From a virus: DNA of 57,878 bases. Where the stretch lies: positions 1 through 57,878 of IMG/VR virus record IMGVR_UViG_3300022752_000079; one strand, given 5' to 3'. The stretch's first letter is position 1. Each line of letters begins with the position of its first letter. Below are positions 1 through 57,878 of the stretch, piece by piece. A program made the position numbers and the translations under genes. The notes beneath the pieces were generated by a model. It worked only from the letters and a program-made list of their open reading frames with translations, made no database searches and was not told where the DNA came from.

Positions 1-104
1 CGTAGTAGATCCGTTAATAAAATTGCCGTACTAGGCACTGCAGGTATTAATGCAGACCACATTGAACCTGTTGCATTTGAATATGTGTATCCCGGATCAA
101 TCAT
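1..104 (-). CDS. Partial unknown protein (N-terminal 34 residues)
   Basis: An open frame starts at ATG 104-102 and runs off the left edge. It starts MIDPGYTYSNATGSMW. Its ATG overlaps the TGA of the upstream 286-residue gene in an ATGA arrangement, as many gene pairs here do, which is why this frame is preferred. The opposite strand is also open over the same bases (stop at 106-108), so the choice is not certain. Position after the portal gene suggests a head-assembly gene, but the fragment is too short to assign. Confidence 0.4.
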   Translation of the reverse strand, partial: MIDPGYTYSNATGSMWSALIPAVPSTAILLTDLL

Positions 105-961
105 TTAAATATAGTTTTAAGTTCATTAGATAATTCATGAAAATGTAACAATCGAAGAATGTGATCATCATTTACTTTTTTAGAGTCAGCAATTTTATTT
201 AATAAGGTTACTGATTCATTCAATTTAATTTTCAATATGGTATCATCTACTTTCGGTAAATATTTTGCAATTACTTTCTGTAATTTTGCAACATCCGAGT
301 CTATATAAGATTTTATTGAACTGATATCACCGATGGAATTGATATACTCTCGTAATAGTTTTTTCTGACTGATAGACAGGTTGGAATATTTTGTATTGAA
401 TTTATCTACCAATAAACGATATGCTAACAATCTAACGTCTTTGTCTTGTTTTGAATATTCATTCAATACCATATTTGATTCTACTTGAGCTTGATTAGAT
501 ACAGTACTATTAGTTATATGTTCTAGCAATGTACCGGTAGTTCTAATCAACTCAGCAGGATTATCTGATGGCTTATATTCAAATATTCTATATATAGAAG
601 CCATTACCTTGTAATCTGAAACTGTCGATTTGAAGAACGTGTCCAATGAATAATGTTTCCTTATTTCACGAATCAAATTGTACTTCTCTCGATTCAATGA
701 AGATAAGTTCAATTTATTTCTGGATTCTACTACTGCCTCTATCAACTTCTCCGCAGAATCTTTAGATTTGAATCTTTCCTTAATTAAAGTTTGATACAAT
801 CCCAATTCTTTATACAATTCAGTATTTTTGTGAAAATACTTTTTGATTAATGGTATCGATTTGGACTTTGTGTTATTTAAAGTATCAGACGCAATTTGAC
901 GTACTAACATTTCAAATAAGACACTGGTATTTTTGAATTTAGAATGTTTCAGTTTCTTCAT
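101..961 (-). CDS. Conserved head-cluster protein, unknown function
   Basis: A 286-residue lysine-rich, mostly helical protein beginning MKKLKHSKFKNTSVLFEMLV. It lies directly after the portal gene. From memory, proteins with a similar N-terminus sit next to portal genes in T4-like phages of aquatic bacteria; that similarity was not tested here. There is no signal peptide or membrane segment. In T4 this position holds prohead core and protease genes, so a role in prohead assembly is possible but is inference from position. The 34-base gap to the portal gene contains a CATATTTATT element of the late type. Confidence 0.75.
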   Translation of the reverse strand: MKKLKHSKFKNTSVLFEMLVRQIASDTLNNTKSKSIPLIKKYFHKNTELYKELGLYQTLIKERFKSKDSAEKLIEAVVESRNKLNLSSLNREKYNLIREIRKHYSLDTFFKSTVSDYKVMASIYRIFEYKPSDNPAELIRTTGTLLEHITNSTVSNQAQVESNMVLNEYSKQDKDVRLLAYRLLVDKFNTKYSNLSISQKKLLREYINSIGDISSIKSYIDSDVAKLQKVIAKYLPKVDDTILKIKLNESVTLLNKIADSKKVNDDHILRLLHFHELSNELKTIFK

Positions 962-995
962 ATGATTTTCACCATGAATTTATTAATAAATATGA

Positions 996-2852
996 TTACA
1001 GATTCAAATCATTAATTAAATTGGACTCATCTAAGAAACTTTCGGTAGATTCTGTCAGTTTCTTACGTTTGTTCATTTTATTTAATCCGTATGACTCAAA
1101 TCTAGATTGGTTAGACCCACGCATAGACTCTTTACCTAAAGGATCTCTACCTAATACATATCTATTAGTTCCATATTTCACCGGTTCTTTAGGTCTTCCG
1201 GCTCCGGGCCAGCCGCCCTTAGGAACTTTCGGCTTCTTTCTTTCAAATCCTTCCTCAGTGGTAGTTTCCTTTTCTTCTCCTCCGGCTTCAGTACCTTTCT
1301 CTTCACCACCTTTTTCGCCACCTTCTTCTCCTCCAGCGAATGGATTTTCACCTCCAGGACCGCCTTCACCACCGCCCTCAGGTTTTTTTCCTACTTCACT
1401 TGCAGGATCTGTTCCATCCTGCTCTATAGAATTCATTCTAAATGCAAACTTCGCATCATCTATTAAACGATCTTTTTCAACTCGAATTTGTTCCTCAGTG
1501 AAATCCCATATATTCTGATAAATCCAATCTTTTGATTTCAATTTACCTTCAATAATTGACTTGCTCAAATCTACTTTTGAATTCCATAGAGTGATTTTCT
1601 CTTGCTCATATATAGTAGAAGGAGATGTCATTGTGATTTCAAAGTTCATCATATCTACTCCTTCAAATCCTTGAGCATATAAGTGAACTATTGCAATCTT
1701 AGTCAATTCAGAAATTATAATTCTTTGAATTCTTTCAATTGTACGAGCAAATCGAACGTCTTCGGCAGCCAAAGTACCTTTACCACTAATACCTTCTTCG
1801 TAACCTAAAAATGCTTTAGGTACTTTCAGACCGGCCATCATTTTGTTTCGTAAATACTCGACATCATCAATACCAGTAAACTCCATACCTGGTAGTGGAT
1901 CAATTTGAGTACCTGATTGACCTCCTCGTACTGGTAGGTAATAATCTTCTATCATGTTCATCAAATTGAACTTCAAGTTGTAATCACCGGTACGTTCGTC
2001 TATATACGGTACTTTCTTCATTTGGTTAGCAATACGCTGTATGTAACCGTCTACTTCATTGGGAGGAATATTACCAATATCAATTTTGAAAACTCGTTTC
2101 TCCGGAGCTCGCATTATTCGATGTATAATCATTGCATCTTCCAATAATGTAAGTTGTTTCCATACTTTACGAGCACCTTCTAACATAGACTTACCATAAG
2201 GCAAGAAATTGGAATCTGTTAACAGTCGAAAATGTGCAATTTCATAATTTTCATAAAGAGTTTTCTTTTCATTCATATTGGAAAACTGTACTAGATATGG
2301 ATTACTAGGATCATGCCCTTCATATCTAATCATTTCATAAGATGAAAGTGGAGTTACGTTAACTATACCTATTTCATCATGAATGTCCAATTTCAAATAA
2401 AAGTCACCATATTTACACACATTACGAACCCACGGCCATAAATTGAAGTTAACATTTAAGATATCAAAAAACAGGTTCTCTAAAATGGATTGAATTCTTT
2501 GATCATCTGACTTGATAGTTAATATATGACCATATTCATCTTTAAGTACAGTTTCATCAGCATAAATGTCTAGTGCAGTATTGATAATGGCATCCATATC
2601 CATACTTTCATAATCTGTATAAAGTTCTGTTTTTGAACTATAATAATTGTACTGATTGTTATAGGTTGCCAATTGACTTTTTACACCATGTAATCTGGTG
2701 AATCGATCTATATATCTTGTATAATTTAAATTGCCTGTTGATTGCAATTTATTTGAGTCCAATACTTTCAACTCATTTTTACCAATCTTTCGTACTATTA
2801 CATTCGTATTAAATAATCGTTGTAATCGAGCCGCTAATGATTTATCAGCCAT
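996..2852 (-). CDS. Portal protein, T4 gp20-like
   Basis: A 618-residue portal protein, the dodecameric ring at the head vertex through which DNA is packaged. The core (about residues 40-480) has gp20 family features: YESMDMDAIINTALDIYADE near the start, NLWPWVRNVCKYGDFYLKLD, and KVPKAFLGYEEGISGKGTLA. It is longer than T4 gp20 (524 residues) because of a Gly/Glu-rich low-complexity tail at about 490-545, followed by a basic end. It sits next to the terminase, its packaging partner. The upstream gap carries a CATATATTTATT element. The long open frame on the opposite strand is a shadow of the GGN/GAA-rich tail. Confidence 0.93.
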   Translation of the reverse strand: MADKSLAARLQRLFNTNVIVRKIGKNELKVLDSNKLQSTGNLNYTRYIDRFTRLHGVKSQLATYNNQYNYYSSKTELYTDYESMDMDAIINTALDIYADETVLKDEYGHILTIKSDDQRIQSILENLFFDILNVNFNLWPWVRNVCKYGDFYLKLDIHDEIGIVNVTPLSSYEMIRYEGHDPSNPYLVQFSNMNEKKTLYENYEIAHFRLLTDSNFLPYGKSMLEGARKVWKQLTLLEDAMIIHRIMRAPEKRVFKIDIGNIPPNEVDGYIQRIANQMKKVPYIDERTGDYNLKFNLMNMIEDYYLPVRGGQSGTQIDPLPGMEFTGIDDVEYLRNKMMAGLKVPKAFLGYEEGISGKGTLAAEDVRFARTIERIQRIIISELTKIAIVHLYAQGFEGVDMMNFEITMTSPSTIYEQEKITLWNSKVDLSKSIIEGKLKSKDWIYQNIWDFTEEQIRVEKDRLIDDAKFAFRMNSIEQDGTDPASEVGKKPEGGGEGGPGGENPFAGGEEGGEKGGEEKGTEAGGEEKETTTEEGFERKKPKVPKGGWPGAGRPKEPVKYGTNRYVLGRDPLGKESMRGSNQSRFESYGLNKMNKRKKLTESTESFLDESNLINDLNL

Positions 2853-2893
2853 ATAATAAATTTAAATTTATATAATAAATATATGAAATTAAC

Positions 2894-4102
2894 TTACAAC
2901 AACCAAGTTAAGTCTTCATTCTTATTTAATCCTATAGGCATGGACCATGGATTAGACTTTGAAGAGTTGGGTGTAGTTAATATCGGGTTACTTGAAGTCT
3001 TAGTGATGTGAGATAAAGCTACTTGAGTTAATTCTCTACCTCGTTCCATCAACTTAAATGCATTGTCTCGAACCCATATACCAATTGAATATGACATTAC
3101 GAGATCATCATTGTAACCATGTTGTGCTTCAGGCTTGGATCCATTCCATATAAAGACCGAAAGTTCTTCCAATAATCTGATACTATTGATTATGAGTTCT
3201 TTATGTCGAGCCATCGTTTCTAGCTTAGATATAAGAAGAGGTCTAGTCTTTGATGAAGTAGTAAACCCGGGAACTGAATTCGATGTATTCCTAACGTCTA
3301 CGCCTCGAGCCAACTGTTGATTTAAATTGATATCAGTTGTAATATCTCTGTTAGTGTGATACAAGTTACTGTATCCTCGTTCTATTATAGTCTGTATTAC
3401 AGCCCATCCAACGTTTGCATTTTCCACTACCAGTAACGCATTATTGTATTCTGTAGCGACTGTAACCAATAGATGACCAAATTCAGTGGTACCTATCATA
3501 CCTTTATATTCAGCAACCTGATTTAAAGTCTCTACATCAAATACATGTAATGTTGAATAGTCCGCTCCATTACCTCTAGACACGTCGGCTGCTACTATAT
3601 AGTTTCTATGAAAATCAGCATATTCCCATATCCATAAATTGTTATCAAAGCCTCGTTTTTCAATCGGTTCTCGAGTCATTGATCTGTAATACTGCAATAT
3701 TTCCGGGGCAATTACGGTCGCACCTGAGGAAATGAAATCTGCATCACAGTTATGTGATAATATACCGTTAACTGCATACACGTGCGATTCTCCCGAATTA
3801 ATTACATCATATAACTGTATATCAAAATCGAAACATTTTATAGAACTAACATATATTGGCTCCGAATCTAACGGTGAATCTATATAACATCCTTCATATA
3901 ATTCAATAGCATACATGGGCCTGGAGTCGACTATGAATGCATGATTTTTCGAACACTTTATACTGTCACCGTTACTTAGTTGAATTTCTATAAACTCCGG
4001 TTTAGATCGCAGCGATATGCCATCGAAATGTTCATAACCTCTATCGGTTAATATTTTGTATCGACTATTACGTTTCATATCGTACACGTTAACATGATTC
4101 AT
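2894..4102 (-). CDS. Terminase large subunit, C-terminal piece with C-intein 2
   Basis: A 402-residue protein. Residues 1-118 are the C-terminal half of a split intein: block B-like IKCSKNHAF, block F-like LYDVINSGESHVYAVNG and the end ILSHN. It is followed by extein Cys119 (CDADFISSGATVI). Residues 119-402 are the TerL nuclease domain, with acidic residues in AADVSRGNGADYSTLHVFD, VVENANVGW and YNDDLVMS. It lacks the ATPase domain, which two other genes encode. The start overlaps the previous gene by 14 bases. The expected product is joined by trans-splicing to the middle piece. The domain calls are seen in sequence; splicing is inferred. Confidence 0.93.
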   Translation of the reverse strand: MNHVNVYDMKRNSRYKILTDRGYEHFDGISLRSKPEFIEIQLSNGDSIKCSKNHAFIVDSRPMYAIELYEGCYIDSPLDSEPIYVSSIKCFDFDIQLYDVINSGESHVYAVNGILSHNCDADFISSGATVIAPEILQYYRSMTREPIEKRGFDNNLWIWEYADFHRNYIVAADVSRGNGADYSTLHVFDVETLNQVAEYKGMIGTTEFGHLLVTVATEYNNALLVVENANVGWAVIQTIIERGYSNLYHTNRDITTDINLNQQLARGVDVRNTSNSVPGFTTSSKTRPLLISKLETMARHKELIINSIRLLEELSVFIWNGSKPEAQHGYNDDLVMSYSIGIWVRDNAFKLMERGRELTQVALSHITKTSSNPILTTPNSSKSNPWSMPIGLNKNEDLTWLL

Positions 4103-4778
4103 CTAATTTAGTATACAAATCGGATATTTTCATATCCATTATAGAGTTTGTATACGTATCACATACTGATACTACACAATCACCATCCACACATTCCTGG
4201 GCTGCTAATCTAGGACCTAATAAATCTTCTTGATCCTGCCTCCATTTCTCAGTTCTATCCGGATGTACAGTCCAATGTAATCGAATTGGATTCCACTTTG
4301 AATTGATATTGGTAGTAGCATCAACCCAAGTTTTATGAAAGAAATTTCCGGTACCGTTAGGTGATGACAATAAAATTGCCTTACCACCCGTAGCTAACGT
4401 TTGTTGAATTGAACCCCATATCTCATCGATACCGTCAATGAAGGCGCAGTTATGACTTACTACATCGTTAGTATAATACTCACTATCATATGACACATCG
4501 ATAGCGTCATATAGTTCAAATTCACCTAGCTCATATGATACATCGCTTACTTCCTTATTACCATATAAAATATCACCGGGTAAAATATGACATGCTTCTA
4601 AAAATTCACCATTGGGAAATTTCAATAGATGTGACTCACTACATTTTATATTAGTATTATCCGTAAATTGTATCGTAAACATAATTGTTTTTATAGTCTT
4701 CGATACACCTGAGAAGTCTGACCAACCTGTTGGTGTCAATATTTCCCAATCAGTATTTTGTACTATTTCTTTTTGCAT
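4089..4778 (-). CDS. Terminase large subunit, middle piece flanked by two half-inteins
   Basis: A 229-residue protein with three parts. Residues 1-110 are C-intein 1 (IKCSESHLLKF, LYDAIDVSYDSEYYTND, end VVSHN). Residues 111-195 are TerL sequence from CAFIDGIDEIWG through the coupling motif SSPNGTGNFFHKTW to GPRLAAQE. Residues 196-229 are N-intein 2 (CVDGDCVVSV to the stop). The extein joins upstream at VIVDE/CAFID, the Walker B site, and downstream at AAQE/CDADF. Both joints place Cys at +1, as needed for splicing. It overlaps the endonuclease gene by 16 bases. Neither half-intein is degenerate, which argues against a decayed gene. Confidence 0.93.
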   Translation of the reverse strand: MQKEIVQNTDWEILTPTGWSDFSGVSKTIKTIMFTIQFTDNTNIKCSESHLLKFPNGEFLEACHILPGDILYGNKEVSDVSYELGEFELYDAIDVSYDSEYYTNDVVSHNCAFIDGIDEIWGSIQQTLATGGKAILLSSPNGTGNFFHKTWVDATTNINSKWNPIRLHWTVHPDRTEKWRQDQEDLLGPRLAAQECVDGDCVVSVCDTYTNSIMDMKISDLYTKLDESC

Positions 4779-5788
4779 ATCGATTTGATTACTTTTTCCA
4801 AATCAGGGTACTTCTCTAAGTCGAAGTTACTTTCATTATTACGATACCAGTTATCATCTATTATAACATACGTATAATCGTTCTGTGCACACCAATCCAT
4901 CGCGGCTTCATACTTCGCTACATTTCGACTATTAGCTATCAACGATAACGGCTTTATTTCATATAAAACCTTATTTACGTCATCAGTAAAATCGACTATA
5001 TACACGTGCGAAGTATTGTTAAATGTATATGAAATTCTAGTAACTTCGTACTTACAATTTAAATTTAACGAATAAAACGCGGCTTCCCACATACTTCTAA
5101 ATTTTTTTATACCGCTATTATCAATTAACGTGGCAGTCCATCGAGTCCATGAGTTTGTTATACAGGGTGTGAATTCGCCCGATGCTATTTTACGTTTCAT
5201 AGTTTCTGATATTTTCTTTCTAGAAGCGATATAAACATCTTTATACTTTTCCTTATACGATATACTGTTATGTACTAATTTATTGGAATTTCTAATTTTT
5301 TCTTTAGTAGATTCAGTATGTACATAATCACCGTTTACAGTCCAACAGTGTTGACCGCAATATCGTTTTTTTGATTGTTCACTTCTTCTGTATAGTACAC
5401 CGCAGCCACGACATATGGTGTCTATATAACGTATACGCTTATTTTTAAATTTAGTATCACCATCCCAACTATTAAGTAGTACCTTAGTTCGATGTTTTGA
5501 TATACAATTCGAATCTGTACAGGTTTTATTAAACGGGACCTGCGGTCTGCGAAACTTTAATTTATTTGTATTACAATATGTACATAATTGTACGGAAACA
5601 TACCCATTTTCTATATAAAATATTCTCTCACGAAAACTAGTGTCGTATGAATCTAGAAATGAAGTATTATTAAATATCGCTTCTCGAACATCCTGAATAC
5701 CACGCTTACTAAAAAAATTATCTTTTAATACATCATGATGTAATTTACCATTAATATATATTTTTTCTAGTATAACAGAATTGTCCAT
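4763..5788 (-). CDS. Free-standing homing endonuclease, zinc finger plus PD-(D/E)XK-like
   Basis: A 341-residue protein between the N and middle terminase pieces. It has Cys clusters typical of small zinc fingers: CTYC...C...C at about 70-90 and CRGCGVLYRR...CGQHC at about 127-148. The C-terminal nuclease-like part has W-E-AAF, then D and E-x-K in YIVDFTDD...LYEIKPL. This resembles the Vsr/PD-(D/E)XK endonucleases reported in fractured split-intein loci. It probably cleaves intein-less terminase alleles and spreads the split locus. A related protein lies in the tRNA array at 40539-41321. Exact family membership was not tested. Confidence 0.8.
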   Translation of the reverse strand: MDNSVILEKIYINGKLHHDVLKDNFFSKRGIQDVREAIFNNTSFLDSYDTSFRERIFYIENGYVSVQLCTYCNTNKLKFRRPQVPFNKTCTDSNCISKHRTKVLLNSWDGDTKFKNKRIRYIDTICRGCGVLYRRSEQSKKRYCGQHCWTVNGDYVHTESTKEKIRNSNKLVHNSISYKEKYKDVYIASRKKISETMKRKIASGEFTPCITNSWTRWTATLIDNSGIKKFRSMWEAAFYSLNLNCKYEVTRISYTFNNTSHVYIVDFTDDVNKVLYEIKPLSLIANSRNVAKYEAAMDWCAQNDYTYVIIDDNWYRNNESNFDLEKYPDLEKVIKSICKKK

Positions 5789-5822
5789 ATAACGTATATT
5801 ATGCGTATAAATATATACAATG

Positions 5823-6404
5823 TTATTTTTTATTCATATTAAATAAATCAGCAATCGTAATCTCTAAAACTTCATCGGTAGTTTTATGTTTAACCTTAAC
5901 TATAGTTCTACCGTCACAGCACTCATCCACTATTACTACCGAACACGCTTCAGATCTACCAGAGTCTGATGAAGTGGTTGTAGCTTTAATTTGCGATCCG
6001 TTTTTAAATCGTAAACTCAATTTGTTATCTTCCGTAGTAACCACTTTCAACCAAGTCGGTAAATTTTCATTCATTACTCGCACTTTAGTTACCAGATTCT
6101 TAGCTACATCCTGTTTAGTAGCCAATACCAATATGTTTTTATCTGAGTGGAATATCATGTACCATAGAGCGTATGCAGCACATAATGTAGAGATACCTAG
6201 CTGACGCGATTTTAATATGACATTGTAATCGTGATGCTGGAATGATTTCAATACATCCTGTTGATATGGATACAATTTAAATGGAATTTTCCCGCGCTGA
6301 GGATGTTGGATCACACAGTACTTTATCATAAAGTATATAGGATCGCTATAACACTTTTTAAATTCTAATTTGATTATATCTCTTAGATTAGCTTCGGCGC
6401 TCAT
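5823..6404 (-). CDS. Terminase large subunit, N-terminal piece with N-intein 1
   Basis: A 193-residue protein counted from ATG 6404; an in-frame TTG at 6410 would add two residues but overlaps the previous stop. Residues 1-161 are the start of the TerL ATPase, with the adenine-binding YPYQ region, Walker A-like KSRQLGIST (about 65-73) and Walker B VVIVDE at the end. The last 32 residues are a short N-intein starting CCDGRTIVKV and ending at the stop. The total TerL extein is about 161+85+284 = 530 residues, a normal TerL length. An N-intein this short is the atypical split seen in the AceL-TerL intein. Confidence 0.93.
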   Translation of the reverse strand: MSAEANLRDIIKLEFKKCYSDPIYFMIKYCVIQHPQRGKIPFKLYPYQQDVLKSFQHHDYNVILKSRQLGISTLCAAYALWYMIFHSDKNILVLATKQDVAKNLVTKVRVMNENLPTWLKVVTTEDNKLSLRFKNGSQIKATTTSSDSGRSEACSVVIVDECCDGRTIVKVKHKTTDEVLEITIADLFNMNKK

Positions 6405-6406
6405 TG

Positions 6407-6640
6407 TCAAATAATTGTTGCAGGTGGACTTGGACTAGTAGTAGCACCGGGACCTACCGGAGTTGCAACAGCTTGACCTGGAGGTACTATAATTGTCATG
6501 GATCGTATATACGAATCGATTGCAATCGATAACTGTTGTGCTATCAATTTTGCCGCTGTTTCAGGCGGTATATTTTTATTGGAAAACGCAACATTTAAAG
6601 CCTGTTCAATTTGAAGCTGTAATACACTAGGAACTAACAT
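6407..6640 (-). CDS. Small conserved phage protein upstream of terminase
   Basis: A 77-residue protein with a helical N-terminus (MLVPSVLQLQIEQALNVAF) followed by AIDSYIRSMTIIVPPGQAV and a Pro/Thr/Ser/Gly-rich tail. It resembles small proteins with an AIDxYIKS...VxxG pattern common in phage structural clusters, but no function is known to me. It overlaps the preceding gene by 14 bases and ends next to the terminase start. A small-terminase role is possible from position only. Confidence 0.7.
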   Translation of the reverse strand: MLVPSVLQLQIEQALNVAFSNKNIPPETAAKLIAQQLSIAIDSYIRSMTIIVPPGQAVATPVGPGATTSPSPPATII

Positions 6641-6842
6641 TATCTTTATATGGTATTGAGTACTTGTTCATTTTAGAAGTAACGATATTATAATCGTTCA
6701 ACGAATAAAATTCTATTATAGAATATCCGTTAAGTTTTTTGGACTTGGTGATATCATATAATATGTCGAAATGTTGAAGAATTGAATCTGTTTTTTTCCA
6801 ATTCTTTACATCTACTGCAATTTTTAAATCAGTTACAGACAT
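6627..6842 (-). CDS. Unknown small protein
   Basis: A 71-residue protein (MSVTDLKIAVDVKNWKKTDS) with alternating beta-like and helical segments and no recognised motif. It overlaps both neighbours (10 and 14 bases), so it is translationally coupled within the packaging operon. That context supports a real gene; the function is unknown. Confidence 0.65.
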   Translation of the reverse strand: MSVTDLKIAVDVKNWKKTDSILQHFDILYDITKSKKLNGYSIIEFYSLNDYNIVTSKMNKYSIPYKDNVSS

Positions 6843-7165
6843 TTTTTAACTTCGTTTCTAATTAACATTTTAACGTAATGTTCTTTGATAGCATGATCTA
6901 ACAAATCAATTACATCGGTTGATTCACCTTGCAATATTTTTTGAAATTGCATTTCAGCTTTATCCAATTCTGCTTTTGCTGAACGTTCCTGTTTGGTTAA
7001 CGCAATCAATTTAGGTTTCAACTTTTCCTTGATAACCGGATTGGTAGTTGAAATGAATTGCGTTTTAACTGTTTGCAATTCAATATTAATATTGGCATGT
7101 GCAGCAATTGCATCCTTTAAACGTATGGAAGCTTTTTCCAATTGTTGTGAAATTAAACTAGGCAT
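6833..7165 (-). CDS. Unknown coiled-coil protein
   Basis: A 110-residue protein, predicted largely alpha-helical and coiled coil (KASIRLKDAIAAHANINIELQ through LDKAEMQFQKIL). It overlaps the 213-residue gene upstream by 13 bases and the 71-residue gene downstream by 10. Small terminase subunits are often small helical oligomers encoded just before TerL, so this is one candidate for that role, but no sequence motif supports it. Confidence 0.7.
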   Translation of the reverse strand: MPSLISQQLEKASIRLKDAIAAHANINIELQTVKTQFISTTNPVIKEKLKPKLIALTKQERSAKAELDKAEMQFQKILQGESTDVIDLLDHAIKEHYVKMLIRNEVKKCL

Positions 7166-7794
7166 GATTCTTTAAAGTTTTTAAATTCAGACTCTGTAAT
7201 ATTGTAACGATCAAAAACTTGTTGCTTTATTGTATTGAATTGATCCAATATAGATTCTGACATTTTAATTGGATCATAATCTAAATTCCATTTATCAACT
7301 CTACCGTCTACGTGTACAAATTCCGGGGCCTTTTGTACTGCAATAGCTAATTCATTTGTTTCCTGTTCAGCATCACGTAGCCAGGATAATGCATTATGTT
7401 TCAATTTATTGGATGCATATTCTTCAAACTTACCTTCCAATCTCAATTCATGTTCCATATCAATAACGCAATCCAGACACATACCATGAATCACTTTCAT
7501 TTTCATGTCAGCTCTACCGGGATCTACGCAAGTACAAGTTTCCTTTCTACAATTTTTAAAACTATTCAATTCAGATCGAAGTTCATCAAATCTAGATACC
7601 CTGATCTTATATCCGTCTTTCTGCTCCCACTCAATTCCTTCAGCATCAGTCCATCTATCACCAATCTTTTTAGTAACGATTGATCCGGTAGGCATAAATC
7701 CAACGGTAGTTTTCGTTTGAAATTTATGCGTACCAGCTAACATTTGTTTAATGGCTTGTACGTTTTTTAATTTGGAATCTGCATTACCTTTCAT
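7153..7794 (-). CDS. Unknown Cys-rich protein, possible zinc binder
   Basis: A 213-residue protein. Its middle contains CRKETCTCVDPGRADMK...HGMCLDCVID, five closely spaced cysteines that could bind zinc. The N-terminus has TVGFMPTGSIVTKKIGDRW followed by EGIEWEQKDGY, a small beta-rich module. It is the first gene of the overlapping packaging operon that runs down to the portal. The 26-base gap upstream is AT-rich (TATATATTATAAAATAAG). The function is unknown. Confidence 0.7.
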   Translation of the reverse strand: MKGNADSKLKNVQAIKQMLAGTHKFQTKTTVGFMPTGSIVTKKIGDRWTDAEGIEWEQKDGYKIRVSRFDELRSELNSFKNCRKETCTCVDPGRADMKMKVIHGMCLDCVIDMEHELRLEGKFEEYASNKLKHNALSWLRDAEQETNELAIAVQKAPEFVHVDGRVDKWNLDYDPIKMSESILDQFNTIKQQVFDRYNITESEFKNFKESCLV

Positions 7795-7820
7795 AACTTA
7801 TTTTATAATATATATTACAA

Positions 7821-9512
7821 TCATTTTCTAAACTTTGAACTTAGACCACCTAAAATAAATTTACCTGTAATTTTAAATGGACTAGGAGAAATTTCAGAAG
7901 CTCTAATTACTATACCTTCTTGATTTTGTACACCTCCTAATGGACTATCTAGAGATTCCAAAATTACATCACCTAGTAAGATTGTAGCCATATACGTTAT
8001 GTAACCGGCAACGGCTGATTCAGCATCTTGTGAATTGGTAGTAGCTTTCGATACCTCAACACCATTATCAATATCAGTCAATACCTTTTTACTGATTGCA
8101 TACGTAGATGCCCCGTTCCAATCAATTTTAACATCAGTCGGAATTGTTAATGCACTCAACCAATTTTTCAATGATTTGGTTTCTTTTTTAGTCTTGGAAT
8201 AAACTACCGTAATAGGTTTATTCAAAGCTTTATTGAAATTGGGAGGCGTTGTATTGGAAGTAGGAATTTCATGATAAACTTTATATCCGAATTTCATTGC
8301 TTTTGCAGTAAGTGCTTGCACCAACTCATTCATTGCAGATTTGTCAAACGGTATTTCTTTTGAAACACGCCTGTTACCGACTTTCGTAACTTCCAATAAA
8401 CCGTGTATAGTAATAAAATCGTGATCATATGCCATTACGTTTGTCTGACCGGATACAAATTCAATATTAAGTAGAATATTCGGATTGTCTAACAATCCTA
8501 ATTTTTTTAAAGGTGATTTGATTGCTGATAAAGATGAGTTGAATATATTCAATACCGTTTTACCTATACCTATCATACCGTGACCGGCAGGGAATCTATC
8601 CTTTAAAGTGTCTGCAGTAACTCCTACTACGTCTAACGGTTTATTTGAACCTCTGTCCAATACAAATTGTTTTTTACCATTTACAGTAACCAATCTAATA
8701 CTAGCATTCACACCATCTATTTTCACAGAAGCTGCATTTGATTGCAACCACTTTGCTGATTTTTTGAATACATCTATCAAATCTTTACCTGTATTAACAC
8801 TGTCGAGTTCAAATGGATGTAACATATGTCCGGCAGCGCCGCCACATGTAAGTAAAATTCTAGAATCTGTTGATTTGTTTGAATCAACAATCACTTCATT
8901 GATAATTGAGTTCCACCAATTTTTAGTGAATATTGCAGATTCTTTCATTTTAAATTTGTCTTGTAGCATATTACCTATTCCTTTATTGTAAAATCCAAAA
9001 ATAGATTTCATTATCACATCAATTGGTTTACCGGATGACAGCAACTCCCTACTGTAAGTACCTGACAATTCTTTATTGTTGATCATGGTTTTGATATGCG
9101 GAGCTGTTACAATGTAACCGGCATCTTCATAACCCTTTAATGCAGCATTTGAATTGTACTTTTGAAAGTATGATGTAGGAGTAATTTTAAATCTAGGATC
9201 TACATCCATGTCTTTTGATCCTACAACAAATACTACCGCAGTATCTTTCGATTTGAAATCTCGTAAAATTTCTTCCGGTTTGTATGGAGACTTGCAATTC
9301 ACTATTTTATTTTCAGGAATTCCGTACGCTTTCATTATGAGTTTTTTCTCATTGAAATTTAACGGTGATTTAGGCGGTGATACTACATTTGAAGTGGCAA
9401 TATAAGTATTGTTTTCTCCAAATTGTTGTACTATCCATTTGTAAACTGAATAATGATGTTTACTGAACGGTTGAAATCGACCCGGATAAATTGCTATAAT
9501 TCTTTTATTCAT
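7821..9512 (-). CDS. NMNAT-like nucleotidyltransferase fused to an ATP-dependent ligase-like domain
   Basis: A 563-residue two-domain protein. Residues 1-190 are a cytidylyltransferase/NMNAT fold: YPGRFQPFSKHHYSVYKWI (9-27, the GxFxPxHxxH motif) and GTYSRELLSSG (151-161, the ISSTxxR-type motif). Residues about 215-563 look like the covalent nucleotidyltransferase (DNA/RNA ligase) superfamily: motif I KIDGVNASIR with candidate nucleophile Lys264, IEFVSGQ as a motif III candidate, EGIVIR as motif IV and FKITGKF as motif V. The pairing suggests NAD or nucleic-acid end metabolism or repair, but the substrate is unknown. It lies alone between packaging and fibre genes. Confidence 0.8.
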   Translation of the reverse strand: MNKRIIAIYPGRFQPFSKHHYSVYKWIVQQFGENNTYIATSNVVSPPKSPLNFNEKKLIMKAYGIPENKIVNCKSPYKPEEILRDFKSKDTAVVFVVGSKDMDVDPRFKITPTSYFQKYNSNAALKGYEDAGYIVTAPHIKTMINNKELSGTYSRELLSSGKPIDVIMKSIFGFYNKGIGNMLQDKFKMKESAIFTKNWWNSIINEVIVDSNKSTDSRILLTCGGAAGHMLHPFELDSVNTGKDLIDVFKKSAKWLQSNAASVKIDGVNASIRLVTVNGKKQFVLDRGSNKPLDVVGVTADTLKDRFPAGHGMIGIGKTVLNIFNSSLSAIKSPLKKLGLLDNPNILLNIEFVSGQTNVMAYDHDFITIHGLLEVTKVGNRRVSKEIPFDKSAMNELVQALTAKAMKFGYKVYHEIPTSNTTPPNFNKALNKPITVVYSKTKKETKSLKNWLSALTIPTDVKIDWNGASTYAISKKVLTDIDNGVEVSKATTNSQDAESAVAGYITYMATILLGDVILESLDSPLGGVQNQEGIVIRASEISPSPFKITGKFILGGLSSKFRK

Positions 9513-9513
9513 A

Positions 9514-10578
9514 TTATGCTAAGGATGCACTCTGCCAGCCTGTTGCACCGGCACCTGTGTATAAATATATAAAACTACCGCTCCAATACATGGAACCGGA
9601 TACTGGATTTGATGGTGCTGATGGGTTTGTAGGTATTTGAATTGATGCGGAGTAATTGGAATCAATTCGAACGTCAAAAATGTCTTTTCGATTACTAACG
9701 TCTCCGGATCCCCCTCCTACTACAAACAGTGAGCTAGTATTGTTACGTGAGTTATATTGTCCTACTACAAATTGATTTGATCCGGAAGCTATTGTCAGTA
9801 GACCAAAGGCGGCTGAACCGGAACCTAATGCTTTTGAACCGGATCCGGCAGCAAATGAGGCCGGTCCTGAGGCCGTCGTACTTCTATTACAAGCAAATGC
9901 GAAATCCGCGGAAGCTTCCGTATTTCTACCAAATGCAGTAGAACCTATACCCGCAGCAGTTACAGAATATCCTGCGGCGATTGCGCCTCCCGGGTTTCCG
10001 GGTGATGCGACTGCTTCTCTACCAAACGCCGCATTGTATTCACCGGATGCCGTTACATCCAATCCTACTGCTATACAACCATTTGATCCGGCTCCATCAC
10101 CGGCTTGAGCTCTATTACCGACTGCAATAGAATTTTGAAATGATATAGAACCGGTACCTATAGCTATAGATACTCCATTAGCAGTCGATGCTAGAGAAGA
10201 AATAGAACCGGATACTATGAATGAACCGGTAACCGTTAATCCGTTTGTAAAATTACCGGAACCAGATACATCTAAATTGTAATTCGGTAAGGAATTGTTT
10301 ATACCGACTTTTGAACCGGTTACAGAAATTGGTGCTATTGGTGTGGTTAATGAAGATGTACTAGTATAATATACTTGACCGTTAATAGGATTGATAGTTA
10401 ATAGATGCGACTGCGATACTGGATTTAATGCGTTCAGTACTAATGATCCGGTTACAGTAACATGACCTAAAGTTACTGCATTTATATAAGAACCGGTACC
10501 GTCTGCAAACTTCGAACCGGATATTCGAACTATTTCCTGATAAGAACTAGAAACATATCTACCTGTAAATCCTGCCAT
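9514..10578 (-). CDS. Fibre-like structural protein with YadA-head-type repeats
   Basis: A 354-residue protein. The central part (about 130-290) contains repeated short units such as GSIAVG, NAAFGREAV, GSTAFGRNTEA, SAAFGLLTIASG, which match the left-handed beta-roll repeats of trimeric adhesin heads (SxAxG pattern). The C-terminus SGSMYWSGSFIYLYTGAGATGW is a short beta module typical of phage fibres. It is probably a trimeric tail or head fibre that contacts the host surface. The upstream gap carries TTCATATTTATAT. Confidence 0.75.
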   Translation of the reverse strand: MAGFTGRYVSSSYQEIVRISGSKFADGTGSYINAVTLGHVTVTGSLVLNALNPVSQSHLLTINPINGQVYYTSTSSLTTPIAPISVTGSKVGINNSLPNYNLDVSGSGNFTNGLTVTGSFIVSGSISSLASTANGVSIAIGTGSISFQNSIAVGNRAQAGDGAGSNGCIAVGLDVTASGEYNAAFGREAVASPGNPGGAIAAGYSVTAAGIGSTAFGRNTEASADFAFACNRSTTASGPASFAAGSGSKALGSGSAAFGLLTIASGSNQFVVGQYNSRNNTSSLFVVGGGSGDVSNRKDIFDVRIDSNYSASIQIPTNPSAPSNPVSGSMYWSGSFIYLYTGAGATGWQSASLA

Positions 10579-10613
10579 TTAATTGTATTTTATATAAATA
10601 TGAATTCATTCAA

Positions 10614-12740
10614 TTATCTTATTTGATCAATTGATACTATTATTGAAGGCGTTGCGGGTCGGGTAGGAGTTACCTGTGTAGGTAACGCTAATATTTGACC
10701 GGTTGCTGCATCGCAGGACCATAACAATTGCACCTCATCATTTGCATTCAAATTTACAATGAAATTCCATGAAGCTACAGATCTACCTGTGGTACCGGAA
10801 GCTTTCACCAGTTCTATAAATGTATTGGTATCCGGGACATTCTGGTTGTTTACTCTATACCATATAGAAAATTCAATGTTAGTATTAGCAGTATTGTACA
10901 ATTGAGCAGAAAATTGCAGGTTATAAATACCGGCATTATCAAATTTCAATATGTTAGGTAAATTGCTACCATCATTTATAACTCGTACACCTGTGTTATA
11001 TGATGATGTTGTATTAAGTTTAAACGGATATGCAGTATTTGCTGAACCGGATTGAGTTGTAGTATCGTAAAATGATCCGATATTATACAATTTATTGGAC
11101 CCTATATAATATTCGTCGGAAACTAATTTGTCGGTCTTCCATATATTGGAACTGGATACATAATAATTGTTTATGTAACTACTTACATTTGCGTTGTTTC
11201 CGTTAACATTTACATAATCAAATCGAATATCATACATTCCAGTTCTGTAAACGTGAAATGGTACTAAATATCTAATACTATCAACATTACTTTTCAATGA
11301 AATGTTACTAAGATGCCACTTACCAGATTGCATTGCAAATATAAACTGACAATTGCCGTTCTTATCCGGTGAAAATTCAATTTTATTTGCATCAAATCTA
11401 GCAGCTTTAGAGTTTGATTTGATTGATCCTATTTTCTTTAAACTATTTGTATAACCAGACACACCGGAGCCGGATACGTATACATCCAACAACACATTAT
11501 TGGAAATGTTATTGAAATCAGCATCCAATTCACCGTATGCATCAAATGTCAACGAATACGTTTCACTTGAATTCAAATAAAAACTGTTTTTAGTTCGAAT
11601 ATATGCATACATGTTTGAGGAAATCAAACTCAATTTAGATGAACTAACCGTATACATGCAATCAATTAACGGATAATTTCTATATTCAACTTGTATACTA
11701 GATGTGGGATCTACTGCATTAACCCAGCCGGACTCCCAATTAGTTGATATGTCAGTATTAGATTTAATGAACCCGATACCATTCAAATATTTCAATGAAC
11801 CGGTACCTATCAACAATTCGTTTGAAATAGAATTGATCGGTATTTCATTAATCAAATCATATGAGTCATTGGATGACCGAGCGTACATATGAATTTTATC
11901 TACAGTACCGACTACAGGTTTAAAGTTTCTAAACGTGATATCTGCATACGTGGTATTGATTGACTGCGTTACAATTGTACTAGAAGTAACGTACAATATC
12001 GAAGCGCTAGTTACAGTAGCAGCCTCAGCAAATACCGGTAAATTTTTATTGGAACTAGTATATGGATTTGATAACTTTATGAGTTTATCATTTATCACTT
12101 CAACAATCGTACCAGTATATGAATTGAAATCGGTATATCCGGCCGGTTTTGATATGGATGCAGTCGTAAATGATATGCTAGCTGATTTGAATGAACCAAT
12201 AAATTGACTGCCGGAGGTTTTTAAATATGTGTTACCATTTCTATACTCTAAACTACTAGAATTTAAAGTGAATGTAGTTAAAGTGGATCCGGAATCTAAA
12301 ATTGTCGGTAAATTGATCAAATTGATTGAAGCACTAGGAGCCGTTTCAAACAATATGATAGAAGAATCGACAGAAGAATGTATGTATGTTACTTCAAATG
12401 AATATTTTACATCCGGGATAGGTCCTATAGTAGTATTGTATTTAGATACAGCTAATATAGTGCAATATAAAATTTCATCTTTAATCAGACCGGTAACGTC
12501 GACGTTAACTGATCCTACATTATCTGATATTATAATACCTGAACTCTTTAATATGGTGTTGTTTGCAGTTCTGCACTCTACTAAAATGTTACTATTGTTT
12601 GCAATATTCGATAGACCGGATATTGCAAATGAATTTCTACCCGGTGAAAATTGAGTAGGCGATTGAACTTGAATCAAATTGTTATGATTCAATAACGGCC
12701 ATATATACAAATTTAATCTACTATCAGAAACAATATCCAT
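10614..12740 (-). CDS. Large beta-rich structural protein, probable tail fibre or spike
   Basis: A 708-residue Ser/Thr/Asn-rich protein with no recognised catalytic motif. The composition (ITASSS-, YNTGSS-type stretches), a jelly-roll-like segment near 380-480 (SSETYSLTFDAYGELDAD) and a C-terminal module (YNLQFSAQLYNTANTNIEFSIWYRVN) similar to C1q/TNF-like fibre ends suggest an exposed virion protein. The element TTCATATTTATAG ends three bases before its ATG. The neighbouring fibre gene 9514-10578 supports a receptor-binding role. Confidence 0.7.
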   Translation of the reverse strand: MDIVSDSRLNLYIWPLLNHNNLIQVQSPTQFSPGRNSFAISGLSNIANNSNILVECRTANNTILKSSGIIISDNVGSVNVDVTGLIKDEILYCTILAVSKYNTTIGPIPDVKYSFEVTYIHSSVDSSIILFETAPSASINLINLPTILDSGSTLTTFTLNSSSLEYRNGNTYLKTSGSQFIGSFKSASISFTTASISKPAGYTDFNSYTGTIVEVINDKLIKLSNPYTSSNKNLPVFAEAATVTSASILYVTSSTIVTQSINTTYADITFRNFKPVVGTVDKIHMYARSSNDSYDLINEIPINSISNELLIGTGSLKYLNGIGFIKSNTDISTNWESGWVNAVDPTSSIQVEYRNYPLIDCMYTVSSSKLSLISSNMYAYIRTKNSFYLNSSETYSLTFDAYGELDADFNNISNNVLLDVYVSGSGVSGYTNSLKKIGSIKSNSKAARFDANKIEFSPDKNGNCQFIFAMQSGKWHLSNISLKSNVDSIRYLVPFHVYRTGMYDIRFDYVNVNGNNANVSSYINNYYVSSSNIWKTDKLVSDEYYIGSNKLYNIGSFYDTTTQSGSANTAYPFKLNTTSSYNTGVRVINDGSNLPNILKFDNAGIYNLQFSAQLYNTANTNIEFSIWYRVNNQNVPDTNTFIELVKASGTTGRSVASWNFIVNLNANDEVQLLWSCDAATGQILALPTQVTPTRPATPSIIVSIDQIR

Positions 12741-12765
12741 AACTATAAATATGAACTCGAGTAGA

Positions 12766-15700
12766 TCATACGTATGTTATTTTGGATTTGTTATCTACCT
12801 TATGAATTTCAATAATAGAATCAACCATATCCCTTACGGTATCAATATGCGATATAACAATCACGTACATGAATTGAGTCTTCAAATAATCAAATAACAT
12901 GGCCATATTATTTAAATTGCTAGGATCTAAATTACCTAATCCTTCATCTATAACCAAAAACGGCGGTCTAGGTAAACTAGATACATTTATTAATGCAGTA
13001 CGAATTGCTATCTGAGCTACAAATTTCTCCATACCAGAACTCAATTCTAACGGCCAATATCTATCAGAATCATAAACAATATACGCGTCAATGTTTTTAC
13101 CATCGCAATTAAACGTTATTTTATAATCGGTAATCTGCGATAAAATGGTATTCACTTCCTGCTCAATATGCGGTAATGCTGTCCTAATCAATTGATACGG
13201 AATTCCATCTCTAGAAACGGCGTCCATATACAATTCATAATAATTGAATTCATTCTTTAATGTAAGTAAACGATTCAAACTCATTTTAATTGAATTCAAT
13301 TTGTCTTTACATATCTTGATACGTGAATAGACATCACGTATCTTAAGTTCTTCATCGGATAATATCTTTGATATATTTGAATGTATCTCGCGCAAATCGG
13401 CTATCTTAGAGCGAATTATATCATTTTCAATAATCGTTTGTTGATGCGTATTCAAAAGTTCCATGTACTCAATGTATTGATTTACAATCGATTGAAGTTT
13501 AGATTCTTCTATTTGCAATTGCAATTTTTCATTTGAAAGTACATGTATTTTTTTATTTATCGAATCCAATTCACGTAAGTCGATTTGCAATTGATTGTGT
13601 GCATCTACAAATTTAGATTTCAATGCAATTTCATCCAATACTGACTCAATCAATATGCTCATCTTTTCAATTTCAATTTCAGCCGTTTTCAATGATTCAG
13701 CAACATTAATTGACTTGAGTACACTTTCATTGGACATACAGAATTTGCAATTCGGATCATATTCAACGACGCCATTACGCTGTTGAACTGTAACCCAATG
13801 CAATTTTTCAGAGTTTAACAGTTTCAATTTACCATTCAATTCATCTCGATATCGAACCGCTCTATTATAAGAATCAAATTTCAATTCAATTTCTGATCGA
13901 TCCTGTAATCTGAATTCAATTTGCGTTTTCGATTCATTCAATGAATTGATAGTATTACTGGAGACAATTATTTTACTTTGAATTGCATCAAGTTTCTTTT
14001 GACTTACTGCAATTAAATCTAACAACTCATCTTTAGTATACTTTACCTCCGGATAAATTGATATGATTTTTGAATTGAGTTCATCAATTTCCGTTGAAGT
14101 TTCTTTCAATTTACTCGTTAACTTCAATTTATTTTGATCCAACTTTTCATATTCAACTTCAACCAATTCGAGTTCACTACCGTAATACGTTTGACCGGCA
14201 TCATAATCTTCTTTACTGAGTACCTTGATTTCAGTGGCCACTTCTTTAATTTCAACGGCAGCTGTCGAATACAATTTTTCAAATATTTCAGCATCCATGA
14301 ATTGAGCCAGTAAATCTTTTCGTTTACTTTGACCAATATCAATAAAGCCGGTATTGTTGTTTTGTACTGACAATGAAGTCAATACAAAGTCTTCGTAGGA
14401 TCCTAAATAACTTCTAATTATTCTATTGGTATCAGTTCTCTCTTTACCATTTAAAACTATAAGTTCTCCATTCACGTCCATTTTAGTGAAATTCACTGTA
14501 ACTCTAACGTGATCTTTCATTTTAACTCCAGTTCTAGTAATGGTATACAATTCATTGTTGATAGTAAACTTAAACTCACTTTCAAATGAATTACTTGAAT
14601 TGTTCAATACCATATCCGCTTTGGTAGTTCTATTACACTTGTCAAATATGCAATAAGCTAATGCATCAAACAATGAAGATTTACCGGAAGCGTTCGAAGC
14701 AAATATACCATACATCCCGCGCATATCATCAAATTTGATAATATTGTCATTACCGTATGAAAACATGTTTGAAAAGTTGAATGATATCGGAACCCAAATC
14801 ACATTTCTAAGTTGATCGGATGCGCCAACTATACTGTTACACTTTCTGTTAACGTGTTTTACGCCGTCTATCATTTCATCACTAACACCTTTCGCAGTCA
14901 AATAGGTACTCAACAACTTGTTCTGATATTCAATGTCTCTAACATCTCCTACATTTATTTTTGTACCGGAATTTAAATCACTTAATTGAGTATTGACTTT
15001 TTGAATGGTAGTTTCTATAATTTTACATTTCGATGAAACTTTTGATATTGTACCACTAATTTTTGATTCTGGAGTTAGTGCATTAACTTGTAACCTTAAT
15101 CTGATATTAGCCGGTAAATTTTCAGGCAATTGCAATTCAGTATCCTTAGTCAAATCAATTGTGTGATACCCGTAATCATTTTTTATACAAACAAATTCAG
15201 AGGTTTTTGATTCTACATCCCATACTAAAATACCTCGATTCAATTCAGATTCACCGAAACTTTGTTGAATCAATGAACCGGGGTATGCTATAGTTTTTGC
15301 AGCATTTAACATTTGATTCGGTACATGAATATCACCTAATAACGTTAAATCGTAACCAGAAAAAGTATGAATATTCACGTTTTTATTTTCCAATACATGT
15401 CCTGTATCTGTTACGGCAGTATCCACTGCACCGTGATGCAGTGCAATTTTAAAATTACCCTTAAATGAATCTGCTTTTATGAAGTCGGCGGGCTTATCAA
15501 ATACAGACATTACAGTGAAATGAATTCCTCCAATCTCATATACACCGGAATCAGGCAAATAAATAAAAGAGTCTGAGCCGATTGCTTTTACAATCGGAGT
15601 CAATGAATCTAACCTACTTCTATTATTTAAGTTACAATCGTGATTGCCCGGGATACAAATGGTTAAACATATTTCTGATAAACTTCTAAAAAAGTCTTGA

Positions 15701-15921
15701 ACCATATTTACTGATTCAGGACTAATATCAGTCTTCGAATGTACTATATCACCGCCTAAAAATATAACAGAATTAGGAGTTTTAGTTTTACGAATGTAAT
15801 CATATAATCTGGAAAATACTATTCGATATTCTTCATGTCGTTTCAAATTTCGAACGTGTACATCAGATATGTGATAAATCTTATCTATTTTAGATAATCC
15901 AGTTTCAATCTTAGTTATCAT
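12766..15921 (-). CDS. Fused SbcD-SbcC (Mre11-Rad50) recombination nuclease
   Basis: A 1051-residue single protein that joins the two subunits T4 encodes separately as gp47 and gp46. Residues about 12-330 are the metallophosphoesterase: HISDVHVRN, GGDIVHS, PGNHDCN, LHHGAVD, LGDIHVPN. From about 385 the ATPase begins: Walker A-like ASNASGKSS (near 412), coiled coils, a zinc hook CKFC (near 725), signature LSSGMEKFVA (near 957), Walker B FLVIDEG and D-loop GNLD (near 990), and a terminal His in VISHIDT. It resects DNA ends for replication and recombination. It overlaps the primase gene by four bases. No frameshift is needed. Confidence 0.92.
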   Translation of the reverse strand: MITKIETGLSKIDKIYHISDVHVRNLKRHEEYRIVFSRLYDYIRKTKTPNSVIFLGGDIVHSKTDISPESVNMVQDFFRSLSEICLTICIPGNHDCNLNNRSRLDSLTPIVKAIGSDSFIYLPDSGVYEIGGIHFTVMSVFDKPADFIKADSFKGNFKIALHHGAVDTAVTDTGHVLENKNVNIHTFSGYDLTLLGDIHVPNQMLNAAKTIAYPGSLIQQSFGESELNRGILVWDVESKTSEFVCIKNDYGYHTIDLTKDTELQLPENLPANIRLRLQVNALTPESKISGTISKVSSKCKIIETTIQKVNTQLSDLNSGTKINVGDVRDIEYQNKLLSTYLTAKGVSDEMIDGVKHVNRKCNSIVGASDQLRNVIWVPISFNFSNMFSYGNDNIIKFDDMRGMYGIFASNASGKSSLFDALAYCIFDKCNRTTKADMVLNNSSNSFESEFKFTINNELYTITRTGVKMKDHVRVTVNFTKMDVNGELIVLNGKERTDTNRIIRSYLGSYEDFVLTSLSVQNNNTGFIDIGQSKRKDLLAQFMDAEIFEKLYSTAAVEIKEVATEIKVLSKEDYDAGQTYYGSELELVEVEYEKLDQNKLKLTSKLKETSTEIDELNSKIISIYPEVKYTKDELLDLIAVSQKKLDAIQSKIIVSSNTINSLNESKTQIEFRLQDRSEIELKFDSYNRAVRYRDELNGKLKLLNSEKLHWVTVQQRNGVVEYDPNCKFCMSNESVLKSINVAESLKTAEIEIEKMSILIESVLDEIALKSKFVDAHNQLQIDLRELDSINKKIHVLSNEKLQLQIEESKLQSIVNQYIEYMELLNTHQQTIIENDIIRSKIADLREIHSNISKILSDEELKIRDVYSRIKICKDKLNSIKMSLNRLLTLKNEFNYYELYMDAVSRDGIPYQLIRTALPHIEQEVNTILSQITDYKITFNCDGKNIDAYIVYDSDRYWPLELSSGMEKFVAQIAIRTALINVSSLPRPPFLVIDEGLGNLDPSNLNNMAMLFDYLKTQFMYVIVISHIDTVRDMVDSIIEIHKVDNKSKITYV

Positions 15922-16850
15922 AACATCAATTTATATTCTACCAAGGATCTCATATCCATCGGCGTGACCGAATCTAACAATTTATACATTTCAGTGAATC
16001 CAATTGTAGACGGATCTTTATCATGTAAATCACAGAAATATACGGTTATTCCCATTCTCATGAACTGTTCAGCTTGTTTTACAGCTTGCCGTAAAGCATC
16101 CCTGTCTAAACAAATGTAAATTTCACGAACTTTGTTTTCAATTATTCTACGAGCCAAAGTATTTGATATGGTTTTACCGAATAAAGGTATTGCATTTCTT
16201 CGGACTGCCATTGCATCAAAAGCACCTTCTACCAATACAATAGGAACATTCCAATTGACCAACAATTCAAAACCAACAATATCTCTGGATATAGTAGGAT
16301 TGATATATCTAGATCCGTCATCTCTATCGTAATAGGACCTTGCAGTGAAATAATTCAATTTACCGGTTGCATCGTAACTAGGTATAATTACAGTTTTACT
16401 ATATTGACCAGTCTCACAGTAACCAATACCATATTTGATAATTTCACTCTTAGTAAGACCTCGTTTCATTACATATTTCAAAGCGTGACTGTATTCAACA
16501 GAATTGGATAGTTGCCATAACGGTTTAAATTCAATTGGAAGAGATATTGACTGTTTAACGGTCGTTTTACTTACACCTGAATATAAATTGGTTTTTGTTA
16601 TAGATCCTAATTCTATGAAATAGTTTCTAGGCAAATTCAATTTTCTAAACATTGTCGATAACGTCTTACCGGATTCGTTGCATGACCAGCAATGATAATG
16701 ATTCTCCGAATTTACAGTACTAACAATTTGAACTTCAAACTTTTTCTTGGAATGATTACAAAATGGACAATTGTATGCTCTATTGCCTCGAGCAGTACTT
16801 TTACCCGGACCTAATATTGAATCCAATAACGAAATCAGAGATTCTTCCAT
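15918..16850 (-). CDS. DNA primase, DnaG/gp61-like
   Basis: A 310-residue primase. The N-terminal zinc ribbon is NCPFCNHSKKK...HYHCWSCNESG (about 23-60). The TOPRIM core follows, with VEGAFDAMAVRR (the acidic E) and YICLDRDALRQA (the DxD). It makes RNA primers for lagging-strand synthesis. It is shorter than bacterial DnaG and lacks the helicase-binding C-terminus, as in T4-type phages. The stop overlaps the SbcDC start by four bases, so the two are coupled. Confidence 0.9.
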   Translation of the reverse strand: MEESLISLLDSILGPGKSTARGNRAYNCPFCNHSKKKFEVQIVSTVNSENHYHCWSCNESGKTLSTMFRKLNLPRNYFIELGSITKTNLYSGVSKTTVKQSISLPIEFKPLWQLSNSVEYSHALKYVMKRGLTKSEIIKYGIGYCETGQYSKTVIIPSYDATGKLNYFTARSYYDRDDGSRYINPTISRDIVGFELLVNWNVPIVLVEGAFDAMAVRRNAIPLFGKTISNTLARRIIENKVREIYICLDRDALRQAVKQAEQFMRMGITVYFCDLHDKDPSTIGFTEMYKLLDSVTPMDMRSLVEYKLML

Positions 16851-16885
16851 GGAAGATACGTATATTTGTACCTAATATATGGAAA

Positions 16886-17281
16886 TCAATTTAATAACCA
16901 ATCTCTAGGTATCTCTTTTTTTGAGTATTTAAATCCGTACTTGTTACACCAATCAGCGTATGTAGTTTTTGAGTTTTTAGATATCCTGTTATTAGGATCT
17001 GAAAAAACAAATCTAATATCCAATTCCGGATGTTGCTCTCTAATAAGTAAATGTTTTTTTCTGTCAGCTGCAACAAATCTACCTTTACCTTCTATATAAA
17101 GAATAGATCCATCATTTCGAACTATAGTAAAATCCGGAGTATACTTGGCCGGTCTTTCAGGTATAGTATACTTGATTTTATCTGATTCATAACTGAAATT
17201 AACTTGTTCCGACTTCAATTGATCTTGTATGATCGATTCTAAACCGGACCGAAAGTTAATTTTCTTTCTTCGTTTAAACAT
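16886..17281 (-). CDS. T7 endonuclease I-like Holliday junction resolvase
   Basis: A 131-residue protein close in length to T7 gp3 (149). It has the gp3 catalytic pattern: FRSGLE (Glu15), YTPDF (Asp50) and YIEGKGRF (Glu64, Lys66), followed by DRKKHLLIREQHPELDIRFVF, which is strikingly like T7. It cleaves branched DNA during replication and packaging. It lies between primase and a fibre gene, three bases from the latter. T4 uses the unrelated gp49 for this job, so the gene looks like a substitution from another phage lineage. Confidence 0.92.
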   Translation of the reverse strand: MFKRRKKINFRSGLESIIQDQLKSEQVNFSYESDKIKYTIPERPAKYTPDFTIVRNDGSILYIEGKGRFVAADRKKHLLIREQHPELDIRFVFSDPNNRISKNSKTTYADWCNKYGFKYSKKEIPRDWLLN

Positions 17282-17283
17282 AA

Positions 17284-19005
17284 TTAAATATCTAGTCTAA
17301 TTAAAAAATTCATGTCCATCGTATCAAATTTAGGTACTGGCCTTGCTAACTTTGCCACTGCTAACAATTCGTAATTATCATTATACAATCCTATTGTGGT
17401 AATATATGGATTCCACTCAGGATTAGATACGTTATCACTGTATATAGCGTTACTAGTAGATTGACATTCCCCTATTCTAGTTTGAAGTAATGATGGATTG
17501 GAACTCAAATTCAATTCAGATTTTTTAGCTCTACACAAAACCTCCATTTCATTTATTTTCAAAGTGGAATTGAAATTTAATTGAATATCCATAGCACCCG
17601 GACCTAATGAATTCCAGGATGATCCGGAATAATGAATATTTCGCATTGCAGGTCGAGTATCCGTTAATGTAATAATACCTTGTTCATAAATTACATTACC
17701 TATTATATTACTATTTACTGCATTACATTTTGAACTCAAATCACTTAAATTTAAAATTTCATCATTATCCAACGACCGATTGAAAAAGTAAACTTCATCT
17801 AGTTCACCTTTAAATCCTTGAAGACCATCGGAAGTATTACCTAATACAGTATCATAATCATTTTCATAATCTGATGAACAGTTTACATTGATCCAATCAA
17901 CTTCTACTCCATTTATATACAATTGCAATCGAGTACCTTTCTTTTGACACACGCAGTGAACCGGCGCCGATTTAACACTAATACCGGTTTGCAATGAATA
18001 AGTGTTGGTACCATCCGACCTAGTAAAATACAATGTGGTATTGGCACCTGATACTACATTAGCATTCGCTATTTTAATTTCATACGGCCATACTGGATAC
18101 GGAGTATTGGTTATTAATGGTACTACTCTACCGAAGACTGTAATTAATGAAGTGGTTTGTCTGTTCTTTGATATTACCCAGTTATAATCAGCTGCACTCG
18201 TAGCATCCAATGAGTCTAAACTAAGCCAAAATGAAATAGCAAAATCATTACTATTTCTAGGAGAAGTAATATCAGAATTCGGTATTTGAATATATGAACC
18301 GGAACCAGTAAATCGAGCAGATAAACCAATTGGCTTATTGTAATAACTATCAACTACAGCTGAATTAATTACCGATACACTCTTATAAACAATACCTTTT
18401 ACTAAATGAGTATTTTCAATTCTATTAACAGGTTTAAATAAATCAGCATCAAACCCTAAATATAAGAAGTTGTTTATATCTGATTCAACACTAGCAGAAT
18501 ACGTGGTAGTTCTAATATTACCATACGTATCATCATAAAACGTTACGGTTTCATTTGAACTAGATATACTACCATTAATTGAACCGGGCTTTATACTTCT
18601 ACCGTATAATGACTGCGGTATACTTACAATTGAAGCCGTACTATGTAATCTTCTAGTAGTTAAAGTTTCATTGAAATTACCGAAAGAATTTAATGTATAT
18701 GGATTTCGATAATATAAATGATTCAATGAATACCATGCAATACCGGAATTAACAGATTCAGATACATAAATATATGAATTAGTTTGATTATCCGGGGTGG
18801 TAATGGTTTGAAATGAACCTGTTGTAATTACTCCTCCGATATAATTATTCGGATTAGGTTTATGTGCAACTAAAAAAGTACTTCGTTGAACCGAGGATGT
18901 GTTATAAAAATCAGTTTCGCTGAGCGACCATGATTTATAGACCAGGAATTCAGTCTTTGACACATCGTTCGGCCTAATACGTTTAAATACGCCAGCTTCA
19001 ACCAT
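17284..19005 (-). CDS. Tail structural protein with LamG-like domain
   Basis: A 573-residue protein. Residues about 245-415 form a concanavalin/LamG-type jelly roll (FAISFWLSLDSLDA, LQLYINGVEVDW, GFKGELDEVYFFNRSLDNDEI). The C-terminus (TIGLYNDNYELLAVAKLARPV) matches the end of the next gene product (19009-20304), so the two share a terminal module. It is probably a fibre or baseplate-attached carbohydrate-binding protein. Confidence 0.78.
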   Translation of the reverse strand: MVEAGVFKRIRPNDVSKTEFLVYKSWSLSETDFYNTSSVQRSTFLVAHKPNPNNYIGGVITTGSFQTITTPDNQTNSYIYVSESVNSGIAWYSLNHLYYRNPYTLNSFGNFNETLTTRRLHSTASIVSIPQSLYGRSIKPGSINGSISSSNETVTFYDDTYGNIRTTTYSASVESDINNFLYLGFDADLFKPVNRIENTHLVKGIVYKSVSVINSAVVDSYYNKPIGLSARFTGSGSYIQIPNSDITSPRNSNDFAISFWLSLDSLDATSAADYNWVISKNRQTTSLITVFGRVVPLITNTPYPVWPYEIKIANANVVSGANTTLYFTRSDGTNTYSLQTGISVKSAPVHCVCQKKGTRLQLYINGVEVDWINVNCSSDYENDYDTVLGNTSDGLQGFKGELDEVYFFNRSLDNDEILNLSDLSSKCNAVNSNIIGNVIYEQGIITLTDTRPAMRNIHYSGSSWNSLGPGAMDIQLNFNSTLKINEMEVLCRAKKSELNLSSNPSLLQTRIGECQSTSNAIYSDNVSNPEWNPYITTIGLYNDNYELLAVAKLARPVPKFDTMDMNFLIRLDI

Positions 19006-19008
19006 TTA

Positions 19009-20304
19009 TTAGTAATCTAATCTAACACGCAATAATACTTCTTCGTCGAAATTTTTAAGAATCGGTCTAGAAATTTTAGCGATAGCTAATAACTCATTTT
19101 TATCATTATACAAACCTACACTAGTAATGTATACCTGAGGATCTGATACAAACTCCGAGTGATACAAATCACCCAGTGTACCAGATACAAATGTAGGATT
19201 GTTTGAGTAATTTAAATCGCCATTCTTAACTCTAACAAAATAGTTGCTAGAAATAACCTTTTGAGAATTTCTAGCAGTAAATCCATATGTAGAGTTGATT
19301 GCAGCAGCTCCGGAGATTGCAGTAAACAATTTAAATGCATTGTCACCGGCAATGTTACTACCTGACACTGTATTAAATGCTAGGTTAGAATTTAACGTTT
19401 TTCCGTTCAATACCACAATACCTAACTTCGGATAAACGTGACCGTAGTAAACATAGTTGCTACCTGTTGTATATAATGTAGTAGTACCATTTAATATGGA
19501 ACCACTGACGATATTATATCGTACACCTGCATCCGTTAAAGTAGCAGTATTAGTTATTGAACTATCATCTACTAAACTTACAAAAGTATTATCACCTTTA
19601 ACTTTAACATTTGACCCGGTATGTACACTATTTGCTACAGCAGAACCACTTAATGTAGCTAAGTTTAACTGCCAGTTACCAGGATCTAAAGTATCCTTTA
19701 ATCTAGCACGATTCAATGATATAACGTATATGTCATCAGAATTTTCTGTCGATGAACCGCTATTGAAAGTGAAAGTACTGTCAGCACCGCCTAATAACAG
19801 TAGTCTAAATTGACTGTACACAGCTTGAGTAGGAGTATATTCTGACGATAATGACCCGCTACCGTATTTGTTACCGTAAGCTACACCAAATTGTACCATT
19901 GAACCGGATACAGTCGGCGTATCATTATACACAGCATAATAATATGATTTTGCGGTTGATGATTGAGTACTACTAGTAAAGAAAGTACTTAAATTGGCAT
20001 TACCGGTACTCCATATAACACTAGAAACCGTTCTACCTTGATTTTCTAAAACGTCGGTAGCCGGGTTGAATCTAATTAGTGACCTACCATTCTGAGCTCC
20101 TTGCAGTGATTGTACATATTGCTGAAACAATTGATTAGCTATTGTTTGTGCTGCTGCAATCGTCGCTTGAGTGTTAGAATTAGTTCCACCGGGCTGCAAT
20201 GTGGTAGTACCTGATTGAACCGTACCCGTAAAATTTAAAGCTGCGGGACCTTGGTTTTTCAATACTAATCGATCTCGATATACGTTTTTAAATAGTTTGA
20301 TCAT
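19009..20304 (-). CDS. Tail structural protein sharing a C-terminal module with its neighbour
   Basis: A 431-residue protein. The N-terminal KLFKNVYRDRLVLKNQGPAA is followed by a Thr/Ser/Gln-rich helical stretch and a beta-rich body. The end TSVGLYNDKNELLAIAKISRPI aligns with the end of the 573-residue neighbour. Spacing to both neighbours is 2-3 bases, so the three genes form one unit. It is likely a virion protein of the baseplate periphery; the exact role is unknown. Confidence 0.72.
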   Translation of the reverse strand: MIKLFKNVYRDRLVLKNQGPAALNFTGTVQSGTTTLQPGGTNSNTQATIAAAQTIANQLFQQYVQSLQGAQNGRSLIRFNPATDVLENQGRTVSSVIWSTGNANLSTFFTSSTQSSTAKSYYYAVYNDTPTVSGSMVQFGVAYGNKYGSGSLSSEYTPTQAVYSQFRLLLLGGADSTFTFNSGSSTENSDDIYVISLNRARLKDTLDPGNWQLNLATLSGSAVANSVHTGSNVKVKGDNTFVSLVDDSSITNTATLTDAGVRYNIVSGSILNGTTTLYTTGSNYVYYGHVYPKLGIVVLNGKTLNSNLAFNTVSGSNIAGDNAFKLFTAISGAAAINSTYGFTARNSQKVISSNYFVRVKNGDLNYSNNPTFVSGTLGDLYHSEFVSDPQVYITSVGLYNDKNELLAIAKISRPILKNFDEEVLLRVRLDY

Positions 20305-20306
20305 AT

Positions 20307-20954
20307 TTAACTAATTGATGGAATTGTAATTGGAATAGTTATTTGTCCACCCGTCTCGTTACCAATTATAGTTAATGTAGTAACTTTAGATGTTCCCGTC
20401 GTATTATTGAATACACAAGTTATACGGAAATTGAAACCAATAACACTAACGCTTTGAGCTGCTTCAGAGTCACCAATAAATCTAGGCACTGTTACATTAC
20501 TATTAACTACCGGACTTCCAGGTACCAATGAAATACTACAAAGTGAGTTGTCTGCAATTATTGCAGTATAACCTAAAGTAGCATTTGCACCAGTAATGTT
20601 AGCAACTTGCGGTGTAACATCTGAAATGGTATTTAAACCGTTTAGGGTAATTTGTGATATAGGTAATGTCAATACAGGTATTCTAGTAGTACTTCTAGGT
20701 AATGTAATCAACTTGTATCGCATTGATTGAGTTTCATCCGGGAACGCTTCCAATAACGGCATTGATTGAATTACGGCACCGTAATAATCACTACCATTTG
20801 GATGATCAGGATTCCATAAAGTGTAATCAATCTCATCGTCAGCCAATGCAAATTGAGTTATCTTGAAGTCGGCGGAACCTTTAGACAAAAGTTCTCGACC
20901 TTTTTTTGTTAATATAGCGTCAATGGTAACACTAGAATTATCTAAAAAACCCAT
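20307..20954 (-). CDS. Baseplate-region structural protein
   Basis: A 215-residue protein with a conserved-looking N-terminus (MGFLDNSSVTIDAILTKKGR then ELLSKGSADFKITQFALADDEIDY). From memory this type of N-terminus recurs in phage structural clusters. The rest is an Ig-like beta-rich domain. It precedes the two fibre genes with two-base spacing. The 53-base gap upstream holds TTATATTTATAATT. Confidence 0.75.
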   Translation of the reverse strand: MGFLDNSSVTIDAILTKKGRELLSKGSADFKITQFALADDEIDYTLWNPDHPNGSDYYGAVIQSMPLLEAFPDETQSMRYKLITLPRSTTRIPVLTLPISQITLNGLNTISDVTPQVANITGANATLGYTAIIADNSLCSISLVPGSPVVNSNVTVPRFIGDSEAAQSVSVIGFNFRITCVFNNTTGTSKVTTLTIIGNETGGQITIPITIPSIS

Positions 20955-21007
20955 GATATATTATTTTAATTATAAATATAAGTATTTTTTATTTATTTTA
21001 CAAGTAA

Positions 21008-24000
21008 TTACAATATTTCGACAACCGGGCCGAAATCATACGTATCAGCCGATGTGCTGTTTATTGAAACACTGCTTATTTGAGTACCAGAACCATTCCA
21101 TGCCAATTCACCTATATTGTCATTATTAGTAATCACTATATTGGATAATGCACTTTGATTACCTGTAGTTGATACCGTACCATATACAGTTGTATCTCTT
21201 GCAGTGGACGTCGTTCCGGTATCTATAACACTAGAATAACTAGTAGCCACGCTAGAATTGTTATCTATCGGCACGGCAATTTGAACATCATTCGTATTAG
21301 AAACAGGTTGCCATGGCTGATCTGCCGGCGCAGAAGCAAATTGTATAATACCGCTCACGGCTGCATATGAACCTGACAAATTGATGTAATTGGTCAAATT
21401 TGATATTACTGGTAACTTTAATGTAACAGCTTTATTTCTTTCTAGAATATGCGGTTGAATTAAAATACCTGATATCAAGTTTGCTCGAGCTGGTACTAGA
21501 GTTTGAATTTGATCAAATATTGATTGATTAAATAGTGTGTATACGGACAAATAGTCATTCAAATTGTAACTTCCATTCTTAAAATAAATGTTTTGTAAAT
21601 CCAATAATGAATCATATTCAGTCGAATATTCATCGGAAGGATTTCCAATATAATCATCAATTCGAATTGCTCCTAATCTATTTAATATGTCTTGATTCAA
21701 GTATATTACCGGTGAAAAATAAATTCCTAATTTATTTGAATCTAAGGTATAGGTGTCATATGAACCTAGTACTACACTTCTATCTACACTTAAATTGCCT
21801 GATCTACTTTGTGATTCTATACGAATTTTATTTGCAGATAAATTATGACCGGTCAAAGAAGCATATGGATATCGTAAATTGATTTCAGTACCATTATAAT
21901 GCTGAGCAATAACATCATCTTTTGAATCAAATCCTGAGTATATGAGGCCAGCACTTTCTCTTTCACTGATTTGATTGGACGGTGACACCACTACAGTTGC
22001 AGGTATTGCAGGAGCATCAAGGTCAATCACATTTGTAGTTCTAGATAACGTATACCTATAAACCAAATCATAATAAGCACCCTGCGATTCATTACCCTTA
22101 TAAGTCTCCGGTGCAATTGTATGAATTCGTTTTGTGGATTCATTTAAAGAACCAAACCATTGTCTGATTTCATTGTAAGCACCGGGGGCCGATTTTCCGA
22201 ATGAACTGCTATAAGCATATCGAACCCAGCCTAGATTCGCGCCTGGCGTCCCGGTCGGAGCCCATGATGTACCATACGATGCACTTGCCGATGTAGTAAT
22301 TGCAATCGTACTAGAACCTGACTCTAATATCATGTCATCTTTAGCTCTGTACACGTACAATGAGAAGGATTGATTTGATCCGGTTACATTGTTATCAGAA
22401 TCTCGTTGTACAAATATAGTACTGTATTCATGATCAAGTAAATTTAAATTGGTAACACTACCCGTTTTATAACCTTGAGATCCGGATATGTACAATTTAA
22501 ATTCACCAGTATCAGAATCAATTACTTTCATAGTAAGAGCTACTAATGGATTGGTATCATTGAATCCAAATGACTTGGATGATGAATTGTATCCCGTTAA
22601 ATTTGAACCAGAGGCAATGCTATAAATTACATATTCAGTACCCGGTGTATATGAATAATCTGCTACAGTTCTATATCGAATTGATATGGTATCAGGATAA
22701 CTATTATACATATACCCGGAAGAATTGTATCTATCATTTTTAAGCCAGCCTGCTAATAAATAATCATTTTGATCAGTACCGTCATTCAAGTACTCATATC
22801 TATAAACGCTTCTATTATAATATTCCTCTAAATCCGGTCCACCAAATTCATCAATTGATAGAGCCGTTGACGGGATACCGTAACAGTTCATAACCGCTCG
22901 AACGCTTCGAGCAGTACCTTTAGTTTTGTAAATGTATGGTATATTGTTTAACAGTCGCTTCCAAATTTCTTTGGTAATCGTTTCACCAGATAATGGATAA
23001 ATTGAACCGGTAGGATCATATGCCTCATCATCAATATAATCAGTTAAATCTGAATTTAAATATCCATTAAATACTGGTAGGCCTAACGACTCTGCAACAC
23101 CAAAGATCAGATCCTTAGATACACCTACATCGAGTTTTTCATTTCGATCCTGCAGGTAGGTTATGTGTTTCACGTATAACCATATTTGATCGTAAAAATG
23201 ACCGATCATATCGACAAATCGAATGTATTCAGTATTTTGCGAGTCTACTGCTATATGAAATGGTACTGTTAATCGAAGCTGATTGATGTTTTTTCTATCA
23301 TACGCGTCGGCTAATTCCAACAAATTGTTGTAGAAGTTTATACCGGTAACAGAGGTAGAAGGTACTAAAGTACTATAATAATCAATTGGATCTACTTGAG
23401 TCGTACCCCCATTTTCCCATAGTACATTATATTGATCCCAGAAAGTATCAATGTCTTCCCATTTGTCTCCAATAATTTGTACTATTTCGCTTGATCCGGA
23501 CTTAGGCCATGGAGTTATACTACATGAACATGCAGTACACAATGAACCGGTGCCTTGGAAAAACATGTATCGTTCAAAAGAATCAAAGTTACTGACGACT
23601 TCATTTCTTCTATTCAATTCACGTCGAATATTTAGGTCGGTGGAACCGGATATGTCTAACAGTTGAGATATGTTTGAAGTATACTGCTCAATCAACTGTA
23701 ACTTGTAATAGAAGGTTTCAACTCGACGTCGAGCATTACTAAAATGAACAAAATTTTCAAATTCACAGTAATCAACATTTAGTCGAACCCCGGCGCTACT
23801 ACTAAAAAATCTGTCTACAATTTTTTGATTGGTCCCGTTTTCCGTACCAATCAGTGAATTATAGGAAGCGTAATTTGTAGAAGTGCTAGTATTGTATGAT
23901 ACTTCTATGTCAAAATTAGGACCACGTAAATTGTTAGCAAATTCCGGTATAAATACACTACTTACATGTACTTTATCTATAATAGGATCTACTACAAATC

Positions 24001-25129
24001 TGGAAATGTAACATAAAGTTTTTGTAGTTATAGTACTTTCTAACGGTTCTACCAATTTTATTAGCAAACTGTTGTCTGAATCTACTACAACGTTTACAAT
24101 AGTTTCAACGTTATTGAACCCTAAATTCAATTGAATTTCCGGATAATATGGATTGACTGCACCATGCCCCAATCTGACAATTGTAGATGCATTATAATAA
24201 GCAGAACCGTATACTGTATTGAAATTGGATCGTAATTGAAAGTATCTGGATAAATTTGAATTTTCAATTCTAGATGCAATTCTATTTTCAAACTCAGCAG
24301 CAATAAACGCATTCAATTCTGCAGCGAACGTTTGTATTATACCGGCAGTCAATTTTACATTTGCAGCCTTACACCAAGTAACCACCAATTCATAGGTAGG
24401 TAATAATATTGAATTGTATACAGCTAAAGCAGTATTAGTAGATGCATTGAAAACATATTGACCGGATGAAGTGTTCCAATAACTGTTAGTTAAACCGTTA
24501 TATCCGGTTACTAACTGATTGTTTATAATTCTAGTAGTGATATAAGTATCAACTGCTAAAATTATACTGTTGAACAATGCGAGACCGCCGACGAAGTTAT
24601 AATCAGGCGTACTATAGTTTTCGTAGATATTACTAACGTTATCGATTACAACATTTTTGTAGTAAAAGTAGTTAGAAATAAATCGAGCATATTGCGTTAC
24701 ATACGTTGAATTTGTTGAATCTACCGGATTCAATCTAATTTCAGTTCTAGAAGGAGAAATTTCCTTTATATAGAAAGCCGGTTCATTATCAGAACCTACT
24801 AACTTTTCTATAATATTTACAACTATAACATAATCGCCTCTACGTATTCCTAAAGTATTTCTTAAAATGTTGTTTATGTCTATAACGGCAGATCGAGATA
24901 TACCAGGTGCAGCTTGAATGGTTAACGATACAACTAAATAAGGTACATCAATAACAGATGAAATGTACGTTCCGGTAACATCATATAAATGTATATCAAC
25001 AGATTCCGAAGCATCAGATACCCCGTTAACGATTACATTTGGTATAATGGTATCATCCTGTACAGGAATTAATAGACCGACTGTCGGGTCTATTATGGTG
25101 ATATCTTCGGTATTAGTATATGGTAGCAT
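21008..25129 (-). CDS. Very large baseplate or tail structural protein
   Basis: A 1373-residue protein, the largest in the window. The N-terminal 500 residues are beta-rich with repeated small modules. A short Cys cluster CTACSC lies near 530. A helical segment near 715-765 reads WKRLLNNIPYIYKTKGTARS then VRAVMNCYGIP, reminiscent of tail-tip proteins of the P2 gpI type. A jelly-roll-like domain follows near 850-960. It overlaps the 212-residue gene in a TAATG arrangement. It is probably a wedge or fibre-attachment component; no T4 counterpart is assigned. Confidence 0.78.
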   Translation of the reverse strand: MLPYTNTEDITIIDPTVGLLIPVQDDTIIPNVIVNGVSDASESVDIHLYDVTGTYISSVIDVPYLVVSLTIQAAPGISRSAVIDINNILRNTLGIRRGDYVIVVNIIEKLVGSDNEPAFYIKEISPSRTEIRLNPVDSTNSTYVTQYARFISNYFYYKNVVIDNVSNIYENYSTPDYNFVGGLALFNSIILAVDTYITTRIINNQLVTGYNGLTNSYWNTSSGQYVFNASTNTALAVYNSILLPTYELVVTWCKAANVKLTAGIIQTFAAELNAFIAAEFENRIASRIENSNLSRYFQLRSNFNTVYGSAYYNASTIVRLGHGAVNPYYPEIQLNLGFNNVETIVNVVVDSDNSLLIKLVEPLESTITTKTLCYISRFVVDPIIDKVHVSSVFIPEFANNLRGPNFDIEVSYNTSTSTNYASYNSLIGTENGTNQKIVDRFFSSSAGVRLNVDYCEFENFVHFSNARRRVETFYYKLQLIEQYTSNISQLLDISGSTDLNIRRELNRRNEVVSNFDSFERYMFFQGTGSLCTACSCSITPWPKSGSSEIVQIIGDKWEDIDTFWDQYNVLWENGGTTQVDPIDYYSTLVPSTSVTGINFYNNLLELADAYDRKNINQLRLTVPFHIAVDSQNTEYIRFVDMIGHFYDQIWLYVKHITYLQDRNEKLDVGVSKDLIFGVAESLGLPVFNGYLNSDLTDYIDDEAYDPTGSIYPLSGETITKEIWKRLLNNIPYIYKTKGTARSVRAVMNCYGIPSTALSIDEFGGPDLEEYYNRSVYRYEYLNDGTDQNDYLLAGWLKNDRYNSSGYMYNSYPDTISIRYRTVADYSYTPGTEYVIYSIASGSNLTGYNSSSKSFGFNDTNPLVALTMKVIDSDTGEFKLYISGSQGYKTGSVTNLNLLDHEYSTIFVQRDSDNNVTGSNQSFSLYVYRAKDDMILESGSSTIAITTSASASYGTSWAPTGTPGANLGWVRYAYSSSFGKSAPGAYNEIRQWFGSLNESTKRIHTIAPETYKGNESQGAYYDLVYRYTLSRTTNVIDLDAPAIPATVVVSPSNQISERESAGLIYSGFDSKDDVIAQHYNGTEINLRYPYASLTGHNLSANKIRIESQSRSGNLSVDRSVVLGSYDTYTLDSNKLGIYFSPVIYLNQDILNRLGAIRIDDYIGNPSDEYSTEYDSLLDLQNIYFKNGSYNLNDYLSVYTLFNQSIFDQIQTLVPARANLISGILIQPHILERNKAVTLKLPVISNLTNYINLSGSYAAVSGIIQFASAPADQPWQPVSNTNDVQIAVPIDNNSSVATSYSSVIDTGTTSTARDTTVYGTVSTTGNQSALSNIVITNNDNIGELAWNGSGTQISSVSINSTSADTYDFGPVVEIL

Positions 25130-25767
25130 TATATGAATGATCCTTGAACTATGTCTGAGTAAATTTCCTTTCTAGGATTTTCTATATACGTAAATATGTT
25201 TCTAGAAAATTTCCGAGCCAATGTTAAATTAGGCTGTAAGTTCATACCTTTAAACCAAGCATCAACATACGGTGCTGATGCTAAAATCACTGAACCTAAA
25301 ACAGCCGGTTGAGCATTACTTAAATAAGTATTATCAACAGCATATGTACCATTACTGGTTATGAAAATAGGATCGGTATCTGATACAATTTGTTGAAACT
25401 CAGTAACGTTTGCAGTCTCCGTAACGGGCTGTCCGGTAAATGGATCGGTAGTATCAATTGTAATACTACCTGATTGTAACAATTGTACTCGTTCCACTAT
25501 ATCATCAGCATCAATTGAACCTATAGCTCGAATTAAAAATCTCCATTGAATACCGGTACCGACCCGGTCAATTTCCCAATGATTCTTTTTGTCAGGAGCT
25601 GCAATATAGGCTCGAATTTCATCTATATTTGCTATTAAATTGTTGGCAGTAGGTTCTATATTCATCAACTTAAACCAGCCAATAATATAACCTATATTAT
25701 CATCATATGCACGTTGCCGTGCTTCATATAGTTCCTGTCCTAAAGATAAGGTTGGTAACTGCGGCAT
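25129..25767 (-). CDS. Baseplate-cluster structural protein
   Basis: A 212-residue protein starting MPQLPTLSLGQELYEARQRA. It has mixed helix and strand with no catalytic motif. The stop overlaps the start of the 1373-residue gene, and it follows the 312-residue gene by six bases. Gene order gp25, gp6, then medium-size proteins fits a baseplate wedge role, but a specific assignment cannot be made. Confidence 0.72.
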   Translation of the reverse strand: MPQLPTLSLGQELYEARQRAYDDNIGYIIGWFKLMNIEPTANNLIANIDEIRAYIAAPDKKNHWEIDRVGTGIQWRFLIRAIGSIDADDIVERVQLLQSGSITIDTTDPFTGQPVTETANVTEFQQIVSDTDPIFITSNGTYAVDNTYLSNAQPAVLGSVILASAPYVDAWFKGMNLQPNLTLARKFSRNIFTYIENPRKEIYSDIVQGSFI

Positions 25768-25773
25768 AAATTA

Positions 25774-26712
25774 TTAAATTGGGTTTTGATTATATAAAAA
25801 GGCATACTGCAAATCAAAATAACTAGTAACCGTTTGATTTGGTTGATATAACAACTCATATCCCGCTATCGGCTGTCCGGAATTGATTTTAGATTGAACT
25901 CGAGCAACAATCTTTTTACATAATAATTTAAAGTCATTGAAGTTATTGGCAGTATTAGTACCATTACCTAGAATGTATGAGAATTGATTCGGAACTGTAT
26001 TGGGTATTACGGGTGATACCGCATTTCTGTAATTGGTTACATTTAAAATTAAATTTCTATAATTACCGGGAATTTGACTCAATGTCATTGCATCAATTTC
26101 AGCCGCAGTAACCGTCGTTGCCGTTTGTGCACTACGAAGTCTATCAATCACTGAAGATGCACCATTAATTATATTTGTAGTAGTAGAAGGATTCAATGAA
26201 GTTTCATATAATTGCAACGCATCAAATTCAACTTGATTCATTTCCGGCCCAAAGAAATCTCGAATCACAACAGCAATTGAGCCCCACGGAATATCAAAGA
26301 AATTGTAAATACCAAAATTCAATTGATCAATTCTAGGATATAACTTAGCAGGTCTCCATAAGTCAGTAGTATCAGCTGCTGACGCTAACAAATCTATAGT
26401 TTCGTTAGCAGCCGTTAAATCTGATTCTAGAGAAGTGACTTGAGTTTCCGCAGAATCTAATTGAGCAGTCAAATTGTCTATTAACAATTGCAATTCAGCA
26501 ACACTAGGACCGGAAGTTACAATGATCTCACTGAACTCTGTGTCTATCACTTCAACAAACTTATTGTATTCTCTGTTTTTAATAACATATGGTACAACCA
26601 TACTAGTAGACTGATCCAATTGCAATGATCGCAATGCAGTTCTATTACTATTTAATGCGGAGTATAAAGTGGATATACTACCAGTATAATTTGTTAATGT
26701 AACGTTTATCAT
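25774..26712 (-). CDS. Baseplate-cluster protein with coiled coil
   Basis: A 312-residue protein. Residues about 75-115 are a clear coiled coil (LQLLIDNLTAQLDSAETQVT then SLESDLTAANETIDLL). The remainder is helical with aromatic patches. It overlaps the upstream 359-residue gene by four bases (ATGA). It is likely a structural trimer or dimer in the tail. Confidence 0.72.
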   Translation of the reverse strand: MINVTLTNYTGSISTLYSALNSNRTALRSLQLDQSTSMVVPYVIKNREYNKFVEVIDTEFSEIIVTSGPSVAELQLLIDNLTAQLDSAETQVTSLESDLTAANETIDLLASAADTTDLWRPAKLYPRIDQLNFGIYNFFDIPWGSIAVVIRDFFGPEMNQVEFDALQLYETSLNPSTTTNIINGASSVIDRLRSAQTATTVTAAEIDAMTLSQIPGNYRNLILNVTNYRNAVSPVIPNTVPNQFSYILGNGTNTANNFNDFKLLCKKIVARVQSKINSGQPIAGYELLYQPNQTVTSYFDLQYAFLYNQNPI

Positions 26713-27788
26713 CTAACTACTTTAAACCTAAAGTTATCAAAAACCATGTTTATACCACCAATTTTCGTTTTTACTTCAAAATTGTAAAATCTTTCCGGAT
26801 ATAATCCATATGTACTGTAATCAAAGTATGAACCGGTGCCATCAGCTAAAATTCTAGTATATTCTGAAAAATCAGTGATGATATCGTTGGTCATTGCATC
26901 TTTAATTCTATAATAAGATTCGCTTGATAATATCATATTATCAGCAAAATTAGGTATTCTAGAATAAGTCTTTTTTGGATACTTTGCCCTACATCCCACA
27001 TACGCCCTATATACAGCATTAGGCTTGACGTATTGCTCGATATTATACATATATACTACTGGTATATCTCTTTGTGACGGTGTACTTAGCGAACCTGTAA
27101 TGTATTGTGTAGAGCCGGTCCAAGCAATTTCAACATTTGGTTGGAATACGGTGTGAGTATTGATACTGTAATACTTGAAATTAGGATATCTATCAACTAA
27201 TTGATCTGAATCGACTGATAGTTTAACGAGCAATCCGTTATTATCAATTGTACCATTCAACCATTTTTGTACGATTGAAGTGATTGGTATAACCGGGTCA
27301 GCGTCGGATGATCCATCAAATGATTTTGATACGGTACTTCCGGTGTACCATGTAGCGCCGCCGGCAAAGTATGAATATGATCCGGTACTTCCCGGTGCGT
27401 AACTGCTAGTTAACCATTTTGAATTGGAATCACCATCTCTATAAATCCACGAAACGCCTCCAGTAATTTCACTGTCAGCCAATTTACCGGTACCTGAAGT
27501 CCATGAACCTGATATAGGATCTACTACTATCGTGTATGTATACGGTACTTCGTTGAGTTCCAAAGTAAACAATCGTAAATTTACTTGAATTGATTGTGAT
27601 GGTATACTATACGTATTGAGTATAGATTGAATGTCTGCGGTAGATATGTCAAGTAAAAATCTACTTTCCAATACGTTCGTACCATCTAGAGTTCTAGAAA
27701 GTTCTAAAATTTCATCGTTACCGGTGTTTTTATACGGTAACTGCTCATATATCGTTGCAGCCCTTAAAGGGGATAAATTTACTTGCAT
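26709..27788 (-). CDS. Baseplate-cluster structural protein
   Basis: A 359-residue protein, beta-rich, with a central Gly/Ser/Tyr-rich region (GSTGSYSYFAGGATWYTGST) and a C-terminal segment ending FEVKTKIGGINMVFDNFRFK. It is one base from the gp6-like gene, so both are translated from one message. It is most likely a wedge component attached to gp6. Confidence 0.75.
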   Translation of the reverse strand: MQVNLSPLRAATIYEQLPYKNTGNDEILELSRTLDGTNVLESRFLLDISTADIQSILNTYSIPSQSIQVNLRLFTLELNEVPYTYTIVVDPISGSWTSGTGKLADSEITGGVSWIYRDGDSNSKWLTSSYAPGSTGSYSYFAGGATWYTGSTVSKSFDGSSDADPVIPITSIVQKWLNGTIDNNGLLVKLSVDSDQLVDRYPNFKYYSINTHTVFQPNVEIAWTGSTQYITGSLSTPSQRDIPVVYMYNIEQYVKPNAVYRAYVGCRAKYPKKTYSRIPNFADNMILSSESYYRIKDAMTNDIITDFSEYTRILADGTGSYFDYSTYGLYPERFYNFEVKTKIGGINMVFDNFRFKVVR

Positions 27789-27789
27789 A

Positions 27790-29649
27790 TTACATACTTA
27801 CTGTTCGACCAATAATATCGGTGTTCGGATACTTTATTTCAAATATGCTAGGATCTAGGGACGGGTAAATTACACCATTTCTAGTAGCAGTTCTAATATC
27901 ATATACGTTTCCGGAATAACCTGCATCAACATTAAACAAATTTGTAATTTTAATATCAATTACAGTTTGCACGCCTTCTACCTTATCCAATTCAGTATAT
28001 AACTTAGATATGATAATAGGTTGATTTATTTGCCATTTAGTGATATCAAAATGTCGTTTAATAGTTTCAATACACTTCAATATCACTTCGGAATTATTAT
28101 AACCCGGTGACGATACTATATCAAATTCAACGCCAATATTAATTACATATGCATCCATCAAATTGATTGCATCAGTCATTAATCGATATTGTGATAAATA
28201 CGTTCTTAAATTTTCTTTAACAGCCGCATTCAATGGAATCAAATTACTGTTACCGTCATATCCCAAACAATAAATATTTAAAGCTAACGGATTATTGACT
28301 CTAGTGTTAGTCGTAACATCAACCTGCGTATCCTGTAACAAATATGCTTTAGCTACAGAACCGTATTTTACTGGCATTGAATAACATCTAACCAAATAAT
28401 CAGGTCCAGTAACTGCTCTAAGCTGCGATGCTACGTTTGCAATTGCATTTTGTCGAACTTCATCGACCGTTTCCAAATTTTTACCTCCGGTAGCACGAGT
28501 TGGATTTGTACTAGCTAACGATTGTCTAACAAAATCAGCTAAAGCAGGATCAACCGTATCTGAGAAAGCTTCAAACTCTACAGTCAAAATATTCTTAATA
28601 TCATATGCAGGTATGTTACTGTCTAAACCACCACCGACGGTATATCGTACAGTCAATGTGGTATTGGCTGGAACCAATCCATAAGTTTTGGTAAACATGA
28701 AATTGGAAGGATCAATAGCAAAGTCAGCCGACATTTGCAATCCATCTATACCTAAGTTGTCTACATTCGGTACAATTTCTTCATCCGCTGAATCTGAAAC
28801 TCCTGATCCGAATTGTAAAATTAAATTGTTATCAGAATTGAACCTAGTAACGAATCTTCTAGGAACTTTCTTCAATTTCAATAAATACGGTACCGTATCA
28901 TTGTATTGATAATATCGATTGTTAGTCAATTCATTGTTATATACCGCATCAAATACAGTGTCTTGAGCTAACCAAGGTACTTCATACCAGGTATTGTCAT
29001 TTGAGTCTGTTACAGATTCTATTCCAATAATATTGGTATCACTTATGGTTACCTGATCAAAACGTTTCGGTGTGGTGAAAGTGAAACTCGTAGTTCGAAG
29101 ATTACCGGAAATTGCCTTAGTTCGTTTCTTAATTAAATAATATTCAGGTAAACCGGTTTGTTCATCAATTTGATATACGGTTACTTCGGTTGGTGAATAA
29201 CTGGAACTAGCTTTGAAATTTATAACTTCGGTAGTTCTAAACTCAGTTCTATTAGACTCAGCTTGAACATACATGCCTTCTTTAACCGTTAACGCATACG
29301 ACCAATCCGGTATAGTTACAGAACCGGAAACTTTGGCAGGTAATAACTGATACACTTCCAATTCAACTATACTAGGAATTCTATTTTTTGTTTTGTATCC
29401 GGAAGCGTTAGCTAGAGCATTCACATTTCCAGCCTCAGAAGCATATAATAGTAACGATTCTTTCAACTGTTTATCAGTATAGTAGGATAAAACATCACCG
29501 ACATACGATGACATTTCCATGAACATCATACCCGGATCCGCTTCATTGAAATCATTATACGTATTCGGGAAGTAATTTTTTGCAAAATCAATTAACGATT
29601 GTCGTAATGATTGAAAATCTCTATTTAAGTATAAAATATCTTTTTGCAT
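27790..29649 (-). CDS. Baseplate wedge protein, T4 gp6-like (baseplate J family)
   Basis: A 619-residue protein. The N-terminus is the family hallmark: LNRDFQSLRQSLIDFAKNYF, NEADPGMMFMEMSSYVGDVL, YYTDKQLKESLL. A central region with TLTVRYTVGGGLDSN and SLASTNPTRATGGKNLETVD, and a C-terminus KRHFDITKWQINQPIIISKLY, fit the baseplate J family. Gp6 forms the iris-like ring of the baseplate that expands on infection. It starts at the stop of the gp25-like gene, as expected for the gp25-gp6 pair. Confidence 0.92.
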   Translation of the reverse strand: MQKDILYLNRDFQSLRQSLIDFAKNYFPNTYNDFNEADPGMMFMEMSSYVGDVLSYYTDKQLKESLLLYASEAGNVNALANASGYKTKNRIPSIVELEVYQLLPAKVSGSVTIPDWSYALTVKEGMYVQAESNRTEFRTTEVINFKASSSYSPTEVTVYQIDEQTGLPEYYLIKKRTKAISGNLRTTSFTFTTPKRFDQVTISDTNIIGIESVTDSNDNTWYEVPWLAQDTVFDAVYNNELTNNRYYQYNDTVPYLLKLKKVPRRFVTRFNSDNNLILQFGSGVSDSADEEIVPNVDNLGIDGLQMSADFAIDPSNFMFTKTYGLVPANTTLTVRYTVGGGLDSNIPAYDIKNILTVEFEAFSDTVDPALADFVRQSLASTNPTRATGGKNLETVDEVRQNAIANVASQLRAVTGPDYLVRCYSMPVKYGSVAKAYLLQDTQVDVTTNTRVNNPLALNIYCLGYDGNSNLIPLNAAVKENLRTYLSQYRLMTDAINLMDAYVINIGVEFDIVSSPGYNNSEVILKCIETIKRHFDITKWQINQPIIISKLYTELDKVEGVQTVIDIKITNLFNVDAGYSGNVYDIRTATRNGVIYPSLDPSIFEIKYPNTDIIGRTVSM

Positions 29650-30077
29650 TATTGTTCTGCATTTAAATTGAAAGTAATGGTTCGCAATACACCGTTTGCA
29701 TTTAAACGATAATTGATGCTTACAAAAACAGACTGCCTATCAATATCAATTTCCACGTTAATATCGACATCCATCAAATTCGGAAACCAGAAATTTATAT
29801 CAGACAATAAAGTGTCTCGAAGTAGTACTTGCAGATCCGGTCGAATATTTTCAAAAAGCAAATCATATATAGAAGTACCAAAACTAGGCTGATACAATCG
29901 TTCACCTTTTCTAGTTAAAACCAAATTTTTCAAATTGGTAGAAATTTGATCTTCAGTACTGTACGATTGACTGAACAGTCTACCATCTTTTCTAACTATA
30001 GGCAATTTAATACCAATAGCAACATTTGGTAGTACGGTTGAATCTTCTACTTCTATTATCTGCCTTCTTCGAATCAT
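29649..30077 (-). CDS. Baseplate wedge protein, T4 gp25-like
   Basis: A 142-residue protein of the gp25/TssE fold. The motif LVLTRKGERLYQPSFGTSIYD followed by LLFENI (about 50-76) is the family signature. It joins the inner baseplate to the sheath start. It ends at the first base of the gp6-like gene and overlaps the 124-residue gene by four bases. Confidence 0.92.
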   Translation of the reverse strand: MIRRRQIIEVEDSTVLPNVAIGIKLPIVRKDGRLFSQSYSTEDQISTNLKNLVLTRKGERLYQPSFGTSIYDLLFENIRPDLQVLLRDTLLSDINFWFPNLMDVDINVEIDIDRQSVFVSINYRLNANGVLRTITFNLNAEQ

Positions 30078-30448
30078 TTACCTTTCTTTCTGTCTATGGC
30101 TTTCATCAATTCTGAGTAATCTCGAGTTACCGCAGAAGCAACTTCAGGAGCAACCTGCTCTAAAGTATTTACACTCATACCTGCTATTTCCATCGGAGCC
30201 ACTGATCTACTATCTCGCGCCATGGTAGGCCATTCACTGTAATCATCATGCATCGGCTGCGTGGAAGTTAAAATTTCATTTAAAAACGGATTTGATACTA
30301 TCGGTTTTTTTGGCCGAGGCGGTACAGGTTTTGATGGCGGTGCGGATCGAACTTCAGTAACTGATTCATTTTTAGGTTGTACACCTGCCATACTTAGTTC
30401 TTCGCGAACTATTTTTCTAATTTCAATTAATAGATCTGAGGCTTTCAT
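30074..30448 (-). CDS. Unknown small protein with Pro-rich linker
   Basis: A 124-residue protein. Its helical start MKASDLLIEIRKIVREELSM is followed by a Pro/Lys-rich stretch (APPSKPVPPRPKKPIVSNPF) and a helical end with YSELMKAIDRKKGK. It sits between the gp5-like and gp25-like genes in the baseplate operon. It is probably a small assembly or structural factor; the function is unknown. Confidence 0.65.
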   Translation of the reverse strand: MKASDLLIEIRKIVREELSMAGVQPKNESVTEVRSAPPSKPVPPRPKKPIVSNPFLNEILTSTQPMHDDYSEWPTMARDSRSVAPMEIAGMSVNTLEQVAPEVASAVTRDYSELMKAIDRKKGK

Positions 30449-30469
30449 AATAATAATTATTTAGTTAAC

Positions 30470-31567
30470 TTATTTTGTTCGTTTAACGAATGCTAATTTA
30501 CTTAAATTGTTATCAAATTTATTTTTCAATGCTATAATTTTCGGCCAAGCAGGGCTAGCATTTATAGGCCCGGTCGGTCCGACATTTGTAGCAACCGTTA
30601 TTTCACCAATCGCATCAATCAAATCAGACGCCCATTGTTTAAACTCATTACCTAAAATAATAGGTTCATCAGCATTCAATCCTATTTTAAATTTTGAGGT
30701 ATTGAATTCAACTGCCTTTGCCGCATCAATTGCAAATGAACCTGGTGTCGATATACCGACGCCTTTTTTGGAAAATAAAATAGTTTCCGATTCATATGAA
30801 TTTAAAACAATTCTACCGGAAGATGCAATTATCTGTCGACCTGCAAATTTATTTCCAGAATTCCAGGTATTTAAACTATTGTTATCAATGCTATCAACTT
30901 CAGTACTCGCCGCATTCAAATTGATGCCCTGCGTACTTGTCATTGTTATAGTAGAATCATCTTCAGAAAAGTTTTCAACAAACAATTGTCGTTCAGCTCT
31001 TTTACTGGTACTAATTATTGTTATAGGATCTCCGAATGTGCCTCCTGCCTTTACCCAATTGGCACTCTTCGGATAATTGTTTTTATAAGTAGTACTGAAT
31101 CTTATTGCAGAACCGTATCTAGACTCAATAATAGTATCACCTGCAAATGGCTGTAATATACCATTAGCTCTACCATGTAAATCTGAGTCCAATTTACTTT
31201 TTGTAGGTTTTGATCGACCAGTTTCATATGTTTGACTGTTACCGGAACCTACTTTAGTTACTTGAAAATTGGATACGCCGGGTAGCCCGTTATGATTTAA
31301 ATCATTCTGTGTATTTAATGGTATAGGAATGTAATACAAATCATTATTCGGAGTAATTGCATTGGCGTATGAATCTGTACTATTTAACAGTAACACTACT
31401 TCACCTATAACAGGCAATTGTTTGATAGATGAATGTAGAGGTCTTGCAGTAAAAATGTTTTCATTGAACCTAGAGTTCAATAACTTAACCGTAACAGACC
31501 ATAATGTGTCTAGTTCATATGAAACCGCGGTTACTTCACCGACTGCATACGGGTAAGGTATATTCAT
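30470..31567 (-). CDS. Baseplate central spike-like protein (gp5-like)
   Basis: A 365-residue protein. The N-terminal part (VGEVTAVSYELDTLWSVTVK...RPLHSSIKQLPVIGEVVLLL) looks like an OB-type spike base. The middle has the family-typical GDTIIESRYGSAIRFSTT and GDPITII, and the C-terminal part looks like a beta-helix (STQGINLNAAS, GRIVLNSYE). No lysozyme domain is visible, unlike T4 gp5. It is most likely the membrane-piercing hub protein. Confidence 0.75.
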   Translation of the reverse strand: MNIPYPYAVGEVTAVSYELDTLWSVTVKLLNSRFNENIFTARPLHSSIKQLPVIGEVVLLLNSTDSYANAITPNNDLYYIPIPLNTQNDLNHNGLPGVSNFQVTKVGSGNSQTYETGRSKPTKSKLDSDLHGRANGILQPFAGDTIIESRYGSAIRFSTTYKNNYPKSANWVKAGGTFGDPITIISTSKRAERQLFVENFSEDDSTITMTSTQGINLNAASTEVDSIDNNSLNTWNSGNKFAGRQIIASSGRIVLNSYESETILFSKKGVGISTPGSFAIDAAKAVEFNTSKFKIGLNADEPIILGNEFKQWASDLIDAIGEITVATNVGPTGPINASPAWPKIIALKNKFDNNLSKLAFVKRTK

Positions 31568-31570
31568 ATA

Positions 31571-31966
31571 TTAAGTAGTAACAGTTTCAATGGACTTGTC
31601 AATTTCTGCACCTGTTTTCTGCAACGCTTCCACTTCTTTCAACAATTGATCTCTTTCCGCATCAGTCAATCCACCAAAGCCGGTATTATCTGATTCCATA
31701 CCTGGTTTAGTTTGAGATGCAATTGCTCTTTGAACTACGGCTGCCAATTTCACTAAAATTTCATCATTTTTTACTGACAGATCCAAATATTCTCTAATTA
31801 ATGGCACAATCATTGTAGCGTTAGCCAAGTTATTGTTGATTAACGGCTTCAATTCAGCAATCAACAAATTCAATTGCCGTTCTTTTTTGGAAGAATTTTT
31901 ATAAATATCCTGCATTAAGGTAGAAAAAGTAGTACCTTTAAATAACTCAACATTAAAATCGCTCAT
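31571..31966 (-). CDS. Conserved tail-cluster protein, helical
   Basis: A 131-residue helical protein, with FKGTTFSTLMQDIYKNSSKK near the start and a coiled end LTDAERDQLLKEVEALQ. From memory this N-terminal motif recurs beside gp5-like genes in environmental T4-like phages. The gap before it carries CATATTTATAG. The function is unknown, perhaps a tail assembly chaperone. Confidence 0.72.
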   Translation of the reverse strand: MSDFNVELFKGTTFSTLMQDIYKNSSKKERQLNLLIAELKPLINNNLANATMIVPLIREYLDLSVKNDEILVKLAAVVQRAIASQTKPGMESDNTGFGGLTDAERDQLLKEVEALQKTGAEIDKSIETVTT

Positions 31967-31978
31967 ATATTTTCTTTA

Positions 31979-32716
31979 CTATAAATATGATGTGGTTAAT
32001 TTACCGGTCAATTCCCAGTTTCTATACAAATCAACCCATAGCTCTTTAACTTTATGAACTACTTTTGAAATTTCTTGAGTTCTTTCTATACCGGTCATTT
32101 CTCTGATCATTATATACAATGCTTTTTTATTGAACAGTTCCAAAGTATCTCTGGTTTTAAACAAAGTCAATATAGCATATACAGTGGAATATTCATCAGA
32201 CTTAAATAGTGGCTTATGTTTACTTTTACCGGTTTTATTAGAAGTTACAATAATATTAAATTTATCTATATGTAGATCAATAAAATTGATAAACAGATCA
32301 ATAAACTCCTTCTCACATTCTATTTTAGATTGGCGATTCACTTCATTTGTAACGTTCCTGTATACATCAATTGCATCAACCTCATCTTTTCTCTTCATAG
32401 CTTTATAATTGTTATTGTTGAGATTGATAAGATAATTTCTGGCAACTACTGTAAAATATGAATATGCATTACCAGACTCAGGAGTATATCTATCCATTTT
32501 TTCTATCAAATGCGAAATGGTTTCCTGTTTTGCATCTTCATAAGTGGTATCAAAATAATACAATTTGTTTACATGTATTGTATTTTCAACCAGCTTATCA
32601 AATGCTTTATGAATTCTAGTTTCATAAATTTTATTTCGTACGCGTGGATTTTCACTGACGTTATACTCCAGTATAGCTTCCTGAGTATCTGAGGTAAAGT
32701 AATATTTACTCTGCAT
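31979..32716 (-). CDS. Late sigma factor, T4 gp55-like
   Basis: A protein of 245 residues from the ATG at 32716; an upstream ATG at 32728 adds four. The region around 35-120 (RIHKAFDKLVENTIHVNKLY, YEDAKQETISHLIEKMDRYT, AYSYFTVVARNYLIN) matches sigma region 2 of the gp55 family. It would direct host RNA polymerase to late promoters that control the head and tail genes around it. Its start overlaps the end of the 98-residue gene. The late-type element CATATTTATA seen upstream of many structural genes is a candidate target. Confidence 0.88.
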   Translation of the reverse strand: MQSKYYFTSDTQEAILEYNVSENPRVRNKIYETRIHKAFDKLVENTIHVNKLYYFDTTYEDAKQETISHLIEKMDRYTPESGNAYSYFTVVARNYLINLNNNNYKAMKRKDEVDAIDVYRNVTNEVNRQSKIECEKEFIDLFINFIDLHIDKFNIIVTSNKTGKSKHKPLFKSDEYSTVYAILTLFKTRDTLELFNKKALYIMIREMTGIERTQEISKVVHKVKELWVDLYRNWELTGKLTTSYL

Positions 32717-33002
32717 TATTTGTAACATTTAATTCATTAACAATTTCCACCAATTGTTTAAAGGCGGTACCAACCTCATCATCAGCCTCGAATAAACCTT
32801 TTGAATCGATTGTACGCATTGTATTTAAAGTTTCAGCAACTTTCGATTTTAGCCGGCTCAATTCCTCGTCTACAAATTCATATGCAGTATTAATTTCACC
32901 CACATATTCTTCTAAATTTTCAAATTTTTTGAGAAGATTCGCATTAACAAATAATGATATTAATAATGCGATCGTTACACTCGCTGCGTAAATGTAAATC
33001 AT
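32706..33002 (-). CDS. Single-pass membrane protein with coiled coil
   Basis: A 98-residue protein. Residues 1-20 are a membrane segment (MIYIYAASVTIALLISLFV), followed by a coiled coil (LKKFENLEEYVGEINTAYEF then VDEELSRLKSKV). It resembles the membrane protein at 43470-43748 in layout. The gene overlaps the sigma-factor gene. It may act at the host membrane; the function is unknown. Confidence 0.7.
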   Translation of the reverse strand: MIYIYAASVTIALLISLFVNANLLKKFENLEEYVGEINTAYEFVDEELSRLKSKVAETLNTMRTIDSKGLFEADDEVGTAFKQLVEIVNELNVTNNAE

Positions 33003-33003
33003 G

Positions 33004-33630
33004 TTATAGTATTTTATCGATTAAACCGTGACGTAATGCTGATTCTGAATTCATATAATAATCTTTTCTAGCTAATTTTTGCCAATACTCAGAATCCAAA
33101 TCTCGTTTTGTATACTTATTTAATAAAGTAAATAGAACAGTATCCAATTGTTCAATATGAGCACTAGTAGAGACTAGATCAGTCGCTTTACCGTAATTAC
33201 CTGTAGAAAGTTCATGTACCATTATAATTGCATTCTTCGAAGCTACTCGAGTACCGGTACCTGCTGCCAATATAATTGCAGCCATACTACATGCTCTACC
33301 AATTACACTAGTATTTACTGGACATGGTAACGTATCGATAAAATCAATAATACCTAAACCTTCGTATACGTCACCGCCATCAGAATTGATAATTAAATTG
33401 ATCGGTGTAGTAATTGGTTGATTTCTATGTTCTAAAATCATTCCTACTTTAATCATGAAATCGAATAAACTACCCATCTCAATATCTCCTTCCAAATAAA
33501 TGTTAGAAAGTTTAATATCAAATCGATAATCTAAAGGTTTGTATATAGATCGATCTTCATCTATTAAAACATTCTGTTTATTTTGTACGAATTTACCTCT
33601 ACTAGGGTCTGAATAATCTAATTTAGACAT
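33004..33630 (-). CDS. ClpP-like serine protease
   Basis: A 208-residue protein of the ClpP/crotonase fold. It shows INLIINSDGGDVYEGLGIID, then GRACSMAAIILAAG with candidate nucleophile Ser115, then MVHELSTG with candidate His139. Host ClpP works with AAA+ unfoldases. Phage ClpP-like proteins can act as prohead maturation proteases, but T4-type phages usually use gp21, so the role here is open. It is the first gene of the structural operon after the AT-rich spacer. Confidence 0.9.
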   Translation of the reverse strand: MSKLDYSDPSRGKFVQNKQNVLIDEDRSIYKPLDYRFDIKLSNIYLEGDIEMGSLFDFMIKVGMILEHRNQPITTPINLIINSDGGDVYEGLGIIDFIDTLPCPVNTSVIGRACSMAAIILAAGTGTRVASKNAIIMVHELSTGNYGKATDLVSTSAHIEQLDTVLFTLLNKYTKRDLDSEYWQKLARKDYYMNSESALRHGLIDKIL

Positions 33631-33652
33631 ACTGTATAATTTTAATGAATTT

Positions 33653-33743
33653 CATTATTAGAAAGCGATTTACGTGTAATCAAATAACCTGAATATCAGT
33701 AATTAACTTCAATTAAAAAGCACTTAAATGCACTCTAATAATG
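33653..33743. repeat. 10-bp inverted repeat in the spacer before the ClpP-like gene
   Basis: CATTATTAGA (33653-33662) pairs with TCTAATAATG (33734-33743), 71 bases apart. It lies between the ClpP-like gene and a small gene. It could form a long stem in RNA or serve as paired protein sites. The function is unknown. Confidence 0.5.
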
Positions 33744-33747
33744 TCGT

Positions 33748-33927
33748 TTAATCTTGACTTTCTAACGACAATCGTTCAATCAGAAATTCCATGTTTCTAT
33801 TGATTGTATCAATTAAACGAAGTGCATCATTTTTATTGATTGTACCTGATTCAATTGATTTACTCAATGTGTTTAATAAATTAGAACTCGCTTCTAATTT
33901 ATTAATTGTTAATTCTTTAAATCTCAT
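33748..33927 (-). CDS. Small helical protein, unknown
   Basis: A 59-residue frame from ATG 33927 to TAA 33748. It reads MRFKELTINKLEASSNLLNT and continues to LRLIDTINRNMEFLIERLS. The amphipathic helices and charged pattern look like a real coiled-coil protein. The start sits directly below the AT-rich spacer. No function is assigned. Confidence 0.6.
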   Translation of the reverse strand: MRFKELTINKLEASSNLLNTLSKSIESGTINKNDALRLIDTINRNMEFLIERLSLESQD

Positions 33928-34028
33928 ATTTATTTATTTTAGTTATTAATAATTATTTATATTTATATATTAATTATTTATTTAATATTTAATTAATAAA
34001 ATTAAAATATATATAAATCAATTCACTT
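33928..34028. other. Extremely AT-rich spacer
   Basis: About 100 bases made almost entirely of A and T, with repeated ATTTAT and TTAATTATTT units. It separates the late structural operon from the uvsE-type gene. It could hold late promoters, a transcription end or an easily melted site. No hairpin with a T run was found. Confidence 0.5.
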
Positions 34029-34946
34029 TTATAAGGATTCATTCAACTTTTTTCTAAATTTCAATAATGCTAAATCTTTTTGTTTAGTTTCGAGCATTAC
34101 ATCCAATCGCAATCCGTAAGAATTGATAGGACCATTAATGAAATCAGAGTGAGCTTGAGCTCTAACTTTCATATCATTTTCATGTAATCGTTTTGATTCT
34201 GAGTAATGTACAGTCGGTACTATTCCCTCAGGCCATGTTGATACTGCCAATTTCAAAGCTTCTTCCTCAGATAAACCTCCGGTTTGAAATTGATGATGGT
34301 GATAGTCAAAAACAATTGGTATTCCTACTTCAGTATGAATCATTTCATGTAAATCTACTACCGAAAACATACTAGCTTTATCATCATTTTCGATAGTAAG
34401 TCTCGATCGTACACCTTCTGAAAGTCGCTTGAAGTTAGTTACCCAAGTTTTTGCGGCTGATATCTTGTCACCGTAAGAAGCACCTACATGTATGTTGATT
34501 TTATTGTATGGAGTTCGAGATAAATTCATCAAATCGAATATCTCAGAATGCATTTCTAAATCAGCTATTGTATTTCGAATCACGTCCTCTTTCGGCGAAG
34601 CCAATAAATTGAAAGGACCTGGATGCGTTGTAATTCGTTGATTGGATTCTTTAATTAGCTTACCGCATAACTCGAACCAATAAATGATGTCAGAAGCTTG
34701 TGGCAAATGTCTGAATCCTAGTTTATTGCCCCAAGGTATAATATCAGAACTCAATCGAAACAATGTGATTCCATTGTCTCTATTCCATTCCAATATTTTG
34801 TACAAATCCATTACATTACATAATGCAATTTGGCCGATTGCTTCTTCACCGTGTTTCTTAACACCGGCCAATCGAATAGTACGATTCGTTGAAATTCCTT
34901 TCGATTTCAACGATAAATTGATACAAGGATATCCTAGATTTATCAT
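34029..34946 (-). CDS. uvsE: UV DNA damage endonuclease (UvsE/UVDE)
   Basis: A 305-residue TIM-barrel nuclease. Family motifs include MINLGYPCINLSLK, FRLSSDIIPWGNKLGF, THPGPFNLLASP, NIHVGASYGDK, LTIENDDKA and VFDYHHHQFQTGG, which carry the metal-binding His and Glu residues. It nicks DNA 5' of UV photoproducts. The ATG lies four bases below a promoter box, so the message is probably leaderless. Confidence 0.93.
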   Translation of the reverse strand: MINLGYPCINLSLKSKGISTNRTIRLAGVKKHGEEAIGQIALCNVMDLYKILEWNRDNGITLFRLSSDIIPWGNKLGFRHLPQASDIIYWFELCGKLIKESNQRITTHPGPFNLLASPKEDVIRNTIADLEMHSEIFDLMNLSRTPYNKINIHVGASYGDKISAAKTWVTNFKRLSEGVRSRLTIENDDKASMFSVVDLHEMIHTEVGIPIVFDYHHHQFQTGGLSEEEALKLAVSTWPEGIVPTVHYSESKRLHENDMKVRAQAHSDFINGPINSYGLRLDVMLETKQKDLALLKFRKKLNESL

Positions 34947-34950
34947 ATCT

Positions 34951-34971
34951 AGAATATAGTAAAATCAAATG
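34951..34971 (-). promoter_or_regulatory. Middle-class promoter for the UV endonuclease gene
   Basis: On the minus strand it reads CATTTGAT-TTTAC-TATATTCT. It matches the class CAWTTGAT-N5-TAnnTTTA seen at six places. The box ends four bases from the ATG at 34946. Confidence 0.6.
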
Positions 34972-34974
34972 AAA

Positions 34975-35352
34975 CTATGAATAGTGAATTGGAATACTTT
35001 GTCCAACTATCGAATAAACTCTACAATATTTCAATCGTTTGAATCGCTTCAATTCTTTTGCACTGAGTTTCAGTCTGGTAACTATACAACCCGTTTCATG
35101 TAAATATTTTGATACTAATCTTACGTCCTTTAAAGACGGTGAGTTGATAACTGCCATATCAACCATCATTAATAAATTCGGGGCGTCATTGTATACAATA
35201 GACTTGTCTACAATTTCTTCTATACTTAAATTGTCTACATTGAAATCTTCAGGCAATGCAACCGGAAATACAGTATCAAATAAAAACAGTATTTTATCGG
35301 TGTCATCCAATTTCCTAAACAATTTGATATCCTCAGCTGTTACCTTTAACAT
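34975..35352 (-). CDS. Unknown protein
   Basis: A 125-residue protein (MLKVTAEDIKLFRKLDDTDK) of mixed helix and strand, with a basic C-terminal stretch KLSAKELKRFKRLKYC. It overlaps the 192-residue gene upstream by 20 bases, so the two are coupled. No recognised motif. Confidence 0.65.
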   Translation of the reverse strand: MLKVTAEDIKLFRKLDDTDKILFLFDTVFPVALPEDFNVDNLSIEEIVDKSIVYNDAPNLLMMVDMAVINSPSLKDVRLVSKYLHETGCIVTRLKLSAKELKRFKRLKYCRVYSIVGQSIPIHYS

Positions 35353-35911
35353 AATTATGTATTGAATTTAGGATGTTAATAGAATGTTCGTTCAATGAAA
35401 AGTCTTCGTGAATAATTCTTAATTTAATATCTTCAACTAAAACTTTCAACTTTAATTTGATAGCCGTTTCAATTTTAGACTCCTTGATCAGTTCAATCAA
35501 TTGATCCAATCTGCTAATAACGCCTTCTAACTGATTGTTATCTATATACGGCCATGGATACAATATAGAATCAATGGACCTATCCAGTTCCTCACTTACT
35601 TGAATTACCGTATTTAATTTATATTCATGGATTATAGTTAACAGTGAGTTACATTTTTCATATTCCTCTAAAGACTCGTAAAATTTCAATGCATGAGTCA
35701 AGAAGAAATGTAAGTTATTCATATCGATAGTATATACAGTGCCATCGAGCTTATGTTTAATTACCGGAATATGTCTCTTATTTTTTTCAGACTGAAGTTG
35801 TCTGATGATGATGTCAAAAATCACATCGTAAGCATCTCGACCCTGGTCAGTATATAACCATGCTATGAAATCATCATATGATTTAAATGAGTCGAGATTA
35901 ACGCTGACCAT
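35333..35911 (-). CDS. Unknown protein
   Basis: A 192-residue, largely helical, acidic protein. HFFLTHALKFYESLEEYEKC and ISRLDQLIELIKESKIETAI are typical segments. The upstream gap carries GATATTTATGATAAA, a variant of the late element. It is coupled to the next gene. No family was recognised. Confidence 0.65.
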   Translation of the reverse strand: MVSVNLDSFKSYDDFIAWLYTDQGRDAYDVIFDIIIRQLQSEKNKRHIPVIKHKLDGTVYTIDMNNLHFFLTHALKFYESLEEYEKCNSLLTIIHEYKLNTVIQVSEELDRSIDSILYPWPYIDNNQLEGVISRLDQLIELIKESKIETAIKLKLKVLVEDIKLRIIHEDFSLNEHSINILNSIHNYVKGNS

Positions 35912-35924
35912 TTTATCATAAATA

Positions 35925-36227
35925 TCAAACTAGATTTCTTTTACGATTAATTCTATAAGATTTTTCGGTAGAATCTTCCAAAGAAAGTCTATCCGGGTGA
36001 GTTCTATCAAACAGTTGAGTCGTTCGTGCAGCCAATTCACCTAACTTGTAGGTTTGCAGTAAATTGTCAGTCTTCGGTAAAAAATATAAATCTAAAATAT
36101 CAGTACCTTCCGAGTCTACAATTGTATACACGTCATTGATAACTGTTACTTTTGCACCTGGTATAAGTCGATGCAATTTCTTTTTGGCTTTTTCAATTAG
36201 TTTCTTGTCGCACATTGTCTTCATCAT
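35925..36227 (-). CDS. Unknown small protein
   Basis: A 100-residue protein. It contains KAKKKLHRLIPGAKVTVIND then VYTIVDSEGTDILDLYFLP and a basic tail (YRINRKRNLV). The start could be any of three ATG codons (36227, 36224, 36215); all overlap the end of the 69-residue gene. No known function. Confidence 0.6.
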   Translation of the reverse strand: MMKTMCDKKLIEKAKKKLHRLIPGAKVTVINDVYTIVDSEGTDILDLYFLPKTDNLLQTYKLGELAARTTQLFDRTHPDRLSLEDSTEKSYRINRKRNLV

Positions 36228-36402
36228 TAATATTAGTCCAGCGTTCGGAATTGTTGATACCTACTTTAGGATAAATTCTGCCGGTAGTTAGTTCCTTTAC
36301 CCAAAATGTGTTTTCACCGTAAATACCTGTAATAATTCCAGTTTTCAACAAATCTAGAAAGCGAAATGAAACAGTATCATTTACATTATAATTCAAATTC
36401 AT
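36193..36402 (-). CDS. Unknown small protein, SH3-like
   Basis: A 69-residue protein: VNDTVSFRFLDLLKTGIITG then IYGENTFWVKELTTGRIYPK. The short beta pattern with Gly turns suggests an SH3-like barrel. It overlaps both neighbours. Unknown function. Confidence 0.6.
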   Translation of the reverse strand: MNLNYNVNDTVSFRFLDLLKTGIITGIYGENTFWVKELTTGRIYPKVGINNSERWTNINDEDNVRQETN

Positions 36403-36787
36403 TGGTAAATTTAGGTGTTATGTTTCTAGTTAAAAATAATTCGGTGACAACTTTTTCAAATTTACTGTCTAAACCTTGAATAATCACCGTACAAGGAACT
36501 TCGAGACTCGAGTTCAATCGCTGTAACACGAAGATCAAGTCTCGAAGTATGTCGTACAGTGAAGTGCTTGAACAGCAATACACAACTTTACTAAAGCGTC
36601 TATCCAACCAAGCATTCAATATGAATGAGGAATCCAAATAATAAAATTTTATTTTGTAATTCAGTTCATTCAGCAAGTCAAATTTAATTCGATCGGTCAA
36701 GAAAAATATAGCTCGATCATTACATTTATCATTGCAATGCTTGATAATCTCCAAATTTGGAGCTCCGCTAACTAGTACATTGTTCAT
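36386..36787 (-). CDS. Unknown protein
   Basis: A 133-residue protein with alternating strands and helices (MNNVLVSGAPNLEIIKHCND, FFLTDRIKFDLLNELNYKIK, VPCTVIIQGLDSKFEKVVTE). The pattern resembles a Rossmann-like or nucleotide-binding fold without a recognisable P-loop. It overlaps both neighbours within the operon. Confidence 0.62.
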   Translation of the reverse strand: MNNVLVSGAPNLEIIKHCNDKCNDRAIFFLTDRIKFDLLNELNYKIKFYYLDSSFILNAWLDRRFSKVVYCCSSTSLYDILRDLIFVLQRLNSSLEVPCTVIIQGLDSKFEKVVTELFLTRNITPKFTNEFEL

Positions 36788-37143
36788 TCAGTGTCCTGTT
36801 TGGTATAAGGCGCTTCAATATAAGGATCCTCAGGTAGATACGGTAAAATATCTGACTCCGGTGCAATATACTGCTTCTGTAACTGTTCAATCTCAGTATC
36901 AGTGGCAATCGTATTGATATTTTTAGCTTCGCAGAAAATTTTAGTCAATCTACTGTCAATTCGATAACTACCCAATTTCTGATTAGGTATTTTGTCATAC
37001 AATTTTCCGTCTTCTCCTAGCACATCATACAATATGCCTTTCGAAGTGGTATTCCTGGAATTGATTACCTTACCAACTCTATGCGACGAACCGGTGAAAA
37101 TGACTACAGTTTGTCCGTTCTGAAACTTCTTCGATGAAATCAT
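36784..37143 (-). CDS. Unknown protein with SH3-like N-terminus
   Basis: A 119-residue protein. KFQNGQTVVIFTGSSHRVGK then VINSRNTTSKGILYDVLGED looks like a small beta barrel of the KOW/SH3 type; the C-terminal third is acidic and Pro-rich. It overlaps both neighbours by four bases (ATGA). Function unknown. Confidence 0.62.
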   Translation of the reverse strand: MISSKKFQNGQTVVIFTGSSHRVGKVINSRNTTSKGILYDVLGEDGKLYDKIPNQKLGSYRIDSRLTKIFCEAKNINTIATDTEIEQLQKQYIAPESDILPYLPEDPYIEAPYTKQDTE

Positions 37144-37346
37144 TTTGAATCAGAAATTACTTTCACAATCTTTGACTCAGAAGCTGAGATCACATCAAAA
37201 TCATTTGTACCGCCTTCGCTTAGTACTTTAACAACCGTAGCTTCGGCGTCTGAAATTGAAACTGCTTTTACTAGATACTGTTCATTTTTTTTCATTAGTT
37301 TTTTACCGGTATCTACGGTAAATTGAACTTTTACATTGTAAAACAT
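37140..37346 (-). CDS. Unknown small beta-alpha protein
   Basis: A 68-residue protein: MFYNVKVQFTVDTGKKLMKK then NEQYLVKAVSISDAEATVVK. The beta-alpha-beta pattern is typical of small phage proteins that bind their own operon products, but no function is known. It is the first gene after a middle-class promoter with a 20-base leader. Confidence 0.65.
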   Translation of the reverse strand: MFYNVKVQFTVDTGKKLMKKNEQYLVKAVSISDAEATVVKVLSEGGTNDFDVISASESKIVKVISDSK

Positions 37347-37366
37347 AACCTTTATTTTTAGTTAAT

Positions 37367-37387
37367 TAAAGATAGTAAAATCAATTG
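37367..37387 (-). promoter_or_regulatory. Middle-class promoter
   Basis: Minus strand CAATTGAT-TTTAC-TATCTTTA. It overlaps the stop of the phosphoesterase gene and drives the 68-residue gene and its overlapping followers. Confidence 0.62.
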
Positions 37388-38094
37388 AACTTATCTAGTA
37401 TTTTGTAACTATTTATGTTCAAGCACGCGTGCATACATTCGTTGATATAACTTTCTGCATTCATATGAAAGTGTCCGTAAAAATGCATTTTCAACTTGAA
37501 TTTCGAATGAATTGCATCAAATGCTTCTGTTATTTTTCTGCGTTCCGTAATCAGCTCTTCCAATAAATTGCTATCATTCGCTGCGAATGAATATACTAAA
37601 TAATTGAAACCGGTCGGATCACAGAAACTAGGAGCAGTATGAGTAACTAAAATGTCAATTGAATCGTATGAGTCAATAACGTTCTTCAGTTTGATATCAT
37701 CAAGTACAAACAATTCATTTTTCCAATACGATACATTTTCCTTTCGATGCAATCTGTCAATTGAAATTGCACCTCCTATTAGAAGGATGTTTTGCCCGGA
37801 TAAGTTCAATACAGTGTAATCTGGTACTAACTGGAAACTTTCAGAAATTTGATTGATAGGATGATTCAAATCGAAAAATGCAGGATTATCATGATTGCCT
37901 CTACAAGCAAACATTCTACAATCATTTTTATGTAAAATGGCTATACATTTTCGAATTCTAGTCATGTCCCTAGAATCGAACCCAATACCGAAATCACCAA
38001 CCTGTATGATGTCAGATCCTGGATACTTGTCGGCTAACGCTTCAATAACACTGAACGCTCCGTGAATGTCACCTAAAAATATAAGAGGTCTCAT
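37381..38094 (-). CDS. Calcineurin-like metallophosphoesterase
   Basis: A 237-residue protein counted from ATG 38094, which overlaps the previous stop as TAATG; a TTG three codons upstream is less likely. The metal-binding motifs are complete: LGDIHG, VGDFGIG, CRGNHD, VTHTAP and FYGHFH. Substrates of this family range from nucleotides to protein phosphates, so the target is unknown. It is coupled to the YkuK-like gene. Confidence 0.88.
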   Translation of the reverse strand: MRPLIFLGDIHGAFSVIEALADKYPGSDIIQVGDFGIGFDSRDMTRIRKCIAILHKNDCRMFACRGNHDNPAFFDLNHPINQISESFQLVPDYTVLNLSGQNILLIGGAISIDRLHRKENVSYWKNELFVLDDIKLKNVIDSYDSIDILVTHTAPSFCDPTGFNYLVYSFAANDSNLLEELITERRKITEAFDAIHSKFKLKMHFYGHFHMNAESYINECMHACLNINSYKILDKFN

Positions 38095-38549
38095 TATTTG
38101 CAAATTTTATCTGCTACGTATGAAGCCGATACTGCATCGGGCTTGCATCTAGGAGTAAATCCCATTGCTTCTATGTAACCCATAGCTGATCTTAATACTG
38201 TATTAGAACCCCATCTAGGATCTGGATTAAGATCCACGTCCACGAATTTAATAGGTATTGAAGATGCACTTAAATGAGCTGCTAGGTTAATTGAGTGTTC
38301 TACTTCAGTCCATAATCTAATAAACTTATCGCGAATTCGCTCAACTCTACTAGTGGCATATAGAACGTGACCACCAGCTTTATTTTTATGGAGTACAATT
38401 ACCATACCGAAGTCGGTCCATCGACCATGGACCTGCGAATCGCAACCTACATATACCTCTGTTTCCGGATTCTGTTTCAAATACTCAGAAACGTATGATA
38501 TCAAATCTACTTTACGATTATCAGATAATCGTTTGAATTGAAGTTCCAT
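38094..38549 (-). CDS. YkuK-like RNase H-fold protein
   Basis: A 151-residue protein of the YkuK (DUF458) family. VYVGCDSQVHGRWTDFGMVI carries the first Asp, followed by LYATSRVERIRDKFIRLWTE then VEHSINLAAHL and KFVDVDLNPDPRWGSN. The fold is RNase H-like and a nuclease role is suspected but unproven. It follows the tRNA-Cys gene by 14 bases and is coupled to the phosphoesterase. Confidence 0.82.
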   Translation of the reverse strand: MELQFKRLSDNRKVDLISYVSEYLKQNPETEVYVGCDSQVHGRWTDFGMVIVLHKNKAGGHVLYATSRVERIRDKFIRLWTEVEHSINLAAHLSASSIPIKFVDVDLNPDPRWGSNTVLRSAMGYIEAMGFTPRCKPDAVSASYVADKICK

Positions 38550-38563
38550 AACAAACTTTTTAG

Positions 38564-38635
38564 AGGTCGAGACAGGATTCGAACCTGTGTACGAGCTTTT
38601 GCAGAACTCTACCTAAGCCACTCAGACACTCGACC
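38564..38635 (-). tRNA. tRNA-Cys (GCA)
   Basis: Acceptor GGTCGAG/CTCGACC, anticodon arm GAGTT CTGCAAA AGCTC, T arm ACAGG TTCGAAT CCTGT. No encoded CCA, as for the other tRNAs here. Confidence 0.93.
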
Positions 38636-38650
38636 TTATCAATAAATATG

Positions 38651-38722
38651 TGTCCCCGGAGGGATTCGAACCCCCAACGTATGATCCGAAGTCATGAATT
38701 TTATCCATTAAACTACGGGGAC
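38651..38722 (-). tRNA. tRNA-Arg (TCG)
   Basis: Acceptor GTCCCCG/CGGGGAC, anticodon loop CTTCGGA on a CATGA/TCATA stem with one mismatch, T arm GGGGG TTCGAAT CCCTC. The 15-base spacer to tRNA-Cys contains CATATTTATT, the late-type element. Confidence 0.92.
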
Positions 38723-38731
38723 GATCGTTAA

Positions 38732-38968
38732 TCAATAACAGAACATAGCATAAATCAATCTCAAGACAAGTAAAAGTACACTAATCACTGTATACATACC
38801 ACTCAAATCAGTAACCATCCATGATCGAATAGAAAATGGTTCAATAAAGTGACCCCAGAACTTATCTCTAATATGATATTTTCTTTCCTCAACTCGCAAG
38901 TTGTGGTGTGAAACAACTAAAAATGTAGCACCGCATACGATAGCCAATGTTAATAATGAAGTGATCAT
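38732..38968 (-). CDS. Small membrane protein
   Basis: A 78-residue protein with two hydrophobic segments: residues 1-20 (MITSLLTLAIVCGATFLVVS) and 55-78 (TDLSGMYTVISVLLLVLRLI then YAMFCY), separated by a basic loop. The gene lies between the tRNA pair and the zinc-finger gene. No function recognised. Confidence 0.65.
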   Translation of the reverse strand: MITSLLTLAIVCGATFLVVSHHNLRVEERKYHIRDKFWGHFIEPFSIRSWMVTDLSGMYTVISVLLLVLRLIYAMFCY

Positions 38969-38983
38969 AAAGTTTTATTTAGT

Positions 38984-39565
38984 TTATTTAAATCGTTTCC
39001 AATGTTTAAACGTTTCTGCAATTTCATCTGAAATTACTGATTTCACTGTTTCATTTTTAGGTTTATATGATACGGCTACATCAGTCAATTCAGGTTCCGG
39101 TTGTTTTGACAACGCATTTACTATAGATATGAGTTTGGATCCTTGATATCTGGAAATTAATCGACTGTCAATCGACTCGCGTATCAATTTCATTGCTTTG
39201 TCTTTACCGAACAAATCATACAATTCCATAACTCGAGTACCTAATGCATCGTAAACTTTTTCATCTGCATTTGATTCAATTATTGAAGTGGTGTTGCAAT
39301 TCAATTTATGAGTACTACCTCCGGACTTACCCGGCTTCAAACCTCTAAGTGTACCGAATCCTGTTCTAGATGCAATTTTATGAAATTCAGCTGCAACTTT
39401 TGAATCTGATACAATTTGAATTTCGTTACCCGTTTTGTGATGAATTATCGGTATTGCAGAAACTTTCTCTACATCAGAGCAGTTAACGCAATGCATCGTG
39501 TTAGGAACGATTTTCAATCGATTGATAGGAATCTCAATGTTACAACTTTTGCAGTACCTTATCAT
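38984..39565 (-). CDS. DksA/TraR-like zinc-finger protein
   Basis: A 193-residue protein. The N-terminus has a four-Cys finger, CKSCN...HCVNC (residues 5-29), of the DksA/TraR type. The rest is basic and helical, with RLISRYQGSKLISIVNALSK near 137-156. A transcription or DNA-binding role is plausible. The ATG lies four bases from a middle-class promoter box, so the message is probably leaderless. Confidence 0.7.
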   Translation of the reverse strand: MIRYCKSCNIEIPINRLKIVPNTMHCVNCSDVEKVSAIPIIHHKTGNEIQIVSDSKVAAEFHKIASRTGFGTLRGLKPGKSGGSTHKLNCNTTSIIESNADEKVYDALGTRVMELYDLFGKDKAMKLIRESIDSRLISRYQGSKLISIVNALSKQPEPELTDVAVSYKPKNETVKSVISDEIAETFKHWKRFK

Positions 39566-39569
39566 ATCA

Positions 39570-39590
39570 TGAATCTAATATAATCAAATG
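39570..39590 (-). promoter_or_regulatory. Middle-class promoter for the zinc-finger gene
   Basis: Minus strand CATTTGAT-TATAT-TAGATTCA, four bases before ATG 39565. Confidence 0.58.
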
Positions 39591-39637
39591 AATCGTACAA
39601 TAAAGTTATACTAAAATGTGGATATCAATCGATTTAC

Positions 39638-39656
39638 TTGATAATCAATAAGTTAT
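39638..39656. promoter_or_regulatory. Operator-like 19-base repeat
   Basis: TTGATAATCAATAAGTTAT. Its core TTGATWATCAA is palindromic. The other copies cluster near early promoters at 48-57 kb; this one lies in the 192-base spacer between the zinc-finger gene and the tRNA array. The bases after it (catctaagtgcttt) recur after the 48234 copy as catctaagcacttt. Confidence 0.6.
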
Positions 39657-39757
39657 AGAACTTATTAGATACCATCTAAGTGCTTTTTACCGCTTCCATA
39701 TAATCTTTATAAGAATCATGATATTTGAGCTAGTATAAGCACTATAAACTAGATTAG

Positions 39758-39847
39758 AGGAAGATATGGGACTCGAACCCATGAATCAATTTAAATCGAT
39801 CAACTATTTAGCAAACAGTCTCCGGTGCCATCACGGACTTATCTTCC
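39758..39847 (-). tRNA. tRNA-Ser (GCT)
   Basis: Type II tRNA with a long variable arm. Acceptor GGAAGAT/ATCTTCC, anticodon arm ACTGT TTGCTAA ATAGT, T arm ATGGG TTCGAGT CCCAT. Confidence 0.92.
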
Positions 39848-39854
39848 AAATTGG

Positions 39855-39928
39855 TGTGTCTGGCGAGACTCGAACTCGCATTTACGGCTCCACAGACCGT
39901 CACTTTAAACCTTTAAGTTACAGACACC
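39855..39928 (-). tRNA. tRNA-His (GTG)
   Basis: Acceptor GTGTCTG/CAGACAC with a G at -1, anticodon arm ACGGT CTGTGGA GCCGT, T arm GCGAG TTCGAGT CTCGC. Confidence 0.92.
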
Positions 39929-39929
39929 G

Positions 39930-40016
39930 CGGAAGCCAAGAGACTCGAACTCTTACATCGGCTCAGCACCGACCTAGCCGTTTTCAAGACGGTGTACCAC
40001 TCCTTTGGGGACTTCC
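39930..40016 (-). tRNA. tRNA-Ser (TGA)
   Basis: Type II. Acceptor GGAAGTC/GGCTTCC with discriminator G, anticodon loop CTTGAAA, variable arm AGGTCGGTGCTGAGCCGAT, T arm AAGAG TTCGAGT CTCTT. Confidence 0.92.
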
Positions 40017-40021
40017 AATAG

Positions 40022-40092
40022 TTGCCTCGACACGATTCGAACGTATATCAAGGGAGTCAAAGTCCCCTATTCTGCCATTAAACTACGAGGCA
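40022..40092 (-). tRNA. tRNA-Gln (TTG)
   Basis: Acceptor TGCCTCG/CGAGGCA, anticodon arm GGGGA CTTTGAC TCCCT, T loop TTCGAAT. Confidence 0.92.
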
Positions 40093-40102
40093 ATAAATGC
40101 AG

Positions 40103-40178
40103 TACCGTGAGTGAGAATCGAACTCACCACCTCTTGGATATGAATCAAGTGTTCTAAAACCTACTGAACTATCACGGT
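40103..40178 (-). tRNA. tRNA-Met or Ile2 (CAT)
   Basis: Acceptor ACCGTGA/TCACGGT, anticodon arm CTTGA TTCATAT CCAAG (one mismatch), T arm GTGAG TTCGATT CTCAC. Elongator Met and lysidine-modified Ile cannot be separated by eye. Confidence 0.88.
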
Positions 40179-40183
40179 ATTAG

Positions 40184-40255
40184 AGCTCATACTCAGAATT
40201 GAACTGAGATCGGTTGATTACGAAACAACAATTTTACCGATTAAACTATATGAGC
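40184..40255 (-). tRNA. tRNA-Thr (CGT)
   Basis: Acceptor GCTCATA/TATGAGC, anticodon arm GTTGT TTCGTAA TCAAC, T arm CTCAG TTCAATT CTGAG. Confidence 0.9.
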
Positions 40256-40259
40256 ATAG

Positions 40260-40331
40260 AGCAGATAACGGGTCTCGAACCCGTCCCCGAAGTTTGGAAG
40301 ACTCCCGTGCCACCAACAACACCTCATCTGC
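40260..40331 (-). tRNA. tRNA-Gly (TCC)
   Basis: Acceptor GCAGATG/TATCTGC, anticodon arm GGAGT CTTCCAA ACTTC, T arm ACGGG TTCGAGA CCCGT. Confidence 0.92.
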
Positions 40332-40335
40332 AATG

Positions 40336-40408
40336 TACTCTCGAGCAGATTCGAACTGCTATAAATTCATTAGAAGTGAATTGTCCTGATCCATTGAACG
40401 ACGAGAGC
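40336..40408 (-). tRNA. tRNA-Arg (TCT)
   Basis: Acceptor GCTCTCG/CGAGAGT, anticodon arm ATTCA CTTCTAA TGAAT, T arm AGCAG TTCGAAT CTGCT. Confidence 0.92.
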
Positions 40409-40413
40409 AAATG

Positions 40414-40490
40414 TGGAGCTTATGAGCATCGAACTCATCTGATGTCTTCATTGCAAGTGAAGTGACCACAGCCAAGCAGTCCCAAGCCCC
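40414..40490 (-). tRNA. tRNA-Ala (TGC)
   Basis: Acceptor GGGGCTT/AAGCTCC, anticodon arm CTTCA CTTGCAA TGAAG, T arm ATGAG TTCGATG CTCAT. Confidence 0.92.
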
Positions 40491-40501
40491 ATATTAATTA
40501 G

Positions 40502-40580
40502 TCGATGTAATAGGACTCGAACCTATATTTGCATCCAATTACCTTAACTCCTGCATATCAGGCAGGGGGGATATACATCG
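40502..40580 (-). tRNA. Non-canonical tRNA-like gene, Ile anticodon (GAT), D arm missing
   Basis: Acceptor CGATGTA/TACATCG pairs 7 of 7 and the T arm ATAGG TTCGAGT CCTAT is perfect. Only TATCCCC separates the acceptor from a 17-base anticodon arm CCTGC CTGATAT GCAGG, so no D arm can form there. Between the anticodon and T arms lies a 23-base segment containing AAGGTAATTGG, which looks like D-loop sequence. The same layout occurs at 42117-42193. The 3' end of the homing endonuclease gene (stop at 40539) overlaps its 5' half. Confidence 0.65.
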
Positions 40581-41321
40581 TTCATTAGTAATTATATCTT
40601 CATAATACCATACATCTAATCTATAACCTAAATTTCTTACGGCATTCCATTTATTTATGTCATTATCATTAGAATATCCCTTTACTTCTAAATAATAGAA
40701 GTCGTCCGAATCTATATATACTTTAAAATCAATTAAATATGTACGCCGTTTATTATTTATATCAACATACGGATATCTATCGTTCGTATATTCCCAATCA
40801 TATATTTTATTCAAGTTTTTCCAATGATCCAATATATTGCATACTCTAACTTCATATGTACCTTGAACTTTAATATATCCTTTACTTGTATTCACCGTAT
40901 ACCATTTCGTAGTACCACCGGATATCTTTTTTTTGCCGGCAACGAATGCACGTTTATGTATTTTAGACCATTCCTCTGAAGTGATACTCAATGCCTTAGA
41001 TTGAAATATTCTCCAATTACTTTTTCTAGCACATGATTTTGAACAAAATATTTGTTTTACTTTTTTTGTATAGAAATCTAATGTACATTCATTACATACT
41101 TTATGTAGTAAAGTTATCGGTTTATGTATATGTTTTTGTTTGAGTGAGTTGCTTATTTTGAGCTTCGTAATATCTGTAAGAATACGTTTCTTATTATTAT
41201 ACGTGGCGCTACAACTTTGTGTACAAAATTTATTATGTCGTTTTTTAAAATCTATAATACTAATACCGCAATTTATACATTTATTCGGTGCTGCACTATA
41301 ATCGATTACCTTTATTGTCAT
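40539..41321 (-). CDS. Homing endonuclease in the tRNA array, zinc fingers plus PD-(D/E)XK-like
   Basis: A 260-residue protein from ATG 41321; the frame is open further upstream but that part runs through tRNA sequence. Two Cys clusters, CINCG...CTQSC (about 15-40) and CNECT...CSKSC (about 77-98), are followed by a nuclease-like core GTYEVRVCNILDHW, YLIDFKVYIDSDDF and YYLEVKGY. The order of elements matches the endonuclease in the terminase locus (4763-5788). It sits between tRNA-Thr(TGT) and a D-armless tRNA-like gene and overlaps the latter by 42 bases. The element CTATATTTATT lies three bases before the ATG. Confidence 0.8.
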   Translation of the reverse strand: MTIKVIDYSAAPNKCINCGISIIDFKKRHNKFCTQSCSATYNNKKRILTDITKLKISNSLKQKHIHKPITLLHKVCNECTLDFYTKKVKQIFCSKSCARKSNWRIFQSKALSITSEEWSKIHKRAFVAGKKKISGGTTKWYTVNTSKGYIKVQGTYEVRVCNILDHWKNLNKIYDWEYTNDRYPYVDINNKRRTYLIDFKVYIDSDDFYYLEVKGYSNDNDINKWNAVRNLGYRLDVWYYEDIITNERCISPLPDMQELR

Positions 41322-41364
41322 AAAAATAAATATAGAAAATTTAATTATATTTACATAAAATAGA

Positions 41365-41400
41365 CTACCAGGTGCCTTCAACCAATTTGGCCACGTAAGT
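41365..41400 (-). pseudogene. Possible 5' half of a tRNA
   Basis: The minus strand reads ACTTACGTGGCCAAATTGG, TTGAAGGC, CCTGGTAG. The D arm GCC...GGC and a 5' anticodon strand CCTGG are recognisable, but no matching 3' half follows; the endonuclease gene begins 44 bases further on. Its acceptor does not pair with the 3' half at 40502. Confidence 0.4.
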
Positions 41401-41405
41401 ATAAG

Positions 41406-41479
41406 AGCTTCTAATCGGACTCGAACCGATATCATTGCGTTACAAATGCAATATTCTAAGCCAATTGAACTATAGAAGC
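41406..41479 (-). tRNA. tRNA-Thr (TGT)
   Basis: Acceptor GCTTCTA/TAGAAGC, anticodon loop TTTGTAA on TTGCA/CGCAA, T arm ATCGG TTCGAGT CCGAT. Confidence 0.9.
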
Positions 41480-41489
41480 AAATGCAGGT

Positions 41490-41590
41490 CACCGCTACCC
41501 TGCTCGGTACCTAAAGTTTCGAATTCTTTAACGTCTTGTTCTGAAAGACATTGTCGCACGCTGGTACTTTCCCTTTAACGCGGAACGGTG
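41490..41590 (-). ncRNA. Structured tRNA-array element without a T loop (101 bases)
   Basis: It has a terminal stem CACCGTT/AGCGGTG of 7 bp. Inside are TTCC/GGAA, GTACC/GGTAC, GTCTT/AAGAC (loop TCAGAAC) and TTAAAG/CTTTAG around AATTCGAAA. It exactly fills the space between tRNA-Trp and tRNA-Thr. It could be a decayed tRNA or a separate small RNA. Confidence 0.4.
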
Positions 41591-41664
41591 CACCGGAGGA
41601 GTGACTCGAACACTCACTGAAATCGTTTTGGAGACGATTTGACTAACCAATTGCCGACTCCGGC
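41591..41664 (-). tRNA. tRNA-Trp (CCA)
   Basis: Acceptor GCCGGAG/CTCCGGT with discriminator G, anticodon arm ATCGT CTCCAAA ACGAT, T loop TTCGAGT. Confidence 0.92.
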
Positions 41665-41673
41665 GTATATTAG

Positions 41674-41749
41674 TAGTTCGACCCGGACTCGAACCGGGGT
41701 TCTTCTACTTTGTAAGAGTAGTGCCATAAACCAACTAGGCGATCGAACT
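41674..41749 (-). tRNA. tRNA-Val (TAC)
   Basis: Acceptor AGTTCGA/TCGAACT, anticodon arm CTACT CTTACAA AGTAG, T arm CCCGG TTCGAGT CCGGG. Confidence 0.93.
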
Positions 41750-41754
41750 GAATG

Positions 41755-41825
41755 AGCCGCGTACCATCTCGAATAGGCGTCTGTTCTATACCACAGAACT
41801 GTTTTTCCTGTTAAACTAACACGGC
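41755..41825 (-). tRNA. tRNA-Thr (GGT), weak T arm
   Basis: Acceptor GCCGTGT/ACGCGGC and anticodon arm GTTCT GTGGTAT AGAAC are good. The T stem around TTCGAGA is poorly paired, so activity is less certain. Confidence 0.75.
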
Positions 41826-41834
41826 ATTCAAAAG

Positions 41835-41918
41835 TACCCCCGGGGAGACTCGAACTCCCACACTCGTTAAAGCATCAGATCCTAAGTCTGATATGTCTAC
41901 CAATTCCAACACAGGGGC
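41835..41918 (-). tRNA. tRNA-Leu (TAG)
   Basis: Type II. Acceptor GCCCCTG/CGGGGGT, anticodon arm TCAGA CTTAGGA TCTGA, T arm GGGAG TTCGAGT CTCCC. A short hairpin CTCCGT/ACGGAG follows at 41923-41940. Confidence 0.92.
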
Positions 41919-42035
41919 AAGGCTCCGTCGGTAAACGGAGAATAGATTATTGCTTCTGATTGTCTAATGACGAGTTATGATATTTACCGATATCCGTCGT
42001 CCTCAACTCAAAGCGCGGCACTATTATCGCTATAG

Positions 42036-42108
42036 TATAAGCGGCAGGCTTCGAACCTGCGACTTCTTGGTCCCAAACCAAGTACTCTACCAACTGAGCT
42101 ACGCCTAT
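42036..42108 (-). tRNA. tRNA-Pro (TGG)
   Basis: Acceptor ATAGGCG/CGCTTAT, anticodon arm CTTGG TTTGGGA CCAAG, T arm GCAGG TTCGAAG CCTGC. Confidence 0.93.
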
Positions 42109-42116
42109 ATGATTAG

Positions 42117-42193
42117 TACTCCTGACGGGACTTGAACCCATATGTAACCAATTACCCTTTCTATATGGTATAAGCATAAGGGGATACAGGAGC
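42117..42193 (-). tRNA. Non-canonical tRNA-like gene, Ile anticodon (TAT), D arm missing
   Basis: Acceptor GCTCCTG/CAGGAGT and T arm ATGGG TTCAAGT CCCGT (mostly paired). After TATCCCC comes the 17-base arm TTATG CTTATAC CATAT with C32, T33, anticodon TAT and A37. A 21-base segment with AGGGTAATTGGTTAC follows before the T arm; its GTAA/TTAC can pair around TTGG. It has the same architecture as 40502-40580. Confidence 0.65.
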
Positions 42194-42201
42194 AAATTGG
42201 T

Positions 42202-42287
42202 AGCGGGTGCAGGAATCGAACCTGTCACACCTTTCGGTTAATAGCTTATGAGACTATCGAGGCATCACCACCAGCCTTCATACCCGC
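42202..42287 (-). tRNA. Type II tRNA with CAT anticodon
   Basis: Acceptor GCGGGTA/CACCCGC (last pair A-C), Leu-like D arm AGGCTGGTGGTGATGCCT, anticodon arm ATAGT CTCATAA GCTAT, and a long variable arm holding ACC GAAA GGT. T arm ACAGG TTCGATT CCTGC. Methionine and Ile2 tRNAs normally have a short variable region, so the identity is uncertain. Confidence 0.8.
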
Positions 42288-42298
42288 AATTTAAAATG

Positions 42299-42384
42299 TA
42301 CTCGAAGTGGGAATCGAACCCACACGACCTTTTAGGGTCACGGGATTTTAAGTCCCGCGCGTATACCAGTTTCGCCATTCGAGC
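42299..42384 (-). tRNA. tRNA-Leu (TAA)
   Basis: Type II. Acceptor GCTCGAA/TTCGAGT, anticodon arm CGGGA CTTAAAA TCCCG, variable arm GTGACCCTAAAAGGTCGT, T arm GTGGG TTCGATT CCCAC. Confidence 0.93.
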
Positions 42385-42388
42385 AAAT

Positions 42389-42477
42389 GTCCTCCATGTT
42401 AGATTCGAACTAACAACCCGCTGTGTAAAAGACAGCTGCTCTCGCCTTTCGGCTCGCCAATTAGAGCTAATGGAGGA
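42389..42477 (-). tRNA. tRNA-Lys (TTT) with enlarged D loop
   Basis: Acceptor TCCTCCA/TGGAGGA, anticodon arm GCTGT CTTTTAC ACAGC, T arm GTTAG TTCGAAT CTAAC. The D stem GCTC/GAGC encloses 22 bases, including an extra small hairpin GCC GAAA GGC not found in the other tRNAs here. Confidence 0.88.
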
Positions 42478-42481
42478 TAAG

Positions 42482-42554
42482 CGGGATATACGAGAATCGA
42501 ACTCGTAGCGCGGCATAGACAGTGCCGCATGTTCAGCCATTACACCAATATCCC
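42482..42554 (-). tRNA. tRNA-Asp (GTC)
   Basis: Acceptor GGGATAT/ATATCCC with discriminator G, anticodon arm CGGCA CTGTCTA TGCCG, T arm ACGAG TTCGATT CTCGT. Confidence 0.93.
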
Positions 42555-42565
42555 GTAATAACGTG

Positions 42566-42639
42566 TATCGCGTACGAGACTCGAACTCGTAAGCTCCTCA
42601 GTGAAAGTGAGGTGTCCTAACCAATTAGACGAACGCGAC
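42566..42639 (-). tRNA. tRNA-Glu (TTC)
   Basis: Acceptor GTCGCGT/ACGCGAT, anticodon arm CCTCA CTTTCAC TGAGG, T arm ACGAG TTCGAGT CTCGT. Confidence 0.93.
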
Positions 42640-42649
42640 GTATAAAGTA

Positions 42650-42717
42650 CTGACGGTGCTCGAGCCGCTCGAGTAGTGCGCCGGCGACCAGATTACCTGT
42701 ACCTGTCCCACCGTCAG
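42650..42717 (-). ncRNA. tRNA-sized element with 8-bp terminal stem, no T loop
   Basis: CTGACGGT pairs with ACCGTCAG around 52 bases. The inside contains a palindromic hairpin CTCGAG CGG CTCGAG in place of a T arm. It occupies a tRNA slot between Glu and Tyr. Possibly a decayed tRNA or a distinct small RNA. Confidence 0.4.
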
Positions 42718-42725
42718 TTTTGTAG

Positions 42726-42807
42726 TTCCAGCAGAAGGACTCGAACCTCCGAACTCGTAAGAGAACTGATTTACAGTCAGCTGCAATTGCCGCTATGCGA
42801 TGCTGGA
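42726..42807 (-). tRNA. tRNA-Tyr (GTA)
   Basis: Type II. Acceptor TCCAGCA/TGCTGGA, anticodon stem CTGA/TCAG with loop CTGTAAA, long variable arm, T loop TTCGAGT. Confidence 0.92.
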
Positions 42808-42813
42808 ATATTG

Positions 42814-42898
42814 CTGGCAGGGTGGGATTCGAACCCACGATTGAATTGAATTCGACGGCTTAACAGGCCGTTTCCATAGACCACTCGGACACCTACCA
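42814..42898 (-). tRNA. Ser-like type II tRNA with Asn anticodon (GTT)
   Basis: Acceptor TGGTAGG/CCTGCCA with discriminator G, D arm TCCGAGTGGTCTATGGA as in tRNA-Ser, anticodon arm ACGGC CTGTTAA GCCGT, 16-base variable region, T arm GTGGG TTCGAAT CCCAC. Ordinary tRNA-Asn is type I. It is the only GTT tRNA seen in the array. Confidence 0.85.
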
Positions 42899-42905
42899 AT
42901 AGAAA

Positions 42906-42974
42906 AAGGTATAGCTGTTTTAAGTGTGCCCTCACATACAACAGATTCGCTAATAGCATTTTAACCTATACCTT
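42906..42974 (-). ncRNA. tRNA-sized element with 9-bp terminal stem, no T loop
   Basis: AAGGTATAG pairs with CTATACCTT around 51 bases. The inside has GCTA/TAGC and a long hairpin CTGTT...AACAG with TGTG AGGG CACA. It lies between the GTT tRNA and tRNA-Phe. The rest of the spacer, 42975-43122, shows nothing recognisable. Confidence 0.4.
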
Positions 42975-43122
42975 AAGCGATGATTCACATCATCAAATTA
43001 ATTTGGCTATCAATATGTCAATGAACATCAATTAGAAGTCAATTATCATATTCTCCTAATTACTTCTTAAATCTAAGATAATTTTTTGAAACTACCAAAA
43101 TTCTAAGAAATTTTTTATTTTG

Positions 43123-43196
43123 CAGGAATACCGGGCCTTGAGTCCGAATCTCCGGATTTTCAGTCCGGCGCTTTTACCGATTTAAGCTATATTCCC
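43123..43196 (-). tRNA. tRNA-Phe (GAA)
   Basis: Acceptor GGGAATA/TATTCCT with discriminator G, anticodon arm CCGGA CTGAAAA TCCGG. The T arm is unusual: loop CTCAAGG instead of TTCGAAT. It is the first tRNA transcribed after a middle-class promoter. Confidence 0.85.
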
Positions 43197-43216
43197 ATGT
43201 TTAAATTTCAATATGA

Positions 43217-43237
43217 TAAAGCTAATATAATCAATTG
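43217..43237 (-). promoter_or_regulatory. Middle-class promoter for the tRNA array
   Basis: Minus strand CAATTGAT-TATAT-TAGCTTTA, about 20 bases before tRNA-Phe. It would start the long tRNA transcript. Confidence 0.6.
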
Positions 43238-43267
43238 AAACTTACAAATAACAACTTAATTAAATGT

Positions 43268-43294
43268 AAAAAGCCTCAACTTTCGTCGAGGCTT
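43268..43294 (-). terminator. Rho-independent terminator
   Basis: On the minus strand AAGCCTCGAC GAAA GTTGAGGCTT forms a 10-bp stem with a GNRA loop and is followed by TTT. It ends the membrane-protein and lysis transcript before the tRNA-array promoter. Confidence 0.85.
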
Positions 43295-43317
43295 TATATC
43301 AATAATTGATAATAGTA

Positions 43318-43434
43318 TTAACAATAGAATATACTCAACCTCGATGTACAGGTATAATCCACGCGATTCGCTTCAAATATCGGCGAGCCGGTGCAAATTG
43401 CATTATGCCACGTACTATAGAGTTGTTTATTCAT
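43318..43434 (-). CDS. Possible small protein, 38 residues
   Basis: A frame from ATG 43434 to TAA 43318, starting MNKQLYSTWHNAICTGSPIF. It fits between the 92-residue gene and the terminator. No recognised motif, and it may be non-coding. Confidence 0.35.
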   Translation of the reverse strand: MNKQLYSTWHNAICTGSPIFEANRVDYTCTSRLSIFYC

Positions 43435-43469
43435 ATCACTAATATATATGATTCAATTTCAATATATGC

Positions 43470-43748
43470 TCAACTTTTTCCTACTGTATAAGAAATTCCT
43501 AATCCTGGTTCAACTTCTACTCGATTCGGAGATTTCATATGAACTTCTGCAGCCAATTGTTGTTGCAGCTCCTGAACTTTTTGAAAATTGTCGTCAATCT
43601 GCTTGAATGTGGTGTCGACTGCTTTAAATGTGTTTGCAGTATTCAAATAGAATCTTGCAACCTCTTTATACAGATCTCGAAGTTTAACGTGAATGTAAAT
43701 TGCATATACAATTGCAGTCATCGCAATCAAACTACTTATTACTACCAT
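43470..43748 (-). CDS. Single-pass membrane protein with coiled coil
   Basis: A 92-residue protein. It has an N-terminal membrane helix (MVVISSLIAMTAIVYAIYIH) followed by a coiled coil (FKAVDTTFKQIDDNFQKVQE). The layout resembles the 98-residue protein at 32706-33002. It could act as a spanin-like or membrane-anchored factor in the lysis cluster. Its start overlaps the 57-residue gene. Confidence 0.65.
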   Translation of the reverse strand: MVVISSLIAMTAIVYAIYIHVKLRDLYKEVARFYLNTANTFKAVDTTFKQIDDNFQKVQELQQQLAAEVHMKSPNRVEVEPGLGISYTVGKS

Positions 43749-43905
43749 TATACTGTTTTAAAAAATCATGCAATTTATGTACAAATTCAGTGTCAGTGGT
43801 ACTTCTCGAATTGATTTCCATGATCAGCTGTTTGAGTAGTTGCTGATCTTTTTCATATTGATCTCTAGATCGTTTCACTTCATGTAGGTATTCTAAATAG
43901 CTCAT
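43732..43905 (-). CDS. Small charged protein, 57 residues
   Basis: A frame from ATG 43905, overlapping the upstream stop as ATGA, to TAG 43732. It starts MSYLEYLHEVKRSRDQYEKD and is helical. It overlaps both neighbours, which supports a real coupled gene. Function unknown. Confidence 0.62.
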   Translation of the reverse strand: MSYLEYLHEVKRSRDQYEKDQQLLKQLIMEINSRSTTDTEFVHKLHDFLKQYNGSNK

Positions 43906-44087
43906 TTGTTATCGTTTAATGATTTCATAATTTGTAACACTTCTTCAAACTCCAACACATCGTGCGAGTCAGACTCCATGTCAGCTTCGGCGCATAACAA
44001 TCGTAACATGCATCTACATGTTTCCGGGGTAACTTCCCCGAACATTCGAATGATGCAATCATTCATTGATTCGTTCAATTTTACCAT
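43902..44087 (-). CDS. Small Cys-containing protein, 61 residues
   Basis: MVKLNESMNDCIIRMFGEVT followed by CRCMLRLLCAEADMESDSHD. It is acidic and helical and is coupled (ATGA) to the next gene. It lies 16 bases below a middle-class promoter. Function unknown. Confidence 0.62.
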   Translation of the reverse strand: MVKLNESMNDCIIRMFGEVTPETCRCMLRLLCAEADMESDSHDVLEFEEVLQIMKSLNDNK

Positions 44088-44103
44088 AACTATTTATTTA
44101 ATG

Positions 44104-44124
44104 TAAAGATATTGTAATCAATTG
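44104..44124 (-). promoter_or_regulatory. Middle-class promoter
   Basis: Minus strand CAATTGAT-TACAA-TATCTTTA. It overlaps the 3' end of the endolysin gene and serves the three small genes below it. Confidence 0.6.
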
Positions 44125-44666
44125 ACACGAACAAGATGTTTCTGCAATTTATGTACATATGTACCATCTTCCGCATAAATAGATTCAAGCAATTGCAAAT
44201 ATTCATTTCTGCTCAAATTTCTACCGTACGAAGCTTGCCACATGGCATAATCCAATACAGAGTCTCTCCATGATTTGTATTTAGCATGATTCAATTCCAT
44301 ACCTGCATTGGTAGTGGGTCTAGATGTACACACTTTCATACCAAACAAATTGTTATTGTTTCTGAATATGATACTTTTAAAGTTGCCGGTCTCCAATTTA
44401 GCTTGTGCTAGCACAATATCCGGATGTTGAACTCGCAATTCACGCAAAGTATTGTACAGTCTGGCTTCAGAGAATGCCTCGCTGGTATCACTGTTCATAT
44501 GAATTATGAACGGTTCAAATATGGAATGTTCAAGATTTTTTGAAGTGAATCCTATTGATATGATAATTGCTAACAAGCTGATACCGAATACAGATACGAC
44601 TTTATTTGTTACCGGTTTAAATGTACAACTCATTTGATCGTACGAGTATAGTTCTTTCATTTGCAT
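44118..44666 (-). CDS. Endolysin, GH73-type glucosaminidase with signal anchor
   Basis: A 182-residue protein. Residues about 22-42 are a membrane helix (VVSVFGISLLAIIISIGFTS). The catalytic domain follows: VQHPDIVLAQAKLETGNFKS with the candidate catalytic Glu, then IIFRNNNNLFGMK and DYAMWQASYGRNLSR. This is the FlgJ/N-acetylglucosaminidase family that cuts peptidoglycan. The uncleaved anchor suggests signal-anchor export. The two-helix 51-residue gene just upstream is a holin candidate. Confidence 0.85.
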   Translation of the reverse strand: MQMKELYSYDQMSCTFKPVTNKVVSVFGISLLAIIISIGFTSKNLEHSIFEPFIIHMNSDTSEAFSEARLYNTLRELRVQHPDIVLAQAKLETGNFKSIIFRNNNNLFGMKVCTSRPTTNAGMELNHAKYKSWRDSVLDYAMWQASYGRNLSRNEYLQLLESIYAEDGTYVHKLQKHLVRVN

Positions 44667-44689
44667 TGAGTTTAATTGCTGATTGATGT

Positions 44690-44845
44690 TTACTTATCAT
44701 CTTTTGAAAATATCATGATAAGTATAGTAATTACAGCTAACATGGCTCCTAGGAATGCACTAGTCCATGGGCCAATTTTGCCGGACTCAAACAACTTGTA
44801 GATAATAATAGCAATAATGACCCAGGCAATAATTACGTATAACAT
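44690..44845 (-). CDS. Small two-helix membrane protein, holin candidate
   Basis: A 51-residue frame from ATG 44845 to TAA 44690: MLYVIIAWVIIAIIIYKLF, a short loop with Gly and Pro, then FLGAMLAVITILIMIFSK and a charged end DDK. Size, two membrane helices, charged tail and position before the endolysin fit a holin, but small membrane proteins are common here. Confidence 0.6.
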   Translation of the reverse strand: MLYVIIAWVIIAIIIYKLFESGKIGPWTSAFLGAMLAVITILIMIFSKDDK

Positions 44846-44856
44846 AATTTAAGTTT

Positions 44857-45066
44857 TTAGTTTGGTATTTGTAATTTGGATAAAAAATCACATTTTTCAT
44901 AGTCTTCTTTATTTTCAAAATATTCAATCATCCATTCAATTTGTGGGTATCTATTTGTGTTCAATTCCCTACTTAAAAATGAAAAATCACCATTATTCAG
45001 TAATTCATACATTTCTTCGTAAGTTTTAAAACTATTCGCAACTTCAATTATGTCTTTTTTATTCAT
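44857..45066 (-). CDS. Small acidic protein, 69 residues
   Basis: MNKKDIIEVANSFKTYEEMY with FSFLSRELNTNRYPQIEWMI, helical and acidic. The base and codon use look more host-like than the structural region. Function unknown. Confidence 0.6.
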   Translation of the reverse strand: MNKKDIIEVANSFKTYEEMYELLNNGDFSFLSRELNTNRYPQIEWMIEYFENKEDYEKCDFLSKLQIPN

Positions 45067-45171
45067 TGTAAAATGTATTTTGTATTAAGCAAACCGTACT
45101 GGTTATAACAAATGATAAACATGATTAAAACGATTGTTTATCATCGGACGTTATATTCAATATCAAAAATT

Positions 45172-45495
45172 TTATGAGTTTTTTAGTTTATCTAAAGTCT
45201 TTTCCAAAAGAACCAATAATTCTTCAACTGATGTATCTTCTCTTGCGATTTCAACTTCTTCTGTATTATCACCACATCCATCTTCAATTAAACTTTCAAA
45301 ACCAGAACGATGTCTATCCAATCTAAGATTAAACATATAACAACTATGTGGATATTTTTCTTCATATTTACCACCATAGTTTTCACCATAAAAAACACCC
45401 AATTCTTGTAATTTATTCATTACGCTAATAAACCTTTCTCCAATCTCTGTTGGATTCAGTTCTTTTGTTTCATTCTCGTTAATTCTTGCTTTCAT
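45172..45495 (-). CDS. Unknown acidic protein
   Basis: A 107-residue protein, MKARINENETKELNPTEIGE then RFISVMNKLQELGVFYGENY. Glu-rich with a helical end VEELLVLLEKTLDKLKNS. It lies in the accessory region and has no recognised family. Confidence 0.6.
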   Translation of the reverse strand: MKARINENETKELNPTEIGERFISVMNKLQELGVFYGENYGGKYEEKYPHSCYMFNLRLDRHRSGFESLIEDGCGDNTEEVEIAREDTSVEELLVLLEKTLDKLKNS

Positions 45496-45575
45496 ATTTT
45501 TGATTTGTATAAAATTTTTGATACTAAATATAACAAAGAATATGTGTCATTAAAACGAACACATATTCCCAACCG

Positions 45576-45794
45576 TTACACAATCTGCTTGTTACAAACA
45601 GAACAAACGCACTTACCGTTCATAATGGGAGTACCTCTAACAACACTACATGTACAAAAATTATTATCTGAACCCATTTGTAATTCCATAAATTTTTCTA
45701 GTGCTTTACAAAAAGCCCAATGTTCTCTTTGTAAATCTTTATCTTCTAGGCAACGATCAATTTGTCGTTCAAGCCAATTTACATAGGTGTTCAT
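45576..45794 (-). CDS. Small Cys-rich protein, possible zinc binder
   Basis: A 72-residue protein from ATG 45794, one base after the stop of the upstream gene; longer in-frame starts would run through that gene. CTCSVVRG...CVCSVCNKQIV has five cysteines in a finger-like order. N-terminal helix MNTYVNWLERQIDRCLEDKD. Function unknown. Confidence 0.6.
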   Translation of the reverse strand: MNTYVNWLERQIDRCLEDKDLQREHWAFCKALEKFMELQMGSDNNFCTCSVVRGTPIMNGKCVCSVCNKQIV

Positions 45795-45795
45795 T

Positions 45796-46167
45796 TTATT
45801 GTTGTTTTGCATCTCGAACCGCACGCACATAGTAGGCGGCGTACTTATAGTTGGAGTTGGCAAGCCCAAAGTTGAAGTTGAAGGTCCACGCGAGGAGGCT
45901 GTCGTTCTCCGCACTACTCCAATATTCATTATGAATAAAACAATGATTTAAATTGCTTTCATTAATAATATACAATTCAGTAATAGTAGGTAATCTCCAA
46001 CCTTTTCCTAATTTTTTTACAACCGTAGTAGCTTCATCCCATGTCATTTTACCAAATTCTTCAGGATGAATCTCTAAATGAATTTCTCTTTTAAGAACCA
46101 ATGGTTCTTTTTTTGTTACAGGAGTTAGTTCGTACTCAACTCCGTCAATAATCATTGTTTTTTTCAT
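45796..46167 (-). CDS. DUF1566/Lcl-like domain protein
   Basis: A 123-residue protein. GKGWRLPTITELYIIN, YWSSAENDSLLAWTFNFNFG and YYVRAVRD match the Lcl C-terminal (DUF1566) pattern found in Bacteroidetes surface proteins. There is no signal peptide, so it is probably cytoplasmic here. The role is unknown. Confidence 0.72.
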   Translation of the reverse strand: MKKTMIIDGVEYELTPVTKKEPLVLKREIHLEIHPEEFGKMTWDEATTVVKKLGKGWRLPTITELYIINESNLNHCFIHNEYWSSAENDSLLAWTFNFNFGLANSNYKYAAYYVRAVRDAKQQ

Positions 46168-46189
46168 AGTTTTTAGTTTTAAGTTATAG

Positions 46190-46286
46190 CAGTCAGGACA
46201 GGATTCGAACCTGTTGGTGCGACTTTAACTATGATACTTTGCGCGACTTGTATCGTTTTAGCGTTTACCCCTTCCGCCACCTGACT
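46190..46286 (-). tRNA. tRNA-like gene 1 of the AGTCAGG family
   Basis: Acceptor AGTCAGG/CCTGACT, D arm GCGGAAGGGGTAAACGC and T arm ACAGG TTCGAAT CCTGT are intact. The central part does not form a normal anticodon arm: GATAC/GTATC encloses a 12-base loop. Three related genes share the same framework. Confidence 0.55.
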
Positions 46287-46289
46287 GTT

Positions 46290-46577
46290 TTATTTTTTAC
46301 TGTTCAATGTTTTGTTTCTTTCTTTCACACAAGACTTTAACATATCAGCCAATTCATTAAGGTCTGCAACATCATCAACAGGTATGATATATTCATTAAA
46401 TCTACCACTCCTAGAATCGCCATCGGGATATATATTGGAATCGTATATAGATATTGACGTAGATTCACCGCATACACCGGTTGCAATGCTTATTGTAATT
46501 TTGAACCCGGTGTTGTACAATTGTAAACTTTTTTGTACTAACCCATTCTTTTTGTGTGTGTTTGACGTGTCAATCAT
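46290..46577 (-). CDS. Unknown protein, 95 residues
   Basis: Starts at ATG 46577 (MIDTSNTHKKNGLVQKSLQL); a TTG 48 bases upstream would lie inside the promoter. GFKITISIATGVCGESTSIS then a C-terminal helix LNELADMLKSCVKERNKTLN. The small beta-rich body has no known relative. Transcribed from the promoter at 46595. Confidence 0.62.
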   Translation of the reverse strand: MIDTSNTHKKNGLVQKSLQLYNTGFKITISIATGVCGESTSISIYDSNIYPDGDSRSGRFNEYIIPVDDVADLNELADMLKSCVKERNKTLNSKK

Positions 46578-46594
46578 AAATTTTATTATCTTAG

Positions 46595-46615
46595 TAAATG
46601 TAGTTAAATCAAATG
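46595..46615 (-). promoter_or_regulatory. Middle-class promoter
   Basis: Minus strand CATTTGAT-TTAAC-TACATTTA, 17 bases before ATG 46577. It decides the start of that gene. Confidence 0.6.
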
Positions 46616-46639
46616 AATTGAACAAATTGTTTATGAAAT

Positions 46640-46910
46640 GAATTGAATGAAGTGAGTGGCGTGAGTGGGGTCGGTTGAATTGAGTGGTGTGAGTGGAGCG
46701 ATTGAACCTTCAAGTTTTAAAATTCAAAACTTATGCTCAATAATGAAACACATATATTGCCCACCAGCTCTTCATTTAGCCCCCGATTTCATGGAAATTA
46801 TACCCTAAATTTGGGCCCTATATACCCTAACTAGGGGGCTAATAAAGATTATCTTGCCCCCTTAACTACCCCTAAATAAGACCCCTTAACTTGAGTGCAT
46901 GCATCACCCC
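46640..46910. other. Non-coding region with G-tract runs and GAGTGG repeats
   Basis: Two near copies of gagtggYgtgagtgg lie at about 46650-46700. From 46770 to 46910 the minus strand has runs of GGG to GGGGG separated by TTAA, TTTA or TTA spacers, and a stem GGGGGC/GCCCCC (46834-46839 with 46856-46861). No frame is convincing. Possible roles include quadruplex formation or a replication or regulatory site. Confidence 0.45.
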
Positions 46911-47111
46911 TTAATAGTACTTCATTAAGGCTGCTTTACAGGCTGCAGCATCTTTTTTAATGTCTTCGTCAGATCGACGTTTACCGTTGTGAGTCACGTC
47001 CACTGTATATCTACCAATGCGAATAAATTCATTGTGTTCATCGTCTTTAAATACAGGCAATGACATCCAGTATGTATTTGTTCTAACTGCTTTCATACAA
47101 TTACTTTTCAA
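46911..47111 (-). CDS. Small unknown protein, 66 residues
   Basis: MKSNCMKAVRTNTYWMSLPV, then FIRIGRYTVDVTHNGKRRSD and an Ala/Lys-rich end. It overlaps the upstream 109-residue gene by 11 bases. Function unknown. Confidence 0.58.
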   Translation of the reverse strand: MKSNCMKAVRTNTYWMSLPVFKDDEHNEFIRIGRYTVDVTHNGKRRSDEDIKKDAAACKAALMKYY

Positions 47112-47430
47112 AGGTTAACAATATAATTTCTGATGCACACAACTCGATACCGTCCGCGTTAAATACGTGAACTTTTTTGGCAACGTTCGAAGAAAATCGA
47201 ATTGACCTCATTCTCAATTCATCGTTAGGTGCAAGGCCGTTAGCAACGCATACATGATACGATTCATTGTATGGTACATGTTCTAGCATAGTAATTGCTT
47301 CATCAGCATTATGGGTTGCAAATGTATGAAAGTTACTAAAGTGATCCGGGAAGAGTTTTTCGAGTGCTGCTTTTGCTTCTGGTGAAGTGGCAGCTGCTTC
47401 CAATATCTGCTCTTTTGTTGGGTTTTTCAT
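47101..47430 (-). CDS. Unknown protein, paralogue of 57018-57386
   Basis: A 109-residue protein. The start KEQILEAAATSPEAKAALEK then LFPDHF and the end NGLAPNDELRMRSIRFSS, VHVFNADGIEL align closely with the 122-residue protein at 57018-57386 (EQILQAASTSDEARQ, YGLAPTEELKGNSIYLSG, VCVFDEDGNEV). Both lie just after a tRNA-like gene or its relic. Function unknown. Confidence 0.65.
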   Translation of the reverse strand: MKNPTKEQILEAAATSPEAKAALEKLFPDHFSNFHTFATHNADEAITMLEHVPYNESYHVCVANGLAPNDELRMRSIRFSSNVAKKVHVFNADGIELCASEIILLTFEK

Positions 47431-47461
47431 TGTTTATTGTTTTTGATTAATTGATTTTTGA

Positions 47462-47585
47462 AGTCAGGACAGGAATTTTGTTATATAGAACGCGATGGTC
47501 ATCCACCTAACCTATTGGCTGCCGCAGTGTTTACACCACGACCGCCTGGACTCGAACCAAATTTTCTTCAATGCATCGCGTTCTA
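47462..47585 (-). pseudogene. tRNA-like relic bounded by a 12-bp inverted repeat
   Basis: At 47462-47477 the end of an AGTCAGG-family tRNA-like gene remains (CCTGTCCTGACT in sense). Next to it, TAGAACGCGATG (47486-47497) pairs with CATCGCGTTCTA (47574-47585). The enclosed bases include a T-arm-like TTTGG TTCGAGT CCAGG in an unexpected place. It could be a rearranged or permuted tRNA. Confidence 0.4.
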
Positions 47586-47586
47586 G

Positions 47587-47757
47587 CAGTCAGGACAGGA
47601 TTCGAACCTGTACACTTATAGTTTGAACTCTGTTGCTACATCGAGAGAGGTAAATCCATACTTCATCGTAGTTGTCGGTACGCCAAAGAGTTAATCTCCG
47701 AACATAGACTATAAGCCTTCTCAAACAAGAGACGGTCTACCATTCCGCCACCTGACT
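47587..47757 (-). tRNA. tRNA-like gene 2 of the AGTCAGG family, long insertion
   Basis: 171 bases. Acceptor, D arm (GCGGAATGGTAGACCGT) and T arm match the family. The anticodon region is TCTC TTGTTT GAGA with a six-base loop. A stem CTTATAGT/ACTATAAG follows where the variable arm should be, holding about 90 extra bases. The insert has no open frame of note. Confidence 0.5.
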
Positions 47758-47759
47758 AT

Positions 47760-47987
47760 TTAATATCCGTAATTAATTTTTATTGATACTGCTTCGTCTT
47801 CAGCATCTTCACCAAATCGATTCTTTAATTTTTTCATAACCTCGATAGCAATATCTGTATCAAATTGACAAATAATATCTGATAACATACTTAAATATTC
47901 ACTATTAGTTGGCAATTGCCCTTGAGCAACCTCACTATTTTCAATAGTCGAAACTATATAGTTTGTTATGGATTCTTTTGTTTTCAT
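47760..47987 (-). CDS. Small unknown protein, 75 residues
   Basis: MKTKESITNYIVSTIENSEV, then LSMLSDIICQFDTDIAIEVM and KLKNRFGEDAEDEA. Helical and acidic. It lies between two tRNA-like genes and is transcribed from the early promoter at 48171. Function unknown. Confidence 0.62.
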   Translation of the reverse strand: MKTKESITNYIVSTIENSEVAQGQLPTNSEYLSMLSDIICQFDTDIAIEVMKKLKNRFGEDAEDEAVSIKINYGY

Positions 47988-48001
47988 AATTTTATTTTTA
48001 G

Positions 48002-48127
48002 TAGTCAGGACAGGATTCGAACCTGTATATGATACCTTTCATATTATCTACTTAACCATTTAGCTCGGGGTTTTCGAACTTTTTACTGTTAAGTAATTCA
48101 GCGTCTAACCAATTCCGCCACCTGACT
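48002..48127 (-). tRNA. tRNA-like gene 3 of the AGTCAGG family
   Basis: 126 bases. Acceptor AGTCAGG/CCTGACT, D arm GCGGAATTGGTTAGACGC and T arm ACAGG TTCGAAT CCTGT are intact. The centre holds a long stem TACTTAAC/GTTAAGTA around 30 bases, then ATATG/CATAT. It is the first element after an early promoter. Confidence 0.52.
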
Positions 48128-48170
48128 ATATTTAAGGTTTTCAAAGAACTATATCATCTAACCTTATACT

Positions 48171-48201
48171 TAAAGATAGAAAGAAAGATTCAAACTACCA
48201 A
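48171..48201 (-). promoter_or_regulatory. Early promoter
   Basis: Minus strand TTG, 20 bases, TATCTTTA. It drives tRNA-like gene 3 and the genes below. Confidence 0.75.
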
Positions 48202-48233
48202 ATTTCCGGCAACTTTTTGCAAATTTTTTCTCA

Positions 48234-48252
48234 TTGATTATCAATAAGTTAT
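48234..48252. promoter_or_regulatory. Operator-like 19-base repeat
   Basis: TTGATTATCAATAAGTTAT, 32 bases upstream of the -33 element of the 48171 promoter. The rest of the spacer to 48382 shows nothing recognisable. Confidence 0.65.
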
Positions 48253-48382
48253 GCAACTATGCATTAGAGCTCATCTAAGCACTTTGTTTTAAAAGTATGA
48301 ATATTGATATTTGCCCGGGTTTTTGCACTGTATATAGCTCATTTTCACTGAATTTGACTAAATTGAATGCGTTTACTGTGGT

Positions 48383-48793
48383 TCAATTATCGTAACTTAA
48401 ATAAATAGACTTTACGCATTTTTTATTTTGAAGCGCTTTAATGTATGAATTGATAAACTTGGCTTGTACTGTAGTGTAGTATCGATCAATTTCCGGTGTA
48501 TTCAATTGAAATTGATTCAACATGGATCGCCCATAAACCCAGGCCATCACTTCAATTTCAATGATTTTACATTGCATTTCAGTGGGAGTACTCACTTCAT
48601 AATTATGATTTGAAGTATGCACTACGTGATGACCGAGTTCATGAAGTATAGATATCACCGTTAACAGTTCATTTGAACCGCGTTTATAGAATATGATTTT
48701 ATTGTCAGAATCGTACCCGTAAACGTTAGACTTTTGCAGTGTAACGGCCGGGTACAATTGCTTGATATCGACTATGAGTTTATCGAGCAGCAT
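48383..48793 (-). CDS. Zinc metallopeptidase-like protein (HExxH)
   Basis: A 136-residue protein. ISILHELGHHVVHTSNHN carries HELGH, the metal-binding motif, and a Glu-rich helix follows (KIIEIEVMAWVYGRSMLNQF) as in ImmA/IrrE-type peptidases. It overlaps the VWA gene by 14 bases, so it is produced with it. It may process a partner of that module. Confidence 0.75.
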   Translation of the reverse strand: MLLDKLIVDIKQLYPAVTLQKSNVYGYDSDNKIIFYKRGSNELLTVISILHELGHHVVHTSNHNYEVSTPTEMQCKIIEIEVMAWVYGRSMLNQFQLNTPEIDRYYTTVQAKFINSYIKALQNKKCVKSIYLSYDN

Positions 48794-50711
48794 GCACTTT
48801 TTTCATCAACATGCTATTCAATTGATTTGAAATTGTAATTGCATTGAGGTCATTCATTATTACTGAGGAATTTTCACCGTACATTTTCCTGAACAAATTT
48901 AAGGTGCTATGCGATAAACCTTGACTAATCAAATAACTCATTACAGTTACACCGCAGCGTTTCATTTTATCAATATACTTTGTAGTGGAAATTACAGCCG
49001 CTTTATTGGAAGGTTCACCGTCAGATATATTGATAAAGTACACTTCATTTTTACTCAAATCACGCATCATCGGACTCATAATGGAAGGGAAACACAATCC
49101 TTCCGGAGTACCACCGCTTGGATCAAGTGAATTCAATACAGACAATCCAGTTGCAACATTTTGAGTTTTGGAGTCGTATATTAACACTGAAGTCGGCAAT
49201 TGCAAACTGTATCTAGCAGTAACGTGAACTCGATAAGATTTGAACTTACTGAAACATTGCATGATAGCAGCAGCCAAACACTTGGATTGGTCAATCTTAG
49301 GACCGTTCATTGAACCACTGAAATCGATGGAAATGAAAATGGACACCGGGTCAAAGGAAGTGATTGAAACTCGCTTAAATACCGATTCAACTCCCGTACC
49401 TAATGCAGCAGCCATTCGTCTGTCAAATTTACCGGTAAGCTGTCTGTTTGATACGTCCACTATCGTATCCTGACGCAATTTCATTCGATTAACAAGTTGA
49501 TTGCCTAAGTGAATTCCCTCTTTAATACTAGAACTCAAAGTAGCCTTCAGTACAAATTCGTCTGAGTTATGTTTTTTATTCAATCGACTGACGTATATAT
49601 CATTTCGACCGGCGTCCGAAGTAGGATCAATTATTGCAGACGATAACTCCGGCATAAATTCATTCTGAGTAATATCATAATCCATCAATGTATTGGCATC
49701 GGTATAATCATCGCGGCCGGCCGGCTCATTAGATCTTTCAACCTTACCATCAATGAAGTCTTTCAAACGTTTAATGGCCTTTTCCTCCTCGATGCGATCC
49801 TTACGTCGTTCCGCTTCTGTCTGTGGCTTAGAGGGTTTGCTTGAATTGGAACTACCATTACTTGAATCGCTTGAACTATCACTTGAATCGCTTGAACTAT
49901 CACTTGAATCGCTTGAACTATCGCTTGAATCGGTATTGTCATCACTGGAGTCTTCGCTTGAATCATTATCCGGAGAAGACTGTTTGGGTGATTTACCGGC
50001 ATTACTCTTCTCTTTACCAGCTTTCGTTTCCGGTACAATCTCAGTGGCAAGTATTTTAGCAATTTCAATTGATAGTTGAAACACCTGATTGGTATCAGTG
50101 AATCGAGTAATATTCGGCAAATCAATCATTTGATCAATCTTCGGCAGCAACTTCAATGCAGTCGGATCATACGCCGGGTTGATCATGTTGATCAAATGAA
50201 ACAAATAACTGTCAATAGACTCATCGCGAGTTGACTTCAATTTCCTCGTAATATAGTCATTGTTAAAGAATTGATTCTCCAAAGCCGTATAATACACTCG
50301 ATACCCAGGATTGTTCATTTTCATCAGTGAATCAATTCGACGATCTTCGAGTACGTTCAAAATAGTCTTCAATTGATCAGCCGAAATGCCCGTTACTGTA
50401 TGGTGAGCAATCTTGCGCAATGTCGTGAAGTCGGTATACTTGATATGCGATGCTTCATGCAATGCAATGCCCACAGTAACATCCAAGTTACCACCATGCA
50501 ATTTACCGTCAATCAATATCGACTTACCGTCAGTGCACGACATCGAGTTAATGGAATATTTGACCGGAATGTTTTCACCGGTAGCAATGTTCACGAAGTT
50601 TTTAATAGCCAACCCGTGTTTGATCAACGACTGAACGGCCGTCTCGCGTTCGCTCAATTCATGAGTCTCATCGGACCAGAATCTAGAGCCTGAATTAATA
50701 ATACTTATCAT
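48780..50711 (-). CDS. VWA-domain protein with N-terminal HExxH region, CobT-like
   Basis: A 643-residue protein. HEASH (85-89) lies in GIALHEASHIKYTDF. A Ser/Asp repeat linker spans about 238-300. The C-terminal von Willebrand A domain has the metal site FISIDFSGSMNG (near 460) and LDPSGGTPEGL. VWA proteins of this type work with MoxR-family AAA+ ATPases, and one is encoded just upstream (50903-52027). The ATG lies five bases from the promoter box, so the message is probably leaderless. Confidence 0.85.
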   Translation of the reverse strand: MISIINSGSRFWSDETHELSERETAVQSLIKHGLAIKNFVNIATGENIPVKYSINSMSCTDGKSILIDGKLHGGNLDVTVGIALHEASHIKYTDFTTLRKIAHHTVTGISADQLKTILNVLEDRRIDSLMKMNNPGYRVYYTALENQFFNNDYITRKLKSTRDESIDSYLFHLINMINPAYDPTALKLLPKIDQMIDLPNITRFTDTNQVFQLSIEIAKILATEIVPETKAGKEKSNAGKSPKQSSPDNDSSEDSSDDNTDSSDSSSDSSDSSSDSSDSSSDSSNGSSNSSKPSKPQTEAERRKDRIEEEKAIKRLKDFIDGKVERSNEPAGRDDYTDANTLMDYDITQNEFMPELSSAIIDPTSDAGRNDIYVSRLNKKHNSDEFVLKATLSSSIKEGIHLGNQLVNRMKLRQDTIVDVSNRQLTGKFDRRMAAALGTGVESVFKRVSITSFDPVSIFISIDFSGSMNGPKIDQSKCLAAAIMQCFSKFKSYRVHVTARYSLQLPTSVLIYDSKTQNVATGLSVLNSLDPSGGTPEGLCFPSIMSPMMRDLSKNEVYFINISDGEPSNKAAVISTTKYIDKMKRCGVTVMSYLISQGLSHSTLNLFRKMYGENSSVIMNDLNAITISNQLNSMLMKKVHAAR

Positions 50712-50716
50712 ATACT

Positions 50717-50747
50717 TAAAGATAGGTAATTATCTCGTAAAAAACAA
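50717..50747 (-). promoter_or_regulatory. Early promoter for the VWA gene
   Basis: TTG, 20 bases, TATCTTTA. Only five bases separate the box from the ATG at 50711. Confidence 0.78.
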
Positions 50748-50769
50748 GTGTTTTTGAAATTCTTTCGCA

Positions 50770-50813
50770 TTGATTATCAATAAGTTATAATCGATTGATT
50801 ATCAAGTAGTTAT
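50770..50813. promoter_or_regulatory. Two operator-like repeats
   Basis: TTGATTATCAATAAGTTAT at 50770-50788 and a variant TTGATTATCAAGTAGTTAT at 50795-50813, starting 22 bases above the -33 element. Confidence 0.68.
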
Positions 50814-50818
50814 GCGAA

Positions 50819-50856
50819 GCTGCCGGCCCGGAGGGCCTGATGTAAGGGCCGCCAGC
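50819..50856 (-). terminator. GC-rich hairpin ending the MoxR gene transcript
   Basis: On the minus strand GCTGGCGGCCC pairs with GGGCCGGCAGC with one mismatch. There is no long T run, so termination may be factor-assisted. A related hairpin lies at 55437-55510. Confidence 0.55.
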
Positions 50857-50902
50857 ACACATATAGCGACCGGCGACCCATAACCAACCAACCAAATCTT
50901 TA

Positions 50903-52027
50903 TTAGAACGGAGCATTTACTGCTGCCGGGGTAACTTCCACTTCAGGAGTCTTAATCACATCCTGATGTTTTTGAACCAACTGCTTGATAAAGGTTCTTT
51001 CGGAATTGACACCACCACTCGGATCATACATTGGGAAGAAAGCAACCTCAGCAATTTCAGTCAAACTGAACCCGTCAATTGCGAGCCCGGCAGCTTCAAC
51101 CGTCATTCGAGTTGAGATAGCCGTCTGAATTTTCGGGTTGGAATTGGTCAACTCTTTTCTGGTAGAGTTGGCAATATCGGCAATCGCATCAGCAATTGAC
51201 TGATTGAGCCCGGGAGTAACCGACATCAAATATTTAGATTCCTGTGAAGCAGTCATGTATTCCATTTCCACTTCAACGAATCGATCTCGCAACGCTCTAT
51301 CCAAAGTTCTGGTAGCTACATATTCAGTACCAATGTTAGCCGTAGCAATAATACATACCCCTTTAGCGACCGGTACAGTGGGTGAATCCGGATGTTCATC
51401 CAATCGCAGATATCGTTGAGTTTCATCGAGAACCGGCATAAGAATATTGGAACCGTCATCATTGATTCGAGTAAGCTCATCCAACAAAATAACGGCATTC
51501 TCAGTTTGAATTGCACTCACAAACATGGACTGCGAAAAATAGGTCCCGGAGTCCTTTTTAAAGTGAGTGGTACCAATCAATGTGGACCTGGGATCCTGAG
51601 TAGCACCCATATTGAAGTAGTAAAACGGACGGTTAAGCATTGAAGCTACAATCTTCGCAACCTTTGTTTTACCAGTTCCGGTGGGACCGGTCATCATGAT
51701 ATTTTTACCGCGAGCTACTGCACGAACCAAATAACGCCACTTGAGATCGGAAATTACAAATTCCTTCGGTCTCTTAGTGGATCTGATCAACGATTGAACT
51801 TCAGACATTTCGACCGGAGCCTGCTTGGTGGCTGCCAAATTGATTGATTCAGTAGCAGTAGCTTGACCGGACTGCGATTGACTGTCGAAATCCCATGTAA
51901 TAACAGAATTTCGATTTTGCTGTCGAACAGGCTGCGGGATCAATTTGGTTACATCCTTGCCAGTTTCACTGCAATAAGCTTTGATAAAGCGACCTTCTTG
52001 AACGATTCTTACTTGTTTCTGTGACAT
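50903..52027 (-). CDS. MoxR-family AAA+ ATPase
   Basis: A 374-residue protein. Walker A is MMTGPTGTGKTK (112-122), Walker B VILLDELTR (near 178), sensor 1 VCIIATANIG and an arginine finger region LDRALRDRF. The MoxR/CobS type remodels or activates protein complexes together with VWA proteins. The partner VWA gene is next downstream but has its own promoter. The N-terminal 80 residues are a Gln/Ser-rich linker. Confidence 0.88.
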   Translation of the reverse strand: MSQKQVRIVQEGRFIKAYCSETGKDVTKLIPQPVRQQNRNSVITWDFDSQSQSGQATATESINLAATKQAPVEMSEVQSLIRSTKRPKEFVISDLKWRYLVRAVARGKNIMMTGPTGTGKTKVAKIVASMLNRPFYYFNMGATQDPRSTLIGTTHFKKDSGTYFSQSMFVSAIQTENAVILLDELTRINDDGSNILMPVLDETQRYLRLDEHPDSPTVPVAKGVCIIATANIGTEYVATRTLDRALRDRFVEVEMEYMTASQESKYLMSVTPGLNQSIADAIADIANSTRKELTNSNPKIQTAISTRMTVEAAGLAIDGFSLTEIAEVAFFPMYDPSGGVNSERTFIKQLVQKHQDVIKTPEVEVTPAAVNAPF

Positions 52028-52056
52028 AGTGGTTGGGTTTACTTGGTTTTGGTTAA

Positions 52057-52320
52057 TTACTTGGTCAAACGATACTGATAATGCGATCCTTTGTTAACGA
52101 CATTCAGGAAAAGAGCATTTCTTTCAGTGGAAATGAACATCTTCTCAACTTTAAGTCGATTAGCCGATAGCTCCGCCTCGATACTCGACACGAGATTATT
52201 GGTATTGCCGGCTTGAACGTTGCCTCGTTCCCGGGCAATTGCATTCTCGATAATGAAATCTGCCTTTTTGGCCAGGTTTTTTGAGCTATCTGTGAAGCTC
52301 GGGGTCGGGTTGGTTGCCAT
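52057..52320 (-). CDS. Small unknown protein, 87 residues
   Basis: MATNPTPSFTDSSKNLAKKA, then IENAIARERGNVQAGNTNNL and a beta end (VEKMFISTERNALFLNVVNK). First gene of the MoxR transcript, with a 22-base leader. Function unknown. Confidence 0.62.
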   Translation of the reverse strand: MATNPTPSFTDSSKNLAKKADFIIENAIARERGNVQAGNTNNLVSSIEAELSANRLKVEKMFISTERNALFLNVVNKGSHYQYRLTK

Positions 52321-52339
52321 ATATCTAACTATTTATACT

Positions 52340-52370
52340 TAAAGATAGGAAGAAAGGTTGAATAAAACAA
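52340..52370 (-). promoter_or_regulatory. Early promoter
   Basis: TTG, 20 bases, TATCTTTA. It serves the 87-residue gene and the MoxR ATPase gene. Confidence 0.78.
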
Positions 52371-52393
52371 GACCTGAATGAAATTTTTTCGCA

Positions 52394-52437
52394 TTGATTA
52401 TCAATAAGTTATAATCGATTGATTATCAATAAGTTAT
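52394..52437. promoter_or_regulatory. Two operator-like repeats
   Basis: Two exact copies of TTGATTATCAATAAGTTAT at 52394-52412 and 52419-52437, the first 23 bases above the -33 element. Confidence 0.7.
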
Positions 52438-52454
52438 GCAAAATGAGCTAATTC

Positions 52455-52550
52455 TTAATGCACAATGTATATGATACCCATTATAAAGATAAAGAATGCA
52501 GCCATTACTAAACAGCCGAAGAGTTCCTGTACAAATTCTTTGTCGGTCAT
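52455..52550 (-). CDS. Membrane micropeptide, 31 residues
   Basis: A frame from ATG 52550 to TAA 52455: MTDKEFVQELFGCLVMAAFF then IFIMGIIYIVH. One membrane helix after a short charged start. It follows the 325-residue gene by 20 bases in the same transcript. Confidence 0.5.
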   Translation of the reverse strand: MTDKEFVQELFGCLVMAAFFIFIMGIIYIVH

Positions 52551-52570
52551 ATGATTGGTTTTAAGAGTTT

Positions 52571-53548
52571 TTATTGTTCAGTTTCTGATTCAAGTCGATA
52601 TACTACATGTAGTATGAATTTCGTATCATCCACAGACTTGAGTACCTGCGTCGCAGTAACTGCGACCCAAACGAGGTGCTCAAAGGCAACTCTACCGTGA
52701 GTCAAAGGGTTATGTATAATGTACACTTGCATATCCTTAGGCTTGCCGGAAACTGAATAAGTGAAAGTTCGACTTGGAGCATGATATGATAATGCAGGAT
52801 CCTGCATCAAAATCTCAGTAACCATAGCTTCCGGGATCCGCTTAGCATTTACTGTAGCCGGTGTATCAGGCTTTGCTTCACTTAAATCAGACTTGCCATC
52901 AAATAAAGACTTCACGTGTTTAATGATATCATGTCCATTTTTAGTGTATCGACCGAACAGTCGAACGTCATTAAGCTCCCATTCAATTTCACCTAACTGC
53001 TGGAACTTGTTAGCCAATTCCAATTTGAACCTGCTTACGTCATTCTTATCTTTCACGTACGGAATACCAGTTCTACTAGCACAAACCGGTCCAACTCCAG
53101 TAGCAATTGACCTCCAATCAGTTAATGATGATCCGCAGCAAATACACATTGACAGGTTGTCAACTCTAGGCACCAGCTTCACTGTAATTCGATTGCTATT
53201 ACTGCTTTTTTTAACTTGAATTATATTGTACGTGAATATGAGCAGCTGCTTTGTGATGCTGGCGTTTTGATATTTTGCAATAAGTACTTTAGCAGTCTTT
53301 CGATTGCAATCCAACGGAATATTGCAGTTCCATACCTTTACCGAATCAGTACTTGCCGGAGTGGTATCACCGGACTTACGAATTCTGTTGGAATTTCTGA
53401 CAAACTTGGCTACTGCTGTCCACTGTCGAGGCGTCAGTCTATTGAATTTCTGATAATATTGCAGTACACTATTGAGATACTCGTGCGAGCCTGCATTCTG
53501 TTTCAACCAATCTATTAAGCCGGATTCAGTGGATATTGCCTGATTCAT
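52571..53548 (-). CDS. Unknown protein with DUF6011-like zinc motif
   Basis: A 325-residue protein. CICCGSSLTDWRSIATGVGP then VCASRTG in the middle fits a short zinc-binding motif seen in DUF6011-type proteins. The N-terminal LTPRQWTAVAKFVRN resembles proteins that handle single-stranded DNA, but no function is established. Its start lies 16 bases below the early promoter box. Confidence 0.7.
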   Translation of the reverse strand: MNQAISTESGLIDWLKQNAGSHEYLNSVLQYYQKFNRLTPRQWTAVAKFVRNSNRIRKSGDTTPASTDSVKVWNCNIPLDCNRKTAKVLIAKYQNASITKQLLIFTYNIIQVKKSSNSNRITVKLVPRVDNLSMCICCGSSLTDWRSIATGVGPVCASRTGIPYVKDKNDVSRFKLELANKFQQLGEIEWELNDVRLFGRYTKNGHDIIKHVKSLFDGKSDLSEAKPDTPATVNAKRIPEAMVTEILMQDPALSYHAPSRTFTYSVSGKPKDMQVYIIHNPLTHGRVAFEHLVWVAVTATQVLKSVDDTKFILHVVYRLESETEQ

Positions 53549-53564
53549 ATTATTAACTTATACT

Positions 53565-53595
53565 TAAAGATAGGAAGAAAGATTCAAACGAACAA
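53565..53595 (-). promoter_or_regulatory. Early promoter
   Basis: TTG, 20 bases, TATCTTTA. Confidence 0.78.
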
Positions 53596-53618
53596 GAACT
53601 TATGAAAATTCTTTCGAA

Positions 53619-53637
53619 TTGATTATCAAGCAGTTAT
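53619..53637. promoter_or_regulatory. Operator-like repeat
   Basis: Variant TTGATTATCAAGCAGTTAT, 23 bases above the -33 element. It overlaps the 3' end of the SWIM-type gene. Confidence 0.65.
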
Positions 53638-53952
53638 AGAGCGTACGTGTTTGCAGTCTCTTCTGAACCCAAAACCTGTGCAATTACAGGACTTTATACC
53701 ATTTACTACAGTAACCGTATACATTTTTGACCCGTCACTCGATTTGACTGAATGAATCGCATCTTTGATATTGCTCTTAGGACGGCTAGGTTTTACCCAT
53801 TTTGCTCGAATTTCTTCTAGAGTTATATTGGGTTTAGCAGTATACCATTTGCCCCCTACGACCGCCCAACGCTGTCCTTTTGCATTTTCGTAATAGGTAG
53901 GCGGGTACACGTCAACTACCTGATCAATTTGATCCCATTCAAACTCACTCAT
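53626..53952 (-). CDS. SWIM-type zinc-finger protein
   Basis: A 108-residue protein. The C-terminus NGIKSCNCTGFGFRRDCKHV matches the SWIM pattern CxCx(n)CxH. The N-terminal part has RWAVVGGKWYTAKP. SWIM proteins bind DNA or proteins. It is coupled to the 71-residue gene upstream. Confidence 0.72.
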   Translation of the reverse strand: MSEFEWDQIDQVVDVYPPTYYENAKGQRWAVVGGKWYTAKPNITLEEIRAKWVKPSRPKSNIKDAIHSVKSSDGSKMYTVTVVNGIKSCNCTGFGFRRDCKHVRSITA

Positions 53953-54164
53953 TCAATAACAATTTCAAGGTCCTCACTGGCAACAATTACTGCGAGTTCC
54001 TCGCGATCTCTAAGCAATTTCATTTTCCTGTTCATTGCAAATTCCGGGGAGATGAACTTACCATACGAAGCCTGTTTCTCGCGAAGCTCATACAGAGTTT
54101 TACCGTTAACTGTAACCGGGATAATGGAAAATGAATCTTTCACTTTGGTTTTGATAGGCTTCAT
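53949..54164 (-). CDS. Small unknown protein, 71 residues
   Basis: Start at ATG 54164, coupled (ATGA) to the micropeptide gene; an upstream in-frame start would read through that gene. MKPIKTKVKDSFSIIPVTVN, then REKQASYGKFISPEFAMNRK. Basic. Function unknown. Confidence 0.6.
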   Translation of the reverse strand: MKPIKTKVKDSFSIIPVTVNGKTLYELREKQASYGKFISPEFAMNRKMKLLRDREELAVIVASEDLEIVIE

Positions 54165-54259
54165 TGTAAAATGTATATTAAAATTGAAATAAAAACGATT
54201 GAGGTGATCAGTACCACACAATGCATCAGGATCGTATGCAACACATCTCTTTTAGTCAT
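54161..54259 (-). CDS. Membrane micropeptide, 32 residues
   Basis: A frame from ATG 54259 to TGA 54161: MTKRDVLHTILMHCVVLITS then IVFISILIYILQ. It overlaps both neighbours (8 and 4 bases), which supports translation. Unknown role. Confidence 0.55.
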   Translation of the reverse strand: MTKRDVLHTILMHCVVLITSIVFISILIYILQ

Positions 54260-54428
54260 TACCTAACAACTTAAGAAATTGATCACACTCTTCAGGAGTC
54301 ATAGCATCAACCAGCTCCATGAGTTCTAGCATATCAGTTATATTGCAATGACCATGCATTTCAATCTGCTTGTTACATTCATTCTGCAACTCAGCCGCTC
54401 TACGAGCTCTTTTGCTTATCTTGTCCAT
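54252..54428 (-). CDS. Small acidic protein, 58 residues
   Basis: Start at ATG 54428, one base after the previous stop. MDKISKRARRAAELQNECNK, then ITDMLELMELVDAMTPEECD. Helical. Function unknown. Confidence 0.58.
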   Translation of the reverse strand: MDKISKRARRAAELQNECNKQIEMHGHCNITDMLELMELVDAMTPEECDQFLKLLGND

Positions 54429-54429
54429 G

Positions 54430-54609
54430 TTATTTGGATTTATTGACTTCTTGCCGGCCAGACTCGAGAGATTCAATTGCAGTCTTGATAGTGCCCTCCA
54501 AATAACCTACAATAAAAGCACGGTCTTTGCCTTCAGCCCAATACGCATTTGCGAAATCTAAGTGTTTTTTGAGCATACTAATTATATACTCGCGTTCAAA
54601 ATCATTCAT
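54430..54609 (-). CDS. Small helical protein, 59 residues
   Basis: Start at ATG 54609 (MNDFEREYIISMLKKHLDFA, then YWAEGKDRAFIVGYLEGTIK). It continues the operon begun by the 224-residue gene. A TTG 42 bases upstream is less likely. Function unknown. Confidence 0.6.
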   Translation of the reverse strand: MNDFEREYIISMLKKHLDFANAYWAEGKDRAFIVGYLEGTIKTAIESLESGRQEVNKSK

Positions 54610-54659
54610 ATTGATTTGGTTTGGTTTTAAAATTTTATAAAAATTCAACAATTACCCGA

Positions 54660-55334
54660 TTAAAACTTTTGAACTGAAAACCAGCTTGAGTCATTTGCAA
54701 AAGGTTCTTTTTTGCAACTTCTGATCTTAACACCCTTAAGCAATGTTACGTCGATGAATTCAGATGCCTTTTCAGCAGATACTTGTTTTGGGAAAGACAC
54801 TAAAGGCACTTCTACATTGAACTGACTTGTGATTGAATCAATTTGCTTTTGAAACTCTTCAATAGTCGCTCTTCTATAATTGCTCTTTTTACTATCATAA
54901 ATGTTAGTATTTGGATAATAAAAAGGAACATATACTACCTTATATTCATCAAGCGAATTCAAGCAAGCGATCAACTTTTGATTTGACCCGCCGGATTTTA
55001 TCAATTCGCGAATAGCATCGCGATCTACCACAAAATCAGTTACAGTGACCATTGCATCCGATGCTTCCGGCTTAGGAGCATCTTCGGCAGTTTTTCCGGC
55101 TGTATTTAGAACTTTTCCAACATCAAATTTTGCATTGCGAGACTTTGCATTAAAGTCATTCAGATGATTTTTAATGATCCAAGTCGGGATGCCGGAATTT
55201 TTGCTCAATACACTTTTAGGAATCCACATCTTTAAGGTTTTCGTCGCATACGCATAAGGGATATGCACGAACGAAGCCTTTTCTGTTTCTTTTTCAATCG
55301 AAAAATTGACTATGATATCTAACTGCTTATCCAT
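54660..55334 (-). CDS. Unknown protein, 224 residues
   Basis: Start at ATG 55334 (MDKQLDIIVNFSIEKETEKA), chosen because an early promoter box ends five bases before it; the message would be leaderless. WIPKSVLSKNSGIPTWIIKN and a C-terminal repeat of FPKQVSAEKASEFIDVTLLK have no recognised family. It heads a five-gene coupled operon. Confidence 0.68.
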   Translation of the reverse strand: MDKQLDIIVNFSIEKETEKASFVHIPYAYATKTLKMWIPKSVLSKNSGIPTWIIKNHLNDFNAKSRNAKFDVGKVLNTAGKTAEDAPKPEASDAMVTVTDFVVDRDAIRELIKSGGSNQKLIACLNSLDEYKVVYVPFYYPNTNIYDSKKSNYRRATIEEFQKQIDSITSQFNVEVPLVSFPKQVSAEKASEFIDVTLLKGVKIRSCKKEPFANDSSWFSVQKF

Positions 55335-55339
55335 ATACT

Positions 55340-55370
55340 TAAAGATAGGAAGAATGATTGAAAAAAACAA
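55340..55370 (-). promoter_or_regulatory. Early promoter
   Basis: TTG, 20 bases, TATCTTTA, five bases before ATG 55334. Confidence 0.78.
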
Positions 55371-55417
55371 GCAGTTTGATAACTTTTTTTCAAAAAAACG
55401 TGTAAAAACTTAACTAA

Positions 55418-55436
55418 TTGATTATCAATAAGTTAT
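55418..55436. promoter_or_regulatory. Operator-like repeat
   Basis: TTGATTATCAATAAGTTAT, 47 bases above the -33 element, next to a GC-rich hairpin. Confidence 0.68.
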
Positions 55437-55510
55437 GCGAGGCTGCCGGCCCGGCCGGCCCGGAGGGCCTGATGTGCAAGTTAATGTAGAAAAGGGCCGA
55501 GTTGCCTCGC
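55437..55510 (-). terminator. GC-rich hairpin between transcripts
   Basis: Outer stem GCGAGGC/GCCTCGC and inner GGCCC/GGGCC. It shares GCTGCCGGCCCGG and AGGGCCTGATGT with the 50819 hairpin, with one GGCC-rich unit duplicated. It probably ends the transcript of the 76-residue gene. Confidence 0.5.
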
Positions 55511-55539
55511 GCCCTGTACTCGATTAAATCGAGCCGTAA

Positions 55540-55770
55540 TTACCAAACTTTAGCTCGAATTGGCTCAAAAGTATTCATTCGAATCTTAGGATCATACCCG
55601 GCTCGTTCCACTGCCTGACGATGCGACAGTTTGAGTTTTGCCAATTCGAACTTTTCGAGTTCACTTTTCTTCCAACGTTCTGCTGACGGTCTCGGGTTTA
55701 GAACCTGAGCGTTAATTTCTTTTTGAATCTCCCGACGGAGTTGATCGTAATTACCAGATTTAATTTTCAT
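55540..55770 (-). CDS. Small basic helical protein, 76 residues
   Basis: MKIKSGNYDQLRREIQKEIN, then RWKKSELEKFELAKLKLSHR. Highly charged and helical, possibly nucleic-acid binding. It overlaps the 82-residue gene by four bases. Confidence 0.6.
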   Translation of the reverse strand: MKIKSGNYDQLRREIQKEINAQVLNPRPSAERWKKSELEKFELAKLKLSHRQAVERAGYDPKIRMNTFEPIRAKVW

Positions 55771-56015
55771 ACAAACTTGATTTCGTTTTCGAGAGTTACA
55801 GTGCCTTGATACAATTTAAATGGATTTTCCGGATTAAATAAATGGAACTTATCAGAATAATACACGCATCCAGTTAAATTGACTACTTTATACCTATCTT
55901 TAAAAACTGACGGACCCAATACCAATACTATGCAGGAATCATCAGTCATAAGCACCGGGTAGTTCATCATTTCCGGTATTGAATTTACATTATTAGATTT
56001 GGTTACTTTTATCAT
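55767..56015 (-). CDS. Small unknown beta-rich protein, 82 residues
   Basis: MIKVTKSNNVNSIPEMMNYP, then DSCIVLVLGPSVFKDRYKVV. Coupled (ATGA) to the 76-residue gene. No recognised family. Confidence 0.6.
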   Translation of the reverse strand: MIKVTKSNNVNSIPEMMNYPVLMTDDSCIVLVLGPSVFKDRYKVVNLTGCVYYSDKFHLFNPENPFKLYQGTVTLENEIKFV

Positions 56016-56088
56016 TGATTTGATTTGAGATATTGAAAAAAGGGAAGCCGGCCGGCAAGCCGACTTCTAAATATAATACCCGTACTGA

Positions 56089-56439
56089 CTACGCAGTGAC
56101 AACGGCGGGTTCGGTACCTGCTTCAATTGTGGCACCGGTATCTGGATCAACAATATTCATTTGCTCAAGCATCCATTCTGCAAACTCGCGATACACTCGA
56201 CGAGTCAAGATAACTTCACCTGACTTTGAAAGGAACTCGCAGGTCAATCGACGGCCGGTCTTATTCTCAGCCGTTATTCGAAATCCGGTCGTATCATTAA
56301 CGGCCCATTTGTTTTTCTCAGTAGGCCTAGTATATAGAGTCATCGGTGTCTCAACACCAAACTGCATACCTACTTTCAAATCATACCCCTCGAATTTACC
56401 GAATCGAGTCATTCGTCGTGTTACTGGTTTACTTGCCAT
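56089..56439 (-). CDS. Unknown beta-rich protein, 116 residues
   Basis: MASKPVTRRMTRFGKFEGYD, then VNDTTGFRITAENKTGRRLT and ILTRRVYREFAEWMLEQMNI. It lies 21 bases below the early promoter at 56461. Function unknown. Confidence 0.62.
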   Translation of the reverse strand: MASKPVTRRMTRFGKFEGYDLKVGMQFGVETPMTLYTRPTEKNKWAVNDTTGFRITAENKTGRRLTCEFLSKSGEVILTRRVYREFAEWMLEQMNIVDPDTGATIEAGTEPAVVTA

Positions 56440-56460
56440 TTGTCAATTTTTATTTATAAT

Positions 56461-56491
56461 TAAAGATAAGAAAAATACTTGAAAGAAACAA
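56461..56491 (-). promoter_or_regulatory. Early promoter
   Basis: TTG, 20 bases, TATCTTTA. No operator copy is seen above it. Confidence 0.75.
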
Positions 56492-56493
56492 GA

Positions 56494-56802
56494 TTATTTG
56501 CAGGAAAATTTCAATGCAGTATCACCCCATGACATCGACTCCAGGTTCACTGAATAGGTCTTCCTACCAACTTTAATTGCCGGATTTTTTGCAACATACG
56601 ACTTCATCGATTTCAACTGAGATTCAGTGAAAGATTCGAGCCAAAACTTGCTTCGTGCACCGTAAGTTCTTTGCTCTGTATATACAGTCGCATAATACGG
56701 CTTCTGATTAACGGTTGCCGATTTCAACATTGCATTGCGGTACTCCGCGATAACCGGTACGAGCTTCGTATACTCGGTCTTTGTAATTGGGTTGGTTTTC
56801 AT
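56494..56802 (-). CDS. Unknown protein, 102 residues
   Basis: MKTNPITKTEYTKLVPVIAE, then TVYTEQRTYGARSKFWLESF and YSVNLESMSWGDTALKFSCK. Basic, mixed fold. 26-base leader after the early promoter. Function unknown. Confidence 0.62.
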   Translation of the reverse strand: MKTNPITKTEYTKLVPVIAEYRNAMLKSATVNQKPYYATVYTEQRTYGARSKFWLESFTESQLKSMKSYVAKNPAIKVGRKTYSVNLESMSWGDTALKFSCK

Positions 56803-56828
56803 AAATGCTTTTTAATTAACCTTATACT

Positions 56829-56859
56829 TAAAGATAGATAAAATACTTGAAATAAACAA
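56829..56859 (-). promoter_or_regulatory. Early promoter
   Basis: TTG, 20 bases, TATCTTTA. Confidence 0.78.
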
Positions 56860-56896
56860 GCAGTTTGATAACTTTTTTTACAAAAAACTTAATTCA

Positions 56897-56915
56897 TTGA
56901 TTATCAATAAGTTAT
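56897..56915. promoter_or_regulatory. Operator-like repeat
   Basis: TTGATTATCAATAAGTTAT, 37 bases above the -33 element, two bases from tRNA-like gene 4. Confidence 0.68.
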
Positions 56916-56917
56916 AG

Positions 56918-57005
56918 CAGTCAGGACAGGATTCGAACCTGTTAGGAGTTATTGACTATTACCTCCGCCGCTCACTCGGTGCGTCTACCATTCCGCCACC
57001 TGACT
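56918..57005 (-). tRNA. tRNA-like gene 4 of the AGTCAGG family
   Basis: 88 bases, the most tRNA-like of the four. Acceptor AGTCAGG/CCTGACT, D arm GCGGAATGGTAGACGC, T arm ACAGG TTCGAAT CCTGT, variable arm GGAG/CTCC. The anticodon arm CACCG AGTGAG CGGCG has one mismatch and a six-base loop, so no anticodon can be named. Confidence 0.6.
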
Positions 57006-57017
57006 ATGTCGGTTGCA

Positions 57018-57386
57018 TTACTTTTCAAATGCAACGAAAATTTTGTTACCGGCATACACCTCATTGCCGTCTTCATCAAAAACGCATACTGATTTACGAG
57101 GTCCGTCACCAGATAGGTAAATACTGTTACCTTTAAGTTCTTCAGTCGGTGCAAGTCCGTAAGCTACTAATGAATTGACAAAGTAATTGTCTGATTTACG
57201 TAAGGCCTCTAATGCAAGTCCGGCAGAATGGCAACCGAATTTAGTATCAAACTGGCTGAGATCAATGAAACGAGATTGAGGTTCAAACAGTTCCGGGAAC
57301 AATGTTTGTAATACTTGACGTGCTTCATCTGAGGTAGAAGCTGCTTGAAGAATTTGCTCTTCGGTTAGGATGTTAATGGTTTTCAT
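57018..57386 (-). CDS. Unknown protein, paralogue of 47101-47430
   Basis: A 122-residue protein sharing its N-terminal helix (EEQILQAASTSDEARQVLQT) and C-terminal half (YGLAPTEELKGNSIYLSG, VCVFDEDGNEV) with the protein at 47101-47430. Like that copy it lies upstream, in transcription, of a tRNA-like gene or relic. Function unknown. Confidence 0.65.
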   Translation of the reverse strand: MKTINILTEEQILQAASTSDEARQVLQTLFPELFEPQSRFIDLSQFDTKFGCHSAGLALEALRKSDNYFVNSLVAYGLAPTEELKGNSIYLSGDGPRKSVCVFDEDGNEVYAGNKIFVAFEK

Positions 57387-57412
57387 AATTGCTTTTTAAT
57401 TAACCTTATACT

Positions 57413-57443
57413 TAAAGATAGTAAGAATAGTTCAAATAAACAA
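57413..57443 (-). promoter_or_regulatory. Early promoter
   Basis: TTG, 20 bases, TATCTTTA, followed by a 26-base leader to ATG 57386. Confidence 0.78.
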
Positions 57444-57466
57444 GTAATTGCCGGAATTTTTTCGGG

Positions 57467-57485
57467 TTGACTATCAATTACTTAT
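57467..57485. promoter_or_regulatory. Operator-like repeat, variant
   Basis: TTGACTATCAATTACTTAT, 23 bases above the -33 element, the most divergent copy. Confidence 0.5.
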
Positions 57486-57498
57486 ACATTTCATTAAA

Positions 57499-57878
57499 TT
57501 AATGTAAGTACTTGCCTACCCAAACGATTTGACCGTTTGAGTTTGTTGTTGTTTTGGGTTTTACTATGTCTCCATTTATAGAGTGCATATAAACTTCTAT
57601 CTCACATTCAAAAGCAATAGGATATTTTGGCTGTTGGAGAGATTGTATAAAATCTTCAAAGAATAAAGGCTTGTATGTTTCTTCGTCTATTGCAAGCGCA
57701 TCAATATAAGCAGCATTCCATACCTTCCTCAAATCCTGCTCTGTGTACTTGTACTTCTCTTTGGCTTTGTCATACCCACGCATGAAATCAAATGCAGATG
57801 TGCCTGCTTTGTCCCCAATGCTAATCCCATATTTTTTAGCCAATTCAATAAAATCATCTTCCAATGGTGGTAATAAAT
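57499..57878 (-). CDS. Partial unknown protein (5' end beyond the window)
   Basis: A frame open to the right edge, ending at 57499. It reads LLPPLEDDFIELAKKYGISI, later TEQDLRKVWNAAYIDALAID and QPKYPIAFECEIEVYMHSIN. No ATG is available inside the window at the left of the frame, so the start lies outside. Similar small proteins occur in Bacteroides mobile elements, from memory only. Confidence 0.6.
   Translation of the reverse strand, partial: LLPPLEDDFIELAKKYGISIGDKAGTSAFDFMRGYDKAKEKYKYTEQDLRKVWNAAYIDALAIDEETYKPLFFEDFIQSLQQPKYPIAFECEIEVYMHSINGDIVKPKTTTNSNGQIVWVGKYLH

What the first reader, a model, noticed from the sequence alone, without database searches (positions are those of the whole stretch)
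2894..6404. Large terminase encoded in three genes joined by two atypically split inteins
The TerL protein is divided at VIVDE/CAFID (Walker B) and at AAQE/CDADF. Each break has a short N-intein (32 and 34 residues, starting CCDG and CVDG) and a long C-intein (110 and 118 residues, ending SHN before Cys). All splice residues look intact and the exteins sum to about 530 residues, a normal TerL. This short-N/long-C split is the type known from AceL-TerL. Two such splits in one terminase means two trans-splicing events are needed for an active motor.
Basis: partly seen in the sequence, partly recalled or inferred. Interest (0 to 1): 0.95.

Follow-up and report, generated by a model that had tools for sequence, protein, structure and literature searches.

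The report
Phage motor built from three proteins
An uncultured T4-like phage encodes its essential DNA-packaging motor protein as three separate polypeptides that carry two matched pairs of self-splicing "split inteins", so the motor must be stitched together twice after translation; single stitches of this kind were known, but two (and, in a distant relative, apparently three) in one natural protein seem not to have been described.

Summary
On the minus strand TerL is broken after VIVDE (Walker B) and after LAAQE. N-inteins are 32 and 34 aa, C-inteins 110 and 118 aa, both ending SHN|C; the exteins join to 530 aa and align gap-free to uninterrupted TerLs. A profile built only from contiguous mini-inteins of other phages finds exactly these four stretches, each N/C pair tiling the intein fold. 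Both C-inteins are closest to CatC, the consensus of the AceL/GOS-TerL atypical split inteins. The two inteins belong to different site-specific lineages (independent insertions). A second phage species has the same double split, with another endonuclease at site 2; the window lacks that one but stays split. Unrelated contigs have two or three split inteins in TerL. In cultured Campylobacter phage F341 the site-1 halves lie about 24 kb apart on opposite strands, so joining there can only be in trans. Splicing itself is inferred, not measured. Verdict: real; a new variant (multi-fractured gene) of a known kind. The middle piece has the topology used to make cyclic peptides, so the pairs should be orthogonal: testable.

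The parts
5922..6404 (-). TerL N-extein (161 aa): P-loop region LKSRQLGIST, ends at Walker B SVVIVDE
   Evidence: Terminase_6N / GpA_ATPase / phrog_5989; 56-59% identical to immuto and Mel-JY01 TerL
5826..5921 (-). N-intein 1 (32 aa, CCDGRTIV...), TAA at 5823
   Evidence: profile positions 1-30
4763..5788 (-). free-standing endonuclease gene (341 aa) between the halves of intein 1; Cys clusters and a C-terminal PD-(D/E)XK domain (E235...D266...E277xK279)
   Evidence: TnsA-like (Pfam E 7e-7), phrog_15427 endonuclease, VIA Z 8.4 TnsA, 6.9 Vsr, 6.7 I-Bth0305I; family found only at site 1
4449..4778 (-). C-intein 1 (110 aa, ...YYTNDVVSHN); its ORF start overlaps the endonuclease ORF by 16 nt
   Evidence: (CatC 6DSL_B E 1.4e-14)
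4194..4448 (-). TerL middle extein (85 aa, CAFIDGIDEIW...GPRLAAQE)
   Evidence: aligns with uninterrupted TerLs, joints gap-free
4092..4193 (-). N-intein 2 (34 aa, CVDGDCVV...), TAA at 4089
   Evidence: profile positions 1-31
4089..4102 (-). 14-nt overlap of the stop of piece 2 and the start of piece 3 (ATGAATCATGTTAA); no endonuclease here
3749..4102 (-). C-intein 2 (118 aa, ...VNGILSHN)
   Evidence: (CatC 6DSL_B E 2e-11)
2897..3748 (-). TerL C-extein (284 aa, CDADFISSG...DLTWLL) with the nuclease domain
   Evidence: acidic motifs ADVSRG, VENANVG, YNDDLV present

Best explanation
The large terminase gene of this T4-like phage was invaded independently at two sites in the ATPase domain by inteins that are now split at the atypical N-terminal position (after alpha-1). 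Three polypeptides are made. N-intein 1 pairs with C-intein 1 and N-intein 2 with C-intein 2; each pair folds into a HINT domain, Cys1 attacks the upstream bond, Cys+1 takes over the extein, Asn cyclises, and a native peptide bond is left, giving after two events a 530-aa TerL. Intein 1 is propagated by the PD-(D/E)XK endonuclease gene lying between its halves (homing into intein-free terL alleles during co-infection); intein 2 most likely once had a different (Vsr/EDxHD-like) endonuclease, as in its nearest relative, lost it, and stays split because two overlapping ORFs still give a working pair. Shown here: gene structure, homology, conserved catalytic residues, seamless joints, purifying selection, site-specific lineages, recurrence. 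Inferred: that splicing occurs, that the endonuclease homes, the loss (rather than original lack) of the second endonuclease, and orthogonality of the two pairs.
For: Exact anatomy. Independent intein profile hits exactly the four halves, which tile it. CatC and gp41-1 are the best PDB matches for both C-inteins. Joints gap-free against 129 uninterrupted TerLs. Invariant or near-invariant block-B His, terminal HN and +1 Cys across relatives, with few exceptions such as SSN in L089. A contiguous 140-aa intein at the same site 2 in L011 gives a HINT model with pLDDT 96, matching VidaL, gp41-1 and Cat; the window's split falls in the loop after alpha-1. The same double split in a second species, 99-100% identical across contigs of different metagenomes, with two different endonucleases. 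Tree: window intein 1 with site-1 inteins, window intein 2 with site-2 inteins, separated by a starred branch. pN far below pS in every segment against L005. Patchy distribution over the TerL tree (13 and 17 changes), as for mobile elements. Campylobacter phage F341: the same Walker B split with halves unlinked and on opposite strands.
Against: No splicing assay, transcript or proteomic evidence. The record is a 57.9-kb fragment, so an intact TerL elsewhere cannot be excluded absolutely. N-intein 2 carries extra Cys residues and the N-halves diverge quickly (about 41% identity to L005). dS is close to saturation, so the selection test is coarse. No Shine-Dalgarno motifs precede the pieces, so their translation is inferred.
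Confidence: 0.88

Rival explanations
1. Site 2 is really a contiguous mini-intein broken by a sequencing or assembly frameshift (only site 1 is truly split).
For: Pieces 2 and 3 overlap by 14 nt and differ by one frame; contiguous inteins exist at this site (L011, L201).
Against: 18 other distinct TerL inteins are split without an endonuclease, with stop-to-start distances from -28 to +118 nt and C-ORFs opening at the same fold position. The nearest relative of the window's intein 2 (L005) is split by an endonuclease gene. The C-ORF opens with its own ATG.
Confidence: 0.05
2. The pieces work as a non-covalent gene-in-pieces enzyme (as reported for a ribonucleotide reductase split by a homing endonuclease) and the inteins are relics that no longer splice.
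For: Genes-in-pieces that function unspliced exist (cited in PMC10448857).
Against: Site 1 cuts directly behind the catalytic Glu of Walker B, and a 110-aa C-intein would head the next piece; all splice residues and HINT blocks are conserved, with pN well below pS.
Confidence: 0.04
3. A programmed +1 frameshift at the 14-nt overlap joins pieces 2 and 3 so that intein 2 splices in cis.
For: Only one frame step separates them.
Against: No recognisable slippery site; relatives have spacers or whole genes between the halves, so trans operation is the common state.
Confidence: 0.03
4. A decaying terL; an intact copy lies in the unsequenced part of the genome, or helper phages supply it.
For: Record incomplete.
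Against: The gene sits next to the portal gene in the normal order; all pieces intact and under purifying selection; a second species keeps the same state.
Confidence: 0.03
5. RNA-level splicing (group I or II intron) restores the gene, as in Jug phages and ICP1 terL.
For: Split terL genes in other phages are restored this way (PMC12363816; PMC10448857).
Against: No intron family matched anywhere in the window; the inserts encode intein halves with exact splice junctions; F341 has its halves on opposite strands.
Confidence: 0.01

Closest known systems
AceL-TerL, GOS-TerL and the consensus Cat intein (naturally/atypically split TerL inteins)
   Same: Host protein TerL, split after alpha-1, N-intein 25-37 aa, C-intein about 104 aa, best sequence match to both C-inteins; review PMC11766414, PMC13014065
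   Different: Known ones are single splits. Intein 1 sits at Walker B; intein 2 sits two residues upstream of the site whose inteins cluster with CatC
Fractured genes (Dassa et al. 2009, Nucleic Acids Res 37:2560; paper not held, known from its title and own knowledge)
   Same: Essential phage gene broken by a split intein with a free-standing homing-type endonuclease gene between the halves: fits site 1
   Different: Two fractures in one gene; the endonuclease at site 1 is TnsA-like PD-(D/E)XK and none is left at site 2
Aeromonas phage PX29 gp17A/gp17B
   Same: TerL in two genes annotated as N-intein and as GIY-YIG endonuclease + C-intein
   Different: One split only, other endonuclease
Contiguous TerL inteins of mycobacteriophages (Kelley et al. 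2016, PMC5050341)
   Same: Insertions at P-loop, Walker B and C-motif of the TerL ATPase domain; shown to splice
   Different: Contiguous, cis-splicing
Engineered tandem trans-splicing with two orthogonal split inteins (PMC12707363)
   Same: Three segments joined by two split inteins
   Different: Man-made; here the same scheme is found in nature

Membership tests
Class 1 intein (HINT) | Cys1 at the N-intein start and Cys at +1 | tested here: met
   Both sites
Class 1 intein (HINT) | Block-B His, penultimate His and terminal Asn | tested here: met
   SESH / SKNH and SHN in CI1 / CI2; conserved in A1 and A2
Class 1 intein (HINT) | HINT fold | tested here: met
   By homology: model of the L011 contiguous site-2 intein (pLDDT 96.4), PDB matches VidaL, gp41-1, Cat; window halves tile its profile. 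The window pair itself could not be folded as a fusion
Class 1 intein (HINT) | Protein splicing activity | not testable with these tools
   Needs expression and mass spectrometry
Atypically split intein, S2 type (AceL/GOS-TerL) | Split after alpha-1 with N-intein of about 25-37 aa | tested here: met
   32 and 34 aa; they end after the IADLF / ISDLY helix; in the model alpha-1 is residues 23-31; class definition PMC13014065
AceL/GOS-TerL orthologous insertion site | Same insertion point in TerL | tested here: inconclusive
   Intein 1 is at Walker B. CatC groups with inteins at QE-x-[DE]|C[DE]F, two residues downstream of the window's site 2, but the AceL/GOS records themselves were not available
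Fractured gene (Dassa 2009) | Free-standing endonuclease gene between the split halves, site 1 | tested here: met
   ORF 5788-4763
Fractured gene (Dassa 2009) | Free-standing endonuclease gene between the split halves, site 2 | tested here: not met
   Pieces overlap by 14 nt; relatives L005, L009, L012, L017 have one
PD-(D/E)XK endonuclease (TnsA/Vsr/EDxHD-like) | E...D...ExK catalytic core in a restriction-type fold | tested here: met
   W-E235, D266, E277-I-K279 invariant or nearly so in 11 homologues; VIA Z 8.4 TnsA, 6.9 Vsr, 6.7 I-Bth0305I, a middling match
PD-(D/E)XK endonuclease (TnsA/Vsr/EDxHD-like) | Cleaves intein-free terL and promotes homing | not testable with these tools
   Only circumstantial: family confined to site 1, patchy distribution
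T4-type large terminase | ATPase and nuclease motifs in the joined protein, gene beside the portal gene | tested here: met
   phrog_5989 E 8e-46, Terminase_6N; neighbour Portal_T4 E 4e-73; gap-free at the joints against immuto and Mel-JY01

The most novel reading that the evidence does not exclude
Natural tandem trans-splicing: an essential motor protein assembled from three (in L215/L217 four) polypeptides by two or three mutually orthogonal split inteins, each with its own homing history. Because the middle piece is C-intein 1 - extein - N-intein 2, the topology that yields cyclic peptides, selection must have kept the pairs from cross-reacting.
Probability: 0.75. Interest if true: 0.8.

Novelty: new variant of a known kind. 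Interest (0 to 1): 0.72.

Why it matters
It would show that nature runs the three-segment ligation that chemists have engineered, in an essential viral motor, and that split inteins accumulate in one gene. It makes testable how two related split inteins in one cell avoid cross-splicing, why a gene stays split once its homing endonuclease is gone, and how TerL becomes a hot spot for such elements. The pairs come pre-matched by evolution, with short (about 30 aa) N-halves suitable for chemical synthesis, so they are candidate orthogonal labelling tools.

Tried and rejected
Phmmer of the 32- and 34-aa N-inteins against the PDB found nothing; a profile search was needed. NCBIfam and Pfam intein models score the window pieces below their cut-offs. 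A genome-contig scan with the site-2 C-intein alignment found no relative, so these inteins look phage-borne. Idea of intragenic duplication of one intein: rejected by the tree and by 29-30% identity of CI1 and CI2. Opposite-charge rule as an orthogonality signature: NI1/CI1 are +1/-13 and NI2/CI2 -5/-6 in the window, but site means over 19 (site 1) and 41 (site 2) pairs differ only modestly, so it is suggestive only. profiles contained window rows and are not used as evidence. The real N/C pairs could not be folded because joined sequences are not accepted by the predictor. Dassa 2009 could not be read, so an earlier mention of a double fracture there cannot be excluded.
Full report
Observation. 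The three ORFs exist as described. Cutting at the predicted junctions gives exteins of 161, 85 and 284 aa (530 in all), N-inteins of 32 and 34 aa and C-inteins of 110 and 118 aa. The joined protein aligns without a gap at either joint with the uninterrupted TerL of Flavobacterium phage immuto and Microcystis phage Mel-JY01: VIVDE|CAFID against LLIDE|AAFID and VIDE|AGFID, and LAAQE|CDADF against AAQE|CDCDF and AAQE|CDCNF. In 129 of the 159 loci collected at that point the distance is zero nucleotides at both joints.

More than chance. A profile made solely from nine contiguous mini-inteins of other phages was run over all six frames of the window. It finds four stretches and no others: N-intein 1 (profile 1-30), C-intein 1 (29-140), N-intein 2 (1-31), C-intein 2 (33-140); 20 shuffled copies give nothing. 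By sequence both C-inteins match CatC, the consensus made from AceL- and GOS-TerL, best among all solved structures (E 2e-11 and 1.4e-14), then gp41-1.

Between the halves of intein 1 lies a 341-aa ORF (5788-4763) whose C-terminal part has an E...D...ExK core conserved in 11 homologues. Pfam calls it TnsA-like, PHROGs an endonuclease; the model (pLDDT 84) resembles TnsA, Vsr and the homing endonuclease I-Bth0305I (Z 8.4, 6.9, 6.7, so a middling match). In the collected loci this family is found at site 1, and a different, Vsr/EDxHD-looking family at site 2. At site 2 of the window there is no endonuclease; pieces 2 and 3 overlap by 14 nt.

Relatives. The nearest, L005 and its copies (99.3-100% identical over contigs from several metagenomes), has both splits, with an endonuclease of the same family at site 1 (61% identical) and the other family at site 2. 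Contiguous, in-frame inteins occupy the same points in L011 and L201 (site 2) and L183 (site 1). L011's 140-aa intein gives a confident HINT model (pLDDT 96.4) that matches VidaL, gp41-1 and Cat; the splits of the window fall in the loop after helix alpha-1 (residues 23-31), the S2 position described for AceL and GOS (PMC13014065). Eighteen other distinct TerL inteins are split without an endonuclease, with stop-start distances from -28 to +118 nt, which argues against a sequencing slip at site 2.

Origins. In a tree of 118 C-inteins, intein 1 of the window pairs with L005's intein 1 among site-1 inteins, and intein 2 with L005's intein 2 among site-2 inteins; a starred branch lies between them (108 columns, quick search, many forks unresolved). 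So the two were most likely acquired separately. On a TerL extein tree the window, L005, L009 (site 2 only) and L020 (no intein) form one starred group, and presence of site-1 and site-2 inteins needs 13 and 17 changes, the pattern of mobile elements. Against L005, pN is well below pS in every segment, inteins and endonuclease included, though dS is near saturation.

Not a single oddity. L215/L217 (99.97% identical, two metagenomes) have TerL in four ORFs with three split inteins (P-loop, just before Walker B, and the site-2 region) and two GIY-YIG/NUMOD3-like ORFs between. L223/L224 have P-loop and Walker B splits, and L269/L270 P-loop and site-2 splits. About 80 distinct split C-inteins in TerL were collected; the searches were aimed at inteins, so this is no measure of frequency.

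Cultured phages. Aeromonas phage PX29 has 17A with an N-intein and 17B with GIY-YIG and C-intein. Shigella phage JK32, grown on E. coli, has the Walker B split with the N-intein ORF running on into an endonuclease. In Campylobacter phage F341 the N-piece (..IFIDE|CVAGDT.., 108149-108865, minus) and the C-piece (..SHN|CAFIDKW.., 1489-2817, plus) are about 24 kb apart on opposite strands of a circular record: cis-splicing, frameshifting and cis intron splicing are impossible there, so the Walker B member of this family must act in trans or the pieces must work unjoined.

Mechanism. The simplest reading is two protein trans-splicing reactions. Site 1 cuts immediately behind the catalytic Glu of Walker B, so piece 1 alone lacks a complete ATPase. 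The middle piece carries a C-intein at its start and an N-intein at its end; if these two could pair, the middle extein would be cyclised, and if N-intein 1 could pair with C-intein 2 the middle would be skipped. Orthogonality is thus predicted; the only hints are 29-30% identity between the C-inteins and different charge patterns. All of this is inference until tested.

Prior knowledge. TerL inteins at P-loop, Walker B and C-motif are known and splice (PMC5050341); atypical split TerL inteins AceL and GOS are known (PMC11766414); fractured genes with an endonuclease between split halves are known (Dassa 2009, not held); terL and other genes in pieces restored by RNA splicing are known (PMC12363816; PMC10448857), and no intron model matches the window. 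No paper found in eight library searches describes two natural split inteins in one protein; engineered versions exist (PMC12707363). Hence: new variant of a known kind.

Noticed in passing
L215:1190-6101 (and L217): TerL in four ORFs joined by three atypically split inteins, with two GIY-YIG/NUMOD3-type ORFs between them; the most fragmented natural TerL seen here.
   Followed up: partly
L325:6650-7366 (-) and L316:1489-2817 (+), Campylobacter phage F341: Halves of a Walker B split intein in TerL are unlinked, about 24 kb apart on opposite strands, in a cultured phage; 39 Campylobacter phage records matched the C-intein.
   Followed up: partly
L314:1745-3496, Shigella/E. coli phage JK32: TerL N-piece whose N-intein reads straight on into a PD-(D/E)XK-like endonuclease in one ORF, followed by a separate C-intein ORF.
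   Followed up: no
L192:2916-5318: One TerL with three contiguous inteins (P-loop, residue ~156, site 2b).
   Followed up: no
L188:3463-4647: A contiguous large intein with homing-endonuclease-sized insert in the nuclease domain of TerL (about residue 463), in addition to one near residue 190.
   Followed up: no
window 12766-15921 (-): Metallophosphatase and SMC/AAA_23 domains (T4 gp47- and gp46-like) fused in a single 1051-aa ORF.
   Followed up: no
window 38563-43196 and 56917-57005: Cluster of more than 20 tRNA genes, with an HNH-type endonuclease ORF among them at 40539-41492.
   Followed up: no
window 48002-48127 (-): Weak 126-nt tRNA match (Rfam 36 bits) not found by ARAGORN; may hold an insertion.
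   Followed up: no
window, starts at 6404, 5788, 4778, 4102, 2852: No Shine-Dalgarno motif before the starts, mostly AT-rich sequence ending TAT or GAT before ATG; would fit a Bacteroidota host, as does the kinship to Flavobacterium phage immuto.
   Followed up: no
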